64,000 nt of DNA from Gammaproteobacteria bacterium (GTDB taxonomy: Bacteria; Pseudomonadota; Gammaproteobacteria; JAABTG01). Numbering within the stretch: the stretch's first letter is position 1; every line of letters begins with the position of its first letter. The stretch is taken from positions 744,001 to 808,000 of the forward strand of contig JAXHLS010000002.1 of assembly GCA_034522055.1 (NCBI GenBank). The letters run 5' to 3'. Made by a program: the position numbers and the translations under genes. Positions 1 through 64,000 of this stretch are shown here, in pieces. The notes beneath the pieces are model-generated. The model did no database searches, was not told where the DNA came from, and saw nothing but the letters and a program-made list of their open reading frames with translations.

Positions 1-28
1 AGGTAACAAAAGAAGGATATTAGGCGAG

Positions 29-388
29 GTGTTTGCAAACGGGTTTTTGAATGAAAACGTGTATCGACCACAAGAGCCATTTGATGCCGAAGAATGGGAG
101 GACACTAGAGAGACTTTAATAAACGGTATGAATTGCCCAGTGACACTCAAATATGTAAATCACGAGGGGACTGCTACCACAAGGGATGTTCTTGTGGAGG
201 AAGTATTTGTCAGTAATTCTAATTACTACATGCTGGGTTACTGCTCTCTACGCGAGCAGAAACGCACGTTCCGTGTTGACCGCATACAAGGCATAGATTT
301 CGGCCCAGAGTGCACTACAAGAGACAAAAGCTTACTTCTGGATGTCGTCTTCCAAGGAAATCCGCAAGTACAAACCAGAAACCAGTAA
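29..388 (+). CDS. WYL-domain-like small protein (cassette gene)
   Basis: The predicted protein is 119 residues. Its middle part (about residues 38-92) looks like a WYL domain: a beta-rich stretch with an R-D-V strand, then YYMLGYC, then R-T-F-R-V-D-R-I-Q-G-I. WYL domains are ligand- or nucleic-acid-sensing modules, usually attached to a helix-turn-helix or a defence protein; here no HTH is visible. The start used is GTG at 29. The frame is open back to the window edge, so the gene may begin earlier. It is AT-richer than the core genome, and an attC-like site begins 13 nt after the stop codon, so it looks like the gene of an integron cassette. Function is not known. Confidence 0.6.
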   Translation: MFANGFLNENVYRPQEPFDAEEWEDTRETLINGMNCPVTLKYVNHEGTATTRDVLVEEVFVSNSNYYMLGYCSLREQKRTFRVDRIQGIDFGPECTTRDKSLLLDVVFQGNPQVQTRNQ

Positions 389-401
389 ATACCGAAACAA
401 C

Positions 402-490
402 ACCTAACAAGGCCACAAACTCGGATCCAAAAAAAAGCGCTGCTCCTTCGTCGCTCTGCTTTTTGGATCTGGTTATGGCTGGCGTTAAGG
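402..490 (+). repeat. attC-like integron recombination site
   Basis: The site begins with ACCTAAC (402-408), an exact fit to the R'' consensus RYYYAAC, and ends with GTTAAGG (484-490), a fit to GTTRRRY except for the last base. Between them lie imperfect inverted arms (GGCCA and TGGCT; GGATCCAAAAA at 423-433 and TTTTTGGATC at 460-469), giving the long folded hairpin with bulged bases expected of attC sites. It directly follows the stop codon of the WYL-like gene, the usual cassette arrangement. No integrase is in the window. A 9-bp hairpin (492-500 with 504-512) follows immediately; 513-604 holds no gene. Confidence 0.6.
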
Positions 491-604
491 GCGCGCTTCT
501 CCCAGAAGCGCGACAACTTGGGAATGCAATTCTAGTGTCCTGTCCCGTAAGAATGTTCCCCACACGAATACTGCAGTTTCGGGGACAGTATCCTGAACTC
601 AGAA

Positions 605-955
605 CTACTCGGGAACCCGTATTCGTGTACGGTTCCGCTCAGCGGTCACGATCCCTCCCGTTGATAACTCGGTACTGTAGAGTTCGAGTGCCTTCAGGCA
701 GTAGCTCGCCTGTTCCCGGGCCGGGATTCCTACTAGACGAATGATGCCGCTATGGGGCTCGCCGAATACGACGGCTCGTTCACCGAAGTCCTTGTCGAGT
801 GTCACCAGGATCCGATCTTGTTCATGGGCCTGCCGGAGGATTTCCTTGTCACCGGGATCCTCCCCCCACTCACCAGTCCACTCGACGTCGTGTCCCCGGT
901 CCAGGAGCGCTTGCACCGCGCCACCCCAGACACAGGTATCCAGCAGCAACTTCAC
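605..955 (-). CDS. DUF5615 PIN-like toxin
   Basis: The protein is 116 residues with the pattern of the DUF5615/Mut7-C-like PIN family. It starts MKLLLDTCVWGG with the first acidic residue at D6, has a central D-K-E-I-L segment, then ILVTLDKDFGE, and ends with a G-I-I-R-L strand. Members are predicted Mg2+-dependent ribonucleases paired with DUF433 antitoxins. The start codon overlaps the end of the upstream DUF433 gene by 4 nt, so the two are translationally coupled in antitoxin-toxin order. The acidic residues look intact. Assignment to the family is firm; RNase activity is inferred. Confidence 0.8.
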   Translation of the reverse strand: MKLLLDTCVWGGAVQALLDRGHDVEWTGEWGEDPGDKEILRQAHEQDRILVTLDKDFGERAVVFGEPHSGIIRLVGIPAREQASYCLKALELYSTELSTGGIVTAERNRTRIRVPE

Positions 956-1203
956 GCGACCGAATCGATCACGCTTGGCTCGAACCGCTCATGTCCCACC
1001 AGCCGGTGGGCGTAGGCCAGACACGCATGGATGTCTTCGGGCTCCAGCCACGGATATCCCTCGAGGAGGGTGTCGGGACTATCCCCCGCCGCCAGCATTC
1101 CCAGGACGTGCTCCACTGCCAGCCTGCGACCCCGGATGATTGGCTTGCCGCCGAAGATCTCCGGATTGACGGTAATGCGTCTCAGCAGCTCCTGCTCGTT
1201 CAT
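952..1203 (-). CDS. DUF433 antitoxin
   Basis: The product (83 residues from this start) matches DUF433: ITVNPEIFGGKPIIRGRR, then a helical V-E-H-V-L-G-M-L-A-A-G and a TLLEGYPWLEPEDIHACLAYA segment. DUF433 proteins carry a winged-helix-like DNA-binding fold and neutralise DUF5615 toxins, usually autoregulating the pair. The ATG at 1203 was chosen because GAGGGCGAG lies just upstream and most family members begin M-x-x-x-E-L-L. An in-frame ATG at 1230 would add nine residues. The gene ends overlapping the toxin start by 4 nt. Confidence 0.8.
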   Translation of the reverse strand: MNEQELLRRITVNPEIFGGKPIIRGRRLAVEHVLGMLAAGDSPDTLLEGYPWLEPEDIHACLAYAHRLVGHERFEPSVIDSVA

Positions 1204-1279
1204 GGTGCTCGCCCTCGGCATGGTGACCATTAACAGTATCCGGAGTATGGAGTAGGTGGTAAAGGGTCATCCTCTCCAT

Positions 1280-1738
1280 GAACAACCCTTCTCTCCGAGC
1301 GGCGCGATTCGAACTCCCGCCCCCCACAACCCCATGCCGGCCTACGCCTCGAGGAGCGGCGCGCGATAGGGCTGCGCGGCGTACCTCTGATTGACCCAGG
1401 CGACACCGCCCGCCACGAGCTCTCGGTGAATCCATTCATCTCCAGCGTGAAGTTGCTCCACCATCCATCACGGTGATGTTAGTCGCGCACAGGGCACGGC
1501 TGAAGGCGGGCTGGGCCAGCAACTGGGTGGCCTCGCGGCCGTACGGCTGATCGCGTTCGGGGGTGTCGATGTCGGCGAGCCAGATCTTAAACGGCCGCGC
1601 TCGGGGGCTCTATGCCAGGTTCAGGGTGTCAGTGTCCACCACCCGGGCCGCCTGGCTGCGGATGTCGCACCGCGGGGCGGCGTGGGCCGACAGGGCAAGG
1701 GCCGAAAGAATGAGGGCGGTGGTAAGTCGGTGGGGCAT
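1280..1738 (-). pseudogene. Decayed secreted thermonuclease (SNase-family) gene
   Basis: Reading the minus strand from an ATG at 1738 gives a clear signal peptide (hydrophobic TTALILSALALSAHA), then A-R-V-V-D-T-D-T-L, the first staphylococcal-nuclease motif. A TAG stop at 1610-1612 follows. The same frame then continues with IWLADIDTPERDQPYGREA, the core SNase motif. After a second stop a shifted frame supplies WIHRELVAGGVAWVNQRY, then another stop and AGMGLWG, the C-terminal SNase signature. Several stops and at least one frameshift mean the gene is dead. The flanks (1231-1279 and 1739-2049) hold no recognisable gene. Confidence 0.75.
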
Positions 1739-2049
1739 GTGCTGGCGTCCGTGCTGGCTGTCGGCGGGCGAGGTTACTCCAAGCTGGGACGCTCGGACAA
1801 TTCGCGGCCGCGAGGGACCAGCAAAGAGATCGCTCGCCCTTACCCCCTGCTCGTATCTCCCGAGCCCGGCCCGTGCCGAGCCTTATTGGGGGTGGAGCGC
1901 CGCGAGTTCACTCTATTCGGGACACAGTGACGAGACCTGCGGTTACGCCACTCGCCACGGCACCCCCCTATTTCCGGCTTCTGTTACCCATGTTGTTACC
2001 CACTTATCGAAAAAAGGGCTGAGCGCATCACGTAAATGACTGTTTTTAC

Positions 2050-2125
2050 TGGAGCCGGGTAACGGATTCGAACCGTTGACCTACTGATTACAAATCAGCC
2101 GCTCTGCCAGCTGAGCTAACCCGGC
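2050..2125 (-). tRNA. tRNA-Thr (anticodon TGT)
   Basis: The minus strand from 2125 folds as a standard 76-nt tRNA with an encoded CCA end. The acceptor stem starts GCCGGGT, the D-loop contains AGCTCAGCTGGCAGAGC, the anticodon loop is TTTGTAA with anticodon TGT, and the T-arm is GGTTCGAATCC. TGT reads ACA threonine codons. Its 3' end faces the accessory DNA at 1-2049, the usual arrangement when an element has integrated at a tRNA gene, although no duplicated 3' tRNA fragment is seen inside the window. Confidence 0.95.
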
Positions 2126-2196
2126 GAGAAGTTCAAGGTGCGGGCCTGGCCTTCAGGCCTGCGGAATTCTAGGCCTCACGGCACCACGGGGCAATG

Positions 2197-3066
2197 TCAG
2201 GGACAGGAGCGGGCCGGGGACAGCTCGGGCACCAGCGCCGCCAGCTCGGCGCGGGGGAGGCGGGCGTCTATGGCCAGGGTGATGCGCAGCCAGGTCTGGT
2301 CAAACTGCTCGTAGCGGACCTCCATGGCGGGCTCGAAGCCCTTGGATTCCAGTTCGTCCATGCGGGCCCTGGCGGAGTTCTCGCGGCTGTAGAGGCCGAG
2401 GGATACCGCGTTGACGTTGGGGCCTCTCATGACACGAATGAAATCGGTCACGCCGGCGTCCCGCAGGCGGTCGAGGGCCTCCCGGGCCGCGGTGATGTCG
2501 GCGAACTGGGGCAGGTAGATCCAGTAGCGATTGGGCCGGCGGTCCTGGCGGGTCTCGGTCTCCACGGTCATGCCCTGCTCTTCCAGCAGGGCCACCATGG
2601 CGTCGGTGTCGGCCTCCTCGGGGAAGGGCCCGAGCAGCACACAGCGGGTCGCGACGAGCGCCGGCGCCGGCTCTTCGCCGGACTCGTCATCCGCCTCGGC
2701 CGCGGCCTCGGGTGGTGCCGATAGCGGTGCCGACGGTGCCCCGTCGGGGGGCTCCTCTCCGGCGGTCGCAGTGGCTGACGGGGGCTGTGTCCCGTCCTGC
2801 ACGACGGCGGGGGCGGGTGGCTCGGGGGTGGCCCCTGCTGCCGTGGCTGCCTCCGGGGTGGCCCCTGGAGTGGCCTTGGGTGCCTTCTCTGGGGCCGCGG
2901 GCGTTGCCGGATCGCGGCCCGGGCCCTCCTCCACCAGGTGCAGGCGCTCCACGGCACCCCGGCTGGAGGCCGTGACCGGCTCGGGCGCCACTGCCTTCAA
3001 CTGGTAGACGTTCCATCCCAGGTAACCCAGGTTGGCAAGCAGCAACAGCCACAGTACGGCGCGCAC
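2197..3066 (-). CDS. SPOR-domain membrane protein
   Basis: A 289-residue protein starting at GTG 3066, which follows GGGGGAGACTGA and lies 2 nt after the coaX stop. Residues about 3-20 form one transmembrane helix (AVLWLLLLANLGYLGWNVY). A long low-complexity Pro/Ala/Glu/Thr region (about 30-155) precedes a C-terminal SPOR-like domain with the C-V-L-L-G-P-F start and Y-W-I-Y-L-P strand, and a second related half (SLGLYSRENSARARMDEL). SPOR domains bind denuded septal peptidoglycan, so a periplasmic division role is likely. It is the last gene of birA-coaX-SPOR, followed by tRNA-Thr. Confidence 0.8.
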   Translation of the reverse strand: MRAVLWLLLLANLGYLGWNVYQLKAVAPEPVTASSRGAVERLHLVEEGPGRDPATPAAPEKAPKATPGATPEAATAAGATPEPPAPAVVQDGTQPPSATATAGEEPPDGAPSAPLSAPPEAAAEADDESGEEPAPALVATRCVLLGPFPEEADTDAMVALLEEQGMTVETETRQDRRPNRYWIYLPQFADITAAREALDRLRDAGVTDFIRVMRGPNVNAVSLGLYSRENSARARMDELESKGFEPAMEVRYEQFDQTWLRITLAIDARLPRAELAALVPELSPARSCP

Positions 3067-3067
3067 T

Positions 3068-3817
3068 TCAGTCTCCCCCGATAATCGCCAGGCCCTGCAG
3101 GACCAGCCGGGGTTCATGATGCCATTGCCCGGACAAGCGGGCGAGCACGTGGGGGGCATCGCCGCCGGTGATGATGGCGGTCAAGGCGCCTTGGGCCCCG
3201 CCACGGGCATCGGCCTCCAGCGCGTCCAGGGCGGCCGCCAGCATGAGCAGGGTGCCGGCGCGGACGCCGTCGGCGGTATCCCGGGCGAGCCCCGGCGCGA
3301 CCTCACCGGTGACGTCGGCCGGGGCGTCGACTAGGGCGCTGGTGCCCGTGCCGAGGGCCCGGCGCATCAGTCCGAGGCCGGGCATGATGACCCCGCCCAG
3401 GTGGCCGCCGTCCGCCCTCACCCCGTCCACCGTCACCGCGGTGCCGCAATCGGCCACCAGCACGTCTCCGGGCCAGCGGGCATGGGCCGCCACCATGGCC
3501 GCCCAACGGTCACAGCCCAGGGCCTCGGGCCGGGCATAGGCATTGCGCACACCGCATCCCGCGGCCGGGGCGGTGATGAAGCGGGGGCGGAGCTTGAACC
3601 GCCGCGCCACCGCCTCTGCCACGGCCCGGCTCCCGGCGGCCCCCGCCACGTTGCTCACCACCACCGCCTCGGGCGCCGGCAGGCCGGCCAGCAGGGTATC
3701 CAGAACGCTTGCGAGGCCACTGCCACCGTGATGCGCGCGCCCGGATGCTCCGAGGTCCGCCCCCTCCTGGAGGGCCCAGCCGATAAAGGTGTTGCCCACG
3801 TCCAGCAGCAGTCTCAC
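3068..3817 (-). CDS. coaX: Type III pantothenate kinase
   Basis: CoaX phosphorylates pantothenate with ATP, the first step of coenzyme A synthesis. The 249-residue protein shows the ASKHA-fold signatures: LLLDVGNTFIGWAL at the N terminus (phosphate 1), ADCGTAVTVDGV near residue 120, and GGVIMPGLGLMRRALGTGTS, the pantothenate-binding and dimer region. The start is GTG 3817, overlapping the birA stop as GTGA; a longer upstream reading in this frame only covers the birA gene. The birA-coaX pair is common in Gammaproteobacteria that lack coaA. Confidence 0.93.
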   Translation of the reverse strand: MRLLLDVGNTFIGWALQEGADLGASGRAHHGGSGLASVLDTLLAGLPAPEAVVVSNVAGAAGSRAVAEAVARRFKLRPRFITAPAAGCGVRNAYARPEALGCDRWAAMVAAHARWPGDVLVADCGTAVTVDGVRADGGHLGGVIMPGLGLMRRALGTGTSALVDAPADVTGEVAPGLARDTADGVRAGTLLMLAAALDALEADARGGAQGALTAIITGGDAPHVLARLSGQWHHEPRLVLQGLAIIGGD

Positions 3818-4815
3818 GGGGCCACCCTCAGACTCACCTCGCCGGCGTGAAAATGCCTGACACCCTGACCGGTGCGGATCCGCAGGGCGCCGTCGCCGTC
3901 GGTGCCGAGGGCCGTGCCCTCCACCCTGCCATCGGCCAGGTGGAGGGTGACTCGGCGCCCGCGGGTCAGGTCCAGGGCATCCCAATCGGCCTGGCAGGCG
4001 GCCATGCCCTGGCGCTCGAAACGGGCCACCCCGGCCAGCATCTCCTCCAACAGACGGCCCGCCACGCGATTGCGGTCCCAGGGCTGTCCCGTCACCATGC
4101 GCAGGCTGGTCCACGGTTGGTCGATGTCCGCCGCCATCATGTTCACGTTCACCCCCACGCCGATGACCACCTTGTAGGGGCCGGCGGCCTCTCCCACCAG
4201 TTCCAGCAGCATCCCCGCCAGCTTGCGCCCCCGCCAATAGACGTCGTTGGGCCATTTCAAGCCGATATCGCCGGCCCCCATGGACCGCAGGGCGCGCGCC
4301 ACCGCGACCGCCACCGCCAGGCTGCAGGCCGGCAGGGCATGGGCGATGTCCTCGAAATACCACAGCAGCGACAGATACAGGTTCTGGCCAAAGGGGGATA
4401 CCCAGACGCGGCCCCGCCGCCCGCGGCCGCCGCTCTGATGTTCGCTTACCACCGCCGCGGGCGCCGTACCGCCCGACACGGCCCGGCCGATGAGCCAGCG
4501 GTTGGTGGAATCCACGCTGGGCAGCACATCGAGTTGTCTCAGGGCAGGACCGTCATGGGGACCCATGGCCGCCCGGATACGTTCCTCGGCCAGCAGGTCC
4601 ACGGACTCGGCCAGCCGATAGCCCTTGCCGGTGACGCCGTGGACCTCGAAGCCCAGGGCCGCGAGACTGCGCATCAGACGCCATACACCGCCCCGCCCCA
4701 CCCCCAGGGCGGCGCCGAGGTCCTCGCCGGAATGGAAACGACCGTCCGCGAGTAGTTCGAGAAGCCGCAGAATGGCCTCCAGTTGGCGGGGCCCAGGAAA
4801 CGGGAGTGCAGTCAT
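3814..4815 (-). CDS. birA: Bifunctional biotin-protein ligase / biotin operon repressor
   Basis: The 333-residue protein has an N-terminal winged helix (about residues 10-70, with [19 protein letters not shown] as the recognition part) and then the ligase domain: STNRWL, the biotinyl-AMP loop [32 protein letters not shown] and a C-terminal SH3-like domain. It makes biotinyl-5'-AMP, biotinylates the acetyl-CoA carboxylase carrier protein and can repress biotin genes. The start at ATG 4815 gives the usual BirA N terminus (E. coli BirA is 321 residues). It is divergent from the reductase gene at 4919, with a 103-bp shared promoter region. Confidence 0.93.
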
Positions 4816-4918
4816 GACGGCATGGGAAGCTAGCCCCTTTGTCACCCTCAGGCAAGGTATTACCGCCCCCCCGCCATCGGCTACATTAGGACACACAGAA
4901 CTCACGGGAGACGCATCC

Positions 4919-6271
4919 ATGTCCAAGCATTTCGATCTCATCGCCATCGGTGGCGGCAGTGGTGGCCTGTCGGTCGCCGAGCGGGCGGCCCGCTATGGCG
5001 CCAGTGCGGCGGTGGTGGAAACCAAGGAGCTGGGCGGCACCTGCGTCAACCTCGGCTGCGTACCGAAGAAGGTGATGTGGAACGCCGCCAACCTGGCCCA
5101 GGCCATGGAATACGCCAAGGATTACGGCTTCGAGGTGGAGCGCGGCGAACTGGACTGGAAGCGCCTCAAGGTCAAGCGGGACAACCATATCGCCGGCATC
5201 AACGAGTGGTACGAGACCTACCTCGTCGATTCCAGCATCGAGCACATCACAGGCTTCGCCCGCTTCGTGGACCAGCGCACCATCGAGGTAGACGGCGAGC
5301 AGTACACCGCCGACCACATCGCCATCGCCCCCGGTGGCCTGCCCATGGTGCTCGACGTCCCCGGCGCCGAGATCGGCATCACCTCGGACGACTTCTTCGA
5401 CCTGGAGGATTGCCCGGGACGCGTCGCCATCGTCGGAGGCGGCTACATCGGCGTGGAACTCGCGGGCGTCTTCCACGCCGTGGGTTGCGAGGTGAACATC
5501 CTGCTGCGGGCCGAGGAGGACTTCCTGCCCGGCTTCGACTCCATGCTGCGGGAGACCCTCATGACCGAGATGGTGAAAAGCGGCATCAGCTTCCACGGCA
5601 ACACCTCGGTGGCAGCCATCGAACGGCAGGATGGCGGTATGCTGCGCATCACCACTACCCGGGGCCAGCACATTGACGATTTCGACCAGCTCTTGTGGGC
5701 AGTAGGGCGCCGCCCCAATACCGACGATCTCAACCTCGAGGCCGCCTGTGTGAAGACGGACGAGCGCGGTTTCATCCCCACCGATGAGTTCCAGAACACC
5801 AACGTGGAGGGCATCTACGCCCTCGGCGATGTCACCGGCCGCACGCCGCTGACCCCCGTGGCCATCGCCGCCGGACGGCGCCTCGCCGACCGCCTGTTCG
5901 ACGGCAGGACCGACCGCCACCTCGTCTACGAGAACATCCCGTCCGTAGTATTCTCCCACCCCCCCATCGGCACCGTGGGTCTCACCGAGGAAGATGCCCG
6001 GCGCATTCACGGCGACGCGGTAAAGACCTACACCACTCACTTCACGCCCATGTTCTACGCCTTCACCCGCCACCGCGAGGCCACCGCCATGAAGCTGGTG
6101 ACGGTGGGCGCCCGGGAGCGCATCGTGGGCTGCCACGTCATCGGCCTCGGCGCCGACGAGATGCTCCAGGGCTTCGCCGTGGCCATCCGCATGGGGGCCA
6201 CCAAGCGAGACTTCGACGACACCGTGGCCATCCACCCCACCAGTGCCGAGGAACTGGTGACCATGAAGTAG
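4919..6271 (+). CDS. gor: Glutathione (or glutathione amide) disulfide reductase
   Basis: A 450-residue FAD-dependent class I disulfide oxidoreductase. The FAD dinucleotide fold is IAIGGGSGG, the redox-active disulfide is C42/C47 in [13 protein letters not shown], the nicotinamide-nucleotide fold is [12 protein letters not shown], and the dimer-partner active site is the terminal H-P-T-S-A-E-E. The start at ATG 4919 has GGGAG 8 nt upstream. The overall sequence, including FTPM and [12 protein letters not shown], is as I remember the glutathione amide reductase of Chromatium. At the cofactor site only the first of the two 2'-phosphate arginines of E. coli Gor is kept ([13 protein letters not shown]); acidic residues follow. 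NADH use is therefore possible. Confidence 0.85.
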
Positions 6272-6465
6272 GGATTCAAAAGCGGGGAACCACGAAAGAC
6301 TCGAAAAATGCGAAAGGGATACCCAGGCTCCCGCCATGTCCCGACGTTGGAGAGGGGGACTGGACGTTCGTTGTTGTTTCCGTGGCTGGAAAGCAACGGT
6401 CAACCGACCGCCCTCGTCCGATCCTCACTGGTGACGTGCCCTGCCCAACACCTGTCCTGTGTTCT

Positions 6466-6616
6466 TTATGCCCCTGAGCGAGCATCCGGACAGGCATCTG
6501 TTCTCCGGCTCCCTGGCGAACCCCGGCGCTCTACCTTTTCGCGCCTTTCGCGTATTTCGTGGTTGATCGCCGTTGATCAACGCGTGTCGATATCCCCGTC
6601 GCCGTGGTCGTGAGGC
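6466..6616. repeat. Left copy of ~150-bp direct repeat
   Basis: This segment is about 93% identical by eye, with one 1-nt indel, to 9491-9640, in the same orientation. It begins TTATGCCCCTGAGCG, includes the dispersed motif TTTCGCGTATTTCGTGGTTG and ends with a duplicate of the last codons of the MFS gene (6577-6616 encode HDHGDGDID..R-stop on the minus strand). The rest of 6272-6663 shows no gene, apart from another CCACGAAA-type repeat near 6288-6315. Confidence 0.85.
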
Positions 6617-6663
6617 GCGACGCCGCATAATCGAAGCCGACGGCGAAGCATTTGGAGACACAG

Positions 6664-7947
6664 GTGGATTCGAAGCTTTTCTGGATCATTCGGCAGTCGC
6701 TCAGAAAAGTCTGGGTGCGGGCCGTCAGTTTCGCCTTGTTCGCCGTCATAACCGTTGGCATCGCACCCTTTTTAGAAAGATATGTGCCGACGGCGTTCGC
6801 CGCGGGTCTGGCGAATATACCGGTAGATAAAATTCTCACGATCCTGGCTTCGTCCATGCTGGCCGTGACTACATTCTCGCTCTCGATCGCGGTATCCGCG
6901 CTCACAGCCGCCGCGAGCAATGCTACGCCCCGCGCCACCGCGCTTCTACAGGAGGACTCCACGACCCAGAACGTGCTTGCGACCTTTCTTGGCGCCTTCC
7001 TTTTCAGTCTGGTCGGACTGATTGCGGTGCGTACTCCGTTTTATGACCGGTCCGCGCAGATATTTTTGTTCCTGGCCACTCTGGTTGTGGTCGCCCTTGT
7101 CGTGACTGCTCTGCTGCGATGGATCAGCCACCTCCTGACCTTCGGCAGGATGAACGATACGCTAGACCGTGTTGAGGAAGCTGCTGTGCGCGCTCTCAAA
7201 CGACGTCTCGCCAATCCCTATCTCGGCGGCAAGCCACTGCACCAGGCGATCCCTGGGGACGCAGTGCCGATAGCATCGGTCCATACAGGCTATGTCCAGC
7301 ATATCGACGTCAATGCGCTTGCCGAATTTGCCCAGGAGTTCGACGCGGAGATCTACCTCGCCGCACTGCCCGGCAGCTTCGTCCACCAAGCCGCGCAGAT
7401 TCTCCGGATCCATGGTTCTGCGCCCTCTGATGATCAGGCAGATAGGCTGCGGCGGGCATTCACGCTCGGCAATGAGCGCACATTCGATCAGGATCCGAGA
7501 TTCGGTTTGATCGTTCTTTCCGAGATTGCCTCGAGAGCACTGTCGCCCGCGGTGAACGATCCGGGTACGGCGATCAGCGTCATCGGACGGCTCGTTCGAG
7601 TATTGTCGTGCCGGGTCGAGCGTGCCGACCCTGCGGTCGATTACCCCGCGGTACATGTGCCTCCCGTGCTACCCGCCGACATGATTTACGATGCCTTCCG
7701 GCCGATCGCGCGGGACGGTGCGGCAGTCATTGAAGTACAGATGCGCTTGCACAAGGCCCTTGATGCGCTGCAACGTATCGCGCCGGTGGCTTTCGGGGAG
7801 ACAGCCGCAGAGCTTTCAGCCTATGCGCTCGAAAGCACGGCGGAAGCAGGTGCGAATGCCGCTGACCTTGGCGCGCTAAAAGCCGTGGCGGTCTTGTCAG
7901 GGCAGACACTGAGGCTCGAAGGTGGTAACCAGCCTCCTGGACACTGA
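6664..7947 (+). CDS. DUF2254 family membrane protein
   Basis: A 427-residue protein whose first third has four hydrophobic helices (about residues 17-37, 54-80, 100-122 and 130-153) and whose remainder is a soluble domain with AIPGDAVPIASVHTGYVQHID and DPRFGLIVLSEIASRALSPA, both typical of DUF2254. The family has no established function; it is sometimes suggested to be channel- or stress-related. GTG 6664 has GGAG 6 nt upstream; TTG 6652 would add four residues. Composition is less GC-rich than the flanks, and the gene lies inside a module bounded by direct repeats, so it is probably acquired. Confidence 0.8.
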   Translation: MDSKLFWIIRQSLRKVWVRAVSFALFAVITVGIAPFLERYVPTAFAAGLANIPVDKILTILASSMLAVTTFSLSIAVSALTAAASNATPRATALLQEDSTTQNVLATFLGAFLFSLVGLIAVRTPFYDRSAQIFLFLATLVVVALVVTALLRWISHLLTFGRMNDTLDRVEEAAVRALKRRLANPYLGGKPLHQAIPGDAVPIASVHTGYVQHIDVNALAEFAQEFDAEIYLAALPGSFVHQAAQILRIHGSAPSDDQADRLRRAFTLGNERTFDQDPRFGLIVLSEIASRALSPAVNDPGTAISVIGRLVRVLSCRVERADPAVDYPAVHVPPVLPADMIYDAFRPIARDGAAVIEVQMRLHKALDALQRIAPVAFGETAAELSAYALESTAEAGANAADLGALKAVAVLSGQTLRLEGGNQPPGH

Positions 7948-8297
7948 ACAGCCGGGAGGAAAAACGGCGAGGCGACGGATTCGCCATGGCTGCGCGGCGA
8001 TGTCATGCCCTTGCCTGCGGCTTGGTGCAGGTCGAGTTCATGGCTCCTCCCGCGCTCACGATGCTTGTCCTCGCCCATTGAAAACGGTCACCGCGACGTG
8101 GCCAGCCAGGCCCGCCATACCGCGCTTTTCGCCCCACCGACCGGCCTCACGGCGCTCCCGGGCGGACACCTTGGGCCGGCGCCGGACCGGTTCGGTAACG
8201 CTCCGCTATCGCCGGTCTTCGCCGTCCTTGCCGTGCTCGGGGCACTTTTAGAAACGTCCTTGGCGACCTGCAGCCGAAGCGAGCCCGCGCCAGCGCC
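7948..8297. other. Intergenic region between convergent genes
   Basis: About 350 bp between the convergent DUF2254 and FNT genes. I see no coding signal, RNA gene or clear intrinsic terminator. Confidence 0.5.
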
Positions 8298-9113
8298 TCA
8301 AATTTCCTCGCGCACCTGAGCATAGGTCAGGGCGGCGAAGATGCCCGTACCGCCCAATACGTTGCCGGCGAAGGCGGGCAGGATACCCTCGAAGGCCGCG
8401 GCGGCAATGCCGAGTTCGCCTCGAACGACAAGAATGAAAAGTTCGGTCGAGCCCGCCACAACGTGAGACATACCACCGAGCCCGATCACGTAAGTCACTA
8501 TGACGATCAACAGCACCTCGCCCGCGCTTTCCATGCGGGGCAGAATCCACACCAGCGCGGCGATCAAAAACCCCGCCGGGATGCCCCAGGCGAAATGATC
8601 GAAGGCCGTAGCCTCGGCGTAATGGCGCGAGACGGTAAGAATACCCTCGAAACGGGCCTCCGGCAGGATGTGTCCATGGACGAGCACCAATGCCGCCGCT
8701 ACGCACCCCACGAGATTGGCGACAAAGACGATGCCCCAGAGGCGTGCGGTTTGGTAAAAATTCGCCCGTGTCGGCGCGAGGAATAGCGGCAGGATCGGTG
8801 TGATGGTGTTCTCGGTGAACAGCTGCATCCGCCCGAGGATCACGATCAGGAAACCCACCGTGTAACCCAGGTTCGAAATGCCCGCGGCCCAGTCGGCATG
8901 CGGCAGGATCGACGCGAGAAAGCCCTTGCACAGCACCGAGGTGCTAATCGCCAGCCCGGCTGCGACCCCCGACCACCAGAGTGCACTGATCGGTCGCGAC
9001 AGTTCGTGCTCGCCCTCCCGCCGGATCGCCTCGAAGATGACCGACGAGGGGACGTTTTCGTATTCATCGGCCTGCTTTTCTTTGTCTCGATCCAAATCTG
9101 CTTGTTCGGACAC
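8298..9113 (-). CDS. Formate/nitrite transporter (FNT) family protein, YfdC-like
   Basis: A 271-residue protein with six predicted membrane helices and FNT features: a charged cytosolic N terminus, GFLIVILGRMQLFTENTITP on the second helix (the L-F-T-E-N-T signature), WGIPAGFLIAALVW, and V-A-G-S-T-E-L-F on the fifth. FNT proteins are pentameric channels for small monovalent anions such as formate or nitrite; this YfdC branch has no defined substrate. GTG 9113 follows GAGGGTTAAGGATC; upstream in-frame starts would lengthen the tail. It is convergent with the DUF2254 gene and inside the same repeat-bounded module. Bases 9114-9490 contain no gene. Confidence 0.85.
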   Translation of the reverse strand: MSEQADLDRDKEKQADEYENVPSSVIFEAIRREGEHELSRPISALWWSGVAAGLAISTSVLCKGFLASILPHADWAAGISNLGYTVGFLIVILGRMQLFTENTITPILPLFLAPTRANFYQTARLWGIVFVANLVGCVAAALVLVHGHILPEARFEGILTVSRHYAEATAFDHFAWGIPAGFLIAALVWILPRMESAGEVLLIVIVTYVIGLGGMSHVVAGSTELFILVVRGELGIAAAAFEGILPAFAGNVLGGTGIFAALTYAQVREEI

Positions 9114-9490
9114 GATCCTTAACCCTCTAATGCCCTTCGCCAGATGGGTCGGGCCTACTGTATTTCGGCTGATGCTCGAATGTACTAAGACCAGCAAAAT
9201 CGAAACGAAGATGTCTCCAGTTAAGCCAGCGAATTCTTAAACCCTGACCTGTCCCACGCCAACCTTGCTTCCCAGCGCCCCGAGCACCCAGAGAAAGCCT
9301 TGTTGTCGCCTTCACGCTGAGACCCCATTTTGTTGCAGTGGTTTTATCAAGTTAACTGCGTATATCTACGCCCCCTTCAAGAAAGCGCAACATCATTTGA
9401 TAGCTATAATGGCGACTGCTTGCTGACCCCTTGGCGAGAGAAAGTTCTTCCCTCTACATCCATGAATTCCGGTGACGAGCCCCATGTTTA

Positions 9491-9640
9491 TTATGCCCCT
9501 GAGCGGGCATCCGGACAGGCATCTGTTCTCCGGCCCCTTGCGGACCCCGGCGCTCTGCCTTTTCGCGCCTTTCGCGTATTTCGTGGTTGATCGCCGTTGA
9601 TCAACGCGCGTCGATATCCCCGTCGCCGTGGTCGTGGGGC
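9491..9640. repeat. Right copy of ~150-bp direct repeat
   Basis: Matches 6466-6616 in direct orientation. Bases 9601-9640 are the true 3' end of the MFS transporter gene (ending HDHGDGDIDAR), and the rest is its downstream flank with the motif TTTCGCGTATTTCGTGGTTG. The right copy is therefore likely the ancestral one. Confidence 0.85.
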
Positions 9641-10893
9641 CCGGCGCTGCCGCCCCCGGTGAGGTCGAGTTCGGGTTCCACCTCGGCCTCGGGGTGCATC
9701 TCCAGGACCATGGGCGTGGTACGCACCATGGGCACGTAGGGGGCCTGGTCGGCGATGGCGGGGGCTGCCCTGAGGAGCATGCGGGCGAGGCCGAAGACCG
9801 CCAGGATTACCAGCATGCTACCGGAGATGACAGGCAGGCCGAGGGGGCCCGCCACCTTCATGGCCGCGCCGCCCAGCAATGGGCCGAGGAACGCGCCCAC
9901 GCCGTAGACCATGAGCAGGCCGCGGGTGGCCGACAGGGTGTGGCCGGCATCCAGGTGGTCATTGGTATGGGCGACGCTCAAGCCGTAGAGGGAGAACATG
10001 AGCCCGCCGTAGAGAAAGGCCATCGCCGGCAGCCCGCCGGCGCCTTTCATGACGATCCAGCCCGCGGCGAAGGCCGCCGCGGCGCCACCGAGGCTCGTGG
10101 CCACCAGCACGCGGCGCCGATCATGGGAGTCAGAGAGGTGGCCGATGGGGTATTGCAGCACAGCGCCGCCGATGATGGTGGCCCCCATCAGCAGGGCGAT
10201 CTCTCCCGGTGCCATGGCGAGGCGTTGGGCGAACACCGGCGTCAGGCCCCAGAAGATCCCTTGCACTACACCGGCCACCACGGCCCCGGCGACGCCCAGG
10301 GGTGACAGGCCGACCAGCCGCCCCAGGGCCAGGGGCGTGGGGATCTGCACCAGGGGCTCCTGGACCCGCGTGACGGCGATGGGGATGAGGCCGAGCATGA
10401 CGAGGATGGTGGCCAGGGCGAACAGCTGGCTGCCCTCGACAGGGTAGGTCACCAGCAGGGCCTGGCCCGCGGCCAGGGCCACCAGGGTTATGGCCATGTA
10501 GGCCGAGAAGATACGGGCCCGCAACGGCCCCGGCGTCTGCTCGATGAGCCAGGACTCCACCACCATATAGACCCCCACCACGGCGGCGCCGTTGATGAGG
10601 CGGAACACGAACCAGGCCCACGGGTTGACCCACAGCCCGAAGGCCAGCACGGACACCGCCGTCAGGGCGGCGAAGGCGGCGAAGGATCGGATATGACCCA
10701 CGCTGCTGATGATGCCGGGCCCGTAATGGGCCCCCAGGATGTAGCCCACGTAGTAGGCCGCCATCACCAGGCCGATCTCCAGGTTGCCGAAGGACTCCAT
10801 GGCTGCCCTGACGCCCACCAGGGTGCCCAGCAGACCGACGCCCACCAGCAGCACCCCCTGTCCCCCCAGCAGGGCCGTGAGGGTCACGCGCAC
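9601..10893 (-). CDS. MFS transporter (YcaD-like)
   Basis: A 430-residue protein starting at GTG 10893 (GGGGAG upstream) with about twelve hydrophobic helices. Major facilitator features include FGNLEIGLVMAAYYVGYILG in helix 2, a short loop with R-L-I-N-G-A-A-V-V-G-V-Y, an H-L-S-D-S-H-D-R-R-R-V-L loop between helices 8 and 9, and a hydrophilic His/Asp/Gly-rich C-terminal tail. The pattern with ESWLIEQTPGPLRARIFSAY is that of the YcaD/UMF-like family; substrate unknown. The last codons are shared with the direct repeat. It is divergent from the next transporter, about 160 bp away. Confidence 0.82.
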   Translation of the reverse strand: MRVTLTALLGGQGVLLVGVGLLGTLVGVRAAMESFGNLEIGLVMAAYYVGYILGAHYGPGIISSVGHIRSFAAFAALTAVSVLAFGLWVNPWAWFVFRLINGAAVVGVYMVVESWLIEQTPGPLRARIFSAYMAITLVALAAGQALLVTYPVEGSQLFALATILVMLGLIPIAVTRVQEPLVQIPTPLALGRLVGLSPLGVAGAVVAGVVQGIFWGLTPVFAQRLAMAPGEIALLMGATIIGGAVLQYPIGHLSDSHDRRRVLVATSLGGAAAAFAAGWIVMKGAGGLPAMAFLYGGLMFSLYGLSVAHTNDHLDAGHTLSATRGLLMVYGVGAFLGPLLGGAAMKVAGPLGLPVISGSMLVILAVFGLARMLLRAAPAIADQAPYVPMVRTTPMVLEMHPEAEVEPELDLTGGGSAGPHDHGDGDIDAR

Positions 10894-11054
10894 GGCATCT
10901 CCCCGGCACCGACGCGGCGCGCGGAGGCACTTGGAAGGGTCGAGGGCACGGCGGCTGTCCGAGGTGGCGGGAAGGCGGATTATGGGACAAAGATCAACGG
11001 GGGAAAAGATGGCCGCCGCCACCGTGCAAGAGGCCTTTCGCCACGACATCCGCC

Positions 11055-12356
11055 ATGACCTCGCGGCCCGGCTGTCGTAAGCTTGCGGCGGTGAAAATCT
11101 GGCTGACCGATCGATTGGGCCGCCCGCGCGAGGTCTTCGCGTGGGCCCTCTATGACTGGGCCAATTCGGCCTTCGCGACGGTGGTGATCGCCGGCTTCTT
11201 TCCCCTGTTCTTCAAGGCCTACTGGAGCGAGGGCGTGGACGCCACCGTGAGCACCTTCCGCCTGGGGGTGGCCAACTCGGTGGCCAGCCTGCTAGTGCTC
11301 CTGGTGGCGCCGGTGCTGGGTGCCATCGCGGATCGCGACGGCTTCAAGAAGACCTTCCTGCGCGCCTTCGCCCTGCTGGGCATCACCTGCACCGCCGCCC
11401 TGTACTTCGTCGGCCAGGGCCACTGGGAGCTGGCGGTGGTGTGCTATGTGGGCGCCGGCATCGGCTTCGCAGCCGGCAATATCTTCTATGACGCCCTGAT
11501 ATTCGACGTCAGCGACCGCGGCCGCCTGGACGTGATATCGGCCTTCGGCTTCTCCCTGGGTTACCTGGGGGGCGGCCTGGTGTTCGCCCTGTGCGTGGCC
11601 ATGACCCTGTGGCCCGCCACCTTCGGCCTCGCGGGCAAGACGGCGGCGGTGCAGTTCTCTTTCCTCATCACCGCCGCCTGGTGGGCCCTGTTCACCCTGC
11701 CCCTGCTGGTCATGGTGCCCGAGTCGCGGGCCGCGCGCCCCCCCCTGGCGGGGCGCATCGGCTCCGGTCTCCGGCGGGTGATGAACACCCTGCGCAAGCT
11801 GCGCCACCATCGGGATGCCTTCCTGTTCCTGCTGGCCTACTGGCTCTACATCGACGCCGTGGACACCATCATCCGCATGGCGGTGGACTACGGCATGGCG
11901 CTGGGCTTCGACACCGGCGACCTCATCGCGGCTCTGCTGCTCACCCAGTTCGTCGGCTTTCCCGCGGCCCTGGCTTTCGGCTGGCTGGGATCCCGCATCG
12001 GTCCCCAGCGCGGGATCTTCATCGGCATATTCGTGTACATGGGCATCACGGTGTGGGGCTATTACATGGATTCCACCTGGGAGTTCTACGGCATCGCCGT
12101 CGTCATCGGCCTGGTGCAGGGGGGCGTACAGGCCCTCTCCCGCTCCCTGTTCGCCCGCCTCATCCCCGACGGCGAGGCGGCCGAGTATTTCGGCTTCTAT
12201 AACCTGGTGGGCAAGTTCGCGGCCATCATCGGTCCGGCCCTGATGGGCTGGGTGGCAGTGGCCACGGGCGACAACCGCACCTCCCTCCTCTCCCTGCTGG
12301 TACTATTCGGCCTCGGCGCCCTGCTGTTGTCCCGGGTACGCGATCCCGATACCTGA
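11055..12356 (+). CDS. MFS transporter, UMF1/Atg22-like family
   Basis: A 433-residue membrane protein with the UMF1 signature at the N terminus: E-V-F-A-W-A-L-Y-D-W-A-N-S-A-F-A-T-V, then G-F-F-P-L-F-F-K-A-Y-W. It has twelve predicted helices, an A-D-R-D-G-F-K-K-T-F loop, and the late segment VQALSRSLFARLIPDGEAAE, conserved in this family. The relation to yeast Atg22 suggests amino-acid or small-solute efflux, but the substrate is not known. ATG 11055 lacks a good ribosome site; GTG 11091 (starting V-K-I-W-L-T-D) is an alternative. Confidence 0.85.
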   Translation: MTSRPGCRKLAAVKIWLTDRLGRPREVFAWALYDWANSAFATVVIAGFFPLFFKAYWSEGVDATVSTFRLGVANSVASLLVLLVAPVLGAIADRDGFKKTFLRAFALLGITCTAALYFVGQGHWELAVVCYVGAGIGFAAGNIFYDALIFDVSDRGRLDVISAFGFSLGYLGGGLVFALCVAMTLWPATFGLAGKTAAVQFSFLITAAWWALFTLPLLVMVPESRAARPPLAGRIGSGLRRVMNTLRKLRHHRDAFLFLLAYWLYIDAVDTIIRMAVDYGMALGFDTGDLIAALLLTQFVGFPAALAFGWLGSRIGPQRGIFIGIFVYMGITVWGYYMDSTWEFYGIAVVIGLVQGGVQALSRSLFARLIPDGEAAEYFGFYNLVGKFAAIIGPALMGWVAVATGDNRTSLLSLLVLFGLGALLLSRVRDPDT

Positions 12357-12606
12357 GGGGACCTTAGTTAGGGGTACGCCGGCGCCGTAGGGGCTGCGCG
12401 CGACCGTTCCACCGCTGCCCAGCCCGGGCCGAGAGTCTGGTAATTGCGCCATGTCAGTCAAACGGGCGCTTACCCATTAATCCCGGAGTTAACTGGTTCC
12501 TTAATTCCCGCCGCCGTGGCATGTTTTCGTGGTAGCCCGCATGGGCCCGGGTGGCTCCTCGCCATGGGGTTTCCGTGCCCGCGGTTCCTGGACGGCCTGA
12601 CAATCA

Positions 12607-14022
12607 ATGGAGCATCGATGCGTGAGTGGCAGTTCTGACCGCCAGACGGCGGCCCTAACCCTGGCGCGCAACCCCATCCGCGAGGCCTATGCCCACCTGT
12701 CGGAGCGGGTGGCGGCGGCACTCTCGAGGCCCGGCGGACCCACGGGTCCGCCGCAGCGTGTCGAGGTGGAGGCTCCGGACGTCGAACCCCTGGCCTGGTT
12801 GGCAGCCCAGGCGGGTCGGCCACGGCTCTACTGGGCCGATCGCGGCCGTCACCGCGTGGTGGCTGCGGCGGGGATCGCCGAACGCCTCGACCTCCAGGCC
12901 ACCATGGCACCCGCCCAGCTGCTGACAGCGGCAGCCGGGCGCCTGGTAGACGCCGCGCCCGGCATCCGCTACTACGGCGGCTGCCGCTTCGACACCGAGG
13001 CCACCATTTCCCGGCGCTGGCAGGCCTTCGGTCGCGGCTGGCTGATGTTGCCACGGGTCGAGTGGATACAGGAGGGCGAGCAGCGGCTCCTCGCCTGCAA
13101 TGTCTTGCCGGGGCGCGATGGCGTGCAATCCGTGCTCGCCGAACTCGACCGGCTGGCCCACGTACCCGTGGCCCTTGCCCCACCCGGCCCGCCGCGCTGG
13201 CGCGAGGACACGCCTACGCGTGCGGACTGGCTGGCCCTGGTGGAACGCATCAGCACGGCGGCCCGCCGGCGCGGGGAACCCGCGAAGGTGGTGCTGGCGC
13301 GACGTACCTCTTTCACCTTCGATACCGACGTAGAGGGCCTGGCCCTGCTCCAGGCCTATCAGCGCGCGACGGAGTCCAACTGCTTCCTCTTCTTTTTCGA
13401 TCCCGGAGATGGAACGGCCTTCATGGGTGCCAGCCCGGAGCGTCTTTTTCATCGCCGTGACCGCCACATCTGCAGCGAGGCCCTGGCCGGCACCCGCCCC
13501 CGTGGCGCCACCGTCCATGAGGACACCCTGCTCAGGGAGCAGCTGCTGGCCTGCGCCAAGGAGGGCCGCGAACACGCCTGCGTGGTTCGGCACATCGAAA
13601 ACGGCCTGGCCGAACTCACGGACAGCCTGGACCGCGACCGCGACATCTCGGTGGTGGAACTGGCCCATGTGCAGCATCTCAATGTGCACATGAGGGGGTA
13701 CCTCAGGCCCGGGGTCACGGATGGCGCCCTACTGGCCGCCCTGCACCCCACGCCGGCGGTGGCGGGAGACCCGCCGGCGGCGGCCCTGGCCCGCATCGGC
13801 GAACTCGAGCCCTTCGACCGCGGCTGGTATGCGGGGCCGGTGGGCTACGTGGGGGCCGACGACACCCAGTTTGCCGTCGCCATCCGCTCAGGACTGGTGC
13901 GCGGGCACCATCTGGACCTCTATGTGGGCGCCGGTATCCTGGCGGGCTCAAGGCCCGCCGGCGAGTGGCTTGAGCTGGAAAGCAAGATGAACGGCATGCA
14001 GTCGGCCTGGCACCATGACTGA
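12607..14022 (+). CDS. menF: Isochorismate synthase
   Basis: MenF isomerises chorismate to isochorismate, the entry to menaquinone. The 471-residue protein has the chorismate-binding fold in its C-terminal two thirds: KVVLARRTSF with the conserved Lys, FMGASPERLFHRRDRHICSE, LAGTRPRG and a final PFDRGWYAGPVGYVG with E-L-E-S-K-M-N-G at the end. An alternative GTG start at 12622 has GGAG nine nt upstream. The 3' end overlaps menD by 8 nt. The 250 bp before it (12357-12606) probably hold the promoter; no certain boxes are seen. Confidence 0.92.
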   Translation: MEHRCVSGSSDRQTAALTLARNPIREAYAHLSERVAAALSRPGGPTGPPQRVEVEAPDVEPLAWLAAQAGRPRLYWADRGRHRVVAAAGIAERLDLQATMAPAQLLTAAAGRLVDAAPGIRYYGGCRFDTEATISRRWQAFGRGWLMLPRVEWIQEGEQRLLACNVLPGRDGVQSVLAELDRLAHVPVALAPPGPPRWREDTPTRADWLALVERISTAARRRGEPAKVVLARRTSFTFDTDVEGLALLQAYQRATESNCFLFFFDPGDGTAFMGASPERLFHRRDRHICSEALAGTRPRGATVHEDTLLREQLLACAKEGREHACVVRHIENGLAELTDSLDRDRDISVVELAHVQHLNVHMRGYLRPGVTDGALLAALHPTPAVAGDPPAAALARIGELEPFDRGWYAGPVGYVGADDTQFAVAIRSGLVRGHHLDLYVGAGILAGSRPAGEWLELESKMNGMQSAWHHD

Positions 14023-15793
14023 AGGCGCGTCGCGCGCCCGCACCGCATGGCTCAATGGTTTGTGGGCCGAATTCACCATGGAGGAGTTGTGGCGCCTCGG
14101 GGTGCAGGACATCTGCATCGCCCCGGGCTCCCGCTCCACCCCCCTCACCCTGGCGGCGGCCCGCCATCCGCGCTTGCGCTGCACCGTACACTTCGATGAG
14201 CGCGGCTGCGGTTTCCACGCCATCGGCCTGGCCCGGGCCCGCGGCGCTCCGGCGGCCATCATCTGCACCTCCGGCACGGCCGCCGCCAACCTCTACCCGG
14301 CGGTGGTGGAGGCGACCATGGACAATGTACCGCTGATCCTGCTCACGGCCGATCGGCCACCGGAACTCAGGGACACCGCCGCCAACCAGACCATCCCCCA
14401 GACCGGGCTGTTCGGCGCCTACCCGCGCTGGCAGGCGGACCTGCCCACCCCCACCACGGCGGTACCCGTCGCGGCCCTGCTCACCACCTTGGACCAGGCG
14501 GTGCACCGCAGCCGCGCCGCGCCCGCCGGGCCAGTGCATCTCAACATGCCCTTCCGGGAGCCCCTGAACGACCCCGAGGCCGAAACCGACTGCGGCAGCT
14601 GGTGCGCGCCGGTCGAGACCTGGCGTCGCGGCGGGGCACCCTTTACCCGCTATCACCGCCCGGACGGGCCGGTGCCGCTGCCGGCGAATCACGGGGTGGC
14701 CGAAGCCCTGGGGGCCGCCCATCGGGGCCTGCTGGTGGTGGGCCGCCTGGCGGGCCCCGCCGAGGCCGCGGCGGTACGTACCCTGGCCACCCGGCTGGGT
14801 TGGCCCACGCTGGCGGATATCGGTTCCGGCCTGCGCCTCGGCCACGCCACCACGCCCTTCGTTCCCCATTACGACCTACTGCTCAAGGTGGCCCCGCCGC
14901 CGCCGCCGGATACCGTGCTGCACCTGGGGGGCGAGGTGGTATCCAAGGTCCTGATGCAGTACCTGGAAGCCGCCCGCCCACCCCGCTATATCCGCGTCTA
15001 CGCCGATCCCCGGCGCCACGACCCCAGCCACCAGGTGAACCACCGGGTGGACGGTGGAGTCGCGGCCTTCGCCGACGCCGCGGCAACCCTGGACCTGGAG
15101 CCGCCCCCGGCACCCTGGTTGGCCGCCTTCCGCGAGCCCGAGGCCCGCATCCACCAGACCCTGGACCGCCTGATGGATGACACGCCGGGCTTGGACGAAC
15201 CCGCGGTATGCCGCCTGGTGTCACGGCTGACACCGCGGGACGGGGCCCTGTTCCTCGCCTCCAGCATGCCGGTGCGGGACATGGACAGCTTCGCCGACCC
15301 CTGCGGTCCCGCGGTGCCTGTGGCGTGCAACCGCGGCGCCAGCGGCATCGACGGTACCGTGGCCACCGCCTGCGGCTACGCCGCCGGGCTCGGGCGCCGC
15401 CTCACCCTGGTGTGCGGCGACCTTGCCCTGCTCCACGACCTCAACGCCCTCGCCCTGGTGGCCCGATCGCCGGTACCCATCACCCTGGTGGTGATCAACA
15501 ACGACGGCGGCGGCATCTTCTCGTTCCTGCCGGTGACGGCCGAGGAGGACCACTTCGAGACCTTCTTCGCCACCCCTCACGGCCTCGGCTTCGCCTCCTT
15601 CGCTCGGGGCTTCGGACTGCACTACCAGCGCCCCGGATCGATCGCAGAATTCGCCGCCGTCTACGGTGACGCGGCCCGCAGTCCCGGTCCCACGCTCATC
15701 GAGGTGCGCACCGAGCGCACCGCCAACCGCGAGCGCCACCGTCACATCATCACGCTCCTCAGCCAGGCCTTGGAACCCCATGAACCCTCTTAA
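14015..15793 (+). CDS. menD: SEPHCHC synthase (MenD)
   Basis: A ThDP-dependent enzyme joining isochorismate and 2-oxoglutarate to give 2-succinyl-5-enolpyruvyl-6-hydroxy-3-cyclohexene-1-carboxylate. The 592-residue protein carries IAPGSRSTPLTLAAA, HFDERGCGFHAIGLA with the ThDP-activating Glu, CTSGTAAANLYPAVVEA, ADRPPELRDTAANQTI and the C-terminal ThDP-Mg site CGDLALLHDLNALAL...VVINNDGGGIFSFLP. All domains are complete. The start overlaps the end of menF (ATGACTGA), so the two are coupled. Confidence 0.95.
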   Translation: MTEGASRARTAWLNGLWAEFTMEELWRLGVQDICIAPGSRSTPLTLAAARHPRLRCTVHFDERGCGFHAIGLARARGAPAAIICTSGTAAANLYPAVVEATMDNVPLILLTADRPPELRDTAANQTIPQTGLFGAYPRWQADLPTPTTAVPVAALLTTLDQAVHRSRAAPAGPVHLNMPFREPLNDPEAETDCGSWCAPVETWRRGGAPFTRYHRPDGPVPLPANHGVAEALGAAHRGLLVVGRLAGPAEAAAVRTLATRLGWPTLADIGSGLRLGHATTPFVPHYDLLLKVAPPPPPDTVLHLGGEVVSKVLMQYLEAARPPRYIRVYADPRRHDPSHQVNHRVDGGVAAFADAAATLDLEPPPAPWLAAFREPEARIHQTLDRLMDDTPGLDEPAVCRLVSRLTPRDGALFLASSMPVRDMDSFADPCGPAVPVACNRGASGIDGTVATACGYAAGLGRRLTLVCGDLALLHDLNALALVARSPVPITLVVINNDGGGIFSFLPVTAEEDHFETFFATPHGLGFASFARGFGLHYQRPGSIAEFAAVYGDAARSPGPTLIEVRTERTANRERHRHIITLLSQALEPHEPS

Positions 15794-16343
15794 CGTGAAA
15801 GTCGCGAAGCACGAACTCCCCCTCTCCCTCTGGGACAAATCCGTCGGGAACGGATTTGAACGCGCCTTGGCGCGGCCCGCAGGGCGAAGGGCAGGATGCC
15901 CGGAGTACAGGGATGGGGTGAGGGAACGAACATGGCGATACGCGCTCCTCTTTCATCATCTCGGGCGGCGCGTATCACCATGAGAGTTAACCACGAAAAG
16001 CGCTAAAGGACGCGAAAGAGAAAAGTCCCCGGGCATTCACGGCGGCGGAGGTCGAACGCCCGCCGGCTGCCGGGAGCAGCAGACCTACGCCTCTGTCCTT
16101 CTCCCCGGGGAGATGGGAAAGGGGAAATGGGAAAGGGGAAAAGATTACCACCCGTGCGTCCGCTCTGCTGACGCCGAAACGGTGGACCCGCTGCGCCTTT
16201 TTTAAACCTCCGGACCCACGCCGGCTACGCTTGGTGCGCGCGGACGGGCATAATGGCCCATCCGAACCCGACCCGGACCGCAACCCCGCGCAGCGCGGCA
16301 CCCCGATGCCCCAAGCACCGCGATCCCCATCCTAAGGAGCGAC
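15794..16343. other. Non-coding gap between menD and menB
   Basis: 550 bp without a gene. It holds a CCACGAAA-type dispersed repeat (about 15987-16025) and a short direct repeat (ATGGGAAAGGGGAA, about 16111-16141). In enterobacteria menH lies at this place; no alpha/beta-hydrolase sequence is visible here in any frame. Confidence 0.6.
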
Positions 16344-17177
16344 ATGAGCGACATTTCCTGGTCCCCCGCCCGCGATTACGAGGACATCCGCTACCACAAG
16401 GGCGAGGGCTTGGCCACCGGCATCGCCCGCATCACCATCAACCGCCCCCAGGTCCGCAACGCCTTCAGGCCGCAGACCGTCAACGAGATGGGCCACGCCC
16501 TCGCCGACGCCCGCGAGGACGGCGACATCGGCGTGGTGATCCTCACCGGCGAGGGCCCCGAGGCCTTCTGCTCCGGCGGCGATCAGAAGGTGCGGGGCGA
16601 GGCCGGCTATCGCGACGATGGCGACGTCATGCGTCTCAACGTCCTCGACCTGCAGCGCCAGATCCGCACCTGCCCCAAGCCCGTCATCGCCATGGTAGCC
16701 GGCTACGCCATCGGCGGCGGCCATGTGCTGCACCTGATGTGCGACCTCACCATCGCCGCCGATAACGCCGTGTTCGGCCAGACCGGGCCGCGGGTGGGCT
16801 CCTTCGACGGTGGCTATGGCGCCAGCTACCTGGCGCGGGTGGTGGGCCAGAAAAAGGCCCGGGAGATCTGGTTCCTGTGCCGCCAGTACGACGCCGCCAA
16901 GGCCCTGGACATGGGGCTGGTGAACACCGTGGTGCCCCTGGCCCGCCTGGAACAGGAAACCGTGCAGTGGTGCCGCGAAATCTTGGCCAACTCGCCCATG
17001 GCCCTGCGCTGCCTCAAGGCGGCGCTGAACGCCGACTGTGACGGCCAGGCCGGCCTCCAGGAACTGGCAGGCAACGCCACCATGCTGTTCTACATGACCG
17101 AGGAGGGTCAGGAGGGGCGCAATGCCTTCCTGGAGAAGCGCCCACCCGACTTCAGCAAGTACAAGCGCCAGCCCTGA
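16344..17177 (+). CDS. menB: 1,4-dihydroxy-2-naphthoyl-CoA synthase
   Basis: A crotonase-fold enzyme that ring-closes o-succinylbenzoyl-CoA to DHNA-CoA. The 277-residue protein shows [20 protein letters not shown], the oxyanion-hole [33 protein letters not shown] and the MenB-specific [14 protein letters not shown]. It ends with the typical [10 protein letters not shown]. In bicarbonate-dependent MenB proteins a Gly replaces the active-site Asp near this glycine-rich stretch; the GGYAIGGGH pattern is compatible. AAGGAG precedes the ATG. It heads menB-A-C-E, with 8 nt to menA. Confidence 0.95.
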
Positions 17178-17185
17178 GGGCAGTC

Positions 17186-18070
17186 ATGTCGTCCCAACGC
17201 CTTGGTGTTTGGCTGCAGGCGGCCCGGCCCCGCACCCTGGCGGCCTCGGTGGCGCCGGTGATGATGGGCACGGTGATGGCCGCCGCCGAGGGGGCCGCCC
17301 ACTGGCCGGCGGCCGCTGTGGCCCTGGTGGCGGCGCTGCTGATCCAGATCGGCACCAACCTCGCCAACGACTACTTCGATTACGTCAAGGGCGCCGACAC
17401 TGCCGCCCGTACCGGCCCCCGGCGCATGGTGCAGGCCGGCCTGGTGACCCCACCCGCCATGCGCCGGGCGGCGGTGCTGGTGTTCGCCGCGGCGCTCATG
17501 GTGGGAAGCTACCTGGTGTGGCGGGGTGGCTGGCCCATCCTGGCGGTGGGCCTGGTGTCGATCCTCTCTGGAGTGCTCTACACCGGCGGCCCCTATCCCC
17601 TCGGTTACCGCGGTCTCGGCGAGGTGTTCGTGCTGCTGTTCTTCGGTCCCGTGGCGGTGGGCGGCACCTACTATGTCCAGGCCCTGACCCTCGACCCCTG
17701 GGTGCTGGTGGCCGGCCTCGGGCCCGGGCTGGTGTCCGTTGCCATCCTCACCGTCAACAACCTGCGGGACATCCACACCGACGCGGTGGCGGGTAAACGC
17801 ACCCTGGCGGTGCGCTTCGGGCCCGCTTTCGCGCGCTGGGAATACGCGGGCTCCCTGGCGGCGGCCTCCCTGCTGCCCCTGGTGTTCCTCGTCACCGGCG
17901 CCGCCGGCATGACTATCGCCCTCACCACCCTGGTGCTGGTGGCTGCCGTACCCTCCCTGCGCACCGTGTTCACCAGCCGCGACGCCGCCGCCCTCAACCG
18001 CAGCCTGGGGGCCACCGGCGGGCTGCTGATGCTCCACACCGTACTGTTTTCGGTCGGCTGGCTGCTGTGA
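17186..18070 (+). CDS. menA: 1,4-dihydroxy-2-naphthoate polyprenyltransferase
   Basis: A membrane UbiA-family prenyltransferase that attaches the isoprenoid tail to DHNA, giving demethylmenaquinone. The 294-residue protein has the first Asp-rich motif N-D-Y-F-D-Y-V-K-G-A-D, the second N-N-L-R-D-I-H-T-D, and eight to nine hydrophobic helices. The start is ATG 17186, just after the menB stop. The stop codon overlaps the menC GTG start as GTGA. Confidence 0.94.
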   Translation: MSSQRLGVWLQAARPRTLAASVAPVMMGTVMAAAEGAAHWPAAAVALVAALLIQIGTNLANDYFDYVKGADTAARTGPRRMVQAGLVTPPAMRRAAVLVFAAALMVGSYLVWRGGWPILAVGLVSILSGVLYTGGPYPLGYRGLGEVFVLLFFGPVAVGGTYYVQALTLDPWVLVAGLGPGLVSVAILTVNNLRDIHTDAVAGKRTLAVRFGPAFARWEYAGSLAAASLLPLVFLVTGAAGMTIALTTLVLVAAVPSLRTVFTSRDAAALNRSLGATGGLLMLHTVLFSVGWLL

Positions 18071-19194
18071 GGATCCGGGCGGCCTCCCTGTTCGGTTTCG
18101 CCCTGCCCCTCGCCCGCCTCCTGCCGGCCCCCCAGGCCCCGGCGGCTAACCGCGAGGGCCTGCTGCTGCGCCTTGCGGACGAAGTCGGCCACGAGGCCCT
18201 GGGGGAGGCCACCCCCCTGGCGGGCTTCAGCCCCGACACCCTGGCCACCACCCGCCGGGACCTGGAGCACTTCTGTCACACAGCGGTGGAGCACCGGATT
18301 CCGGAGGGTCTCGAGGCCCTGGACGGTGGCTTCGAGGCATGGCTGGGCACCAGCGGCTATGGCCCGGCGGCGCGCTGCGCCGTGGAGGCCGCGATCCTTG
18401 GCCTGGTGGCGGCCCGCCGCGGCCTGGGGCTGGCCCGCCTGCTGAATCCTGCCGCGCCCACGGAGGTGGCGGTGAACGGCCTGGTGAGCGGCGCGCCGGA
18501 TGACGCGGCGGCCGGCGCCAGGCGGCTGGTGGCGGCCGGCCATCACACCCTCAAGCTCAAGGTGGGCGGCCTGGAGCCGGATCCGGAAATCGCCCGCATC
18601 ACGACGGTGCGCGAGGCCATGGGTCCCGGCACCCGACTGCGCCTGGATGCCAACCGCGCCTGGCCCGTGGCCGTGGCCCGGGGCCTGCTCGAAGACCTCG
18701 TCCGGCAGCCCGTCGGGGCCGGCGCAACCATCGAGTACGTGGAGGAGCCGGCCAGCGACCTCGAGGGCTTCCGCGCCCTTGGCGCCCTGGGGCTGGCCCC
18801 CCTGGCCCTGGACGAGGGGCTCAGGGAAATGGCGCCGGAGGCCCTGGCCGCAGTCGCCGGGCTGGGCGCGGTGGTCCTCAAGCCCACCCTGCTCGGCCTG
18901 GAGCACGCCGCCGCCTTCGCCCGCGAGGCGCGCCGCCTGCGGCTGGGGGTGGTGGTGGGATCCACCTTCGAATCGGGCGTCGGTGTCGGCATCCTCGCCC
19001 ATCTGGCGGCGGCCTGGGCCGAGGCCGGCTGCGCCGCCGGTCTCGGCACCCTGGGGTGGTTCGGGCGCGACCTGCCCGCGAGCCCCGTGGAGACATCCCC
19101 CGGCTTCATGCCGGTGGATCCCGCCCAGGCGGCGCCCCCGGAGCTGGATACCACTCTATTGAGTCCCCTTCATGGCAGCCCCACCCCGTCCTGA
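18067..19194 (+). CDS. menC: o-Succinylbenzoate synthase
   Basis: An enolase-superfamily enzyme dehydrating SHCHC to o-succinylbenzoate. The 375-residue protein carries the catalytic pattern: LKLKVGG with the general-base Lys, RLDANRAW and EYVEEP and LDEG as the three metal ligands, and VLKPTLLG with the second Lys. GTG 18067 overlaps the menA stop by 4 nt; menE begins 23 nt before this gene ends. Sequence between strands is divergent, as is usual for MenC, but the catalytic residues are all present. Confidence 0.92.
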   Translation: MRIRAASLFGFALPLARLLPAPQAPAANREGLLLRLADEVGHEALGEATPLAGFSPDTLATTRRDLEHFCHTAVEHRIPEGLEALDGGFEAWLGTSGYGPAARCAVEAAILGLVAARRGLGLARLLNPAAPTEVAVNGLVSGAPDDAAAGARRLVAAGHHTLKLKVGGLEPDPEIARITTVREAMGPGTRLRLDANRAWPVAVARGLLEDLVRQPVGAGATIEYVEEPASDLEGFRALGALGLAPLALDEGLREMAPEALAAVAGLGAVVLKPTLLGLEHAAAFAREARRLRLGVVVGSTFESGVGVGILAHLAAAWAEAGCAAGLGTLGWFGRDLPASPVETSPGFMPVDPAQAAPPELDTTLLSPLHGSPTPS

Positions 19195-20623
19195 GCCCGC
19201 GCCCGCGGTCATCCCCTGTCCGGTGGCCGCGGCGGCGGCGCGCGCGCCTGGGGACGCGGCCATCATCACACCCCAGGGCAGCCTCGACTACGGCGGCCTG
19301 CATCGCCGCTGCGCGGCCCTGGCGGCCACCCTGGAACACCACGGCATCGTCCCGGGAACGCGGGTGGGTGTGCTGGCCGCGCCGGGCGCCGACGCCATCG
19401 CCCTGCTGTGGGCCCTGGGACGCCGGGGCACCGTGGCCTGCCCCGTGAGCCATCGCCTGCCGCCTGCGCTGACGGATGAGTTACTGGGCGACCTGGAGGT
19501 GGAACTGGTGGTGACAGACCGGCCCTGGCAGGGCCGGAGGGTGGCGGCCCTGCCTCTGGCCGACCTCGTGACCGCGGCGGCCGGCTTATATCCTGATGGG
19601 GCGGCCGGGAACATCCGCCTGGGGATGGCGCAGCCGGCCACGGTGCTGTTCACCTCGGGCAGCAGCGGGCGACCCAAGGCCGTGCTCCACGAGGTGGCCA
19701 ACCACTGGTACAGCGCCCTGGGGGCCAACGCCAACCTGCCCCTCGCCCCGGGCGACCGCTGGCTGCTGGCCCTGCCCTTGTTCCATGCCGGCGGCCTGGC
19801 CATCCTGTGGCGGGCCGCCCTGGCCGGCGCCGCCGTGGTGGTGGATGCGCCGGAGACCACACTGGAGGCCACCCTGGAGCGCCTCGCTCCCACTCATCTT
19901 TCCCTGGTACCCACCCAATTGTGGCGGCTGCTGAGGGAACCTGCCGCCCGGCTCACCATGGCGGGCATCAAGGCCGTCCTGGTGGGGGGCGACGCCGCCC
20001 CCCCGGGCCTGGTGGCCGAGGCCCGCGCCCGGGGCCTGCCGCTGCTCACCACCTACGGCTGCACCGAGGCCGCATCCCAGGTCACCGCCACGGCCCTTGG
20101 CAACCCCGCCCCTGCCCTGGCCACCAGTGGTCGGGTGCTGCCCCATCGACGAATCGCCATCGCCGCAGACGGTGAGATCCTGGTGGGCGGTCGGACCCTG
20201 GCCCGGGGCTACATCACGGACCGGGGGCTCCAGCCCCTGACGGACGCTGCAGGCTGGTTCCATACCGGCGACGTGGGGACCGTGGACGAGAATGGACGAC
20301 TACGGGTGGCGGGCCGGCGGGACAACATGTTCATATCCGGGGGCGAGAACATCCACCCCGAGGCCATCGAGGCCGCCCTCAACGACCTGCCCGGCGTGGC
20401 CCGCAGCATCGTGGTGGGGGTGCCGGACGAGGAGTTCGGCCACCGCCCGGCGGCCTTCGTGGAGATGGCAGACGGCACCCCGGCCGACATCGCGGATATC
20501 CACGCCCTGCTTAGGGCAGCAGGACGCCTGGCCCGCTTCATGTGGCCCGTGCGGGTGCTACCGTGGCCACCGGAGACCCCCCAGACCGGTATCAAACCCG
20601 ACCGCCGGGTAATTCGGGGGTAA
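19172..20623 (+). CDS. menE: o-Succinylbenzoate-CoA ligase
   Basis: An ANL-superfamily adenylating enzyme producing OSB-CoA for MenB. The 483-residue protein has the P-loop TVLFTSGSSGRPKAVLHE, LPLFHAGGL, TYGCTEAASQVT, the hinge GWFHTGDVG and the C-terminal VAGRRDNMFISGGENIHPEAIE. The usual ending with a catalytic Lys appears as T-G-I-K-P-D-R-R. The last residues (V-I-R-G-stop) are encoded by GTAATTCGGGGG, the outer unit of the palindromic repeat into which the group II intron has inserted. The start overlaps menC. Confidence 0.93.
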   Translation: MAAPPRPEPAPAVIPCPVAAAAARAPGDAAIITPQGSLDYGGLHRRCAALAATLEHHGIVPGTRVGVLAAPGADAIALLWALGRRGTVACPVSHRLPPALTDELLGDLEVELVVTDRPWQGRRVAALPLADLVTAAAGLYPDGAAGNIRLGMAQPATVLFTSGSSGRPKAVLHEVANHWYSALGANANLPLAPGDRWLLALPLFHAGGLAILWRAALAGAAVVVDAPETTLEATLERLAPTHLSLVPTQLWRLLREPAARLTMAGIKAVLVGGDAAPPGLVAEARARGLPLLTTYGCTEAASQVTATALGNPAPALATSGRVLPHRRIAIAADGEILVGGRTLARGYITDRGLQPLTDAAGWFHTGDVGTVDENGRLRVAGRRDNMFISGGENIHPEAIEAALNDLPGVARSIVVGVPDEEFGHRPAAFVEMADGTPADIADIHALLRAAGRLARFMWPVRVLPWPPETPQTGIKPDRRVIRG

Positions 20624-20744
20624 TTCGGGTAGAGTAGAGAGCAGGCCCTAACGCCCGTAGGTCCGGCTTAGCGGTTCCCGCCCCTTTCGTTTGGCGGTGC
20701 CTAAATAGCCGGGCCGTAGCCACCAGGGCCAGCCCTCCCTCATC

Positions 20745-20778
20745 AAACCGTGCATACGGTTCTCCCGTACACGGCTTT
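20745..20778 (-). ncRNA. Group II intron domain V
   Basis: Exactly 34 nt, AAAGCCGTGTACGGG followed by AGAA and CCGTATGCACGGTTT, folding as the compact two-helix hairpin of domain V with the catalytic AGC triad near its 5' end. It begins about ten nt after the RT stop codon. Domain VI follows, with a longer helix than usual. Confidence 0.88.
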
Positions 20779-20788
20779 CCGATGTGCT

Positions 20789-22123
20789 TCACGCCAAGGC
20801 ATGCGCTGAGCGCCAGCCTGCTTTGTGGGATAGCTTGAGTAATCCAAGGGCGTCGTGGAGGTGGGCGTAGGGAAAGCGTTCGTAACCGCGCGTGCGAGTG
20901 CGCACTTTGTGACGCCGCCGCAGTTGGGTACGCACGCGTTCCTCAGTGAACCACCGGACGCGTCCGAAAGCCTTGGTGCAGTTGCCGTAGTGGAAGTAGC
21001 CCGACCAGCCGCGTAGCACTTGGTTCACTTCCGTGATCATACGCGGCATCGGCACCGGGGTGCGGCGCCGCGCGGTGAGTTCCTTGATGCGCGCCTTGAT
21101 CCTTCGTTCGGCGCGGCGGCTCGGCTCAACGTGAGGGTAGCCGTTGCCGGTTCGTCGGCTGCGGGCCCATTTGATGCTGAAGCCAAGAAAGTCGAACGCC
21201 TGTCGGCGGGCATCGACCTCGTGGGTTTTCTCCCGGTTGAGCGTCAACTCCAGGCGTGTCAGCACCGTCTCAAGCACCGCCATGGCCGGCGCGGTGTCCC
21301 CACGACACAGAATCACGGCATCGTCAGCGTAACGCACGAGGCGCGCCCCTAACCGCCGTTCCAAGTCGTGCCGTTCCCAAATCCGGTCCAGCAGATGTAG
21401 ATAAAGATTGGCCAGCAGCGGGGAAACAACCCCGCCTTGCGGCGTCCCTTTCCGATTCCCTTTACCGCCACTCGGGCGTTGCTTGCCTCGCCCATCCTCT
21501 TCGATGACCGGGGCCTTGAGCCATTGCTGAATGAGGGCGAGGACGCCCCCATCGGCAAGGCGCTCGGCAACCACGGCCATGAGCTTGGCGTGCGGGATCG
21601 TATCGAAATACTTCGATAGATCCGCATCGATGATTTGGGTCTTTCCCTGAAACAGGCCGTCGGTGACGGCCTTCACCGCATCATGGGCCGAACGCTGCGG
21701 GCGAAATCCATAGGAGTGCTCGCAGAAATCAGCCTCGAAGATCGGCTCCACCACCAGCTTGAGCGCCATCTGTACGATCCGATCCCGGATTGTGGGGATC
21801 CCCAATGGGCGCTCACTGCCATCCGGCTTGGGTATCCAGACCCGACGCACGCCGTCCGCGCCGTACGTCTTCTGCTCCAGTTCCCGTTGCAATTCCGCCA
21901 AGTAGGCGTCTCTTCCGACCCCCGCCTCGATGGCCTCACAGGTCACACCATCGATTCCTGGCGCGCCCCGATTGGACCTGACACGATCATAGGCGTGACC
22001 GAGAGTGTCTGCCCGATAGACCTCGTCATACAAGGCGTAGAAGCGAAACGCCGGCTCTTGCTTGGCCTTGACGTAGAGCTTCCTCTGCAGCGTCCTGATC
22101 TTTTCCGGAGTTGTTAGCGACAT
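20789..22123 (-). CDS. ltrA: Group II intron reverse transcriptase/maturase
   Basis: A 444-residue intron-encoded protein. RT motifs appear in order: GAPGIDGVT, RRVWIPKPDGSERPLGIPTI, the D-A-D-L-S-K-Y-F-D-T-I-P motif, KGTPQGGVVSPLLANLYLH, the catalytic VRYADDAVILC, and FDFLGFSIKW. The maturase (X) domain follows, with L-R-G-W-S-G-Y-F-H-Y-G. No HNH endonuclease domain is present, as in many bacterial introns that depend on replication forks or single-stranded targets. The reading frame is intact, so the intron may still be mobile. Confidence 0.95.
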   Translation of the reverse strand: MSLTTPEKIRTLQRKLYVKAKQEPAFRFYALYDEVYRADTLGHAYDRVRSNRGAPGIDGVTCEAIEAGVGRDAYLAELQRELEQKTYGADGVRRVWIPKPDGSERPLGIPTIRDRIVQMALKLVVEPIFEADFCEHSYGFRPQRSAHDAVKAVTDGLFQGKTQIIDADLSKYFDTIPHAKLMAVVAERLADGGVLALIQQWLKAPVIEEDGRGKQRPSGGKGNRKGTPQGGVVSPLLANLYLHLLDRIWERHDLERRLGARLVRYADDAVILCRGDTAPAMAVLETVLTRLELTLNREKTHEVDARRQAFDFLGFSIKWARSRRTGNGYPHVEPSRRAERRIKARIKELTARRRTPVPMPRMITEVNQVLRGWSGYFHYGNCTKAFGRVRWFTEERVRTQLRRRHKVRTRTRGYERFPYAHLHDALGLLKLSHKAGWRSAHALA

Positions 22124-22622
22124 CGCCGCAATCTCCTGACCCTCTGCGTTTCGGTTGCGTGCACAAAGTAGGGTCCCTTCCCTCAGGTCGGGTTATGTTG
22201 TCCCAGACCCTCAATCGGTACTATGAACCCCTCCGACTCCCACGACGGTCGATGACGACTTCGGACTGGCCTTATACGCCACCGTCGGCAGTTCTCACCT
22301 GCCACCGCCGCGGGCCTCCCGCACTGGGACCAATCAACTTCCACCACATGTCACCCGTACTACCCCGGAAGACTCAGTGGGACGCTCTCGTTGTCTCCTC
22401 CCACCAACAGCGGCCTTCCCCGACTGTCCACCGGGTCGGCATCTTCACTTTGTTCACGAGGCTACATCTCGGTTCGCTTGCGCTGCGGCCTGCGGTTTTG
22501 CATCTACGTAACTTACGACCCCCGGTTACCCGGACGCCGCTCCGCGACACTACAAAGGTGTACGAGCAACTCCTTTGGCGGGACTCTAACCCGCTAGTTA
22601 ATCAGCGTGTTACGGCATACGA

Positions 22623-22707
22623 ACAGTTTACTTAATTCGCCACTGCATCGAGCAGCGCCTCTCAAACCAGCTCGAATTAAGTAAACTGTCCCCGAATTAC
22701 GCGAATT
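22623..22707. repeat. Palindromic repeat hosting the intron
   Basis: ACAGTTTACTTAATTCG (22623-22639) and CGAATTAAGTAAACTGT (22673-22689) are perfect 17-bp inverted arms around a 33-nt loop. The right arm continues CCCCGAATTAC-GCGAATTACGG. The left arm continues, beyond the intron, as CCGAATTACCCCCGAATTACC at 20608-20628. The original palindrome is therefore about 120 bp, lies between convergent menE and the thioesterase, and each outer edge contains one extra partial copy of the terminal unit GTAATTCG. It looks like a REP/MITE-type element of RAYT kind. Confidence 0.8.
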
Positions 22708-23075
22708 ACGGCGGGCAGGGGCATGGGGCTGCCGCCGGGGGCCATGGCCGCGTGGACCGTACGGGCGGTGGCGACCACGACTCCGGCCTCGCCGACGAAC
22801 TCGTAGGCGAGGGTAAAGGAGCCCTGGCCCAAGCGCTCCACGGTGACCCGGATGTCCACGGTATCCCCCACCCGCAAGGGGGCCTTGAAGTCCGCCTCGG
22901 CGTGGACGATGGGCAACAGGTACTCACCCTCCTCGAGAATGCGGCGCAGATCCAGGCCCACAGCGGCCATGAAGGCTTGGTAGGCATCGTGGGCCAGCAT
23001 GAAGAGACGGCCGAAGAAGAGGATCCCGGCGGCGTCGGTGTGATGGAGCTGGATCACGGTGGGGTGGCTGAACAT
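22677..23075 (-). CDS. menI: Hotdog-fold acyl-CoA thioesterase, probable DHNA-CoA hydrolase
   Basis: A 132-residue 4HBT-family protein with the N-terminal active-site region HHTDAAGILFFGRLFMLAHDAYQAF (Asp in H-T-D), then ADFKAPLRVGDTVDIRV and G-Q-G-S-F-T-L-A-Y-E-F. Position beside the men cluster suggests that it hydrolyses DHNA-CoA to DHNA before MenA; this is an inference, since the fold also occurs in YbgC-type enzymes. It is convergent with menE. The C-terminal residues V-I-R-V-I-R-G-Q-F-T are encoded by the palindromic repeat, so the original end of the protein has probably been replaced. Confidence 0.75.
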   Translation of the reverse strand: MFSHPTVIQLHHTDAAGILFFGRLFMLAHDAYQAFMAAVGLDLRRILEEGEYLLPIVHAEADFKAPLRVGDTVDIRVTVERLGQGSFTLAYEFVGEAGVVVATARTVHAAMAPGGSPMPLPAVIRVIRGQFT

Positions 23076-23093
23076 GGCGTCTGACCTCCGAAA

Positions 23094-24068
23094 TCAGGCG
23101 TGTGGGGAGCGGCGGCCGGCGGCGTCCCCGCCCTGCCACAGGCCGCCGATGGCGGCGATGCCCTGGGCGCCTGCGTTCCAGGCGGCGGGGAGATCGGCCG
23201 CGACCATGCCGCCGAGGGCGTAGACGGGCATGGCCGCCAGTTCGGTGAGGGCGTGCAGGCCCGCCCAACCCAGGGTGGCGGCGCCGGGGTGGCTGGCGGT
23301 GGGCTTCACCGGCGAGCAGAGGATGAAATCGAGACCCAAGTCGTTGGCCCGGGCCACCTCGCGTGGGGTGTGGCAGGAGGCGGAACACCATAGTTCGGCC
23401 GGGGCCGGGCGCTCCACCAGGGCCATGAGGCGGGGGCTGGTGAGGTGGACTCCGTCCATGCGCCAACGTAAGGCCTGATCCGGCGGGCCGTTGAGCACCG
23501 CCAGGGCGCCGTAGCGATGACAAAGGGCGGTGACCGCCTCGGCCAGGGCCGCCAGGCGTTCTTCGGGCAGCCCTCCTGCCCGCAACTGTACCAGCCCCAC
23601 GCCGGCGGCGAGGCTCTGCTCCAGGCCGGCGAGGAAGGCCTCCGGGTCCCCGGGGGGCGGCGTCACCAGACAGCGCTCCGGCAGGTGGGCGGCGGCGACG
23701 ATGGGGCGGTTGGCGGCGGGGAAGGCAAAATCGGCCAACTGGGCCGGGGTCACCCAGGCCACGGCCTGGCCCTCCCGGCCGCGGGCCTCGCCCCGCCACT
23801 CCGTCACCCGCCACACATCCAGCAGCACCGAGCGATCGGCATAGGCATGGCGCACCCGCAACTGGGGCCGGCAGGCGGTGACGGTGATGGCGAGTTCCTC
23901 GGCGAGCTCCCGGACGAGGGCCCGGCGGGCGGTCTCCCCGGCCTCCACCTTGCCGCCGGGGAACTCCCACAACCCACCCTGGTGGGCATCGTCGGGGCGG
24001 CGGGCGATGAGGATCCGGCCGTCGTCCCGGGTCACCACCGCCGCCGCCACGGGGATCAGGGCCGCCAT
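23094..24068 (-). CDS. Nudix hydrolase / thiamine-phosphate-synthase-like fusion
   Basis: A 324-residue two-domain protein starting at ATG 24068. Residues 1-130 are a MutT-type Nudix domain: [15 protein letters not shown] and [10 protein letters not shown], i.e. the Nudix box with Ala in place of the usual last Gly. Residues about 135-315 are a ThiE/TenI-like barrel ([42 protein letters not shown]). This fusion is common downstream of argJ in Gammaproteobacteria; MutT-type removal of oxidised dGTP is the expected role. The barrel's activity is unproven. Confidence 0.88.
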
Positions 24069-24087
24069 GACGGCACGGCGGGCAGGC

Positions 24088-25308
24088 TCAACTGCGATAC
24101 TCGGCGTTGATCTTGACGTAGTCGTAGGAGAGATCGGTGGTCCATACCACGGCCCCGGCATCGCCCCTGCCCAGTTCCACCCGCACCGTGAACTCGGGGC
24201 GGGCGAACACCGCCGCCCCCGCCGCCTCGGTGTAGGCGGCGGCGCGGCCGCCGGCCTCGACGATGCAGACATCGTCCAGATGGATAGACACCCCCGCCAG
24301 GTCCAGGGCCGTCAACCCGGCCCGCCCCACCGCCGCCAGGATACGGCCCCAGTTGGGATCACCGGCGAACCACGCGGTCTTCACCAGGGGCGAGTGGGCG
24401 ATGGTGTAGGCCACGGCCAGGCACTCTCCGCCGGTGGCGCCCCCCCGTATGTCCAGGGTGACGAAGCGGGTGGCGCCCTCGCCGTCCCGCACCACGGCCT
24501 GGGCCAGTTCCAGGCATACCCCGTCCACCGCCTGCTGGAGTTCGGCAAAGCCCGGGTCCTCCGGGAAGGCCAGGGGCTCGTTACCGGCCGCGCCGCTGGC
24601 CGCCAGCACGCAGGCGTCGTTGGTGGAGGTATCGCCATCCACCGTGATGCGGTTGAAGGACCGCTCCACGGCCGCCCGCAGACAGGCGTCGAGCAAGGTC
24701 TTCTCTACCGCCGCGTCGGTGGCCACGAAGGCCAGCATGGTGGCCATGTCCGGGCGGATCATGCCCGAGCCCTTGGCCATGCCGGTGACGGTGACGGCCC
24801 TGCCGTCCACCTGACAGCGCCGCGACACCACCTTGGGCAGGGTGTCGGTGGTCATGATGGCGCGCGCCGCCGCCAGCCAACCCTGTTCCGTCAGGCCCTT
24901 CAGCAGCTCGCCCAAGGCCCCGGCGAGACGCTCCACCGGCAGGGGCTCACCGATGACCCCGGTAGAGAAGGGCAACACTTGTTGCGGGATACAATCGGCC
25001 TCCGCGGCGAGGGCCGCGCAGCAGGCGCGGGCATCGGCCAATCCCCGGGCCCCGGTACCGGCGTTGGCGTTGCCGGCATTGATGAGCAGATAGCGCGGCG
25101 CGCCCGCCGCCAGGTGCTCCGCCGCCACCGTCACCGGCGCGGCGCGAAAGGCATTGCGGGTGAACACTGCCGCGCAGCTGCCACCCGGGGCCAGTTCCAG
25201 CAACGCCAGATCATCCCGCCCCCGGTAACGGATCCCGGCCGCGGTGGCCGCCAGGCGCACCCCGGGGACGGGTCTGATGTCGGTCGGTGCGGACAGCCCT
25301 ACGGGCAT
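24088..25308 (-). CDS. argJ: Glutamate N-acetyltransferase / amino-acid acetyltransferase
   Basis: ArgJ moves the acetyl group of N-acetylornithine to glutamate in arginine synthesis. The 406-residue protein contains the self-cleavage site in [10 protein letters not shown] (the Thr after Met-Thr becomes the nucleophile), [29 protein letters not shown], and ends N-A-E-Y-R-S. The start is ATG 25308. The frame stays open upstream through a heptanucleotide repeat, but that part encodes only a repeated H-H-S-P-F-T-I and is not considered protein. Confidence 0.94.
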
Positions 25309-25338
25309 GGTGGGGGGATCCTTTGAGGCTGGAACAGG

Positions 25339-25442
25339 GAATGGTGAATGGTGAATGGTGAATGGTGAATGGTGAATGGTGAATGGTGAATGGTGAATGG
25401 TGAATGGTGAATGGTGAATGGTGAATGGTGAATGGTGAATGG
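25339..25442. repeat. Tandem heptanucleotide array (GAATGGT)n
   Basis: About 15 perfect copies of the 7-bp unit GAATGGT in 104 bp, lying upstream of argJ, between secA and argJ. The unit length is not a multiple of three. Such uninterrupted short arrays are prone to slippage, so copy number is likely to vary among strains. Confidence 0.95.
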
Positions 25443-25521
25443 CAGGAGTGTAGCCCGATTGGGGGATGTGTAGGTCGGAATTCATCCCGACATCCGGACT
25501 GGCAGCTGCTTTTTTTGCTTT

Positions 25522-25605
25522 TCACCATTCACTATTCACTTTTCACTATTCACTTTCTTTATCTCTATTCACTTTATCTCTATTCACTATTCCCTTCTCC
25601 CATCT
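25522..25605. repeat. Degenerate inverted partner of the heptanucleotide array
   Basis: Plus-strand CACCATTCACTATTCAC and later TCTCTATTCACTTT units are the reverse complement of the GAATGGT/GAATAGT family, in variant 7-10 bp spacing. With the array at 25339-25442 they could form a large stem-loop in the secA-argJ interval. Confidence 0.7.
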
Positions 25606-25615
25606 CACCATTCCC

Positions 25616-28480
<2,865 letters not shown>

Positions 28481-28796
28481 GAGTGCCTAAGGTTCCTCGC
28501 ATGATCCCCCGCGGGCGGGGAATTCGGGATCTGCCGGTTGGCCCCGGCGAACCCCCGTTATAGAGTCGTTTTATGCCAGCGATCCCGACCACCGGCGGAC
28601 TGAGGATAAGCCGGGTTTTCATCCGGCCTTCGTGGGCCACGCCGGTGCCCGATGAGAATCGGATCAGGAGTTCCCCGGCGGCCTGTAAGCCGCCGACGCT
28701 GCATCCCTCGAATTAAAGGGGTGCAAAGGATATCAGGGAATGGAGTCCAGCTCTAAGGAAACGCAGCTGTATCCGGGGCGGCCTGCCGGCGGGACA
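28481..28796. other. Intergenic region upstream of secA
   Basis: 316 bp between the M23 peptidase gene and secA. A perfect 6-bp hairpin GGCGGC-CTGTAA-GCCGCC (28677-28694) is present without a T-tract. No secM-like arrest peptide is visible. Confidence 0.4.
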
Positions 28797-29729
28797 TCAG
28801 CCCTTGCCGGAGCGGATGAAATTCATGGGGTTCACGGGGCGGTCGTCCCGCAACACCTCGAAATGGACATGGGGGCCGGTGGCCCGGCCGCTGGCGCCCA
28901 CCAGGGCGATGGGCTGGCCCTTGGCGACCACATCACCCACGGCCACCAGATTATCGGCATTGTGGCCATAGCGGGTGACCAGACCGTTGCCGTGGTCTAT
29001 CTCCACGATCCTGCCGTAGCCCGAACGGCGGCCGGAGAACACCACCACCCCGGAGGCCACGGCGATCACGTTGGAGCCCCGCTTGCCGGCGAAATCCAGA
29101 CCTTCATGGCGACTCTTGCGGCCCGTGATGGGGTCGTTGCGCAACCCGAAATATGATGATATCCAGCCCTTCTCCACCGGTTTGCCCGTGGGACTCACCC
29201 GCTCCAGCAGGCGGCGGTCCCGCAGCAGCCCCTCGAGGGCACCGAGACGCTGCTCACGGTCATCGAGCATGCCGGCCAGGGCTTCGAGTTCGGCGACGAA
29301 ATCCGGCACCGTGTTGCCGACATCCGGCGCCGCCGCGTACGGCCCCCCCATGGCCGGGGAGCCGGTGCCAAAGCCGAATTCGCCGGCATCCAGCTGGCCT
29401 TTCTCCACCAGTCGCTGTCCCAAAACGTCGAGACGAATGAGCCGCGCCTCCATGGCCCCCATCTGCAACGCCAGGGCATCCAGATTACGCTGGGCCTGGA
29501 GGCGGGCCTCCCGGACCGTGCGCTGCTGTTCTGCGAGTTCGTGGCGTAGCTGCGTATACAGGGCACCGCCGGCCACCGCAGGGGCCTGTTCCAAACCCGC
29601 CCGGTAACCCGTGAAAGCGGCAGCCCCCAGGGCAACCGCCATGAGGACGCCCATCAGGAGGGTGCTGCCGCGGCCCATACAGACCCGGTTGCTTGAACCT
29701 GCAAGCTTGGACAGTACGATGATCTCCAT
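28797..29729 (-). CDS. M23-family (LytM) peptidase, membrane anchored
   Basis: A 310-residue protein with one N-terminal membrane helix (about residues 24-46), a coiled-coil stretch (about 60-115) and a LytM domain: SSYFGLRNDPITGRKSRHEG with the first zinc ligands, G-L-D-F, and ATGPHVHFEVL with the H-x-H pair. All zinc residues are present, so it may be an active DD-endopeptidase of peptidoglycan. The start at ATG 29729 was chosen because upstream codons overlap the divergent dciA. Position next to secA and lpxC is conserved in Pseudomonas-like genomes. Confidence 0.9.
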   Translation of the reverse strand: MEIIVLSKLAGSSNRVCMGRGSTLLMGVLMAVALGAAAFTGYRAGLEQAPAVAGGALYTQLRHELAEQQRTVREARLQAQRNLDALALQMGAMEARLIRLDVLGQRLVEKGQLDAGEFGFGTGSPAMGGPYAAAPDVGNTVPDFVAELEALAGMLDDREQRLGALEGLLRDRRLLERVSPTGKPVEKGWISSYFGLRNDPITGRKSRHEGLDFAGKRGSNVIAVASGVVVFSGRRSGYGRIVEIDHGNGLVTRYGHNADNLVAVGDVVAKGQPIALVGASGRATGPHVHFEVLRDDRPVNPMNFIRSGKG

Positions 29730-29784
29730 CGGTGTATGATCGATAGCCTTCGTTATATGTCGCCTGGGACCATCCCGACCTGCC

Positions 29785-30288
29785 ATGCAGACCGGGGACC
29801 TGAGGAATCTGCCGACCCCGATGAGCTTCTCATCCATCAAAGGCCTGTTGTTCAGAGAGGGCTCCCCCCTCAAGCAGCTCGAGACCCGCACCCTCGAACT
29901 GCAGGAACTGCAGGGGCGCATTCAGCCCCTGATTCCCGATACCCTGCGACCGTACGTCCAGGTGACGGGCCTCAGCCAGGGCACCGTCACCCTGTCGGTG
30001 ACCGACGCCTCGCGGGCCACGCGGGCCCGGCTCCTCGGCCCCACTATTGTCAAGGCCATGGCCGGTCAGCCCGGGGCCATGGTCAAACGGGTCAAGGTGC
30101 GCGTGGCACGGGCCGACTTCTCGCCCCACCGCAGTACCCCACCACCGCGCCGCTGCACCGCCATATCCCCGGACAGCGCCCGGCTTATCCGCTCCCTGGC
30201 CGGCGATGCCGACGATACCCTGGCCCGCGCCCTGCGCCGCCTCGCTTCCCGGGCCAAGAGAGCCACCCGCGGCGGGGCCGGGGAGTAA
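29785..30288 (+). CDS. dciA: DciA (DUF721) replicative helicase loader
   Basis: A 167-residue DUF721 protein: an N-terminal helix (F-S-S-I-K-G-L-L), then the KH-like domain with LIPDTLRPYVQVTGLSQGTVTLSVTDAS and A-R-L-L-G-P-T-I-V. DciA is the ancestral loader of DnaB helicase, found in bacteria without DnaC. It is the only plus-strand gene in the long run from lpxC to the thioesterase, facing lpxC and divergent from the M23 gene. The start at 29785 could instead be ATG 29821. Confidence 0.85.
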   Translation: MQTGDLRNLPTPMSFSSIKGLLFREGSPLKQLETRTLELQELQGRIQPLIPDTLRPYVQVTGLSQGTVTLSVTDASRATRARLLGPTIVKAMAGQPGAMVKRVKVRVARADFSPHRSTPPPRRCTAISPDSARLIRSLAGDADDTLARALRRLASRAKRATRGGAGE

Positions 30289-30341
30289 ACAGGGCGCGTG
30301 GAACACCGTCCCGTGGCAACGCGGGGGTTTTTCCGAGCCGC

Positions 30342-31259
30342 CTAGAAGGCCCCTGCCGCCACAGGTTGCATATAACGAATGGGTGCCAGGGCACCGTCAT
30401 CGAAGGTGATCATCTCCCAGGCCGTTCTATCCGCCAACAAGGCCTTGAGCAGCTTGTTGTTGAGGGCATGGCCGGATTTATGGCCCTCGAAGGCCCCCAC
30501 GAGGCTGTAGCCCAGGAGATAAAGGTCGCCGATGGCATCCAGCACCTTGTGGCGCACGAACTCATCCTCGTAACGCAGGCCATCGTCATTGACGATACGG
30601 TAGTCATCCACCACCACCGCATTGTCCAGGCTGCCCCCGAGGGCCAGGTTGCGGGCCCGCAGGGCTTCCACGTCCCGCATGAAGCCGAAGGTACGGGCGC
30701 GGCTCACCTCCTTGACGAAGGAGGTGGTGGAGAAATCCATCGTAGCGGTCTGGGTGCGGTCCTTGAACACGGGGTGGTCGAAGTCGATGGTGAAACTCAC
30801 CTTGAATCCGTCGAAAGGTTGGAAGCGGGCCCATTTGTCACCTTCTTCCACTTCCACGGTCTTGCGGATGCGTATGAACCTCTTGGCGGCGTTCTGCTCC
30901 TCCACCCCTGCGGACTGGATGAGAAACACGAAGGGTCCCGCGCTGCCGTCCATGATGGGCACTTCCGGGGCGCTGAGGTCGATGTAGACGTTGTCTATAC
31001 CCAAGCCTGCCAGGGCCGAAAGTAGATGTTCTACGGTGGAAATACGAGTACCCCCGCCCACCAGGGTGGAGGACAGGCGGGTGTCGCCCACGTTCTCCAC
31101 CCGGGCGCGGATATCCACCGGCTTTGGCAGATCCACGCGCCGAAACACCACGCCGGTGTCGACCGGTGCGGGGCGCAGGGTGAGGTACACCTTTTCCCCC
31201 GTGTGGAGCCCCACCCCGGTGGCCCTGATGACGTTCTTTAACGTACGTTGATTAATCAC
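30342..31259 (-). CDS. lpxC: UDP-3-O-acyl-N-acetylglucosamine deacetylase
   Basis: LpxC is the zinc amidase of the first committed step of lipid A synthesis. The 305-residue protein starts [21 protein letters not shown]. Zinc ligands are in [17 protein letters not shown] (His) and [17 protein letters not shown] (His and Asp). It is the last gene of the division cluster. TTTTATA at 31288-31294 gives TATAAA on the minus strand, a possible -10 box of a local promoter 30 nt upstream. Confidence 0.96.
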
Positions 31260-31468
31260 GGTGCCCCCACCCCCCTGCGGAAGACCCTTTTATAGCCAAT
31301 GATTTGTGAACCATATCACATCCTTTTCATATATTGGGAGCATGGCTTTACCCGGCGGGCAATATTCCCGTTCCTGCGTCCCGTCCCACCATGGGTGCTC
31401 CAGGCAGGCGCCGCCCCGATGACTCTTCCACATACTGGTCCTTTCACCCTTTCCCCGGAGCCGGGTCC

Positions 31469-32617
31469 TCAATCCGCCTGGCGGCGCAGAAATGCCGGGA
31501 TATCCAGATAGTCCGGGTCCGACTCCAGGGCCTTCGCCGGCGAGCCGTTCGCCGTCTGATTGCGAATCACCGTGGGCCGCTCCAGGCTGCGGTAATCGAT
31601 CTCCCCATCGCTCTTCGGCTTCACCAGGCGCATGTTGGGCTCCTCCTTGCGCAGGGACGCCTGGTCGAGGCCGGTGGCCACCACCGTCACCCGCAGTTCG
31701 TCGCCGGCATCCTTCTCCAGCGCCGTACCCATGACCACCAGGGCATCGTCCGACGCGAAGGCGTTGATGGCCTCGCCCACTTGGTGAAACTCGTCCAACC
31801 CCAGGTTCTCGCCGGCCGAGACGTTGACCAGAATGCCCCGGGCACCGTGGAGGTTGACGTCCTCCAGCAGGGGGCAGGCGATGGCCGCCTCGGCGGCCTT
31901 GCGGGCGCGGTCCTCGCCCATGGCCTTGCCAGTGCCCATCATGGCGCGGCCCTTCTCGGACATGACCGTGCGCACATCGGCGAAATCGACGTTGATCACG
32001 CCCGGGTGAGTGATGAGTTCGGCGATACCCTGGACGGCGCCGAACAGCACGTCGTTGGCGGCCCGGAAGGCCTCGTTCAAGGATATCCCCGGCCCGAGCA
32101 CCGCCAGCAGCTTCTCGTTGGGCACCGTGATCAGAGAGTCCACATGCTCCGCCAGTTCCTGGATACCGTCTTCGGCGATGGTCATGCGCCGGCGCATCTC
32201 GAAGGGGAAGGGCTTGGTCACCACGGCCACCGTGAGGATGCCCATCTCCCGCGCCATCTGGGCCACCACCGGAGTGGCGCCGGTGCCGGTGCCGCCGCCC
32301 ATGCCGGCGGTGAGGAACACCATATCGGCGCCCTCGAGGATATCCACGATACGGTCCCGGTCCTCGAGGGCGGCCTGACGCCCCACCTCCGGATTGGCCC
32401 CGGCGCCGAGCCCCTTGGTGACGTGGCTGCCCAACTGCAGGGTGGTGCGAGCCGAGGAGTTGCGCAGGGCCTGGGCGTCGGTGTTGGTGCACACGAACTC
32501 CACGCCTTCCATACTCCTCACCACCATGTGTTCCACGGCGTTGCCGCCGCCGCCGCCGATGCCGATGACCTTGATCACCGCGCTGCTCTGATTGTAGCTA
32601 TCCATTAATTCAAACAT
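31469..32617 (-). CDS. ftsZ: Cell division GTPase FtsZ
   Basis: The tubulin homologue that forms the Z ring, 382 residues. The GTP-binding loop is GGGTGTGATP, the T7 catalytic loop NVDFADVRTVM, and the C-terminal tail ends D-Y-L-D-I-P-A-F-L-R-R-Q, the FtsA/ZipA-binding peptide. The start at ATG 32617 (MFELMDSYNQSSAVIKVIG) matches the usual FtsZ N terminus; AGAGG lies about 14 nt upstream, so the ATG at 32623 is also possible. Confidence 0.97.
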   Translation of the reverse strand: MFELMDSYNQSSAVIKVIGIGGGGGNAVEHMVVRSMEGVEFVCTNTDAQALRNSSARTTLQLGSHVTKGLGAGANPEVGRQAALEDRDRIVDILEGADMVFLTAGMGGGTGTGATPVVAQMAREMGILTVAVVTKPFPFEMRRRMTIAEDGIQELAEHVDSLITVPNEKLLAVLGPGISLNEAFRAANDVLFGAVQGIAELITHPGVINVDFADVRTVMSEKGRAMMGTGKAMGEDRARKAAEAAIACPLLEDVNLHGARGILVNVSAGENLGLDEFHQVGEAINAFASDDALVVMGTALEKDAGDELRVTVVATGLDQASLRKEEPNMRLVKPKSDGEIDYRSLERPTVIRNQTANGSPAKALESDPDYLDIPAFLRRQAD

Positions 32618-32713
32618 GCTCATAACCTCTCTAAAGTCCGCACTCAATCAAGTTGACGAATTAACCCTGCCGCCCTCCGTACCGACGGTCCCCACACCCC
32701 GTGTGAGGGCCCT

Positions 32714-32733
32714 GCGGCACGCCGCCGTGCCGC
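32714..32733. other. Hairpin between ftsA and ftsZ
   Basis: GCGGCACG and CGTGCCGC, an 8-bp perfect stem around a 4-nt loop, in the 180-bp ftsA-ftsZ spacer. No T-tract follows in the direction of transcription, so it is more likely an RNA processing or stability element than a full terminator. Confidence 0.5.
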
Positions 32734-32797
32734 CCCAAGCAATGGCCCCTGGCCACTGACGTTCTGTGGCCACGAATGGCCAATAATCTGCGTTTAC

Positions 32798-34030
32798 CTA
32801 AAAATTCCCTTGAAACCAGCTCCTCATGCGCTCCCAGACCCCCCGCATGCCCTCCACCCGCGTATCCGCGGAATGGTCGCGGGTATGCTGCTGGCCGAAC
32901 AGCAACAGGCCGACGCCGGTGGCGTAGATGGGATTGCGCACCACCTCTGAAAGGCCCGCCACCCCCTGGGGCTTGCCCACCCTGACGGGCATGTGGAAGA
33001 CCTCCTCGGCCAAGTCCATCAACCCCTCCATCTTGGCGCTGCCGCCGGTCAGCACCATGCCGGCGGCGATGAGATCCTCGAAACCACTGCGCCGCAGCTC
33101 CGCCTGCACCAGGGTGAGAAGTTCCTCGTAGCGCGGCTCCACCACCTCCGCCAGGGTCTGGCGGGCCAGCCGTCGCGGCGGCCGCTCACCCACACTCGGC
33201 ACCTCGATGGTCTCGTCGGCGTTGGCCAGCTGGGCCAAGGCGCAGGCGTATTTGATCTTGATCTCCTCTGCATACTGGGTGGGGGTGCGCAGGGCCACGG
33301 CGATGTCGTTGGTCACCTGGTCGCCGGCGATGGGGATCACCGCCGTATGACGGATGGCGCCATCCGTGAACACCGCGATGTCGGTGGTACCACCGCCGAT
33401 GTCCACCAGACACACGCCCAGTTCCTTCTCGTCCTCGGTGAGCACCGAATAGCTCGATGCCAGCTGCTCCAGGATGATGTCGTCCACCTCGAGGCCGCAG
33501 CGACGCACGCACTTGATGATGTTCTGAGCGGCGCTCACGGCCCCCGTCACCAGATGCACCTTGGCCTCCAGGCGCACCCCCGACATGCCCACCGGTTCGC
33601 GGATCCCTTCCTGGTTGTCGATGATGAATTCCTGGGGCAACACATGGAGGATCTTCTGATCCGCCGGGATGGCCACCGCCCGCGCCGCGTCGATGACCCG
33701 ATCGATGTCGGTGGACAGCACCTCCTTGTCACGAATGGCCACGATGCCGTGGGAGTTGAGGCTGCGGATGTGGCTGCCCGCGATGCCGGCGAAGACCGCA
33801 TTGATCTGGCAACCCGCCATCAGCTCGGCCTCCTCCACGGCGCGCTGGATGGACTGGACTGTGGACTCGATGTTCACCACCACACCCTTCTTCAGGCCCC
33901 GCGACGGGTGGGAACCGAGGCCCACGATCTCGATGGTGCCGTCCACGCCCACCTCGCCGACGATGGCCACCACCTTGGAGGTGCCGATGTCGAGGCCGAC
34001 GATGAGGTTTCTGTCCGACTTCTTGCTCAT
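32798..34030 (-). CDS. ftsA: Cell division protein FtsA
   Basis: An actin-like protein that anchors FtsZ to the membrane, 410 residues. It starts MSKKSDRNLIVGLDIGTSKV (phosphate 1), has VCLVDIGGGTTDIAVF (phosphate 2) and AAGMVLTGGSAKMEGLMDLA (adenosine), and ends in the amphipathic helix V-W-E-R-M-R-S-W-F-Q-G-N-F. The start codon overlaps the ftsQ stop as ATGA. Confidence 0.97.
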   Translation of the reverse strand: MSKKSDRNLIVGLDIGTSKVVAIVGEVGVDGTIEIVGLGSHPSRGLKKGVVVNIESTVQSIQRAVEEAELMAGCQINAVFAGIAGSHIRSLNSHGIVAIRDKEVLSTDIDRVIDAARAVAIPADQKILHVLPQEFIIDNQEGIREPVGMSGVRLEAKVHLVTGAVSAAQNIIKCVRRCGLEVDDIILEQLASSYSVLTEDEKELGVCLVDIGGGTTDIAVFTDGAIRHTAVIPIAGDQVTNDIAVALRTPTQYAEEIKIKYACALAQLANADETIEVPSVGERPPRRLARQTLAEVVEPRYEELLTLVQAELRRSGFEDLIAAGMVLTGGSAKMEGLMDLAEEVFHMPVRVGKPQGVAGLSEVVRNPIYATGVGLLLFGQQHTRDHSADTRVEGMRGVWERMRSWFQGNF

Positions 34031-34788
34031 GGATTGTTCATGCCGCCGTCAGGCGTACCCTCTGTTTTTCGCGTGATTCCGGTCATCCCGGCCCCCCTGT
34101 CCCCCCAGGTGACGGCAAAGCCGTTGGGATAGCGCATATCCACCCTGATGATGTTCCCGGCGCGGCGCCGCGCCTCGCCCAGCAGCGGCGGCAGCGCCCG
34201 TATTAGGCGTTCCCGCACCACCGCCTCCGGCAGCCTGCCCAGCACCAGCTCGGTACCGCCGTCCAACTCCACGCTGAAGGCGCCGCGGCGTTCCGCCGTC
34301 AGGCCGGTCACCACCCGCCCGGTGGGCAGCAACCAGCCGTTCAGGCGCCGCATGAAGGCCAGCAACTGCGGCGCATCCTCGGCCCGACCGCGCAATAGGG
34401 GCAGGTCCTTCATATCGCCGTCCGCGGGCGGCCGGAACAACACCCCCTGCGCATCCACCAGGCCACCACCGCCCCAACGCGCCACCGCCCGCCGCTCCTG
34501 CACCCGTACCTCCAGCCGGTCGGGCCAGTGCCGGCGCACGGTCACCCGTGCCACCCAGGGCAGGCCCTCCACCGCCCGGCGCACCCGCTCCAGATCGATG
34601 GCGAAGAAACCGCCCTCCATGTGGGCCACGACTTCTTCTTGGAGGCGTTCCCGGGACAGGTAGCGCAGCTCGCCCTCCACCGTGACCCGCTTCAGAGGCG
34701 TGAGGTCGCCCTGACGCGCCATTGCCACCAGCCATGCCGCGGCGGTCACCAGGAGCACAAAGAGGATTGCGGTCCACCATCGCTTCAT
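34027..34788 (-). CDS. ftsQ: Cell division protein FtsQ
   Basis: A 253-residue bitopic protein: one membrane helix (about residues 5-24), a POTRA domain (about 33-105, LKRVTVEGELRYLSRERLQE) and the beta domain with GGTELVLGRL and IRVDMRYPNGFAVTW. It links early and late divisome proteins. ATG 34788 overlaps the ddl stop as ATGA. Confidence 0.95.
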   Translation of the reverse strand: MKRWWTAILFVLLVTAAAWLVAMARQGDLTPLKRVTVEGELRYLSRERLQEEVVAHMEGGFFAIDLERVRRAVEGLPWVARVTVRRHWPDRLEVRVQERRAVARWGGGGLVDAQGVLFRPPADGDMKDLPLLRGRAEDAPQLLAFMRRLNGWLLPTGRVVTGLTAERRGAFSVELDGGTELVLGRLPEAVVRERLIRALPPLLGEARRRAGNIIRVDMRYPNGFAVTWGDRGAGMTGITRKTEGTPDGGMNNP

Positions 34789-35717
34789 TGCGCTCCCATC
34801 TCGGTGTGCGCCCCTTCGAGGATGTCGAGTACCAGCGCATCGAAGGACAAACCCGCGGCCCGCGCCGCCATGGGCACCAGGCTGTGGTCGGTCATGCCGG
34901 GGATGGTGTTCACCTCGATGAACAGGAAGCGCCCGGCGCGGTCCCGCATCATGTCCACCCGTCCCCAGCCGCGGCCGTCGATGGCGCAAAACGCCGCCAT
35001 CACCTCCCCGGCCACGGCCTCTTCCGCGGCCGGGGCGAGGCCGCAGGGGCAGTGGTAGCGGGTGGTGTCCGCCTCGTACTTGGCCTGGTAGTCATAGAAA
35101 CCCCGCGGGGTCTCGAGGCGAATGAAGGGCAGCACCCGCTCGCCCAGCACCGCCGCCGTGTATTCCGGTCCATCCACCCATTGCTCCGCCAGCACCACGT
35201 CGTCGTAGCGGCGCGCCTCCCGCCAGGCCCGCTCCAGCCCCGCCGGGTCGTCCGCCCGCGCCATGCCGATGCTGGACCCCTCACGCACCGGCTTGACCAT
35301 CACCGGGAAGCCCGGATCGGCGGCCACCGCCGCGAGGTCCGCGACATCCCCCAGCACCCGCCAGGCGGGCGTGGCAATACCGATCGCCTGCCAGATCTGC
35401 TTGGTGCGCAACTTGTCCATGGCCAGGGCGGAGGCCAGCACGCCGCTGCCGGTGTAGGGGATCCCCATGAGTTCCAGGACTCCCTGCACCGTACCGTCCT
35501 CGCCGCCGCGCCCGTGGAGGGCGTTGAACACCCGTCCCCACGGCCGCTCGGCCAGGCGCGGGAACAGGTCTCCATCCACGTCGATGCCGTGGGCGTCCAC
35601 GCCGCTGCGGCGCAGGCTCTCCAGCACAGCCCGGCCGGACAGCAGCGAGATGGCCCGCTCCGCCGAGCGCCCGCCCATGAGCACCGCGACGGGACCGTAT
35701 GTCGCCGCCCCGATCAC
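34785..35717 (-). CDS. ddl: D-alanine-D-alanine ligase
   Basis: An ATP-grasp ligase making D-Ala-D-Ala for MurF, 310 residues. It has VAVLMGGRSAERAISLLSG, ALHGRGGEDGTVQGVLEL, MVKPVREGSSIGM and GWGRVDMMRDRAGRFLFIE followed by VNTIPGMTDHSLVP. The GTG start at 35717 has GGAGGAGG upstream and overlaps the murB stop as GTGA. Confidence 0.96.
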   Translation of the reverse strand: MIGAATYGPVAVLMGGRSAERAISLLSGRAVLESLRRSGVDAHGIDVDGDLFPRLAERPWGRVFNALHGRGGEDGTVQGVLELMGIPYTGSGVLASALAMDKLRTKQIWQAIGIATPAWRVLGDVADLAAVAADPGFPVMVKPVREGSSIGMARADDPAGLERAWREARRYDDVVLAEQWVDGPEYTAAVLGERVLPFIRLETPRGFYDYQAKYEADTTRYHCPCGLAPAAEEAVAGEVMAAFCAIDGRGWGRVDMMRDRAGRFLFIEVNTIPGMTDHSLVPMAARAAGLSFDALVLDILEGAHTEMGAQ

Positions 35718-36634
35718 AGGGATACCTCCTCCGGCAACAGGCCCATCACCTGGACCTCGCGGCGCAGCTCGACGCCGCAGCAAGCCTTGACCTCGCGCTC
35801 CACCAGTACCATCAGGGCCTCGATATCGGTGGCGGTGGCACCGCCGTCGTTGACGATGAAGTTGGCGTGCTTCTCGGACACCACCGCGCCGCCGATGCGC
35901 CGCCCCTTGAGGCCGGCCTGCTCGATGAGGCGGGCGGCGAAATCCCCCCGCGGGTTGCGGAACACCGAACCACAGCTGGGCACCCCGAGGGGCTGGGTCT
36001 CGCCGCGGCGGCGCAGCAGGCCGCGGACCCGCGTCCGGGACTCGCCGGCATCGCCGGCCGTGAGCATGAAATGACCGGCGATGAACCACTCCTCTCCGGG
36101 CCGGTGCACCTCGCGGTAGCCCACCTGATAGCTGCCGGGACGCCGCATATGGCGGGCACCGCTGCGATCGATCACCTCCACCGTCGCCACCACGTCCCAG
36201 GTCTCGGCGCCGAAGGCACCGGCGTTCATCGCCAGGGCCCCGCCCACGGTACCGGGGATCCCCGCCATGAATTCCGCCCCCGTGAGCCCCGCGCGGCCGC
36301 AGAAACGGGCCAGCTTGGGGCAGGCGACGCCGGCCTCGGCACGTACCGTGTACTCGTTCACCCGGTCCAGTCCGGCGAGCAGGCCACCGGTGGAGATCAC
36401 GGTGCCGGGTATGCCGCCGTCACGGATCAGCAGGTTGCTGCCGAGGCCCAACCAGAACAGGGGCTCCTCCGGTGGAGTGCGGGCCAGGAATGCCGCGAGA
36501 TCATCCACATCCGCAGGCTCGTAGAAGCGTTCCGCCGGTCCCCCCACCCGCCAAGTGGTATGGCGGGCCAGGGGCTCGTTGGTGCGCAGGATGCCTCGCA
36601 GGGCGGGTGTCGGAGTGCGGGGGGCGGCACTCAT
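35714..36634 (-). CDS. murB: UDP-N-acetylenolpyruvoylglucosamine reductase
   Basis: An FAD enzyme reducing enolpyruvyl-UDP-GlcNAc to UDP-MurNAc, 306 residues. FAD-binding is seen in [16 protein letters not shown] and [19 protein letters not shown]; the catalytic Ser is in [19 protein letters not shown]. The length is that of the short (type II-like) MurB rather than the longer E. coli form (342 residues). It overlaps murC and ddl by 4 nt each. Confidence 0.95.
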
Positions 36635-38088
36635 GGCGTGTCCCTCCCCATGCCTATGCCGGCCTCGGCCAGGCGGCGAGCCACGGCGCCGATGTTGCCC
36701 GCTCCCAGCACCAGCAAGACGTCGCCGTCCTCGATGACGCCGCTAAGGGCCTCGTCCAGTAGATCCAGATCGGCCACGAATACCGGGTCCACCAAGCCCC
36801 GGGCCCGTACCGCGCGACTCAGGCCGCGACCGTCGGCACCGCCGATGGGTTCCTCCCCGGCGGCATAGACCTCCAGCAGGATCAGTCGGTCCGTCTCGCA
36901 CAGCACCTGGGCGAAGTCGTCCAGCAGATCGTGGGTGCGGGTGAAACGGTGGGGCTGGAACACGGTCGTGATCCGCCGCCCCGGCCAACCGCCGCGTACC
37001 GCCGCCAGGGTGGCGGCGATCTCCGTGGGGTGGTGGGCATAGTCGTCCACCAGGGTCACGGTACCCCCTGCGAAAGGCACGTCGTGGTGCACCTGGAAGC
37101 GCCGGCCGATGCCCTCGAAGCCTTCCAGGGCCCGGCCCGCGAGGGTCGGCGACACCCCCAGTTCGAGGCCCACCGCGATGGCCGCGAGGGCATTCTGCAC
37201 GTTGTGGCGGCCCGGCAGGTTCAAGGTCACGGCGAAGGGCTCTCGATCCGCCGTCTCGACCATGAAACGGGTCCTGACACCCTCCTGGACCACGTCCACC
37301 GCACGCACATCGGCGCCAGCCGCGAAACCGTAGGTGAGGGCCGGTCGCGTGAGGTCCGGCACCATCTCCCGCACCACAGGATCATCGATGCACATCACCG
37401 CCAGGCCGTAGAAGGGCAACTGCTGCAGGAACTCCTCGAAGGCATGGCGCAGATGCTCGAAATCGCTGCCGTAGGTGGCCATGTGGTCGGCGTCGATGTT
37501 GGTGACCACCGACATCACCGGCTGCAGATGCAGGAACGAGGCGTCGCTCTCATCGGCCTCGGCCACCAGGTACTGGCCGCTGCCGAGGCGGGCGTTGGCG
37601 CCGGCGCTGTTCAACTGGCCACCGATGACGAAGGTGGGGTCCATTCCCCCCTCCCCCAGCACGCAGGCCACCAGGCTGGTTGTGGTGGTCTTGCCGTGGG
37701 TGCCGGCCACGGCGATGCCCTGGCGGAAGCGCATGAGCTCCGCCAGCATCTGGGCCCGGGGCACGACGGGGATGCGGTGCTCGCGGGCCCACATCACCTC
37801 CGCGTTGGCCTCGTCCACCGCCGAGGAGGTGACCACCACGTCCGCCGCCATCACCGCCGCTGGGGCGTGGCCCTGCTGCACGGCCACCCCCAGGGAGGCC
37901 AGCCGCCGGGTGGTCGCATTGGCGGCCAGGTCGGTGCCTGACACCGTGTAGCCGAGGTTGTTCATGACCTCGGCGATACCGCTCATGCCGGCCCCGCCGA
38001 CCCCCACGAAATGGATGTGACGGATACGCCCCATGCGGCCGGGGCCGTGGATGCCGGGGGCGCCGTTCAGGGTCCGGGTATCAGCCAC
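36631..38088 (-). CDS. murC: UDP-N-acetylmuramate-L-alanine ligase
   Basis: A Mur ligase adding L-Ala to UDP-MurNAc, 485 residues. The Rossmann N terminus is [14 protein letters not shown], the P-loop [17 protein letters not shown], then [19 protein letters not shown] and the C-terminal [17 protein letters not shown] 38088 was chosen because GGAGG lies just upstream and it yields an 18-residue N extension like that of E. coli MurC; ATG 38034 is the alternative. It overlaps the murG end by 8 nt. Confidence 0.95.
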
Positions 38089-39166
38089 GGGCGGCCTCCA
38101 GGCACTGTTCCGCCACCCGCCGGGTGGCCTCGGGGAAGGCCCGGGAACGCGCCGCCGCCGCCATCCGCGCCAACCCCTGGTCCTCCGCCAGCAGGGCCTC
38201 GAGGCGCGCCGCGAGGGTGGCGGCGTCGAGTTCCGACTGAGGCAGGAGCAGCGCCGCCCCGGCCGCCGTGAGATAACGGGCGTTGGCGGTCTGGTGGTCG
38301 TCCACCGCATGGGGATAGGGCACCAGCACCGCCGGCAGGCCGCTCATCGCCAGTTCGGCCACGGTCATGGCACCGGCGCGACAAATGGCGAGGTCGGCCC
38401 ACGCGTAGGCGGCGGCCATGTCCTCCAGGTAGGGCACCACCTCGGCCGCCAGGCCCAGCTCCCGATAGCGAGCGGCGGCGGCAGCGTGGTGATCGGGCCC
38501 GCTCTGGTGGCGGATGGCCAGGGGCCGGACGGCGGCCAGACTGGCCAGGGCCGCGGGCACCACCTCGTTGAGGGCCCGGGCCCCCAGGCTGCCCCCCACC
38601 ACCAGGATACGCAGCGGGTCCCGGGGCGCCGGGCGAGGGCCGGCCGCCGCCAGCTCGGCCCGCAGGGGGTTGCCCGTGAGCAGGGCGCCGGCCCGAGGCC
38701 CGAAGCTGCCAGGGAACGCCTCCATCACCACCCGCGCCAGAGGGGCCAGCAGGCGATTGGTGAGCCCGGGTATGGCGTTCTGCTCGTGGATCAGCAAGGG
38801 CCGGCCGAGGAGCCAGGCCGCGAGACCACCGGGACCCGCGGCGAAACCGCCCATGCCCAGCACCGCGTCGGGCCGTACCCGGCGCAGCACGCGCACGCTC
38901 TGAACCAGGGCCCGCAACACCCCCAGGGGGGCCGCCGCCAGGGTGATCAGACCCTTGCCCCGCACGCCGCCCACGGCGATGGAAAAGAAGGGGAAGCCGG
39001 CCGCCGGCACCACCCGCGCCTCCAGTCCCCGCGGGGTGCCCAGCCAGCTCACCCGCGCCCCCAGGGCCCGCAGATAGGTGGCCACCGCCAGGGCGGGATA
39101 GACGTGGCCACCGGTACCGCCGGCGACGATGAGGATGGCCCGAGAGGAGACCGGACTCGCCGTCAT
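38081..39166 (-). CDS. murG: UDP-GlcNAc transferase MurG (lipid II synthase)
   Basis: A GT28 glycosyltransferase converting lipid I to lipid II at the inner membrane, 361 residues. It has [35 protein letters not shown], the second G-loop [15 protein letters not shown] and [20 protein letters not shown]. The frame is open far upstream through ftsW, but the ATG at 39166 overlaps the ftsW stop as ATGA and gives the normal protein length. Confidence 0.96.
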
Positions 39167-40332
39167 GACTGGCGCTCCCGCCGGCGCAACTCCAGGTCCA
39201 CCCGCAGCAGCAGGCCGATGGCGAGACAGTTGGCCACCATGCTGGAACCGCCGTAGCTCATGAGGGGCAGGGTGAGCCCCTTGGTGGGCAGCACCCCCAG
39301 ATTGACGCCGATGTTGATGACCGCCTGGAGGCCCACGCCGAGGCCGATGCCATAGGCCAGATAGGCCCCGTAGGCTTCGCCCCGGGCACCGGCGCGGGCG
39401 GCGATGGCGAAGGCGCGCCACACCATGAAACCGAACAGCACAATCACCAGCAGCATGCCGGCGAGGCCAAGTTCCTCGCCCATCACCGCGAACAGGAAAT
39501 CGGTATGGGCCTCGGGCAGGTAGAAGAGCTTCTGAACACCGCTGCCGAGGCCCACCCCCAGCCACTCGCCGCGACCCACGGCGATGAGGGCCTGGGTGAG
39601 CTGAAAGCCGGAATTGAAGGGGTCGGACCAAGGGTCCAGGAAGGCCGTGAGGCGCTGGATGCGATAGGGCGCGTAGAGGGCCCCGCCCACCAGCAGGCCG
39701 GCGGCCACCAACAGCCACACGAGGAAACGGGACAGGGGCACGCCCCCCAGGAACAGCATGCCGAGGACGGTGGTGAACAGCACTGCCGCGGCCCCGTAAT
39801 CGGGCTCCAGCAACAACAGCACCGCGATCACCACCGTCAGCACCATGGGTTTCAGGAAACCGCTCAGGGCCATACGCAATTCGCCCCCGCGGCGCACCAG
39901 ATAACCCGCCATGTAGAGCCACATGAGCACCTTCACGAACTCCGAAGGCTGAAGGTTGAACAGCCCGAGGTCGATCCAGCGCATGCTGCCGTTGACCTCC
40001 CGGCCGACGCCCGGGATGAGCACCAGGCCGAGCACGGCGATGCCGCCGAGGAGCAGGAAACCACTGGTGTGGCGCCACACCTTGAGGGGCACGGCCAGGG
40101 CCACGGCCCCCACCGTCAGCCCCACCGCGACGTAGGCCAGCTGGCGGTAGAAGAAATACAGCGGTGTCCCCGTCTGGCGCTCCGCCAGGGCCACGGAGGA
40201 GGAGGCCACCATGAGCAGGCCGAGGGCCATGAGGAGCAGGGCGGCCCCCAGCAGCCAGGTATCCAGCCACGGTGCAGCCGCGGGGGCGCGGGACCGCAGC
40301 TGTTCCAGACGGACGGCTTGGGCCTCGCTCAT
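39163..40332 (-). CDS. ftsW: Septal peptidoglycan polymerase FtsW
   Basis: A SEDS-family glycosyltransferase with ten predicted membrane helices, 389 residues. Conserved parts are VNGSMRWIDLGLFNLQPSEF, the catalytic-Asp region (E-P-D-Y-G), GVQKLFYLPEAHTDFLFAVM and PTKGLTLPLMSYGGSSM. It works with FtsI at the septum. ATG 40332 overlaps the murD stop as ATGA. Confidence 0.96.
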   Translation of the reverse strand: MSEAQAVRLEQLRSRAPAAAPWLDTWLLGAALLLMALGLLMVASSSVALAERQTGTPLYFFYRQLAYVAVGLTVGAVALAVPLKVWRHTSGFLLLGGIAVLGLVLIPGVGREVNGSMRWIDLGLFNLQPSEFVKVLMWLYMAGYLVRRGGELRMALSGFLKPMVLTVVIAVLLLLEPDYGAAAVLFTTVLGMLFLGGVPLSRFLVWLLVAAGLLVGGALYAPYRIQRLTAFLDPWSDPFNSGFQLTQALIAVGRGEWLGVGLGSGVQKLFYLPEAHTDFLFAVMGEELGLAGMLLVIVLFGFMVWRAFAIAARAGARGEAYGAYLAYGIGLGVGLQAVINIGVNLGVLPTKGLTLPLMSYGGSSMVANCLAIGLLLRVDLELRRRERQS

Positions 40333-41696
40333 GAACCGACCTCCCCGGCCACGGCCGCCGCGAAGCACTCGCCGCGGTGGCTATAGTCCCGGAACATGTC
40401 GAAGCTGGCACAGGCGGGCGACAGCAGTACCACGTCCCCGGCCGCGGCCCCCTGCCGGGCCAGGGCCACCGCCCGGGCCATGTCGCCGGCACGGGCCACC
40501 GGCACCCGGCCGGCGATGGCCGTCTCGATGAGGCCGGCGTCACGGCCGAGCAGCACCACCGCCTTGGCATGGGTCGCCAGGGCATCGCCCAGGGGCGCGA
40601 AGTCCTGCCCCTTGCCCTCGCCGCCGCCGATCCACACCAGGGGACGGCCGCGGCCGAGGCCTTCCAGGGCCGCCAGGGCGGCCCCCACGTTGGTGGCCTT
40701 GGAATCGTCTATCCACCTCACGCCGCCGGCCTCGGCGATGGGATAACAGCGGTGAGGCAGGCCGCGAAAGCGGCGCAGGGTGTCGAGCATGGGTTGGATG
40801 TGCAGCCCGACGCCCTCGCCGAGGGCGAGGGCCGCGAGGGCGTTCAACGTATTGTGGCGGCCGTCCATGGCCAGTTCCGACTCCGCCATCAGCACGGTGT
40901 CGCCGCGCGCCAGCCAGGCCTCGTCGGCGCGCTGCACCAGGCCGTAATCCCCCTGGGCGGGGGCGCCGCGGCGAAAGCCGATGACCCGGCGTCCCGAATG
41001 GAGCATGGACATGACGATGGCATCATCCCGGTTCACCACCTTGACGCCGTCGCCCTCATAGATGTGGGACTTGGCCCGCACGTAAACCGCCAGGCTGGGG
41101 TAGCGGTCCATGTGGTCGGCGCTGATGTTGAGGACCACCGCCGTGGCCGGCCGCAGCTGCCGGGTGGTCTCCAGCTGGAAGCTGGAGAGTTCCAGTACGT
41201 AGAGGTCGGGCATTCCGCCCGCCAGCAGTTCCAGGGCCGGGGTCCCGAGGTTGCCCCCCACCCGCACGTCGAGGTCCTGATCCGCCGCCATCTCCCCCAC
41301 CAGGGTCGTAACCGTGCTCTTGCCGTTGGATCCGGTGATGGCCACCACCGGGGCGCGGGCGGCCCCGGCGAACAGGTCGATGTCGCCGGTGACCTCCACC
41401 CCCATGGACGCGGCATCGTGGATGGCGGGCTCGGACAGGGCCACCCCGGGGCTCACCACCAGCCGCGCGGCGTCCCTGAAGTGGGCCGCCTCGAAGGGCC
41501 CGAGGCGCACCGGGACCTCGGGCAGCTCCGCCCGCAGGGCCGCCAGACCCGGGGGCTCCGGGCGGCTGTCCACCACCATCAGGGGCACCCCCCGGGCGGC
41601 CAGATATCGGGCGCAGGACAGCCCGGTACGTCCCAGGCCCACCACCACCGTGATGCCCTCCCCCTTGTCACCCTGCGTGATTGGCGCTGTTTGCAT
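40329..41696 (-). CDS. murD: UDP-MurNAc-L-alanine-D-glutamate ligase
   Basis: Adds D-Glu to UDP-MurNAc-L-Ala; 455 residues. It has TVVVGLGRTGLSCARYLA, the P-loop [45 protein letters not shown] and IDDSKATNVGAALAAL. The start is 6 nt after the mraY stop. Confidence 0.96.
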   Translation of the reverse strand: MQTAPITQGDKGEGITVVVGLGRTGLSCARYLAARGVPLMVVDSRPEPPGLAALRAELPEVPVRLGPFEAAHFRDAARLVVSPGVALSEPAIHDAASMGVEVTGDIDLFAGAARAPVVAITGSNGKSTVTTLVGEMAADQDLDVRVGGNLGTPALELLAGGMPDLYVLELSSFQLETTRQLRPATAVVLNISADHMDRYPSLAVYVRAKSHIYEGDGVKVVNRDDAIVMSMLHSGRRVIGFRRGAPAQGDYGLVQRADEAWLARGDTVLMAESELAMDGRHNTLNALAALALGEGVGLHIQPMLDTLRRFRGLPHRCYPIAEAGGVRWIDDSKATNVGAALAALEGLGRGRPLVWIGGGEGKGQDFAPLGDALATHAKAVVLLGRDAGLIETAIAGRVPVARAGDMARAVALARQGAAAGDVVLLSPACASFDMFRDYSHRGECFAAAVAGEVGS

Positions 41697-41702
41697 GGCC
41701 CC

Positions 41703-42785
41703 CTACCTGATCTTGAGGGTCGCCAGACCCACCAGCACGAGCACCACCGTGACGATCCAGAAGCGCACGATGACCCGGGGCTCCGGCCAGCCCTTCAACT
41801 CGAAGTGATGATGCAGGGGCGCCATGCGGAACAAACGCCGGCCGGTGAGCTTGAAGGAGGTCACCTGCAGGATCACCGACACCGTCTCCATCACGAACAC
41901 GCCTCCCATCACGAACAACACCAGCTCCTGGCGCACCAGCACCGCGATGGTACCGAGGGCCGCCCCCAAGGCCAGGGCACCGATATCCCCCATGAATACC
42001 TGGGCCGGATAGGTGTTGAACCACAGGAAGCCAAGACCGGCGCCGACGATGGCGCCGCACAGCACCACCAGTTCCCCCACCCCGGCGATGTAGGGAAAGT
42101 TGAGATAAGCGGAAAAGTTCACGTGGCCCGACACGTAGGCGAACACCCCCAGGGCGCCGGCCACCATCACCGTGGGCAGGATGGCGAGGCCATCCAGGCC
42201 GTCGGTGAGGTTTACCGCGTTGCTGGAGCCGACGATGACGAAATAGGCCACCACCAGGAAGAGCAGGCCGAGCTGGGGTGCCACGTCCTTGAAGAAGGGC
42301 ACCAGCAGGGCCGTCTCGGCGGCGGTGGTGGCGGTGAGGTAGATGTAGACCGCACAACCCGCCGCGATGAGGGACTGGAACAGGTACTTGTAGCGCGCCG
42401 ACAGGCCCGTGGGGTTCTTCTCCACCAGTTTCTTGTAGTCATCCATCCAACCCACCGCACCGAACAGCAGGGTCACCACCAGCACCACCCACACGAAGCG
42501 GTTACCGGGGTCGGCCCACAACAGGGTGGTGACACCGATAGCCACCAGCAGCAGGGCGCCCCCCATGGTGGGGGTGCCCGCCTTGATAAGGTGGCTTTCG
42601 GGCCCATCGCTGCGCACCATCTGGCCGATCTGGTAGCGGGACAGGCGGCGGATCACGGCCGGCCCCACCAGCAGGGAGATGGCGAGCGCGGTGAGCACCC
42701 CGAGGATGGCGCGCAGGGTGAGGTACTGGAACACCTTGAAGCCGCTGTGGTACTGGGCCAGGTAGTCGGTGAGCATGAGCAGCAT
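41703..42785 (-). CDS. mraY: Phospho-MurNAc-pentapeptide transferase
   Basis: Makes lipid I by moving phospho-MurNAc-pentapeptide to undecaprenyl phosphate. The 360-residue protein has ten membrane helices, [45 protein letters not shown] and the HHHFELKGW signature. Its ATG shares the A of the murF TGA stop (TGATG). Confidence 0.96.
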
Positions 42786-44131
42786 CAGCCGTTCTCCCGC
42801 ACCAGGGCCGCCACCACCTCGTCCATGCGGGCGGAGCGCGAGCCCTTCACCAGCACCGCCACGCCGTCGTGGAGGGCATCCTCGAGATCGGCTATGAGCG
42901 ATGCCCGGCCGTCGTAGTGCCGTCCCCCGGCGCCGAAGCCGGCCACCGCCTCGGCCCCCAGGGCCCCGACGGCATAGAGCCGCTCGACGCCGGCCCGGCG
43001 GGCGTACTCCCCAGCCTCGCGGTGGAGCCGCGGCGCCTCCTCCCCCAACTCCGCCATCTCCCCCAGCACCAGCCAGCCCTCGGCATCCAGCTCCCGCAGG
43101 AAATCGATGGCGGCGAGCAGGGAGCCGGGGTTGGCGTTGTAACTGTCATCCACCACCCGGGCACCGCGCATGCCGGGCCGCAGCTGCAGCCGCCCGCCCA
43201 CGCCTGCCACCCGGGCGAGACCCGCGGCGATGGTCTCCGGCCCCAGTCCCAGGGCGAGGGCGGCGGCGGTGGCCGCCAGGGCGTTGCAGACGTTGTGGCG
43301 GCCGGGCAGGGGCAGATGGACACCGAAGGAACCCACGGGCGAGGCGATGCGCAGCTCGCTGCCCCCCGCCCCCGCCTGCCAGGTGGCGGTGACGTCGGCG
43401 GGGGCGGCGAGGCCGAAGGTGAGGCGATGGCGGTTGCCGGCCAGCCCCCGCCACAGGGGCGCGAAGTCGTCGTCGGCATTGATGACGGCGAAGCCGTCGT
43501 CCCCCAGGGCGCCGTAGATCTCGCCCTTGGCCTCGGCCACGCCCTGGATACTGCCGAAGCCCTCGAGATGGGCCGGGGCGCATTGAGTGATCAACGCCAC
43601 GGTGGGGCAGGCCAGGGCGGCCAGGGCGGCGATCTCGCCGCGGTGATTGGCCCCCATCTCCACCACGGCATAGTCGTGGTCCGGCGCCAGACGCGCCAGG
43701 GTCAGGGGCACACCCAGGTCGTTGTTGAGATTACCCTCGGTGGCCAGCACCCGCCCCGCCTCGCCGAGGATGGCGGCCATCATGGCGCGCACCGTGGTCT
43801 TGCCGTTGGAGCCGGTGATCGCCACCACCGGCACGTCGAAGCGCGCCCGCCAGTGGGCCGCCAGACGTCCCATGGCGGCACGGCAATCTGCCACCTCGAG
43901 CTGGCGCAGGTGGTCATCCACGGGCCGCTCCACGAGGGCGGCCGCGGCACCGCGGGCCCGCGCCTCGGGCAGGAAACCGTGGCCGTCGGTGTGCTCGCCT
44001 GCCAGGGCCACGAACAACTGTTCGGGCAGCAGCCAGCGGGTATCGATGGCCATGCCCGTGAACAGGCCATCGGCGCCGTGCACCCGCCCGCCGGTGATGG
44101 CGGCGGCCTCCGACAGGCTCAGGGACATCAC
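42785..44131 (-). CDS. murF: UDP-MurNAc-tripeptide-D-Ala-D-Ala ligase
   Basis: Adds D-Ala-D-Ala to give the UDP-MurNAc-pentapeptide; 448 residues. It shows [15 protein letters not shown], the P-loop [35 protein letters not shown] and [22 protein letters not shown] 44131 overlaps the murE stop as ATGA; a second Met follows directly. Confidence 0.95.
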
Positions 44132-45618
44132 GGTGCCGTCCCTCCGACCAGGCGCCGCGCCACCTCACGGTCGCTGAAGGGATGGCGCACCCCCGCCACC
44201 TCCTGATAGTCCTCGTGGCCCTTGCCGGCCACCACCACCAGGTCGCCGGGGGCGGCGGCGGCCACCGCCGCGGCGATGGCCCGCTCACGGTCGCGCTCGA
44301 CCGTGACCAGCCGTCCCGCGAGCATGCCGGCCAGAATATCCGCCACGATGTCATCGGGGTCCTCATGCCGCGGGTTGTCGTCGCTGACCACCACGTGGTC
44401 GGCGAGGCGGGCGGCGATGGCCCCCATGGCCGGGCGCTTGCCGGGATCGCGCTCGCCGCCACAACCGAAAACGCAGGTCAGGCGACCGCGGCCCAGGGCC
44501 CGCGCCGCCCCCAGGACCTGCTCCAGGGCATCGGGGGTATGGGCGTAATCCACGATGACCACGGGCCCCGAGGGGTCCCCGAAGCGTTCGAAACGCCCCG
44601 GCAGGGCATGGACGCCCGCGAGACGCCGCGCCGCATCCTCCGCCGTCAGACCGGTGGCCAGCAGCACCCCCATGGCAGCGAGCAGATTGGCCCCCTGGAA
44701 ACGCCCGGCGAGGCCGCTGGACAGGGTCGCCGCACCGGCCGGGGTCTCGATATGGAGCGTCATGCCGGCGGCATCGAAGTCGCCCCGGGTGACCCGCAGC
44801 CCGGCGTCGGGGCGCCCTTCGAGGCTGTAGGTGAGGATGTCGAGACGGGGTGCCAGGAGGGCCGCCAGCCGCCGCCCCTCGGCATCATCCACATTGATTA
44901 CCGCCGTGCCCAGGCCGGGCATTTGGAAGAGGCGCCGTTTGGCGGCGGCGTAGGCGCCGAGGTCACCGTGGTAGTCGAGGTGGTCCCGGCCGAGGTTGGT
45001 GAACACCGCCACGTCGAAGGCCACGGCATCCACCCGGCCCTGCACCAGGCCATGGGAGGAGACTTCCATGATGCCCGCCGTCAGCCCCTGGTTGCGCCAC
45101 TCGGCGAAGGTGCGATGGACGGTCAGGACATCGGGGGTGGTGTTGGCGGTGGGCTCCAGGCGGCCGTGGACGCCCCGCCCCAGGGTGCCCATGGTGCCGC
45201 AGGGGGTGCCGCCCGCGGACAGGGCCTCGGCCACGAAATGACACACCGAGGTCTTGCCGTTGGTGCCCGTGACTCCCGTGAGATGCAGATGCCGCGACGG
45301 CCGGCCATGGAAGCGGTCCGCCAGCTCGCCGAGGCGATGCTCCAGGCCCGGCAGATAGATCACGGGCACATCGCCGTCCAGCATGGACTCGGCCCTCACG
45401 GCCCCCTGCACCACCGCCACGGCGCCCCGCCCCAGGGCCTCGGCCACGTGGTCGGCGCCGTGGTCGCGGCTGCCCTGGACCGCCAGGAACAGGTCGCCGG
45501 GGACCACGCGCCGGCTGTCCAGGCACAGCCCGGTGACGAAGCGGTCATGGGCACGGGACACGGACGCGAGCCCGGCCAGGAGGCTGGCGAGAGTCATGTC
45601 CGGGGCGATGGCCGGCAT
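44128..45618 (-). CDS. murE: UDP-MurNAc-tripeptide ligase (meso-DAP adding)
   Basis: Adds meso-diaminopimelate to UDP-MurNAc-L-Ala-D-Glu; 496 residues. P-loop TGVTGTNGKTSVCHFVAEA, AVFTNLGRDHLDYHG, VIVDYAHTPDALEQ, and S-D-D-N-P-R-H-E-D-P, the DNPR motif that selects meso-DAP rather than lysine. ATG 45618 has GAGGTGA upstream; ATG 45642 would overlap ftsI by 14 nt. Confidence 0.95.
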   Translation of the reverse strand: MPAIAPDMTLASLLAGLASVSRAHDRFVTGLCLDSRRVVPGDLFLAVQGSRDHGADHVAEALGRGAVAVVQGAVRAESMLDGDVPVIYLPGLEHRLGELADRFHGRPSRHLHLTGVTGTNGKTSVCHFVAEALSAGGTPCGTMGTLGRGVHGRLEPTANTTPDVLTVHRTFAEWRNQGLTAGIMEVSSHGLVQGRVDAVAFDVAVFTNLGRDHLDYHGDLGAYAAAKRRLFQMPGLGTAVINVDDAEGRRLAALLAPRLDILTYSLEGRPDAGLRVTRGDFDAAGMTLHIETPAGAATLSSGLAGRFQGANLLAAMGVLLATGLTAEDAARRLAGVHALPGRFERFGDPSGPVVIVDYAHTPDALEQVLGAARALGRGRLTCVFGCGGERDPGKRPAMGAIAARLADHVVVSDDNPRHEDPDDIVADILAGMLAGRLVTVERDRERAIAAAVAAAAPGDLVVVAGKGHEDYQEVAGVRHPFSDREVARRLVGGTAP

Positions 45619-45628
45619 GGCGGTCACC

Positions 45629-47356
45629 TCACCGGGCCCCATGACGCGGGGGTTCCAGGTGGGCGATGACTTGCCGGGATGTCGGTGCCAGATCGTCCGG
45701 CGCCACCCCCAGGGTGCGCAGAGCCCCGCCCATGACCTCGGCGAACAGGGGCGCCGCCACCTGCCCGCCGTAGTAGTCCTCGGAACGAGGTTCGTCCATC
45801 ACCGCGAGGACCACGATGCGGGGCAGAGAGGCCGGCGCCATGCCGGCGAACAGGGCCATGTAACGGTCCTCGGCATAGCCGCCCGCCACGCTTTTCTTGA
45901 CGGTGCCGGTCTTGCCCGCCACCCGGTAGCCCGGGACGCGCCCCCGTCCTCCAGTGCCGCCTTCATCCAGCACCGACTCCATCATGGCGCGCACCTGACG
46001 GACATAACGGGCGTCCGCCACCCGCCGCCCGGGGGTGTCACCATCCACCCGCTCGAAGGTCACCGGGGGCAACATGCCATCGGCACCCAGCACCGCGTAG
46101 GCCCGGGCCAGCTGCAGGGCCGACACCGACAGCCCGTAGCCGTAAGACAGGGTGACCCGGTGGATATCCCCCCAGCGCATGTAGTCCGTGAGGATGCCAT
46201 TGGCCTCGCCGGGGAAACCGCTGCCGGTGGCGAGACCGAATCCCAGGCCGTCGAACACCCGCCACAGGGTCTCCGGTGCCACCGTCAGGGCGATGCGGCT
46301 GGCCCCCACGTTGCTCGACTTGGCCATCAAGGTCTCGAGGTCGATGACACCGTAGTCCCGGTGGTCCCGCACCGTGTGGCGTCCCACCCGCAACAGGCCC
46401 GGTGAGGTGTCCACGGTGGAACGGGGCTCGAACTCGCCGCTGGCGAGACCGGCCAGCACGGTGAAGGGCTTGATGGTGGAGCCGGGCTCGAAGAGGTCCG
46501 TCACCGCCCGGTTGCGCACCCGGGCGCCCACCCGATCGCTGCCCTTGTTGGGGTTGTAGAAGGGCTGGTTCACCATCGCCAGCACCTCGCCGCTCGCCAC
46601 ATCCAACACCACCACGGAGCCCCCCTGGGCGCGGTAACGCTGCTTCGCCGCCTTGAGAGCGCGGTAGGCGAGATACTGGATGCGCAGGTCGATGCTGAGG
46701 CGCACGTCTTCCCCCGGCACCGGGGCGCGCACGGACTCCACGTTTTCCACGGTGCGCCCGAGGCGATCACGGATCACCCGTTTGCTGCCCACCCGGCCCT
46801 GCAGGCGTTCGTCGAGGGCCAGCTCCATGCCCTCGCGGCCCACGCCGTCCACATCCGTGAACCCCACCACGTGGGCCGCCACCTCGCCGGCGGGATAGAA
46901 GCGCCGGTATTCGCGTTCCATGGCGACCCCCGGGACCCCGAGGGCGGCCACCCGGGTGGCGACGTCGGGTTCCACATGGCGGCGCAGATAGACGAACTCG
47001 CGGCCCCGGGCGCCCGCCACGCGATCCCGAATGTGCTCCACGCCGACGCCGAGTTCCCGGCCCAGCTCCGGCCAGCGGTCCCGCGCGGCGGCCAGCTCGG
47101 CGGGCCGCGCCCACACGGATTTCACCGGCGTACTGACGGCCAGCAGGGCACCGTGGCGGTCCCGCAGGGTGCCGCGGGTGGCGGGGATCTCCACCACCCG
47201 CAGCATGCGGGCATCCCCCTCCTGCTGGAGGAACTCGCGGTGGTTCATGGTGAGATCCGCGGCGCGCGCCGCCATCAGCAGGGCACCGCCCAACAGCACC
47301 GCCAGGGCGAGGTGATGGCGCCAGGGGATCACGGGGCTGGGTGGAGTATCCGTCAC
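45629..47356 (-). CDS. ftsI: Septal peptidoglycan transpeptidase FtsI (PBP3)
   Basis: A class B penicillin-binding protein of 575 residues. A single N-terminal membrane helix (about 15-32) is followed by the pedestal domain with VVEIPATRGTLRDRHGALLA. The transpeptidase has S-T-I-K (active Ser) in FEPGSTIKPF, S-S-N in AKSSNVGASRI and K-T-G in VAGKTGTVKK. The GTG start at 47356 overlaps the ftsL stop as GTGA. Confidence 0.96.
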   Translation of the reverse strand: MTDTPPSPVIPWRHHLALAVLLGGALLMAARAADLTMNHREFLQQEGDARMLRVVEIPATRGTLRDRHGALLAVSTPVKSVWARPAELAAARDRWPELGRELGVGVEHIRDRVAGARGREFVYLRRHVEPDVATRVAALGVPGVAMEREYRRFYPAGEVAAHVVGFTDVDGVGREGMELALDERLQGRVGSKRVIRDRLGRTVENVESVRAPVPGEDVRLSIDLRIQYLAYRALKAAKQRYRAQGGSVVVLDVASGEVLAMVNQPFYNPNKGSDRVGARVRNRAVTDLFEPGSTIKPFTVLAGLASGEFEPRSTVDTSPGLLRVGRHTVRDHRDYGVIDLETLMAKSSNVGASRIALTVAPETLWRVFDGLGFGLATGSGFPGEANGILTDYMRWGDIHRVTLSYGYGLSVSALQLARAYAVLGADGMLPPVTFERVDGDTPGRRVADARYVRQVRAMMESVLDEGGTGGRGRVPGYRVAGKTGTVKKSVAGGYAEDRYMALFAGMAPASLPRIVVLAVMDEPRSEDYYGGQVAAPLFAEVMGGALRTLGVAPDDLAPTSRQVIAHLEPPRHGAR

Positions 47357-47622
47357 TGTACGATCACCTTGAACGCATCCCCCGGCGGCAACTGCATGTC
47401 CAGGCGCCGCCGCGCCGCCGTCTCGATGCGGGCCTGGGTGGACCAGGCGCTCTCCTCCAGTTGCAGCTGATTCCATTCCACGTTGAGCACGTCGCGGTCG
47501 TCTTCCAGGGTCTGGAGTTCCACGAACAGGCGCCGCGAGTCGTGTTTGGTGACCACCACGGCGAGCGCCGTGAGGAAGGCCACCACGGCGAACAACCAGG
47601 CCACGGCGATTCTCGTATTCAT
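47353..47622 (-). CDS. ftsL: Cell division protein FtsL
   Basis: An 89-residue bitopic protein: one membrane helix (about residues 6-25, VAWLFAVVAFLTALAVVVT) and a periplasmic coiled coil (about 32-75). It forms the FtsQLB complex and activates FtsWI. Identity rests on length, topology and position between rsmH and ftsI. It overlaps both neighbours by 4 nt. Confidence 0.92.
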   Translation of the reverse strand: MNTRIAVAWLFAVVAFLTALAVVVTKHDSRRLFVELQTLEDDRDVLNVEWNQLQLEESAWSTQARIETAARRRLDMQLPPGDAFKVIVQ

Positions 47623-48542
47623 GGCAATTTCTCCGCGATGCGCAGGATGGCGCTGCGTGCCCGGGGATTGGCCGCCACCTCGCGGGCATCGGCGCGCCGC
47701 GGTTTACCCACCAGGCACAGGCGCGGCGGGCGCAGGTAACCGGTCATGGGTACGCCCGGCGGGTGCTCCACCCCGCGGGCCTCGTCGCGCATGAAGCGCT
47801 TCACCGGGCGGTCCTCCAGGGAGTGAAAACTGATGATGGCGAGCCGGCCTCCGGGCGCCAGGATGGGAACCACGGCGGCCAGCGCCGCCTCGAGTTCCTC
47901 CAGTTCCCGATTGACGACGATGCGCAGGGCCTGGAAGGTCCGGGTGGCAGGATGGCGGCCCGGTTCGCGGCGCCCCACCGCGCCCTCGATGATGGCGGCC
48001 AGCCGGCCGGTGGTCTCGATGGGGGCCTCGGCCCGCGCCGCCACGATGGCCCGCGCCACCGGGCCGGCGAAGCGCTCCTCGCCGTAGCGGCGCAGGACGT
48101 GGGCCAGTTCCGGGACCTCGACGCGAGCCAGGTAGGCCGCGGCGCTCTCGCCGTGGTCAGGGTCCATGCGCATGTCCAGGGGGCCGTCCCGCAGGAAACT
48201 GAAACCCCGCTCGGCGCGGTCCAGCTGAGGGGAGGACACGCCCAGATCGAAAAGCATACTGTTCACCCTGCCCGTCATGCCGAACTCCTCCGCCACTTGC
48301 GCCAGCGCCGAGAACGGCGCCCTGACCAACTTGAACCGCCCGTCTTCATCCATGAGACCACGACCCGCCGCCACCGCCTCCGGGTCGCGATCCATGGCCA
48401 CCAGCCGGCCAGCGGGGCCCAGGGCCGCCAGCAGCGCCCGGCTGTGGCCGCCGCGACCGAAGGTGCAATCCATGCACCAGTGATCGGGGGCCGGGGCCAG
48501 CCCGTCCAGGACAGCCCCCAACAGCACCGGTTCATGGGCCAC
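47619..48542 (-). CDS. rsmH: 16S rRNA (cytosine1402-N4)-methyltransferase
   Basis: Methylates N4 of C1402 in 16S rRNA, the same nucleotide as RsmI. The 307-residue protein has HEPVLLGAVLDGL, the SAM motif CTFGRGGHSRALL, SMLFDLGVSSPQLDRAERGF and LAIISFHSLEDRPVKRFM. The GTG at 48542 lies 8 nt after the mraZ stop without a clear ribosome site, which suggests coupling. Confidence 0.95.
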   Translation of the reverse strand: MAHEPVLLGAVLDGLAPAPDHWCMDCTFGRGGHSRALLAALGPAGRLVAMDRDPEAVAAGRGLMDEDGRFKLVRAPFSALAQVAEEFGMTGRVNSMLFDLGVSSPQLDRAERGFSFLRDGPLDMRMDPDHGESAAAYLARVEVPELAHVLRRYGEERFAGPVARAIVAARAEAPIETTGRLAAIIEGAVGRREPGRHPATRTFQALRIVVNRELEELEAALAAVVPILAPGGRLAIISFHSLEDRPVKRFMRDEARGVEHPPGVPMTGYLRPPRLCLVGKPRRADAREVAANPRARSAILRIAEKLP

Positions 48543-48550
48543 CGGCGCGC

Positions 48551-49009
48551 CTACAGGACGATGGAACGCAGGGCCTCCGAGGGCTCCGACAGCAGCGCAC
48601 CCGACGGCCCGTGGAGCTCTTCGATGCGTGCCGCCCAGGCCGCCTCGTCCCACAACTCGAATTTTCGTACCTGTCCCACCACCCGTAACTTCCGGTCGAG
48701 CCCCGCCCACTCGCGCAACTGGGACGACAGCAGAATGCGACCATGGCCGTCCATGTCGCTTTCGTGGGCATGGCCGATGAGCAGATGACGCAGGGCCTGG
48801 GCCTGCCGGTCGAAGGTGGGCAGGCTCTGGATCTCGTCCTCGATGCGCTGCCACTCGGTGGCTGGATAGACAGTGAGGCAGCGGTGGGTGACGCTGACCG
48901 TGACCATGAGGGAACCGCCGCACTCCTCGAGGATGCGCTCGCGGTAACGGCTGGGCACGGCCATCCGCCCCTTTAGATCCAGACTGACTTGAAAGTCGCC
49001 CCGAAACAC
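48551..49009 (-). CDS. mraZ: Transcriptional regulator MraZ
   Basis: A 152-residue protein with two SpoVT/AbrB-like repeats: MFRGDFQVSLDLKGRMAVPS and DMDGHGRILLSSQLREWAGL. It forms a ring-shaped oligomer and represses its own cluster by binding direct repeats upstream, which are visible here. It is the first gene of the mra/dcw transcript. Confidence 0.96.
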   Translation of the reverse strand: MFRGDFQVSLDLKGRMAVPSRYRERILEECGGSLMVTVSVTHRCLTVYPATEWQRIEDEIQSLPTFDRQAQALRHLLIGHAHESDMDGHGRILLSSQLREWAGLDRKLRVVGQVRKFELWDEAAWAARIEELHGPSGALLSEPSEALRSIVL

Positions 49010-49031
49010 CCATTCCCCCTCCAGGCCCGAC

Positions 49032-49079
49032 GATCCCTATCGATCCTTGTTAGATCCCTTTTATCCCACTTTCTCCCAC
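49032..49079 (-). promoter_or_regulatory. MraZ-binding direct repeats
   Basis: On the minus strand GTGGGAGAAA, GTGGGATAAA, AGGGATCTAA, CAAGGATCGA and TAGGGATC follow one another at about 10-bp spacing. The first two match the known MraZ box (TGGGA repeated every 10 bp); the later ones are weaker. They lie between the promoter and mraZ. Confidence 0.75.
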
Positions 49080-49089
49080 TCGAGAGCTA

Positions 49090-49119
49090 AGTATGGTGTG
49101 TGCCTGGCGGACAAGTCAA
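49090..49119 (-). promoter_or_regulatory. Sigma70-type promoter of the mra/dcw cluster
   Basis: Minus strand: TTGACT (49114-49119) as -35, an 18-bp spacer and CATACT (49090-49095) as -10. Transcription would start near 49083, at the edge of the MraZ boxes. It is the best promoter match between rnpB and mraZ. Confidence 0.7.
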
Positions 49120-49308
49120 GAAAACGGAAGGAGATCTTCCTTTAAAGACAGTAACTTAGATGACACCCCTGAGACAGGACGAAACCCCTCGGAGACGGGC
49201 ACGAGACAGTTCCATCAAGCCAATGGGTTAAGGTGGACACCTAAGAAACTGCTTTAAGATATGCGGCGCGTCGGAAACGCCGCCCCCGGGACCGGGGAGG
49301 AGATGAAA

Positions 49309-49679
49309 GGCGGGAGTCGGCCGATAAGCCGGGTTCTGTCGGGGACAGTCATTCATCTGGGATGTGCGTCGCCGCACACCTCGAGCGACCTACCCGGGAA
49401 CGACGCGGGCCGCGTCTCGCCGCCCGGGGGCGGCGGGTTCCCCTATTTGGTCTTGCTCCGGGTGGGGTTTACCCTGCCACCGGTGTTGCCACCGGCGCGG
49501 TGCGCTCTTACCGCACCATTTCACCCTTACCGGCATCGCGAACGATGCTTGGGCGGTATATTTTCTGTGGCACTTTCCGTAGGTTCTCACCCCCCAGGCG
49601 TTACCTGGCACCCTGCCCTGTGGAGCCCGGACTTTCCTCCGCACCAACTGCTTGCAGCGACTGTCTGGCCGGCTCCCGC
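49309..49679 (-). ncRNA. rnpB: RNase P RNA
   Basis: The minus strand carries the bacterial type A RNase P RNA hallmarks in order: GGCCAGACAGTCGC near the 5' end, GGAGGAAAGTCCGGGCTCCA, GGTAAGGGTGAAATGGTGCG, CCCGGAGCAAGACCAAATAG, and the 3' AGAACCCGGCTTATCGGCCG. The ends GCGGGAGCCGGCC and GGCCGACTCCCGC pair to close P1, which sets the boundaries to within a few bases. It lies between rsmI and mraZ. Confidence 0.95.
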
Positions 49680-49729
49680 ACCTCCAGTGTCGGGCACCGG
49701 GCGCCGGAGGGCAAGCCGCATCTAATCCG

Positions 49730-50593
49730 TCACTGCCGGTCGTCGCGACCCGCCAGGGTCAGGGCCAGCCGGTAGAGTTCCTTCTTCGGCCGATGCAACA
49801 CCTTGGCCGCCAGGGCCGCCGCCCGGGCCGGCGGCAACTCGCTCAGGAGTGCCTCCAGCAGGCGGGTGGGCTCTATACCATCCACGGCATGGACAGGGAT
49901 CGGATTGCCCGCCACGGCCACCACGAACTCGCCCCGCAGGCGCCGCCCATCCTCCGCCTGCACCCAGGTCACCAGTTCTTCCAGGGGCGCCCGCTTGACC
50001 TCTTCGAAACGCTTGGTGAGTTCGCGACCCACCGCCGCCAGGCGTCCATCACCGAACTCCCGGGCCATGTCCGCCAGGGTCGCCGCGATGCGATGGGGTG
50101 CCTCGAAGTAAACCAGGGTCTCCGAACGCCCCGCGGCCTGCCGGAAAAATCGCCGGCGTTCGGCTTCGCGCACCGGCGGGAAACCCGCGAAACAGAACGA
50201 CCCGCCGGGCAGACCCGCCGCCGCCAGCAGGGTCACCACGGCGTTCGCCCCCGGCAGAGAGAGGACGGTGACACCAGCCTCATGGGCCGCCGCCACCAGG
50301 TGGTAGCCGGGATCGCTCACCAGGGGCGTGCCCGCATCGGAGATCAGCGCCACCTGCTCCCCGGCCTGCAGGCGGGCGATGATCCCGGGGGCCCGGTGGC
50401 GTTCGTTGTGCTCATGGAGGGACACCAGGGGGGTGGTGATGCCGAAACGCTGCAACAGGGGGCGGCTCACCCGGGTGTCCTCGGCCGCCACCAGGGCCAC
50501 GGTACGCAGCACCTCCACCGCCCGCGGCGTCATATCATCGAGATTGCCGATGGGGGTGGCCACCACGTAAAGGGTCCCGGGCGGCGTGGTCAA
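49730..50593 (-). CDS. rsmI: 16S rRNA (cytidine1402-2'-O)-methyltransferase
   Basis: A 287-residue tetrapyrrole-methylase-fold enzyme that 2'-O-methylates C1402 of 16S rRNA. It shows GTLYVVATPIGNLDDMTPRA, AAEDTRVSRPLLQRF, ALISDAGTPLVSDPG and YFEAPHRIAATLADM. It is divergent from lpoA, with about 117 bp between, and followed by rnpB. Confidence 0.95.
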   Translation of the reverse strand: MTTPPGTLYVVATPIGNLDDMTPRAVEVLRTVALVAAEDTRVSRPLLQRFGITTPLVSLHEHNERHRAPGIIARLQAGEQVALISDAGTPLVSDPGYHLVAAAHEAGVTVLSLPGANAVVTLLAAAGLPGGSFCFAGFPPVREAERRRFFRQAAGRSETLVYFEAPHRIAATLADMAREFGDGRLAAVGRELTKRFEEVKRAPLEELVTWVQAEDGRRLRGEFVVAVAGNPIPVHAVDGIEPTRLLEALLSELPPARAAALAAKVLHRPKKELYRLALTLAGRDDRQ

Positions 50594-50710
50594 CGGTCGG
50601 GATCCCCGCCACCCGCGCCGAGGCCTGCTAGAATAACGCCCGGTAGGACGGCCCCCGTGGGTACCGCCGCCGCCCCAGCCCCCAGTTCAGCGTCGGTATT
50701 ATAGGTAAAG

Positions 50711-52597
50711 ATGGTTTCCACTCAGCGTTTCCTCGCAATTCCCATCCTGGCCATGGCCCTGGTGGTCACCGCCTGTGCCCCCACCCTGCCCCGGGAGCAG
50801 GCCCGGGCCCAGGCCCAGGAACTGGCGCAACAGGCCCGATCCCTGGCCGCCCAGGGTGACTATGCCGGCGCGGCCGCCCGCTATCGCGAGGCCGCCGCCC
50901 GCGCCGATGAGGGGCCGGCCCACCTGTTGCGGCTGCGAGCCGTGGGCATGTTGCTGGACGCCGGCGCCCCTACGGAGGCGGCGAAGCTGCTGGCGAGCCT
51001 GCCTGAAAAGGCCGACGATGGGCAAGCCCGGGGGCATCGGGCGGTGGCGCGGGCCACCCTGGCTGCCGAGGATGGCCGGCCCGGGGACGCCCTCGCGCTG
51101 CTGGAGTCGGTGACCGTGCCCGAGGACGGTCCCCTGCAGCGGCGCTGGTTGGCGCTGCGGGCCCGGCTGCTGGAGGACCGGCAGGATCATCTGGCGGCCG
51201 CTCGTGACCGCAGTCGCCTCGACACCTACCTGGAGGGCGAACAGGCCGCGGCCAACCGGGCCGCCCTGTGGGCAGCGCTGGAGCGGTTGGACGTGGCGGC
51301 CCTGGAGGCGGCACCGGCCAACGGCGATGCGCGCTTCGAAGGCTGGACGGCACTCGCCGCCCTCGCCCGCCGCTACGCCACCAACGGCGGGGCCCTGATG
51401 ACCGCCCTCGGGACCTGGAGCGCGCGTTTCCCCGACCACCCGGCGGAGGTCACATACCTGCCCCGGCTCCGGGAGACCGCCCTCACGCTGGGCACCCGGC
51501 CGGACCACATCGCCGTACTGCTGCCGGAGCACGGCGGCTTCGCCAGGGCCGGTGCGGCGGTGCGGGATGGCCTCGTGGCAGCCTGGTTGCAGGACACTCC
51601 CGATGCCCGGCCACGCCTGAGCTTTCTCGACGAATCCACCGCCGCGCCCTGGGACGGCTATGGTGCGGCCGTAGATACGGGAGCGGAGTTCATCATCGGC
51701 CCCCTCACGAAAGACGCCCTGGCGGCGCTGGGTCGTGGCGACGCCATGCCCCTGCCGACCCTGGCCCTCAACCACCTCGAGACAGCGGCCGACGGGGAGG
51801 CCCCCGCTCCGTTACCGGACCAGCTGTTCCAGTTCGGCCTGTCGCCGGAGGCGGAGGCCCGGGAGGTGGCCCTGCGGGCCTGGTTCGACGGCCACCAGCA
51901 GGCCCTGGTGCTCGCTCCGGACAGCCCCTGGGGCGACCGTGTGGCCACCGCCTTCACCAGGGAATGGGCGGATCTGGGGGGCGTCGTAGCGGAGTCTGGC
52001 GCCTACGACAGCAACCCCGACGCGATGTCCCGGGCGGTGGCGGCCCTGGTGAACGTGGACGCCAGTGATCAGCGGGCGCGCACCCTGCGGGGGATCCTGG
52101 CCCGGGACCTGGAAACCGAGCCGCGCCCGCGCCGGGACGCCCACTTCGTGTTCCTGGCCGCCACCACCGATGATGCCCGCCAGTTACGCCCCCAGTTGCG
52201 CTTCCATCGGGCGGGCCAGTTGCCCGTCTACAGTACCTCCCATGTCTTTTCCGGCACCGTAGACCCGACAGCGGCACGGGACCTGGAGGATATCCGCTTC
52301 GCCGACATGCCGTGGATGGTGCGCGACGACCATCCCGGGGCGGCCCTGCAGGATGCCATCGAGCGTTACTGGCCCGACCGCGCCCGCCGCTATGGCCGGC
52401 TGTTCGCCCTCGGCGTGGATGCCTACGCCCTCGCCACCGAGCTGCCGCGCCTCTACGATCGTCCGGCCACCCGCCTGGAGGGCGTGACCGGGCGCCTCGG
52501 GTTGGATGGCCGGCGCCGGGTCCACCGCGGGCTCACGTGGGCGCAATTTCATGACGGCGGGATAAGGCTGCTCGACATCCCCTATGAGCCCCGGTGA
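50711..52597 (+). CDS. lpoA: Penicillin-binding protein activator LpoA
   Basis: An outer-membrane lipoprotein that activates PBP1A. The 628-residue protein has a lipoprotein signal peptide with lipobox V-T-A-C, an N-terminal TPR-like helical region (about 30-250) and a periplasmic-binding-fold C-terminal half with HIAVLLPEHGGFARAGAAVR and IIGPLTKDALAALGRG. AGGTAAAG precedes the ATG. The stop overlaps the yraN GTG start. Confidence 0.93.
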   Translation: MVSTQRFLAIPILAMALVVTACAPTLPREQARAQAQELAQQARSLAAQGDYAGAAARYREAAARADEGPAHLLRLRAVGMLLDAGAPTEAAKLLASLPEKADDGQARGHRAVARATLAAEDGRPGDALALLESVTVPEDGPLQRRWLALRARLLEDRQDHLAAARDRSRLDTYLEGEQAAANRAALWAALERLDVAALEAAPANGDARFEGWTALAALARRYATNGGALMTALGTWSARFPDHPAEVTYLPRLRETALTLGTRPDHIAVLLPEHGGFARAGAAVRDGLVAAWLQDTPDARPRLSFLDESTAAPWDGYGAAVDTGAEFIIGPLTKDALAALGRGDAMPLPTLALNHLETAADGEAPAPLPDQLFQFGLSPEAEAREVALRAWFDGHQQALVLAPDSPWGDRVATAFTREWADLGGVVAESGAYDSNPDAMSRAVAALVNVDASDQRARTLRGILARDLETEPRPRRDAHFVFLAATTDDARQLRPQLRFHRAGQLPVYSTSHVFSGTVDPTAARDLEDIRFADMPWMVRDDHPGAALQDAIERYWPDRARRYGRLFALGVDAYALATELPRLYDRPATRLEGVTGRLGLDGRRRVHRGLTWAQFHDGGIRLLDIPYEPR

Positions 52598-52959
52598 GAC
52601 CGGCCACATCCCAGCGCGGCGCAGCCGCCGAGCGCTTCGCCGAGGCCCACCTGAAGGCCCACGGGCTCGCCACCCTGGCCCGCAACTACCGGTGTCCCGG
52701 CGGCGAACTCGATCTGGTGATGAGGGACGGCGTCACCCTGGTGTTCGTGGAGGTGCGTATGCGGACCACCCGGGGCTTCGGCGGTGCGGAGGCCTCGGTG
52801 GATGCCCGCAAGCGGGCCCGTATCGCCCGCTGCGCCGCCCATTATCTACAGAAGGGCCATGGGCCCCGGGAGGCACCCTGCCGCTTCGATGTGGTTGCGC
52901 TTTACCCGGCGGGCGAACAGTATGACGTCAACTGGATCCGCGCCGCCTTCACCCTTTGA
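52594..52959 (+). CDS. yraN: UPF0102 family protein YraN
   Basis: A 121-residue protein with a predicted endonuclease-like (PD-(D/E)xK/Holliday-resolvase) fold: QRGAAAERFAEAHLKAHG, ARNYRCPGGELDLVMRDG and T-L-V-F-V-E-V-R, carrying the E, D and E-x-R residues. Function is not established. It starts at GTG 52594, overlapping the lpoA stop as GTGA. Confidence 0.93.
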   Translation: MRPATSQRGAAAERFAEAHLKAHGLATLARNYRCPGGELDLVMRDGVTLVFVEVRMRTTRGFGGAEASVDARKRARIARCAAHYLQKGHGPREAPCRFDVVALYPAGEQYDVNWIRAAFTL

Positions 52960-52984
52960 ATCCACCCGCCCGTCGCCCCCTTGA

Positions 52985-53593
<609 letters not shown>

Positions 53594-53596
53594 ACC

Positions 53597-54274
53597 ATGC
53601 ACCATTGCCATCGCCGGCCCACGCCATCGCAAAACCCGGGCATGACAGCCCCTGTCGTGCGTGCCGGTTCACACCCCGGGATCATCCCCGCGGCCCTGCT
53701 GGTCCTGGCCGTGCTGGCGGTGGCCCTGCAGGGTTGCGCTCCCGCCATCGTGGCGGGCGGCGCGGCCACCGGGGCCATGATCGCCCATGACCGCCGGACC
53801 ACCGGGACGGTGGTGGAGGACAGGGCGATCATCCTGAAGGTGGCCGGTCGCATCAGCGACGACGAGGAGCTGGACAATCAGAGCCATATCAACGTCAACA
53901 GCTACAACGGCGTGGTGGTGCTCACGGGCGAGACGCCCTCCGCCGCCTTGCGGGCCCGCGCGGAAAAACATGCGCGCCAGGTGGAAAAGGTGCGCAAGGT
54001 CTACAACGAGCTCGTGGTGGCCGCCCCCAGTTCCCTCCTCACCCGCACCAGCGACACCCTGCTGCTGGGCAAGATCAAGGGCACCATGCTGGCCACCGAG
54101 GGCGTGGACCCGACACGCACCAAGGTGATCGTCGAACAGGGACGGGTCTATCTCATGGGCCTGGTCACCGACGCCGAGGCCCATGCCGCCACCGAAGTGG
54201 TGCGCCGCGTCGATGGCGTGCAGAAGGTGATTCGGTTGTTCGAGTATATCGACCCGGCCCGGCAGGAAGGCTGA
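53597..54274 (+). CDS. dolP: BON-domain outer-membrane lipoprotein DolP
   Basis: A 225-residue protein with a signal peptide and lipobox L-Q-G-C (Cys near residue 47) and two BON domains: ILKVAGRISDDEELDNQSHI with VVVLTGETPS, and LGKIKGTMLATEGVDPTRTK with VYLMGLV. DolP (YraP) binds anionic phospholipid at division sites and supports outer-membrane integrity. The start could be ATG 53642, giving a shorter signal peptide. It is 3 nt after diaA. Confidence 0.92.
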   Translation: MHHCHRRPTPSQNPGMTAPVVRAGSHPGIIPAALLVLAVLAVALQGCAPAIVAGGAATGAMIAHDRRTTGTVVEDRAIILKVAGRISDDEELDNQSHINVNSYNGVVVLTGETPSAALRARAEKHARQVEKVRKVYNELVVAAPSSLLTRTSDTLLLGKIKGTMLATEGVDPTRTKVIVEQGRVYLMGLVTDAEAHAATEVVRRVDGVQKVIRLFEYIDPARQEG

Positions 54275-54287
54275 GGGTCCCTGGCCC

Positions 54288-55688
54288 GTGTCCCATACGG
54301 TCCCCCCACAGCTGCTCGGCGAACTCGCCGCCATCGCCGGCGACGATGGCCTGCTGACGGAGAGTGCGGAGCGCTGGACCTACGGCTACGACAACAGCCG
54401 GCGGCAGGGGCAGCCGGACGCCGTGGTGCTCCCCACCGATGCCCGCCAGGTGCGGGCCATCGTGGCCCTGTGCAACGAACTCCGAGTGCCCCTGGTACCC
54501 CGCGGACGTGGCACCGGCACCACCGGCGCCACGGTGCCCACGAGCGGCGGCGTGGTGATGTCCCTGGAGCGCATGGACCGTATCATCCATCTCAACACCG
54601 CCGATCGCTACCTGGTGGTGGAGCCCGGCATCACCAACCAGGCCGTCCAGGATGCCGCCGCCGCGGCGGGCTTCTTTTGGCCCCCCGATCCCACCAGCGC
54701 CGCCTACTGCACCGTGGGGGGCAACCTGGCCTACAACTCGGCGGGTCCTCACGCCGTCAAGTACGGGACGCCGCGGGAGAATACCCTGGGGCTGCGGGCC
54801 GTCACGGGCGCCGGGGAGGTCCTGCGCACCGGCGTATTCACCACCAAGGGGGTGGTGGGCTATGACCTGACGCGTCTGCTCATCGGTTCCGAGGGTACCC
54901 TGGCCATCATCACCGAGGCCACCCTCCGGCTCACGCCCCTGCCCCGCACCCGCCGGGCCCTGCGTGCCGCCTATCGGGACGTGGCCAGCGCCACCCTGGC
55001 CATCACCCGCATCATGTCCCAGCCCGACGTGCCGGCGGCCCTGGAGTTCATGGACGGCGCCGCCGTCGGACTGGCCAACGGCCATCGCGATCTGCAGCTG
55101 CCGGCTCATACGGGGGCGCTGCTGCTGCTGGAAGTGGACGGCAATGCGGGGGGCGTCGAGAGGGCGGTGGAGGCCATCGGCCGGGCCGCCACCGTGGATG
55201 GCCTTCTGGACCTGAAGGCGGAGGGTGCGGATGGCGGTGCCGCCGACATCTGGGCGGCCCGCAAAGCCCTGTCCCCCGCCCTGCGGACCCTGGCACCCAA
55301 GAAGATCAACGAAGACGTAGTAGTACCGGTCTCACGCCTGCCGGAACTCATCGACGGTCTCTCCGCCCTGTCTGCGCAGCACGGCATCCGCATCGTCAAC
55401 TTCGGCCATGCCGGCAACGGCAACATCCACGTGAACCTGCTGGTGGACCACCAGGACCCGGCCCAGACGGCCGCCGCCCCCCGCTGCCTGAGCGCAGTCT
55501 TCGACCTAGTCCTCGGCCTCGGCGGCACCCTGTCGGGAGAACACGGTGTGGGATTGGAAAAGCGGGACTTCGTCGACCGCGAGCTGGACCCCGTGGCCCT
55601 CGGACTGATGCGCGCCATCAAACGCCAGTTCGACCCCAACGGCATCCTCAATCCGGGCAAGATGTTTCCACCCCAAGCACATCCCTGA
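54288..55688 (+). CDS. FAD-linked oxidase (GlcD/Dld family)
   Basis: A 466-residue flavoprotein. The FAD_binding_4 domain has VPLVPRGRGTGTTGATVPT and GGNLAYNSAGPHAVKYG. The C-terminal domain has V-N-F-G-H-A-G-N-G-N-I-H and SGEHGVGLEKRDFVDREL, typical of glycolate oxidase GlcD and D-lactate or D-2-hydroxyglutarate dehydrogenases. The exact 2-hydroxy acid cannot be told. It follows dolP by 13 nt. Bases 55689-55874 hold no gene, and GC drops sharply from about 55800. Confidence 0.9.
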   Translation: MSHTVPPQLLGELAAIAGDDGLLTESAERWTYGYDNSRRQGQPDAVVLPTDARQVRAIVALCNELRVPLVPRGRGTGTTGATVPTSGGVVMSLERMDRIIHLNTADRYLVVEPGITNQAVQDAAAAAGFFWPPDPTSAAYCTVGGNLAYNSAGPHAVKYGTPRENTLGLRAVTGAGEVLRTGVFTTKGVVGYDLTRLLIGSEGTLAIITEATLRLTPLPRTRRALRAAYRDVASATLAITRIMSQPDVPAALEFMDGAAVGLANGHRDLQLPAHTGALLLLEVDGNAGGVERAVEAIGRAATVDGLLDLKAEGADGGAADIWAARKALSPALRTLAPKKINEDVVVPVSRLPELIDGLSALSAQHGIRIVNFGHAGNGNIHVNLLVDHQDPAQTAAAPRCLSAVFDLVLGLGGTLSGEHGVGLEKRDFVDRELDPVALGLMRAIKRQFDPNGILNPGKMFPPQAHP

Positions 55689-55874
55689 CCGAGACGGCCG
55701 CGACCGCCGCCCTCATCACAGGCATCGGAACGCTGTACCCTCCCAGCGACGCGGCGGCCCAGATCCGCGATCCCTGCTTACTGCGTAGCCGGGGTGTGAA
55801 CCAAGTCTGAATACACCGAACCGAAAATCAGTAACGAAGTTCCTTAATGATTTCGCTATTGGCAGAAGCGAAAC

Positions 55875-55955
55875 CCTTAACGGCTGAGCTCAGCTGCGGC
55901 CGAAAGCAGAGCAAATCGGCACTTTTGGCCGTCGCGCTGAAGCGACTTATGTGCA
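55875..55955 (-). repeat. Second attC-like site, downstream of hicB
   Basis: On the minus strand the segment directly after the hicB stop folds as a hairpin: CGGCCAAAAG and CTTTCGGCCG as inner arms, TCAGC and GCTGA as outer arms with bulges, ending CCGTTAAGGG. GTTAAGG (55875-55881, minus) is the same R' sequence as in the site at 402-490. The R'' end is degenerate. The gene-then-attC arrangement again suggests an integron cassette. Confidence 0.45.
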
Positions 55956-56285
55956 TTAGTGGGCAAGTTTTGTGCTCGCCAGCCGATTAAGGCTCACACC
56001 AGACTCCGCCGCTTCTACTGCAAGGTGTCTATGCACTTCTGGTGGGACCCGAACCATGAATTTCCCACTGTATTTCCGGGATGAAATTGGCTCTGGAATC
56101 TTTTCCCCATTTTTAGTCATATCCTTTACGACGGATTTAACCAAAGTTCGAATGCCCTTTAAAGCCGCCTCTGGAGTAGATTTAAGCCAACTCAAGCCGG
56201 GGAATTCGGCACAAGTGCCAACATATTCCTGGTCTTCTTCCGACCACATTACTCGATAAGTGAATTTGTCAATTTCAGGAACCAT
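55956..56285 (-). CDS. hicB: HicB family antitoxin
   Basis: A 109-residue protein: an N-terminal HicB-like domain (FTYRVMWSEEDQEYVGTCAE and FPGLSWLKSTPEAALKGI) and a C-terminal ribbon-helix-helix (GKFMVRVPPEVHRHLAVEAA and SGVSLNRLAS). It would neutralise HicA and repress the pair. The frame is intact and overlaps the hicA end by 11 nt. The composition is far AT-richer than the core genome. Confidence 0.88.
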   Translation of the reverse strand: MVPEIDKFTYRVMWSEEDQEYVGTCAEFPGLSWLKSTPEAALKGIRTLVKSVVKDMTKNGEKIPEPISSRKYSGKFMVRVPPEVHRHLAVEAAESGVSLNRLASTKLAH

Positions 56286-56529
56286 GGCCTACCTCTAACT
56301 TCTCAATGGCAAGCAGTACGTGCCTTACCTGGTATGGCTTAGCTTTTCCTTTTTGATTCTGGATGTTTACTCGGGGATCGCCGGGCCAAGGCGTCTTAAA
56401 AATACAATGACTTGTGCCTTACTGCCGAGGGGTGCCAAAGTAATGCTCACAGACTTTTTCGAGATCAGAGAATCGAACCCCTTTGGGATTAGATCTCATT
56501 TCCTTCAAGATCTTGCCTATGCCACTCAT
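56275..56529 (-). pseudogene. hicA: hicA toxin gene with one in-frame stop
   Basis: From ATG 56529 the minus strand encodes MSGIGKILKEMRSNPKGVRF, SDLEKVCEHYFGTPRQ, then TAA at 56419-56421, and continues in the same frame with GTSHCIFKTPWPGDPRVNIQ, NQKGKAKPYQVRHVLLAIEK and LEVGHGS. This is a complete HicA with its G-T-S-H catalytic motif, broken only by a single stop codon right before that motif. The toxin should be inactive unless the stop is read through. An 11-nt overlap with hicB is kept. Confidence 0.85.
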
Positions 56530-56539
56530 TTGGGAATGA

Positions 56540-56558
56540 TATCATTATTGATACTATA
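56540..56558 (-). promoter_or_regulatory. Candidate hicAB operator and -10 box
   Basis: TATCATTATTGATA (56540-56553) is an inverted repeat with 5-bp arms, and TATAGT (minus strand, 56553-56558) is a good -10 box, 11 nt upstream of hicA. HicB-type ribbon-helix-helix proteins bind such short palindromes. Confidence 0.4.
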
Positions 56559-56595
56559 ATCAAGATCCCAAAAACGCACACAGTAAAGTGACATC

Positions 56596-57043
56596 GCATT
56601 ACGGCATTACGGTGACACTTTACTATTTACACCACTTTGCGGGCATTACGGTGACACTTTACTATTTACACCACTTTGCGGATCATCGTACCCGGCGTTC
56701 CCCACCACGTGACGCAACGAGGGAACAGGGGCATTACGGTGACACTTTACTATTTACACCACTTCCCTGTCGGCTTACGCTACGCGCATGTCTCGGCTCC
56801 CACGGATCATCGTACCCGGCGTTCCCCACCACGTGACGCAACGAGGGAACAGGCGGCAACGGATCTTCATGCAGGATGACGACTATGGGCTTTATCGAGA
56901 TTGGCTATCCCAAGGATGTCGATCGAACGGGGTGGAAGTCTGGTCCTACTGCCTGATGCCGAACCATGTTCACTTGATTCTCGTACCCATTGACGACACC
57001 GGGCTGTCGCGCGCAGTCGGCGAAACGGCACGGGCATTACCGG
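56596..57043 (+). repeat. Ladder of partial RAYT-element 5' ends
   Basis: The terminal sequence GCATTACGGTGACACTTTAC restarts several times in direct orientation: 56596 (8 nt only), 56604 (37 nt), 56643 (about 87 nt, with an internal deletion), 56731 (about 303 nt, into the transposase gene) and 57034 (7 nt), before the full copy at 57044. Each fragment is cut at a different point and followed by the next start. Confidence 0.85.
56788..57029 (+). pseudogene. Truncated RAYT transposase fragment
   Basis: Encodes the first 80 or so residues of the transposase, including Y-C-L-M-P-N-H-V-H-L-I with the HUH pair, up to S-R-A-V-G-E-T, then runs into the start of the next element copy. The catalytic Tyr region is missing, so it cannot be active alone. 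Confidence 0.85.
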
Positions 57044-57842
57044 GCATTACGGTGACACTTTACTGATTTACACCACTTCCCTGTCGGCTTACGCTACGCG
57101 CATGTCTCGGCTCCGCACGGATCATCGTACCCGGCGTTCCCCACCACGTGACGCAACGAGGGAACAGGCGGCAACGGATCTTCATGCAGGATGACGACTA
57201 TGGGCTTTATCGAGATTGGCTATCCCAAGGATGTCGATCGAACGGGGTGGAAGTCTGGTCCTACTGCCTGATGCCGAACCATGTTCACTTGATTCTCGTA
57301 CCCATTGACGACACCGGGCTGTCGCGCGCAGTCGGCGAAACGCATCGTCGGTACAGCGGCTACATCAACGCAAGATTGCGGGTCACTGGCCATTTGTTTC
57401 AAGGGCGGTTTGGCTGCGTGGCAATGGATGAAGCGCACTTGATGGCCGCTTTCCGCTACGTGGCTCTGAATCCCGTCAAAGCGAAGCTGGCGGCGACGGC
57501 GGTCGATTGGCCTTGGTCAAGCGCGCCAGCACATCTCCGGCGCCAAGACGACGGCTTGGTTACCGTTCAACCCCTGCTCGATCGCGTCGATAGCTTCGTG
57601 GAGTTTCTGGATACACCAGAGGATCCTGAACGGGTTGCCGCTCTTACTCGGGGTCAGAGCATAGGGCGACCATTAATGGGTGACCGAGAGCTGGGCGAAC
57701 TCGAGAAGCGACTTGGTCGACCTTTGCGCCCAGGCAAGCGGGGCCGGCCCCCTTCCGAGAAGAAGGACCCGAGGCAACAAAAAACGGTGTAAATCGTAAG
57801 GTGTCACCGTAATGTCGTAATGTTAAGGTGTCACCGTAATGC
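57044..57842 (+). mobile_element. RAYT element, copy 1 (full length)
   Basis: Begins GCATTACGGTGACACTTTAC and ends AAGGTGTCACCGTAATGC, i.e. inverted ends of about 17 bp. It encloses one transposase gene. It ends 5 nt before the sulP stop codon. The tail also has a doubled end (GGTGTCACCGTAATG at about 57800-57814 and 57827-57841). Confidence 0.8.
57148..57792 (+). CDS. REP-associated tyrosine transposase (RAYT)
   Basis: A Y1/HUH-type transposase of the TnpA-REP family, 214 residues from GTG 57148. HUH motif M-P-N-H-V-H-L-I, then ETHRRYSGYINARLRVTGHL with the candidate catalytic Tyr, FQGRFGCVAMDEAHLMAAFR and YVALNPVKAKL. The natural start at 57102 is out of frame because CTCCGCACGG carries one extra base relative to CTCCCACGG in the other copies, which removes the first 15 residues. 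RAYTs cut and join single-stranded palindromic repeats. Confidence 0.85.
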   Translation: MTQRGNRRQRIFMQDDDYGLYRDWLSQGCRSNGVEVWSYCLMPNHVHLILVPIDDTGLSRAVGETHRRYSGYINARLRVTGHLFQGRFGCVAMDEAHLMAAFRYVALNPVKAKLAATAVDWPWSSAPAHLRRQDDGLVTVQPLLDRVDSFVEFLDTPEDPERVAALTRGQSIGRPLMGDRELGELEKRLGRPLRPGKRGRPPSEKKDPRQQKTV

Positions 57843-57846
57843 CCGT

Positions 57847-59352
57847 TCAATGCCCTCCGGTGCCCAGCTCCACGCCCTTGTCGTGCAGCGCCAGCTTGTC
57901 GTGCAGTTCGCGGCCGGCACCGAGCGGGGCCATGACCTCGACCTCCATGCCATTGCGCCGGAACTTGCCCACGACCTTGTCGATGGCGGCAACGGCGGAG
58001 CTGTCCCACAGCGCGACGTGGCGCAGATCGATCAGCACATAGTGTACCGGTTCACGGTAGTCGAAGCTGTCGATGAACTTGTCCACGGCGACGAAGAACA
58101 ACTGACCGTGAACGACGTAGGTGCGGGTCGGGCTGTCCGCGGGCCGCTCGCTGTCCACGTGGATGGATCTGGCGATCTTGCGCGCGAAGAACACCGCGCT
58201 GAGCAGCACGCCTGCCAGGACGCCCTTGGCCAGGTCGTGAGTTATAACCACGGTCACGACCGTGACCACCAGCACCACGGCGTCGGTTCGCGGCAAACGA
58301 TGCAGCGTCTTCAGCGAGTGCCAGTCGAAGGTGGCGAGGGCGACCATCAGCATGACCGCCACCAGTGCGGCCATCGGGATGAGGGAGACCAGGTCTCCGA
58401 GCACCAGGATAAAGAAAAGCAGGTAAAGACCGGCCGCGAAACTGGACAAGCGCCCCAGGCCACCCGATTTGATGTTGATCACCGACTGCCCGATCATCGC
58501 GCAACTGGCCATGCCACCGAAGAAGCCGACCACTATGTTGGCGATTCCCTGCCCTTGGGCCTCGGCGTTCTTGCCACTCGGCGTGTCTGTCAGATCGTCG
58601 ATGATCGACGCCGTCAGCAGCGACTCGAGCAACCCGACAATGGCCAGGGCCAGCGCGGTTGGGAAGATGATCGAGAGAGTCTCGAGACTCAGCGGAACAT
58701 CCGGCAGCAGAAACACCGGCAGCCCGTCGGGCAGTCTGCCCATGTCCCCGACCGACAGCGTCGACAAGTCGCTGAAGTGAACCGCCAGGGTCAGCACTAC
58801 GATCGCGACCAGGGGCGGCGGCAGCATGCGTGGAATGAACGGCAGCAACGGCATCCCGTAGATGATGGCCAGGCCGCCGGCCACCAGCAGCCACATGGTC
58901 GGGTCACCCTCTATCAGGTAGGGCAGTTGCGACAGGAAGATCAGGACCGCCAGCGCATTGACGAAGCCCACCAGCACAGTCCGCGGTATGAACATCATGT
59001 AACGGGCGAGCTTGGCCCAGGCGAAGAACAGCTGGATCAACCCGGTCAGGATGGTCGCCGCCAGCAGGTACTGCAGTCCATGGTCTGCCACCAGCGTGAC
59101 CATCAACAGCGCCATCGCGCCGGTCGCAGCGGAGATCATGCCGGGTCGCCCACCGGCGAATGCAATCACGACAGCCATCGTGAACGAGGCGTAGAGGCCG
59201 ACCTGCGGATCCAGGCCGGCAATGATCGAGAACGCGATCGCCTCCGGTATCAGGGCCAAGGCGACGACGATACCGGCGATCAGGTCACCGCGGATATTGA
59301 AGAACCAAACGTCGCGCTGGCGACGCCATAGCTTGATAAGGGTGTCTTTCAC
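57847..59352 (-). CDS. SulP family anion transporter with STAS domain
   Basis: A 501-residue transporter with about 12-14 membrane segments, [20 protein letters not shown] at the N terminus, [20 protein letters not shown] in the core and a C-terminal STAS domain (about 395-490, [20 protein letters not shown]). SulP proteins carry sulfate, bicarbonate or other anions; the substrate is not clear. It is divergent from a usp gene, and the pair is flanked on both sides by RAYT elements. Confidence 0.9.
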
Positions 59353-59597
59353 TTCTGGAACATTCCGATTGGATGGCCTGAGGCGCGCCCCGGTGTAGTA
59401 CTCTGGCGACGCAGCATCCGCGCAGATCGATCGGCCCGGAGTCGCATTTGCCAGTGAGGCGGCTCAGGCCGCGCAATTGCGGATGGCTGGAATGGTACCA
59501 TTACCGTCGACTATCCTGAAGGTGGTCGGCTGGAGGAGTCCAATCTCGGGGCCGGATGCCTCACAGCCAATTCAAAGCAGAACAAAAGGGGGCCAGA

Positions 59598-60071
59598 ATG
59601 CTGCAACGCGTCATCATCGCGATCGACTTTTCCAATCCATCCGCCGAGGGCCTGGCGGTCGCGCGCGAGCATTGCCCGGGTGCATTGAGGCGCCTGGTAA
59701 CCGTCGTGAAGCCCTCGGAGGTGGCCTCGGGCGCCTCGGGTGGGTTCTCGGCCGGCGACTCACCGCTGCACTCGAAGGACATGCGCCAGATCGCCGAGGA
59801 GAAAGGACTGGAACGACTTCGCGCCTGGGCCCTGGACGGCGAAGAATGCGCCGTGGTGTTCGGCAGCCCACCGGAGGAGATCTCCCGCCATGCACGGGAG
59901 TGGGGTGCTGACCTGATTGTGATGGGGACACGTGGACGCAGTCAGTTGATGAGCATGCTGTCGGGGTCGGCCACGGAATGGCTGATTCGGCACGCGCACG
60001 TGCCGGTGATGGTGGTGCACGACGTCGAGATCAGCCCGTCGATGCGGGAGAAAATGCCGCCCGGTGTCTGA
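59598..60071 (+). CDS. Universal stress protein (UspA family)
   Basis: A 157-residue protein starting MLQRVIIAIDFSNPSAEGLA. It carries the ATP-binding pattern G-x2-G-x9-G-S in VMGTRGRSQLMSMLSGSATE and ends the domain with HVPVMVVHD. GGGGG lies 6 nt before ATG 59598; an ATG at 59556 is less likely. It is divergent from sulP, 245 bp away. SulP-Usp neighbours are common, suggesting joint use in anion or pH stress. Confidence 0.88.
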   Translation: MLQRVIIAIDFSNPSAEGLAVAREHCPGALRRLVTVVKPSEVASGASGGFSAGDSPLHSKDMRQIAEEKGLERLRAWALDGEECAVVFGSPPEEISRHAREWGADLIVMGTRGRSQLMSMLSGSATEWLIRHAHVPVMVVHDVEISPSMREKMPPGV

Positions 60072-60130
60072 TGTTGGCTGCCCGCGGTGCCGCCAGCGCC
60101 GGCGTGGCGGCTTGTCGTGGGATAGCCCTC

Positions 60131-60185
60131 AAATTAAATTACAAATTACGAAATTACGGTGAAATTACGGTGACGCTTTACTATT
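60131..60185 (+). repeat. Perfect ladder of partial element ends (5, 7, 8, 11, 24 nt)
   Basis: Five contiguous fragments, each a prefix of the element that follows: AAATT (60131-60135), AAATTAC (60136-60142), AAATTACG (60143-60150), AAATTACGGTG (60151-60161) and a 24-nt prefix ending CTTTACTATT (60162-60185). The full element starts at 60186. Lengths rise at every step and no base lies between fragments. Confidence 0.92.
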
Positions 60186-60953
60186 AAATTACGGTGACGC
60201 TTTACTATTTACATCACTTCCGTCGGCTTATGCTACACGCATGTCTCGGCTCCCACGGATCATCGTACCCGGCCTTCTCCACCACGTGACGCAAAGAGGG
60301 AACAGGCGGCAACGGATCTTCATGCAGAATGACGACTATGGGCTTTATCGAGATTGGCTATCCCAAGGATGTCGATCGAACGGGGTGGAAGTCTGGTCCT
60401 ACTGCCTGATGCCGAACCATGTTCACTTGATTCTCGTACCCATTGACGACACCGGGCTGTCGCGCGCAGTCGGCGAAACGCATCGTCGGTACAGCGGGTA
60501 CATCAACGCAAGATTGCGGGTCACTGGCCATTTGTTTCAAGGGCGGTTTGGCTGCGTGGCAATGGATGAAGCGCACTTGATGGCCGCTTTCCGCTACGTG
60601 GCTCTGAATCCCGTCAAAGCGAAGCTGGCGGCGACGGTGGTCGATTGGTCTTGGTCAAGCGCGCCAGCACATCTCCGGCGCCAAGACGACGGCTTGGTTA
60701 CCGTTCAACCCCTGCTCGATCGCGTCGATAGCTTCGCGGAATTTCTCGATACACCAGAGGATCCTGAACGGGTTGCCGCTCTTACTCGGGGTCAGAGCAT
60801 AGGGCGACCATTAATGGGTGACCGAGAGCTGGGCGAACTCGAGAAGCGACTTGGTCGACCTTTGCGCCCAGGCAAGCGGGGCCGGCCCCCTTCCGAGAAG
60901 AAGGACCCGAGGCAACAAAAAATGGTGTAAATCGTAAGATGTCACCGTAATGC
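60186..60953 (+). mobile_element. RAYT element, copy 2
   Basis: Begins AAATTACGGTGACGCTTTAC, a variant of the first element's end, and finishes with GATGTCACCGTAATGC. It is nearly identical to copy 1 through the transposase gene and lies in the same orientation, on the far side of sulP and usp. Confidence 0.82.
60241..60930 (+). CDS. REP-associated tyrosine transposase (RAYT), intact
   Basis: A 229-residue transposase starting MSRLPRIIVPGLLHHVTQRG, with HUH motif M-P-N-H-V-H-L-I, HRRYSGYINARLRVTGHLFQ and a basic C-terminal tail (RPLRPGKRGRPPSEKKD). It differs from the copy at 57148 at only a few positions (for example LL for VP, N for D, V for A, S for P, A for V, M for T), and unlike it retains the complete N terminus. 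This is the copy most likely to be active. Confidence 0.92.
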   Translation: MSRLPRIIVPGLLHHVTQRGNRRQRIFMQNDDYGLYRDWLSQGCRSNGVEVWSYCLMPNHVHLILVPIDDTGLSRAVGETHRRYSGYINARLRVTGHLFQGRFGCVAMDEAHLMAAFRYVALNPVKAKLAATVVDWSWSSAPAHLRRQDDGLVTVQPLLDRVDSFAEFLDTPEDPERVAALTRGQSIGRPLMGDRELGELEKRLGRPLRPGKRGRPPSEKKDPRQQKMV

Positions 60954-61007
60954 GGGGATGAATCCCGACCGCTTGACAGGAAACGGAGTATCTACAGACA
61001 TGGACCA

Positions 61008-61083
61008 TTTGGGGTCAGAGTAATAATGTCAGGTGGATACGGGTATCTCGAGGAGTCAGCCGAGTTTTTACTCTGACCCCAAA
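61008..61083. repeat. Palindromic element with 16-bp perfect arms
   Basis: TTTGGGGTCAGAGTAA (61008-61023) and TTACTCTGACCCCAAA (61068-61083) frame a 44-nt centre. There is no coding capacity. It resembles the intron-hosting palindrome in layout but not in sequence, so it is probably a third REP/MITE-type family. A CCACGAAA-type repeat follows at about 61115-61145. Confidence 0.8.
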
Positions 61084-61172
61084 CGTCACCGATCCCCCTT
61101 TCAGAACCTTCCCCTTTTTCGCGTCTTTCGCGTATTTCGTGGTTGAAAAAGGGCCTATGGCATGGGGCGGAG

Positions 61173-61559
61173 CTACTTCACCACCCGCAGGCTCGGCTTG
61201 CCGCCGCCGCCCGGCGGGTCGTCGTTCGGTGGCGGGGTGCCGGCCGGCTCCTCTTCGTCCTCGAAGGCCATGCCCCTGCCGTTTTCCCGGGCATAGATGG
61301 CGACCACCGCGGCAGGTGTGACGCTCACCGTCTCGGAACGTCCGGAGAAACGTGCGCCGAAGGAGATGTAGTCATTCTGCAGCACCAGGCCCTGAACCGC
61401 CGTGGGACCGATATTGAGAACGATCTTGCCATCCTGGACATGCTGGCGGGGCACCATGACATCCTCGCGCTCGGCATCCACGATGATATGGGGGGTCATG
61501 TCGTTGTCGACTATCCAGTCGAACATGGCCCGGATCATGTAAGGTCTGGTGGAGGTCAC
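61173..61559 (-). CDS. sspB: ClpXP specificity-enhancing factor SspB
   Basis: A 128-residue adaptor that delivers ssrA-tagged proteins to ClpXP. The body has RAMFDWIVDNDMTPHIIVDA and LQNDYISFGARFSGR; after a flexible Pro/Gly tail it ends P-S-L-R-V-V-K, the ClpX-binding motif. The GTG start at 61559 has AGGA 8 nt upstream. It follows sspA after a strong hairpin. Confidence 0.95.
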   Translation of the reverse strand: MTSTRPYMIRAMFDWIVDNDMTPHIIVDAEREDVMVPRQHVQDGKIVLNIGPTAVQGLVLQNDYISFGARFSGRSETVSVTPAAVVAIYARENGRGMAFEDEEEPAGTPPPNDDPPGGGGKPSLRVVK

Positions 61560-61621
61560 GGGAAATATCCTAGCAGGAAGATGCGAGCGGATCAGGGGGT
61601 GGGGCCCTGCCCCGCCGCGCC

Positions 61622-61657
61622 ATCCCTGATGCCGCCGGGGCCGGCGGCATCAGGGAT
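61622..61657. other. Strong hairpin between sspA and sspB
   Basis: ATCCCTGATGCCGCC (61622-61636) and GGCGGCATCAGGGAT (61643-61657) form a perfect 15-bp stem with a 6-nt loop; the arm touches the sspA stop codon. No T-tract follows on either strand, so it looks like an attenuator or mRNA stabiliser that sets different levels of SspA and SspB. Confidence 0.7.
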
Positions 61658-62286
61658 CAGCCCTTCAGTTCCTGCTCGAATTCCGACAGGCTGCCCGGGA
61701 AGGACTCCCGGGCGAAGAGACGCTCGCCGTAGGCCAGCAGCGGTTTCGCCTGGGCCGGCAGCTTGATGCCGTAATGGTCCAGGCGCCACAACACCGGCGC
61801 CAGATACGCATCCACCAGGGAGAATTCGTCGGACATGAAAAACGGCTTCTGGGCGAATACCCCGGCGATGGCCGTCAGGGTATCCCTTACTCCTCGACGG
61901 TATTCATCCGCATCCTTCTTGGAGGTGGTGGCATCCATCTCCTCCAGCAGGGCATAGATGTCCCAGCGGATACGGAAACGGAACAGCCGGTTGTTGGCCC
62001 GCGACACCGGATCCACCGGCATCAGGGGTGGATGGGGAAAACGCTCATCCAGGTACTCCATGATGATGTGCTCGTCGTAGAGCACCAGGTCCCGGTCCAC
62101 CAGGGTGAGTACCGTGCCGTAGGGATTGAGGTCGTTCAGTTCCTCCGGCCGGCTGTCCTCATCGACGCTGAGGACATCGACGTTGATGGCCTTTTCGGAC
62201 AACACGTAGCGCACGGCGTGACAGGCGGGATCCTTGGGATCGGAGTAGAAGGTCATCGTCGAACGGCGATTTGCAAGCTGAGCCAT
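61657..62286 (-). CDS. sspA: Stringent starvation protein A
   Basis: A glutathione-transferase-fold RNA polymerase-associated protein, 209 residues from ATG 62286. N-terminal thioredoxin-like part: MTFYSDPKDPACHAVRYVLS, ELNDLNPYGTVLTLVDRDLV, L-Y-D-E-H-I-I-M-E-Y-L-D-E-R; then the helical C domain with FSLVDAYLAPVLWRLDHYGI. Conserved order petB-petC-sspA-sspB supports the call. Confidence 0.94.
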   Translation of the reverse strand: MAQLANRRSTMTFYSDPKDPACHAVRYVLSEKAINVDVLSVDEDSRPEELNDLNPYGTVLTLVDRDLVLYDEHIIMEYLDERFPHPPLMPVDPVSRANNRLFRFRIRWDIYALLEEMDATTSKKDADEYRRGVRDTLTAIAGVFAQKPFFMSDEFSLVDAYLAPVLWRLDHYGIKLPAQAKPLLAYGERLFARESFPGSLSEFEQELKG

Positions 62287-62554
62287 GATTGGATATTTAA
62301 CCCTCGAAAACGGAATAATGCGCCGGGCCACCAAGTGGGACGCCAGAATCCTCGGCGTGTCCGGCGCGACCCGTGGGAGGGCCGTCCTGCCGAATGCCCA
62401 GGCGCCGGTGCGCAGATGCCCGGCCCGGGCGTGTAACGGATCAGGCGTAAAAAGCGCGGCCGGGAACGGGACGAAGCGGCGAGATACCCCGCACCCCGGC
62501 GCCCACGCCAGGACATGAGCCGCTCGCAGGAGCCATTGAAGCCCCCGCGAGACC

Positions 62555-63313
62555 TCAGTGTATGTCCTTCCAATACTCCTTTTTGAGGAGATAGGCCAGT
62601 ACGGTGAACACGATTAGGAACAATATCACGAACGTGCCCACCTGGGTACGCACCATCTTGGCGGGCTCCCCCAGATAGACGAGGAAGTTGGTCAGGTCTG
62701 ACATGGCGGCCTGGAACTCCTCATCGCTCATGGAACCGGCCCGCAGGGTATCGAAGTCCTCGATGACCTTGCCGGCATCGTCGCCTTCACCCGCCGTGGT
62801 CTTCTTTGCCGCCTTCAGCCCCTGCAACTCCCACAGCACGTGGGGCATGCCCACGTCCTTGAAGACCCCGTTGTTCACGCCGAAGGGGCGGGACTCGTCC
62901 TTGTAGAAGGACAGGAGGTAAGTATAGACCCACTCCGGCCCCCGGGAGCGCGTCACCAGGGACAGGTCCGGCACGTTGATGCCGAACCAGCGTTCCGCAT
63001 CCTCGGCGGCCATGGCCACCTTCATGAGCTGGCCCGGCTTGTCCGTAATGTGCATGTAGTCGGACAGGAGTTCCTCTTCACTGAGGCCGATGTCGCGCCC
63101 GGTGCGGTTGTAGCGCTGGTAGGAAGCGCTGTGACAGGACAGGCAATAGTCCACGAACAACTTGGCGCCCCGTTGCAGGGACTGCTCGTCGCCGAGGTCA
63201 ATGTCCGGATGCTGGCAGGGCACCTGGCCGCAGGCACCGCCACCGGCGGCGTGGCCAAACAGGGGGGCCGCGCACAGCAGCACGGCGGCCAGGGTTCTGT
63301 TGATCATGGTCAT
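62555..63313 (-). CDS. petC: Cytochrome c1 of the bc1 complex
   Basis: A 252-residue haem protein with a signal peptide (about 1-22), the haem c motif C57-x-x-C60-H61 (CLSCH), the G-M-P-H-V-L-W segment expected to hold the axial Met, and a C-terminal membrane anchor (about 225-243). It passes electrons from the Rieske centre to soluble cytochromes. ATG 63313 overlaps the petB stop as ATGA, with GGAGAGGGTGAT upstream. Bases 62287-62554 hold no gene. Confidence 0.95.
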   Translation of the reverse strand: MTMINRTLAAVLLCAAPLFGHAAGGGACGQVPCQHPDIDLGDEQSLQRGAKLFVDYCLSCHSASYQRYNRTGRDIGLSEEELLSDYMHITDKPGQLMKVAMAAEDAERWFGINVPDLSLVTRSRGPEWVYTYLLSFYKDESRPFGVNNGVFKDVGMPHVLWELQGLKAAKKTTAGEGDDAGKVIEDFDTLRAGSMSDEEFQAAMSDLTNFLVYLGEPAKMVRTQVGTFVILFLIVFTVLAYLLKKEYWKDIH

Positions 63314-64000
63314 ATCACCCTCTCCGGTACCGGCTTGGTTCGTTCCATCCTGGTGTAGAACGGCATGAGCAGGAAGTATGCGAAATAGATGATGGAAAAG
63401 ACTCGCGCCAGAATGGTCTTGGTCGGGGTCGGGGCCTGCATGCCAAGCCAGCACAGTACCAGGAAGGCCACCACGAAGAGCCCCAGGGCCACCTTGGAGA
63501 TGATGCCCTTGTAGCGCATGGAGCGCACGGGGCTGCGATCGAGCCATGGCAACAGCACGAACATCACGATGGCCGCTCCCATGGCCACCACCCCCAGGAA
63601 CTTGTCCGGCACCGCGCGCAGGATGGCGTAGAAGGGTGTGAAGTACCACAGGGGCGCGATGTGCTCGGGGGTCTTCAGGGGATCCGCCGGCACGAAGTTG
63701 GCGTGCTCGATAAAGTAGCCACCCAGCTCCGGCGAGAAGAAGATGATGAGGGAGGCGATGATGAGGAACACGCCCACGCCGATGAGGTCCTTCACCGTAT
63801 AGTAGGGATGGAACGGAATGCCGTCCTTGGGGATGCCGTTCTCGTCCTTGTTCTTCTTGATGTCCACGCCGTCGGGGTTGTTGGAACCGACCTCGTGCAG
63901 CGCGATGATATGGGCCACCACCAGTCCCAGCAGCACCAACGGCAGGGCGATGACGTGGAGGGCGAAGAAGCGGTTAAGGGTGGCGTCGGACACCACGTAG
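63310..64000 (-). CDS. petB: Cytochrome b of the bc1 complex (5' end beyond the window)
   Basis: The C-terminal part (about 229 residues) of cytochrome b, with the last five or so membrane helices. It includes FHPYYTVKDLIGV and the quinol-oxidation region H-I-A-P-L-W-Y-F-T-P-F-Y-A-I-L-R. The motif reads PLWY where PEWY is the common ubiquinone form. The frame runs off the window edge; its start and the Rieske gene should follow beyond 64000. Confidence 0.93.
   Translation of the reverse strand, partial: YVVSDATLNRFFALHVIALPLVLLGLVVAHIIALHEVGSNNPDGVDIKKNKDENGIPKDGIPFHPYYTVKDLIGVGVFLIIASLIIFFSPELGGYFIEHANFVPADPLKTPEHIAPLWYFTPFYAILRAVPDKFLGVVAMGAAIVMFVLLPWLDRSPVRSMRYKGIISKVALGLFVVAFLVLCWLGMQAPTPTKTILARVFSIIYFAYFLLMPFYTRMERTKPVPERVI

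Follow-up and report, generated by a model that had tools for sequence, protein, structure and literature searches.

Nested tandem ladders at the ends of TIR-associated Y1 transposase elements as candidate products of nicking and inward synthesis

Ladders of short tandem units are a feature of the ends of elements that carry TIR-associated Y1 (TIRYT) transposase genes, in many genera spread over at least four phyla (as database records name the phyla). The units recur and stack, start at one point and end anywhere. On balance, we favour the idea that the ladders are end-anchored tandem duplications produced by a nick, inward synthesis and rejoining, most likely through the element's own Y1 HUH transposase, a series of steps that we infer from the structure of the units.

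The window, that is, the whole 64,000-nucleotide stretch of DNA analysed here, contains two copies of one such element (Table 1). Directly upstream of copy 1 lie five fragments of 5, 7, 8, 11 and 24 nt, namely 60131-60135 (AAATT), 60136-60142 (AAATTAC), 60143-60150 (AAATTACG), 60151-60161 (AAATTACGGTG) and 60162-60185 (24 nt). The original prediction described them as exact prefixes of the element that follows, and indeed they match the sequence from 60186 with no gaps, mismatches or spacer bases. Scored against shuffled sequence, as had been proposed, this prefix-restart structure stands out: the prefix parse covers 55 nt at copy 1 and at most 10 nt when the 100 nt before it are shuffled 200,000 times. 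The ladder units of copy 1 share a private variant, GACGC, with their own neighbour. The ORF is flanked by TIRs forming a 32-nt inverted repeat (81% complementary), and TIRs of this family carry ATTACGGTGACRC at either end, inverted; no ladder is present at the right end of copy 1.

The protein encoded by copy 1 had been labelled a RAYT, a label that the evidence does not support. It is a TIR-associated Y1 (TIRYT) protein and not a canonical REP-associated RAYT: it scores 65 bits with NF047646, the NCBIfam RAYT equivalog model, below the cut-off of 80, and no GTAG-tagged REP hairpins lie beside the gene, where the ends have the sequence ATTACGGTGAC and show no folding by themselves. Its motifs are H60-V-H62, Y119-x3-NP (Y119VALNP) and W138-S-S, with H60, H62, Y119, N123 and P124 invariant across 20 homologues. 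The predicted structure (mean pLDDT 87.9), which includes a C-terminal helical region at residues about 141-204, has its best fold match in 4er8 (TnpA_REP; 9.9e-9), followed by ISDra2 and IS608, and a sequence search of solved structures gave no matches. Traits of IS200/IS605 are absent from the window element, which encodes 229 aa, has Y-x3-NP rather than Y-x3-Q and lacks a terminal hairpin.

The second copy, 3 kb upstream of copy 1, spans 56596-57841 including its ladders, which are present at both ends and, on the left, longer than that of copy 1. The left units occupy 56596-56603 (8 nt), 56604-56642 (39 nt), 56643-56730 (88 nt), 56731-57033 (303 nt) and 57034-57043 (10 nt). The 88-nt unit has an internal deletion, the junction of which is also found in the 39-nt unit on its left, and the 303-nt unit corresponds to the full element over its first 298 nt, save for two single-base insertions. 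An inserted base (+1), absent from the 303-nt unit, puts the ORF of copy 2 out of frame close to its start. At the right end, the units are minus-strand prefixes of that end, a mirror image of the left ladder, with the tandem duplication CGTAATGT at 57808-57823. The third ladder in the window, on an ORF-less palindromic element, is a right-end duplication with two copies of CGAATTACG (22693-22710), and an ORF-less element of another TIRYT family, downstream of copy 1, has no ladder. Separately, the window holds a tandem heptamer array, GAATGGT repeated 15 times (25339-25442), and, 80 nt past it, a looser array of TTCACTA-type heptamers (25521-25606) that is roughly its reverse complement.

Table 1. 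Coordinates of TIRYT elements, ladders and transposase in the window
Feature	Position	Strand	Remarks
ORF-less palindromic element (AACAGTTTACTTAATTCG inverted)	22622..22710	.	third ladder in window
Left-end ladder, copy 2	56596..57043	+	prefix parse
TIRYT element, copy 2	57044..57814	+	ORF 57115-57792
Right-end ladder, copy 2	57815..57841	-	units 57815-57822, 57823-57841
Left-end prefix ladder, copy 1	60131..60185	+	exact prefix parse
TIRYT element, copy 1	60186..60951	+	left TIR from 60186, right TIR 60920-60951 inverted
Y1/HUH transposase, 229 aa	60241..60930	+	PF01797 1e-10
ORF-less element, other TIRYT family (TTTGGGGTCAGAGTAA inverted repeat)	61008..61083	.	TIR as in L029

Elsewhere in the source genome, many more ladder-bearing ends are found, on contigs C4 (25188 and 33792) and C2 (663306, 1362714 and a cluster at 1761-1785 kb). 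The C2 cluster comprises six element copies in unrelated flanks, with mutual identity of about 96% and homology running from TIR to TIR only; its transposase is 49% identical to the window transposase. Five of the six copies have a left-end ladder, and the ladders vary between copies. The ORF-less element at C2:1773565 bears a ladder at each end, as does the element at locus L052; since C2:1773565 has no ORF of its own, the process acts in trans. In each multi-copy family, a constant dinucleotide lies outside ATTACGG at one end (GA for the C2 cluster, and for the window family GC, on the right) and the other end is variable; this one-sided constancy may point to the mobile strand and the position of the cut. 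Two further arrangements were seen in this genome. The elements L039 and L040 (C4:25160-26000 and C4:33790-34500) have the same left end and an ORF broken at the same point by nearly identical sequences that resemble the start of a group II intron. Two TIRYT copies (L043; C2:1764880 and C2:1765967) lie at junctions of IS21-type istA/istB fragments, with flanks that do not belong together, as if insertion had accompanied rearrangement.

The survey covered 130 homologues: those of the source genome, 26 loci of named genomes, and the matches from 369 genomes of the class together with 398 of the phylum. A TIR was detectable in 82 of the 130, which places these elements among the TIRYT/TIRtrons as defined by Di Nocera et al. 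2013 (PMC3733652). The TIR motif GGGGWSAS occurs in many homologues (GGGGACAG, GGGGTCAG), with GGTGACRC as the variant of the window family. We screened for exact adjacent duplications of at least 9 nt within 200 nt of the gene, a threshold that old or short ladders escape. Such end duplications were present in 58 of 248 TIRYT flanks (36/120 upstream and 22/128 downstream windows), and most TIRYT ends have no ladder that the screen detects. The same screen returned 0/44 flanks for IS200, 0/55 for DDE insertion sequences and 2/57 for canonical RAYTs (Fisher p = 2e-5, 2e-6 and 1.5e-4, respectively, against TIRYT), with a background of 0.1-0.2% in dinucleotide shuffles and 0/260 in ORF interiors. 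Control windows 500-700 nt away gave 10 matches, and in 7 of these the match is a ladder that belongs to a neighbouring TIR element. The original prediction held that related copies lacking ladders would speak against it; some do lack them, yet the 58 positive flanks lie far above all controls. Carriers include Lamprocystis, Novosphingobium and other sphingomonads, Caulobacteraceae, Desulfocapsa, a Planctomycetota MAG and a Bdellovibrio. A search of a plasmid collection at 1e-30 found no TIRYT, and a phage collection yielded a single weak match.

Ladders form separately at each insertion. The loci L190 and L191, from two congeneric genomes, are copies of a 1.4 kb element and share 98.8% identity; the left ladder of L190 is one 11-nt unit and that of L191 consists of 37 and 93 nt, and the right end of L191 has more than 10 units around a 70-nt palindrome. 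Near-identical copies thus carry different ladders, which is the basis for placing ladder formation at the level of the single insertion. A clean empty site was not found for L191 or L190, the far flanks of which match and the near flanks of which are unrelated, nor was a site found for copy 1 in a congeneric genome, where the neighbourhood differs; a strain-level gain of a ladder unit was likewise not found. The surroundings of the L190/L191-type element (L331 and L332, on G388:C151 and G485:C72) combine an orthologous distant region with unrelated nearer flanks, which form a hypervariable stretch with many other TIR elements. The element of L190, L191 and L188 (genomes G388, G485 and G404), about 1.4 kb long, also contains small passenger genes, presumably for DUF4160- and DUF2442-like proteins; we found no mention of TIRtrons with passenger genes in the portions of the TIRYT/TIRtron literature available to us.

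The anatomy of the units is consistent across loci. Among 45 pairs without gaps, unit starts lie most often 7-9 nt outside the conserved core GGGGWCA/GGTGACA (scored as GGGGWC or GGTGAC), a peak that a second count reproduced; the units are 13 to 112 nt long, except for a single one of 6 nt. Overlap at the junction is 0 in 25/45 and 1 nt in 12/45, about the chance level, and so there is no microhomology; contiguity is missed by one base in 7/86 scored pairs. The few bases outside the core vary by locus and, in many cases, from one end of an element to the other. All units of one end nevertheless have them in common, which indicates that flank bases are copied with each unit and that the start lies just outside the repeat. 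The original prediction of a restart at the element end thus stands as to a fixed start and is to be amended as to its position, which is not the exact end. By inspection, nearly all duplications are element sequence read inward from the start, and no pure flank duplications anchored there were seen. The unit ends have no evident consensus. Furthermore, the units bear the private variants of their own neighbours, which argues that they are made locally and repeatedly.

Strictly rising length had been put forward as a record of abortive copying, each attempt going further than the last. The rise is real at 60131-60185 but not general: over all ladders with at least two units, neighbouring units rise in 29 cases, fall in 22 and tie in 5 (p = 0.40). 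Simulated stacking of random-length end duplications gives similar proportions of rises and falls, with a strict rise over five units in about 1%, hardly above random order. The order of lengths was dropped as a mechanistic signal on these grounds, and the perfect rise at copy 1 is probably luck at one locus. What survives of the abortive-copying proposal is repeated short copying from one fixed point. Subterminal hairpins were also considered as a cause; several other families have ends that fold, but those of the window family do not fold on their own, and this cause was rejected.

A fixed start, a random inner end, the lack of homology and occurrence at either end together point to a site-specific nick followed by synthesis. 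In the proposed scheme, the transposase would cut a single strand at a constant position, some 7-9 nt beyond the TIR core, so that the flank keeps a 3'-OH and the element a 5'-phosphotyrosine; since both ends carry the same inverted repeat, cutting could take place at either. A host polymerase would extend the flank 3'-OH inward and displace the 5' end of the element, over a variable distance of usually 5-40 nt and sometimes hundreds. The extended 3'-OH would then attack the phosphotyrosine, or be otherwise rejoined, ahead of a full copy, and the product, flank plus k-nt prefix plus full element, would be a tandem duplication fixed at the next replication. Lengths would rise in order each time a unit is added that falls short of the one on its right, with no need for a progressive process. 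The 39-nt unit at 56604, which copies the deletion junction of its neighbour, fits this scheme. Cleavage by the homologous TnpA_REP generates a 3'-OH and a 5'-phosphotyrosine, and the 3'-OH has been proposed to serve replication priming or strand transfer (PMC8266576). The unit start would correspond to the nick position, a match suggested by the sequences. Strand transfer by the HUH enzyme of IS608 requires a specific sequence at the attacking 3' end; because unit ends lack a consensus, rejoining may be host ligation instead.

Other routes to the same structure seem less probable. A staggered break, in which the transposase nick is joined by an opposite-strand nick k nt inside and the 5' overhangs are filled and blunt-joined, predicts the same product, with a fixed outer start, a random inner end and no microhomology. 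We nevertheless regard it as unlikely, since it needs a second nick close to the first at each of many events as well as end joining, which the absence of Ku from 25 of the 26 ladder-bearing genomes makes improbable. A further route is ordinary replication slippage, or a switch of template, at the terminal repeats, with no part played by the transposase. It would have in its favour that tandem duplications are classic slippage products and that some families have subterminal hairpins. It would not, however, predict the fixed outer start, the junctions lack microhomology, the ends of the window family do not fold on their own, and the restriction to one class would go unexplained, as the ends of DDE and IS200 elements, with repeats or hairpins of their own, show no ladders; slippage is accordingly an account to which we give little credence.

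Repeated insertion at the same target beside a resident copy, each newcomer later losing its sequence from an internal point to the far end, has in its favour that the elements move, as their TIR-to-TIR copies in several places show, and that REPIN clusters of Pseudomonas are thought, in the sections of PMC3116915 available to us, to derive partly from insertion beside existing REPINs. Every deletion would nevertheless have to stop precisely where the next unit begins and leave no remnant, and the units match the private variants of their neighbours (GACGC in copy 1, the deletion junction in copy 2) rather than those of other copies, which together render this history quite improbable. Repeats are error-prone in assemblies, and an assembly artefact had been named as what could undo the original prediction. 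It is very unlikely here: independent assemblies of unrelated species in many genera, cultured isolates included, have the same structure in the same place, and 200,000 shuffles never came near 55 nt. Chance or artefact is therefore refuted as a general account, and we attach next to no probability to it.

The ladders mark one restart position per end, in many families and at scale. For any TIRYT, this position would predict where the enzyme cleaves, with no data beyond the sequence; it would also show which copies have been active in the past, and it suggests that the free 3'-OH of the enzyme serves synthesis as well as rejoining. The ladders are, in addition, a source of short tandem repeats that evolve fast between genes. 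The TIRYT transposons are widespread in bacteria and have received little study. According to the available parts of PMC6006769 and PMC8266576, TIRYT/RAYT genes look more domesticated than IS-like, and their mobility has never been formally shown. We tentatively raise the possibility that a chromosomal single-tyrosine HUH transposase repeatedly primes synthesis at its own ends, and that the ladders might be fossils of aborted copy-out (rolling-circle-like) transposition in a family regarded until now as domesticated or immobile.

The closest described systems are TIRYT/TIRtron (Di Nocera et al. 2013, PMC3733652) and TnpA_Y1 subclass 2.1 (Quentin et al. 2018, PMC6006769), with which, as far as the available text of these papers goes, the elements share the Y1 HUH domain, Y-x3-NP, the serine motif, probably the C-terminal extension, TIRs (many GGGGWSAS) and a patchy spread across phyla. 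Truncated end repeats are not mentioned for these groups in the available text of either paper, and the word 'tandem' is absent from that of PMC6006769; TIR-to-TIR copies and ladders are shown in the present analysis. In a limited literature, available in part and the silence of which is no proof, we found no paper that deals with ladders at the ends of such elements, with ends partly repeated in tandem, or with end synthesis primed by a nick.

RAYT/TnpA_REP, which is associated with REP and REPIN in E. coli, Pseudomonas and Stenotrophomonas, has the same HUH fold, 4er8 being the best structural match, and TnpA_REP cleaves single strands close to its repeat and joins them again (PMC8266576). 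It differs in having GTAG-tagged REP hairpins rather than TIRs, and end ladders are scarce there (2/57 flanks). REPIN tandem clusters, as the available portion of PMC3116915 presents them, consist of whole units with flanks, in contrast to the nested prefixes found here. The TnpA of IS200/IS605 (IS608, ISDra2) shares the Y1 HUH chemistry and single-strand transposition but belongs to another sequence class, with end ladders in 0/44 flanks. In HUH rolling-circle initiators and Helitrons, the 3'-OH at an HUH nick primes strand-displacement synthesis, which is the step proposed for the ladders. These systems copy whole replicons or elements, and to our knowledge nested end-anchored stubs are not among their products. 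The transposase class is a known one; the structural signature appears to be new, and the activity that it would record is a proposed one.
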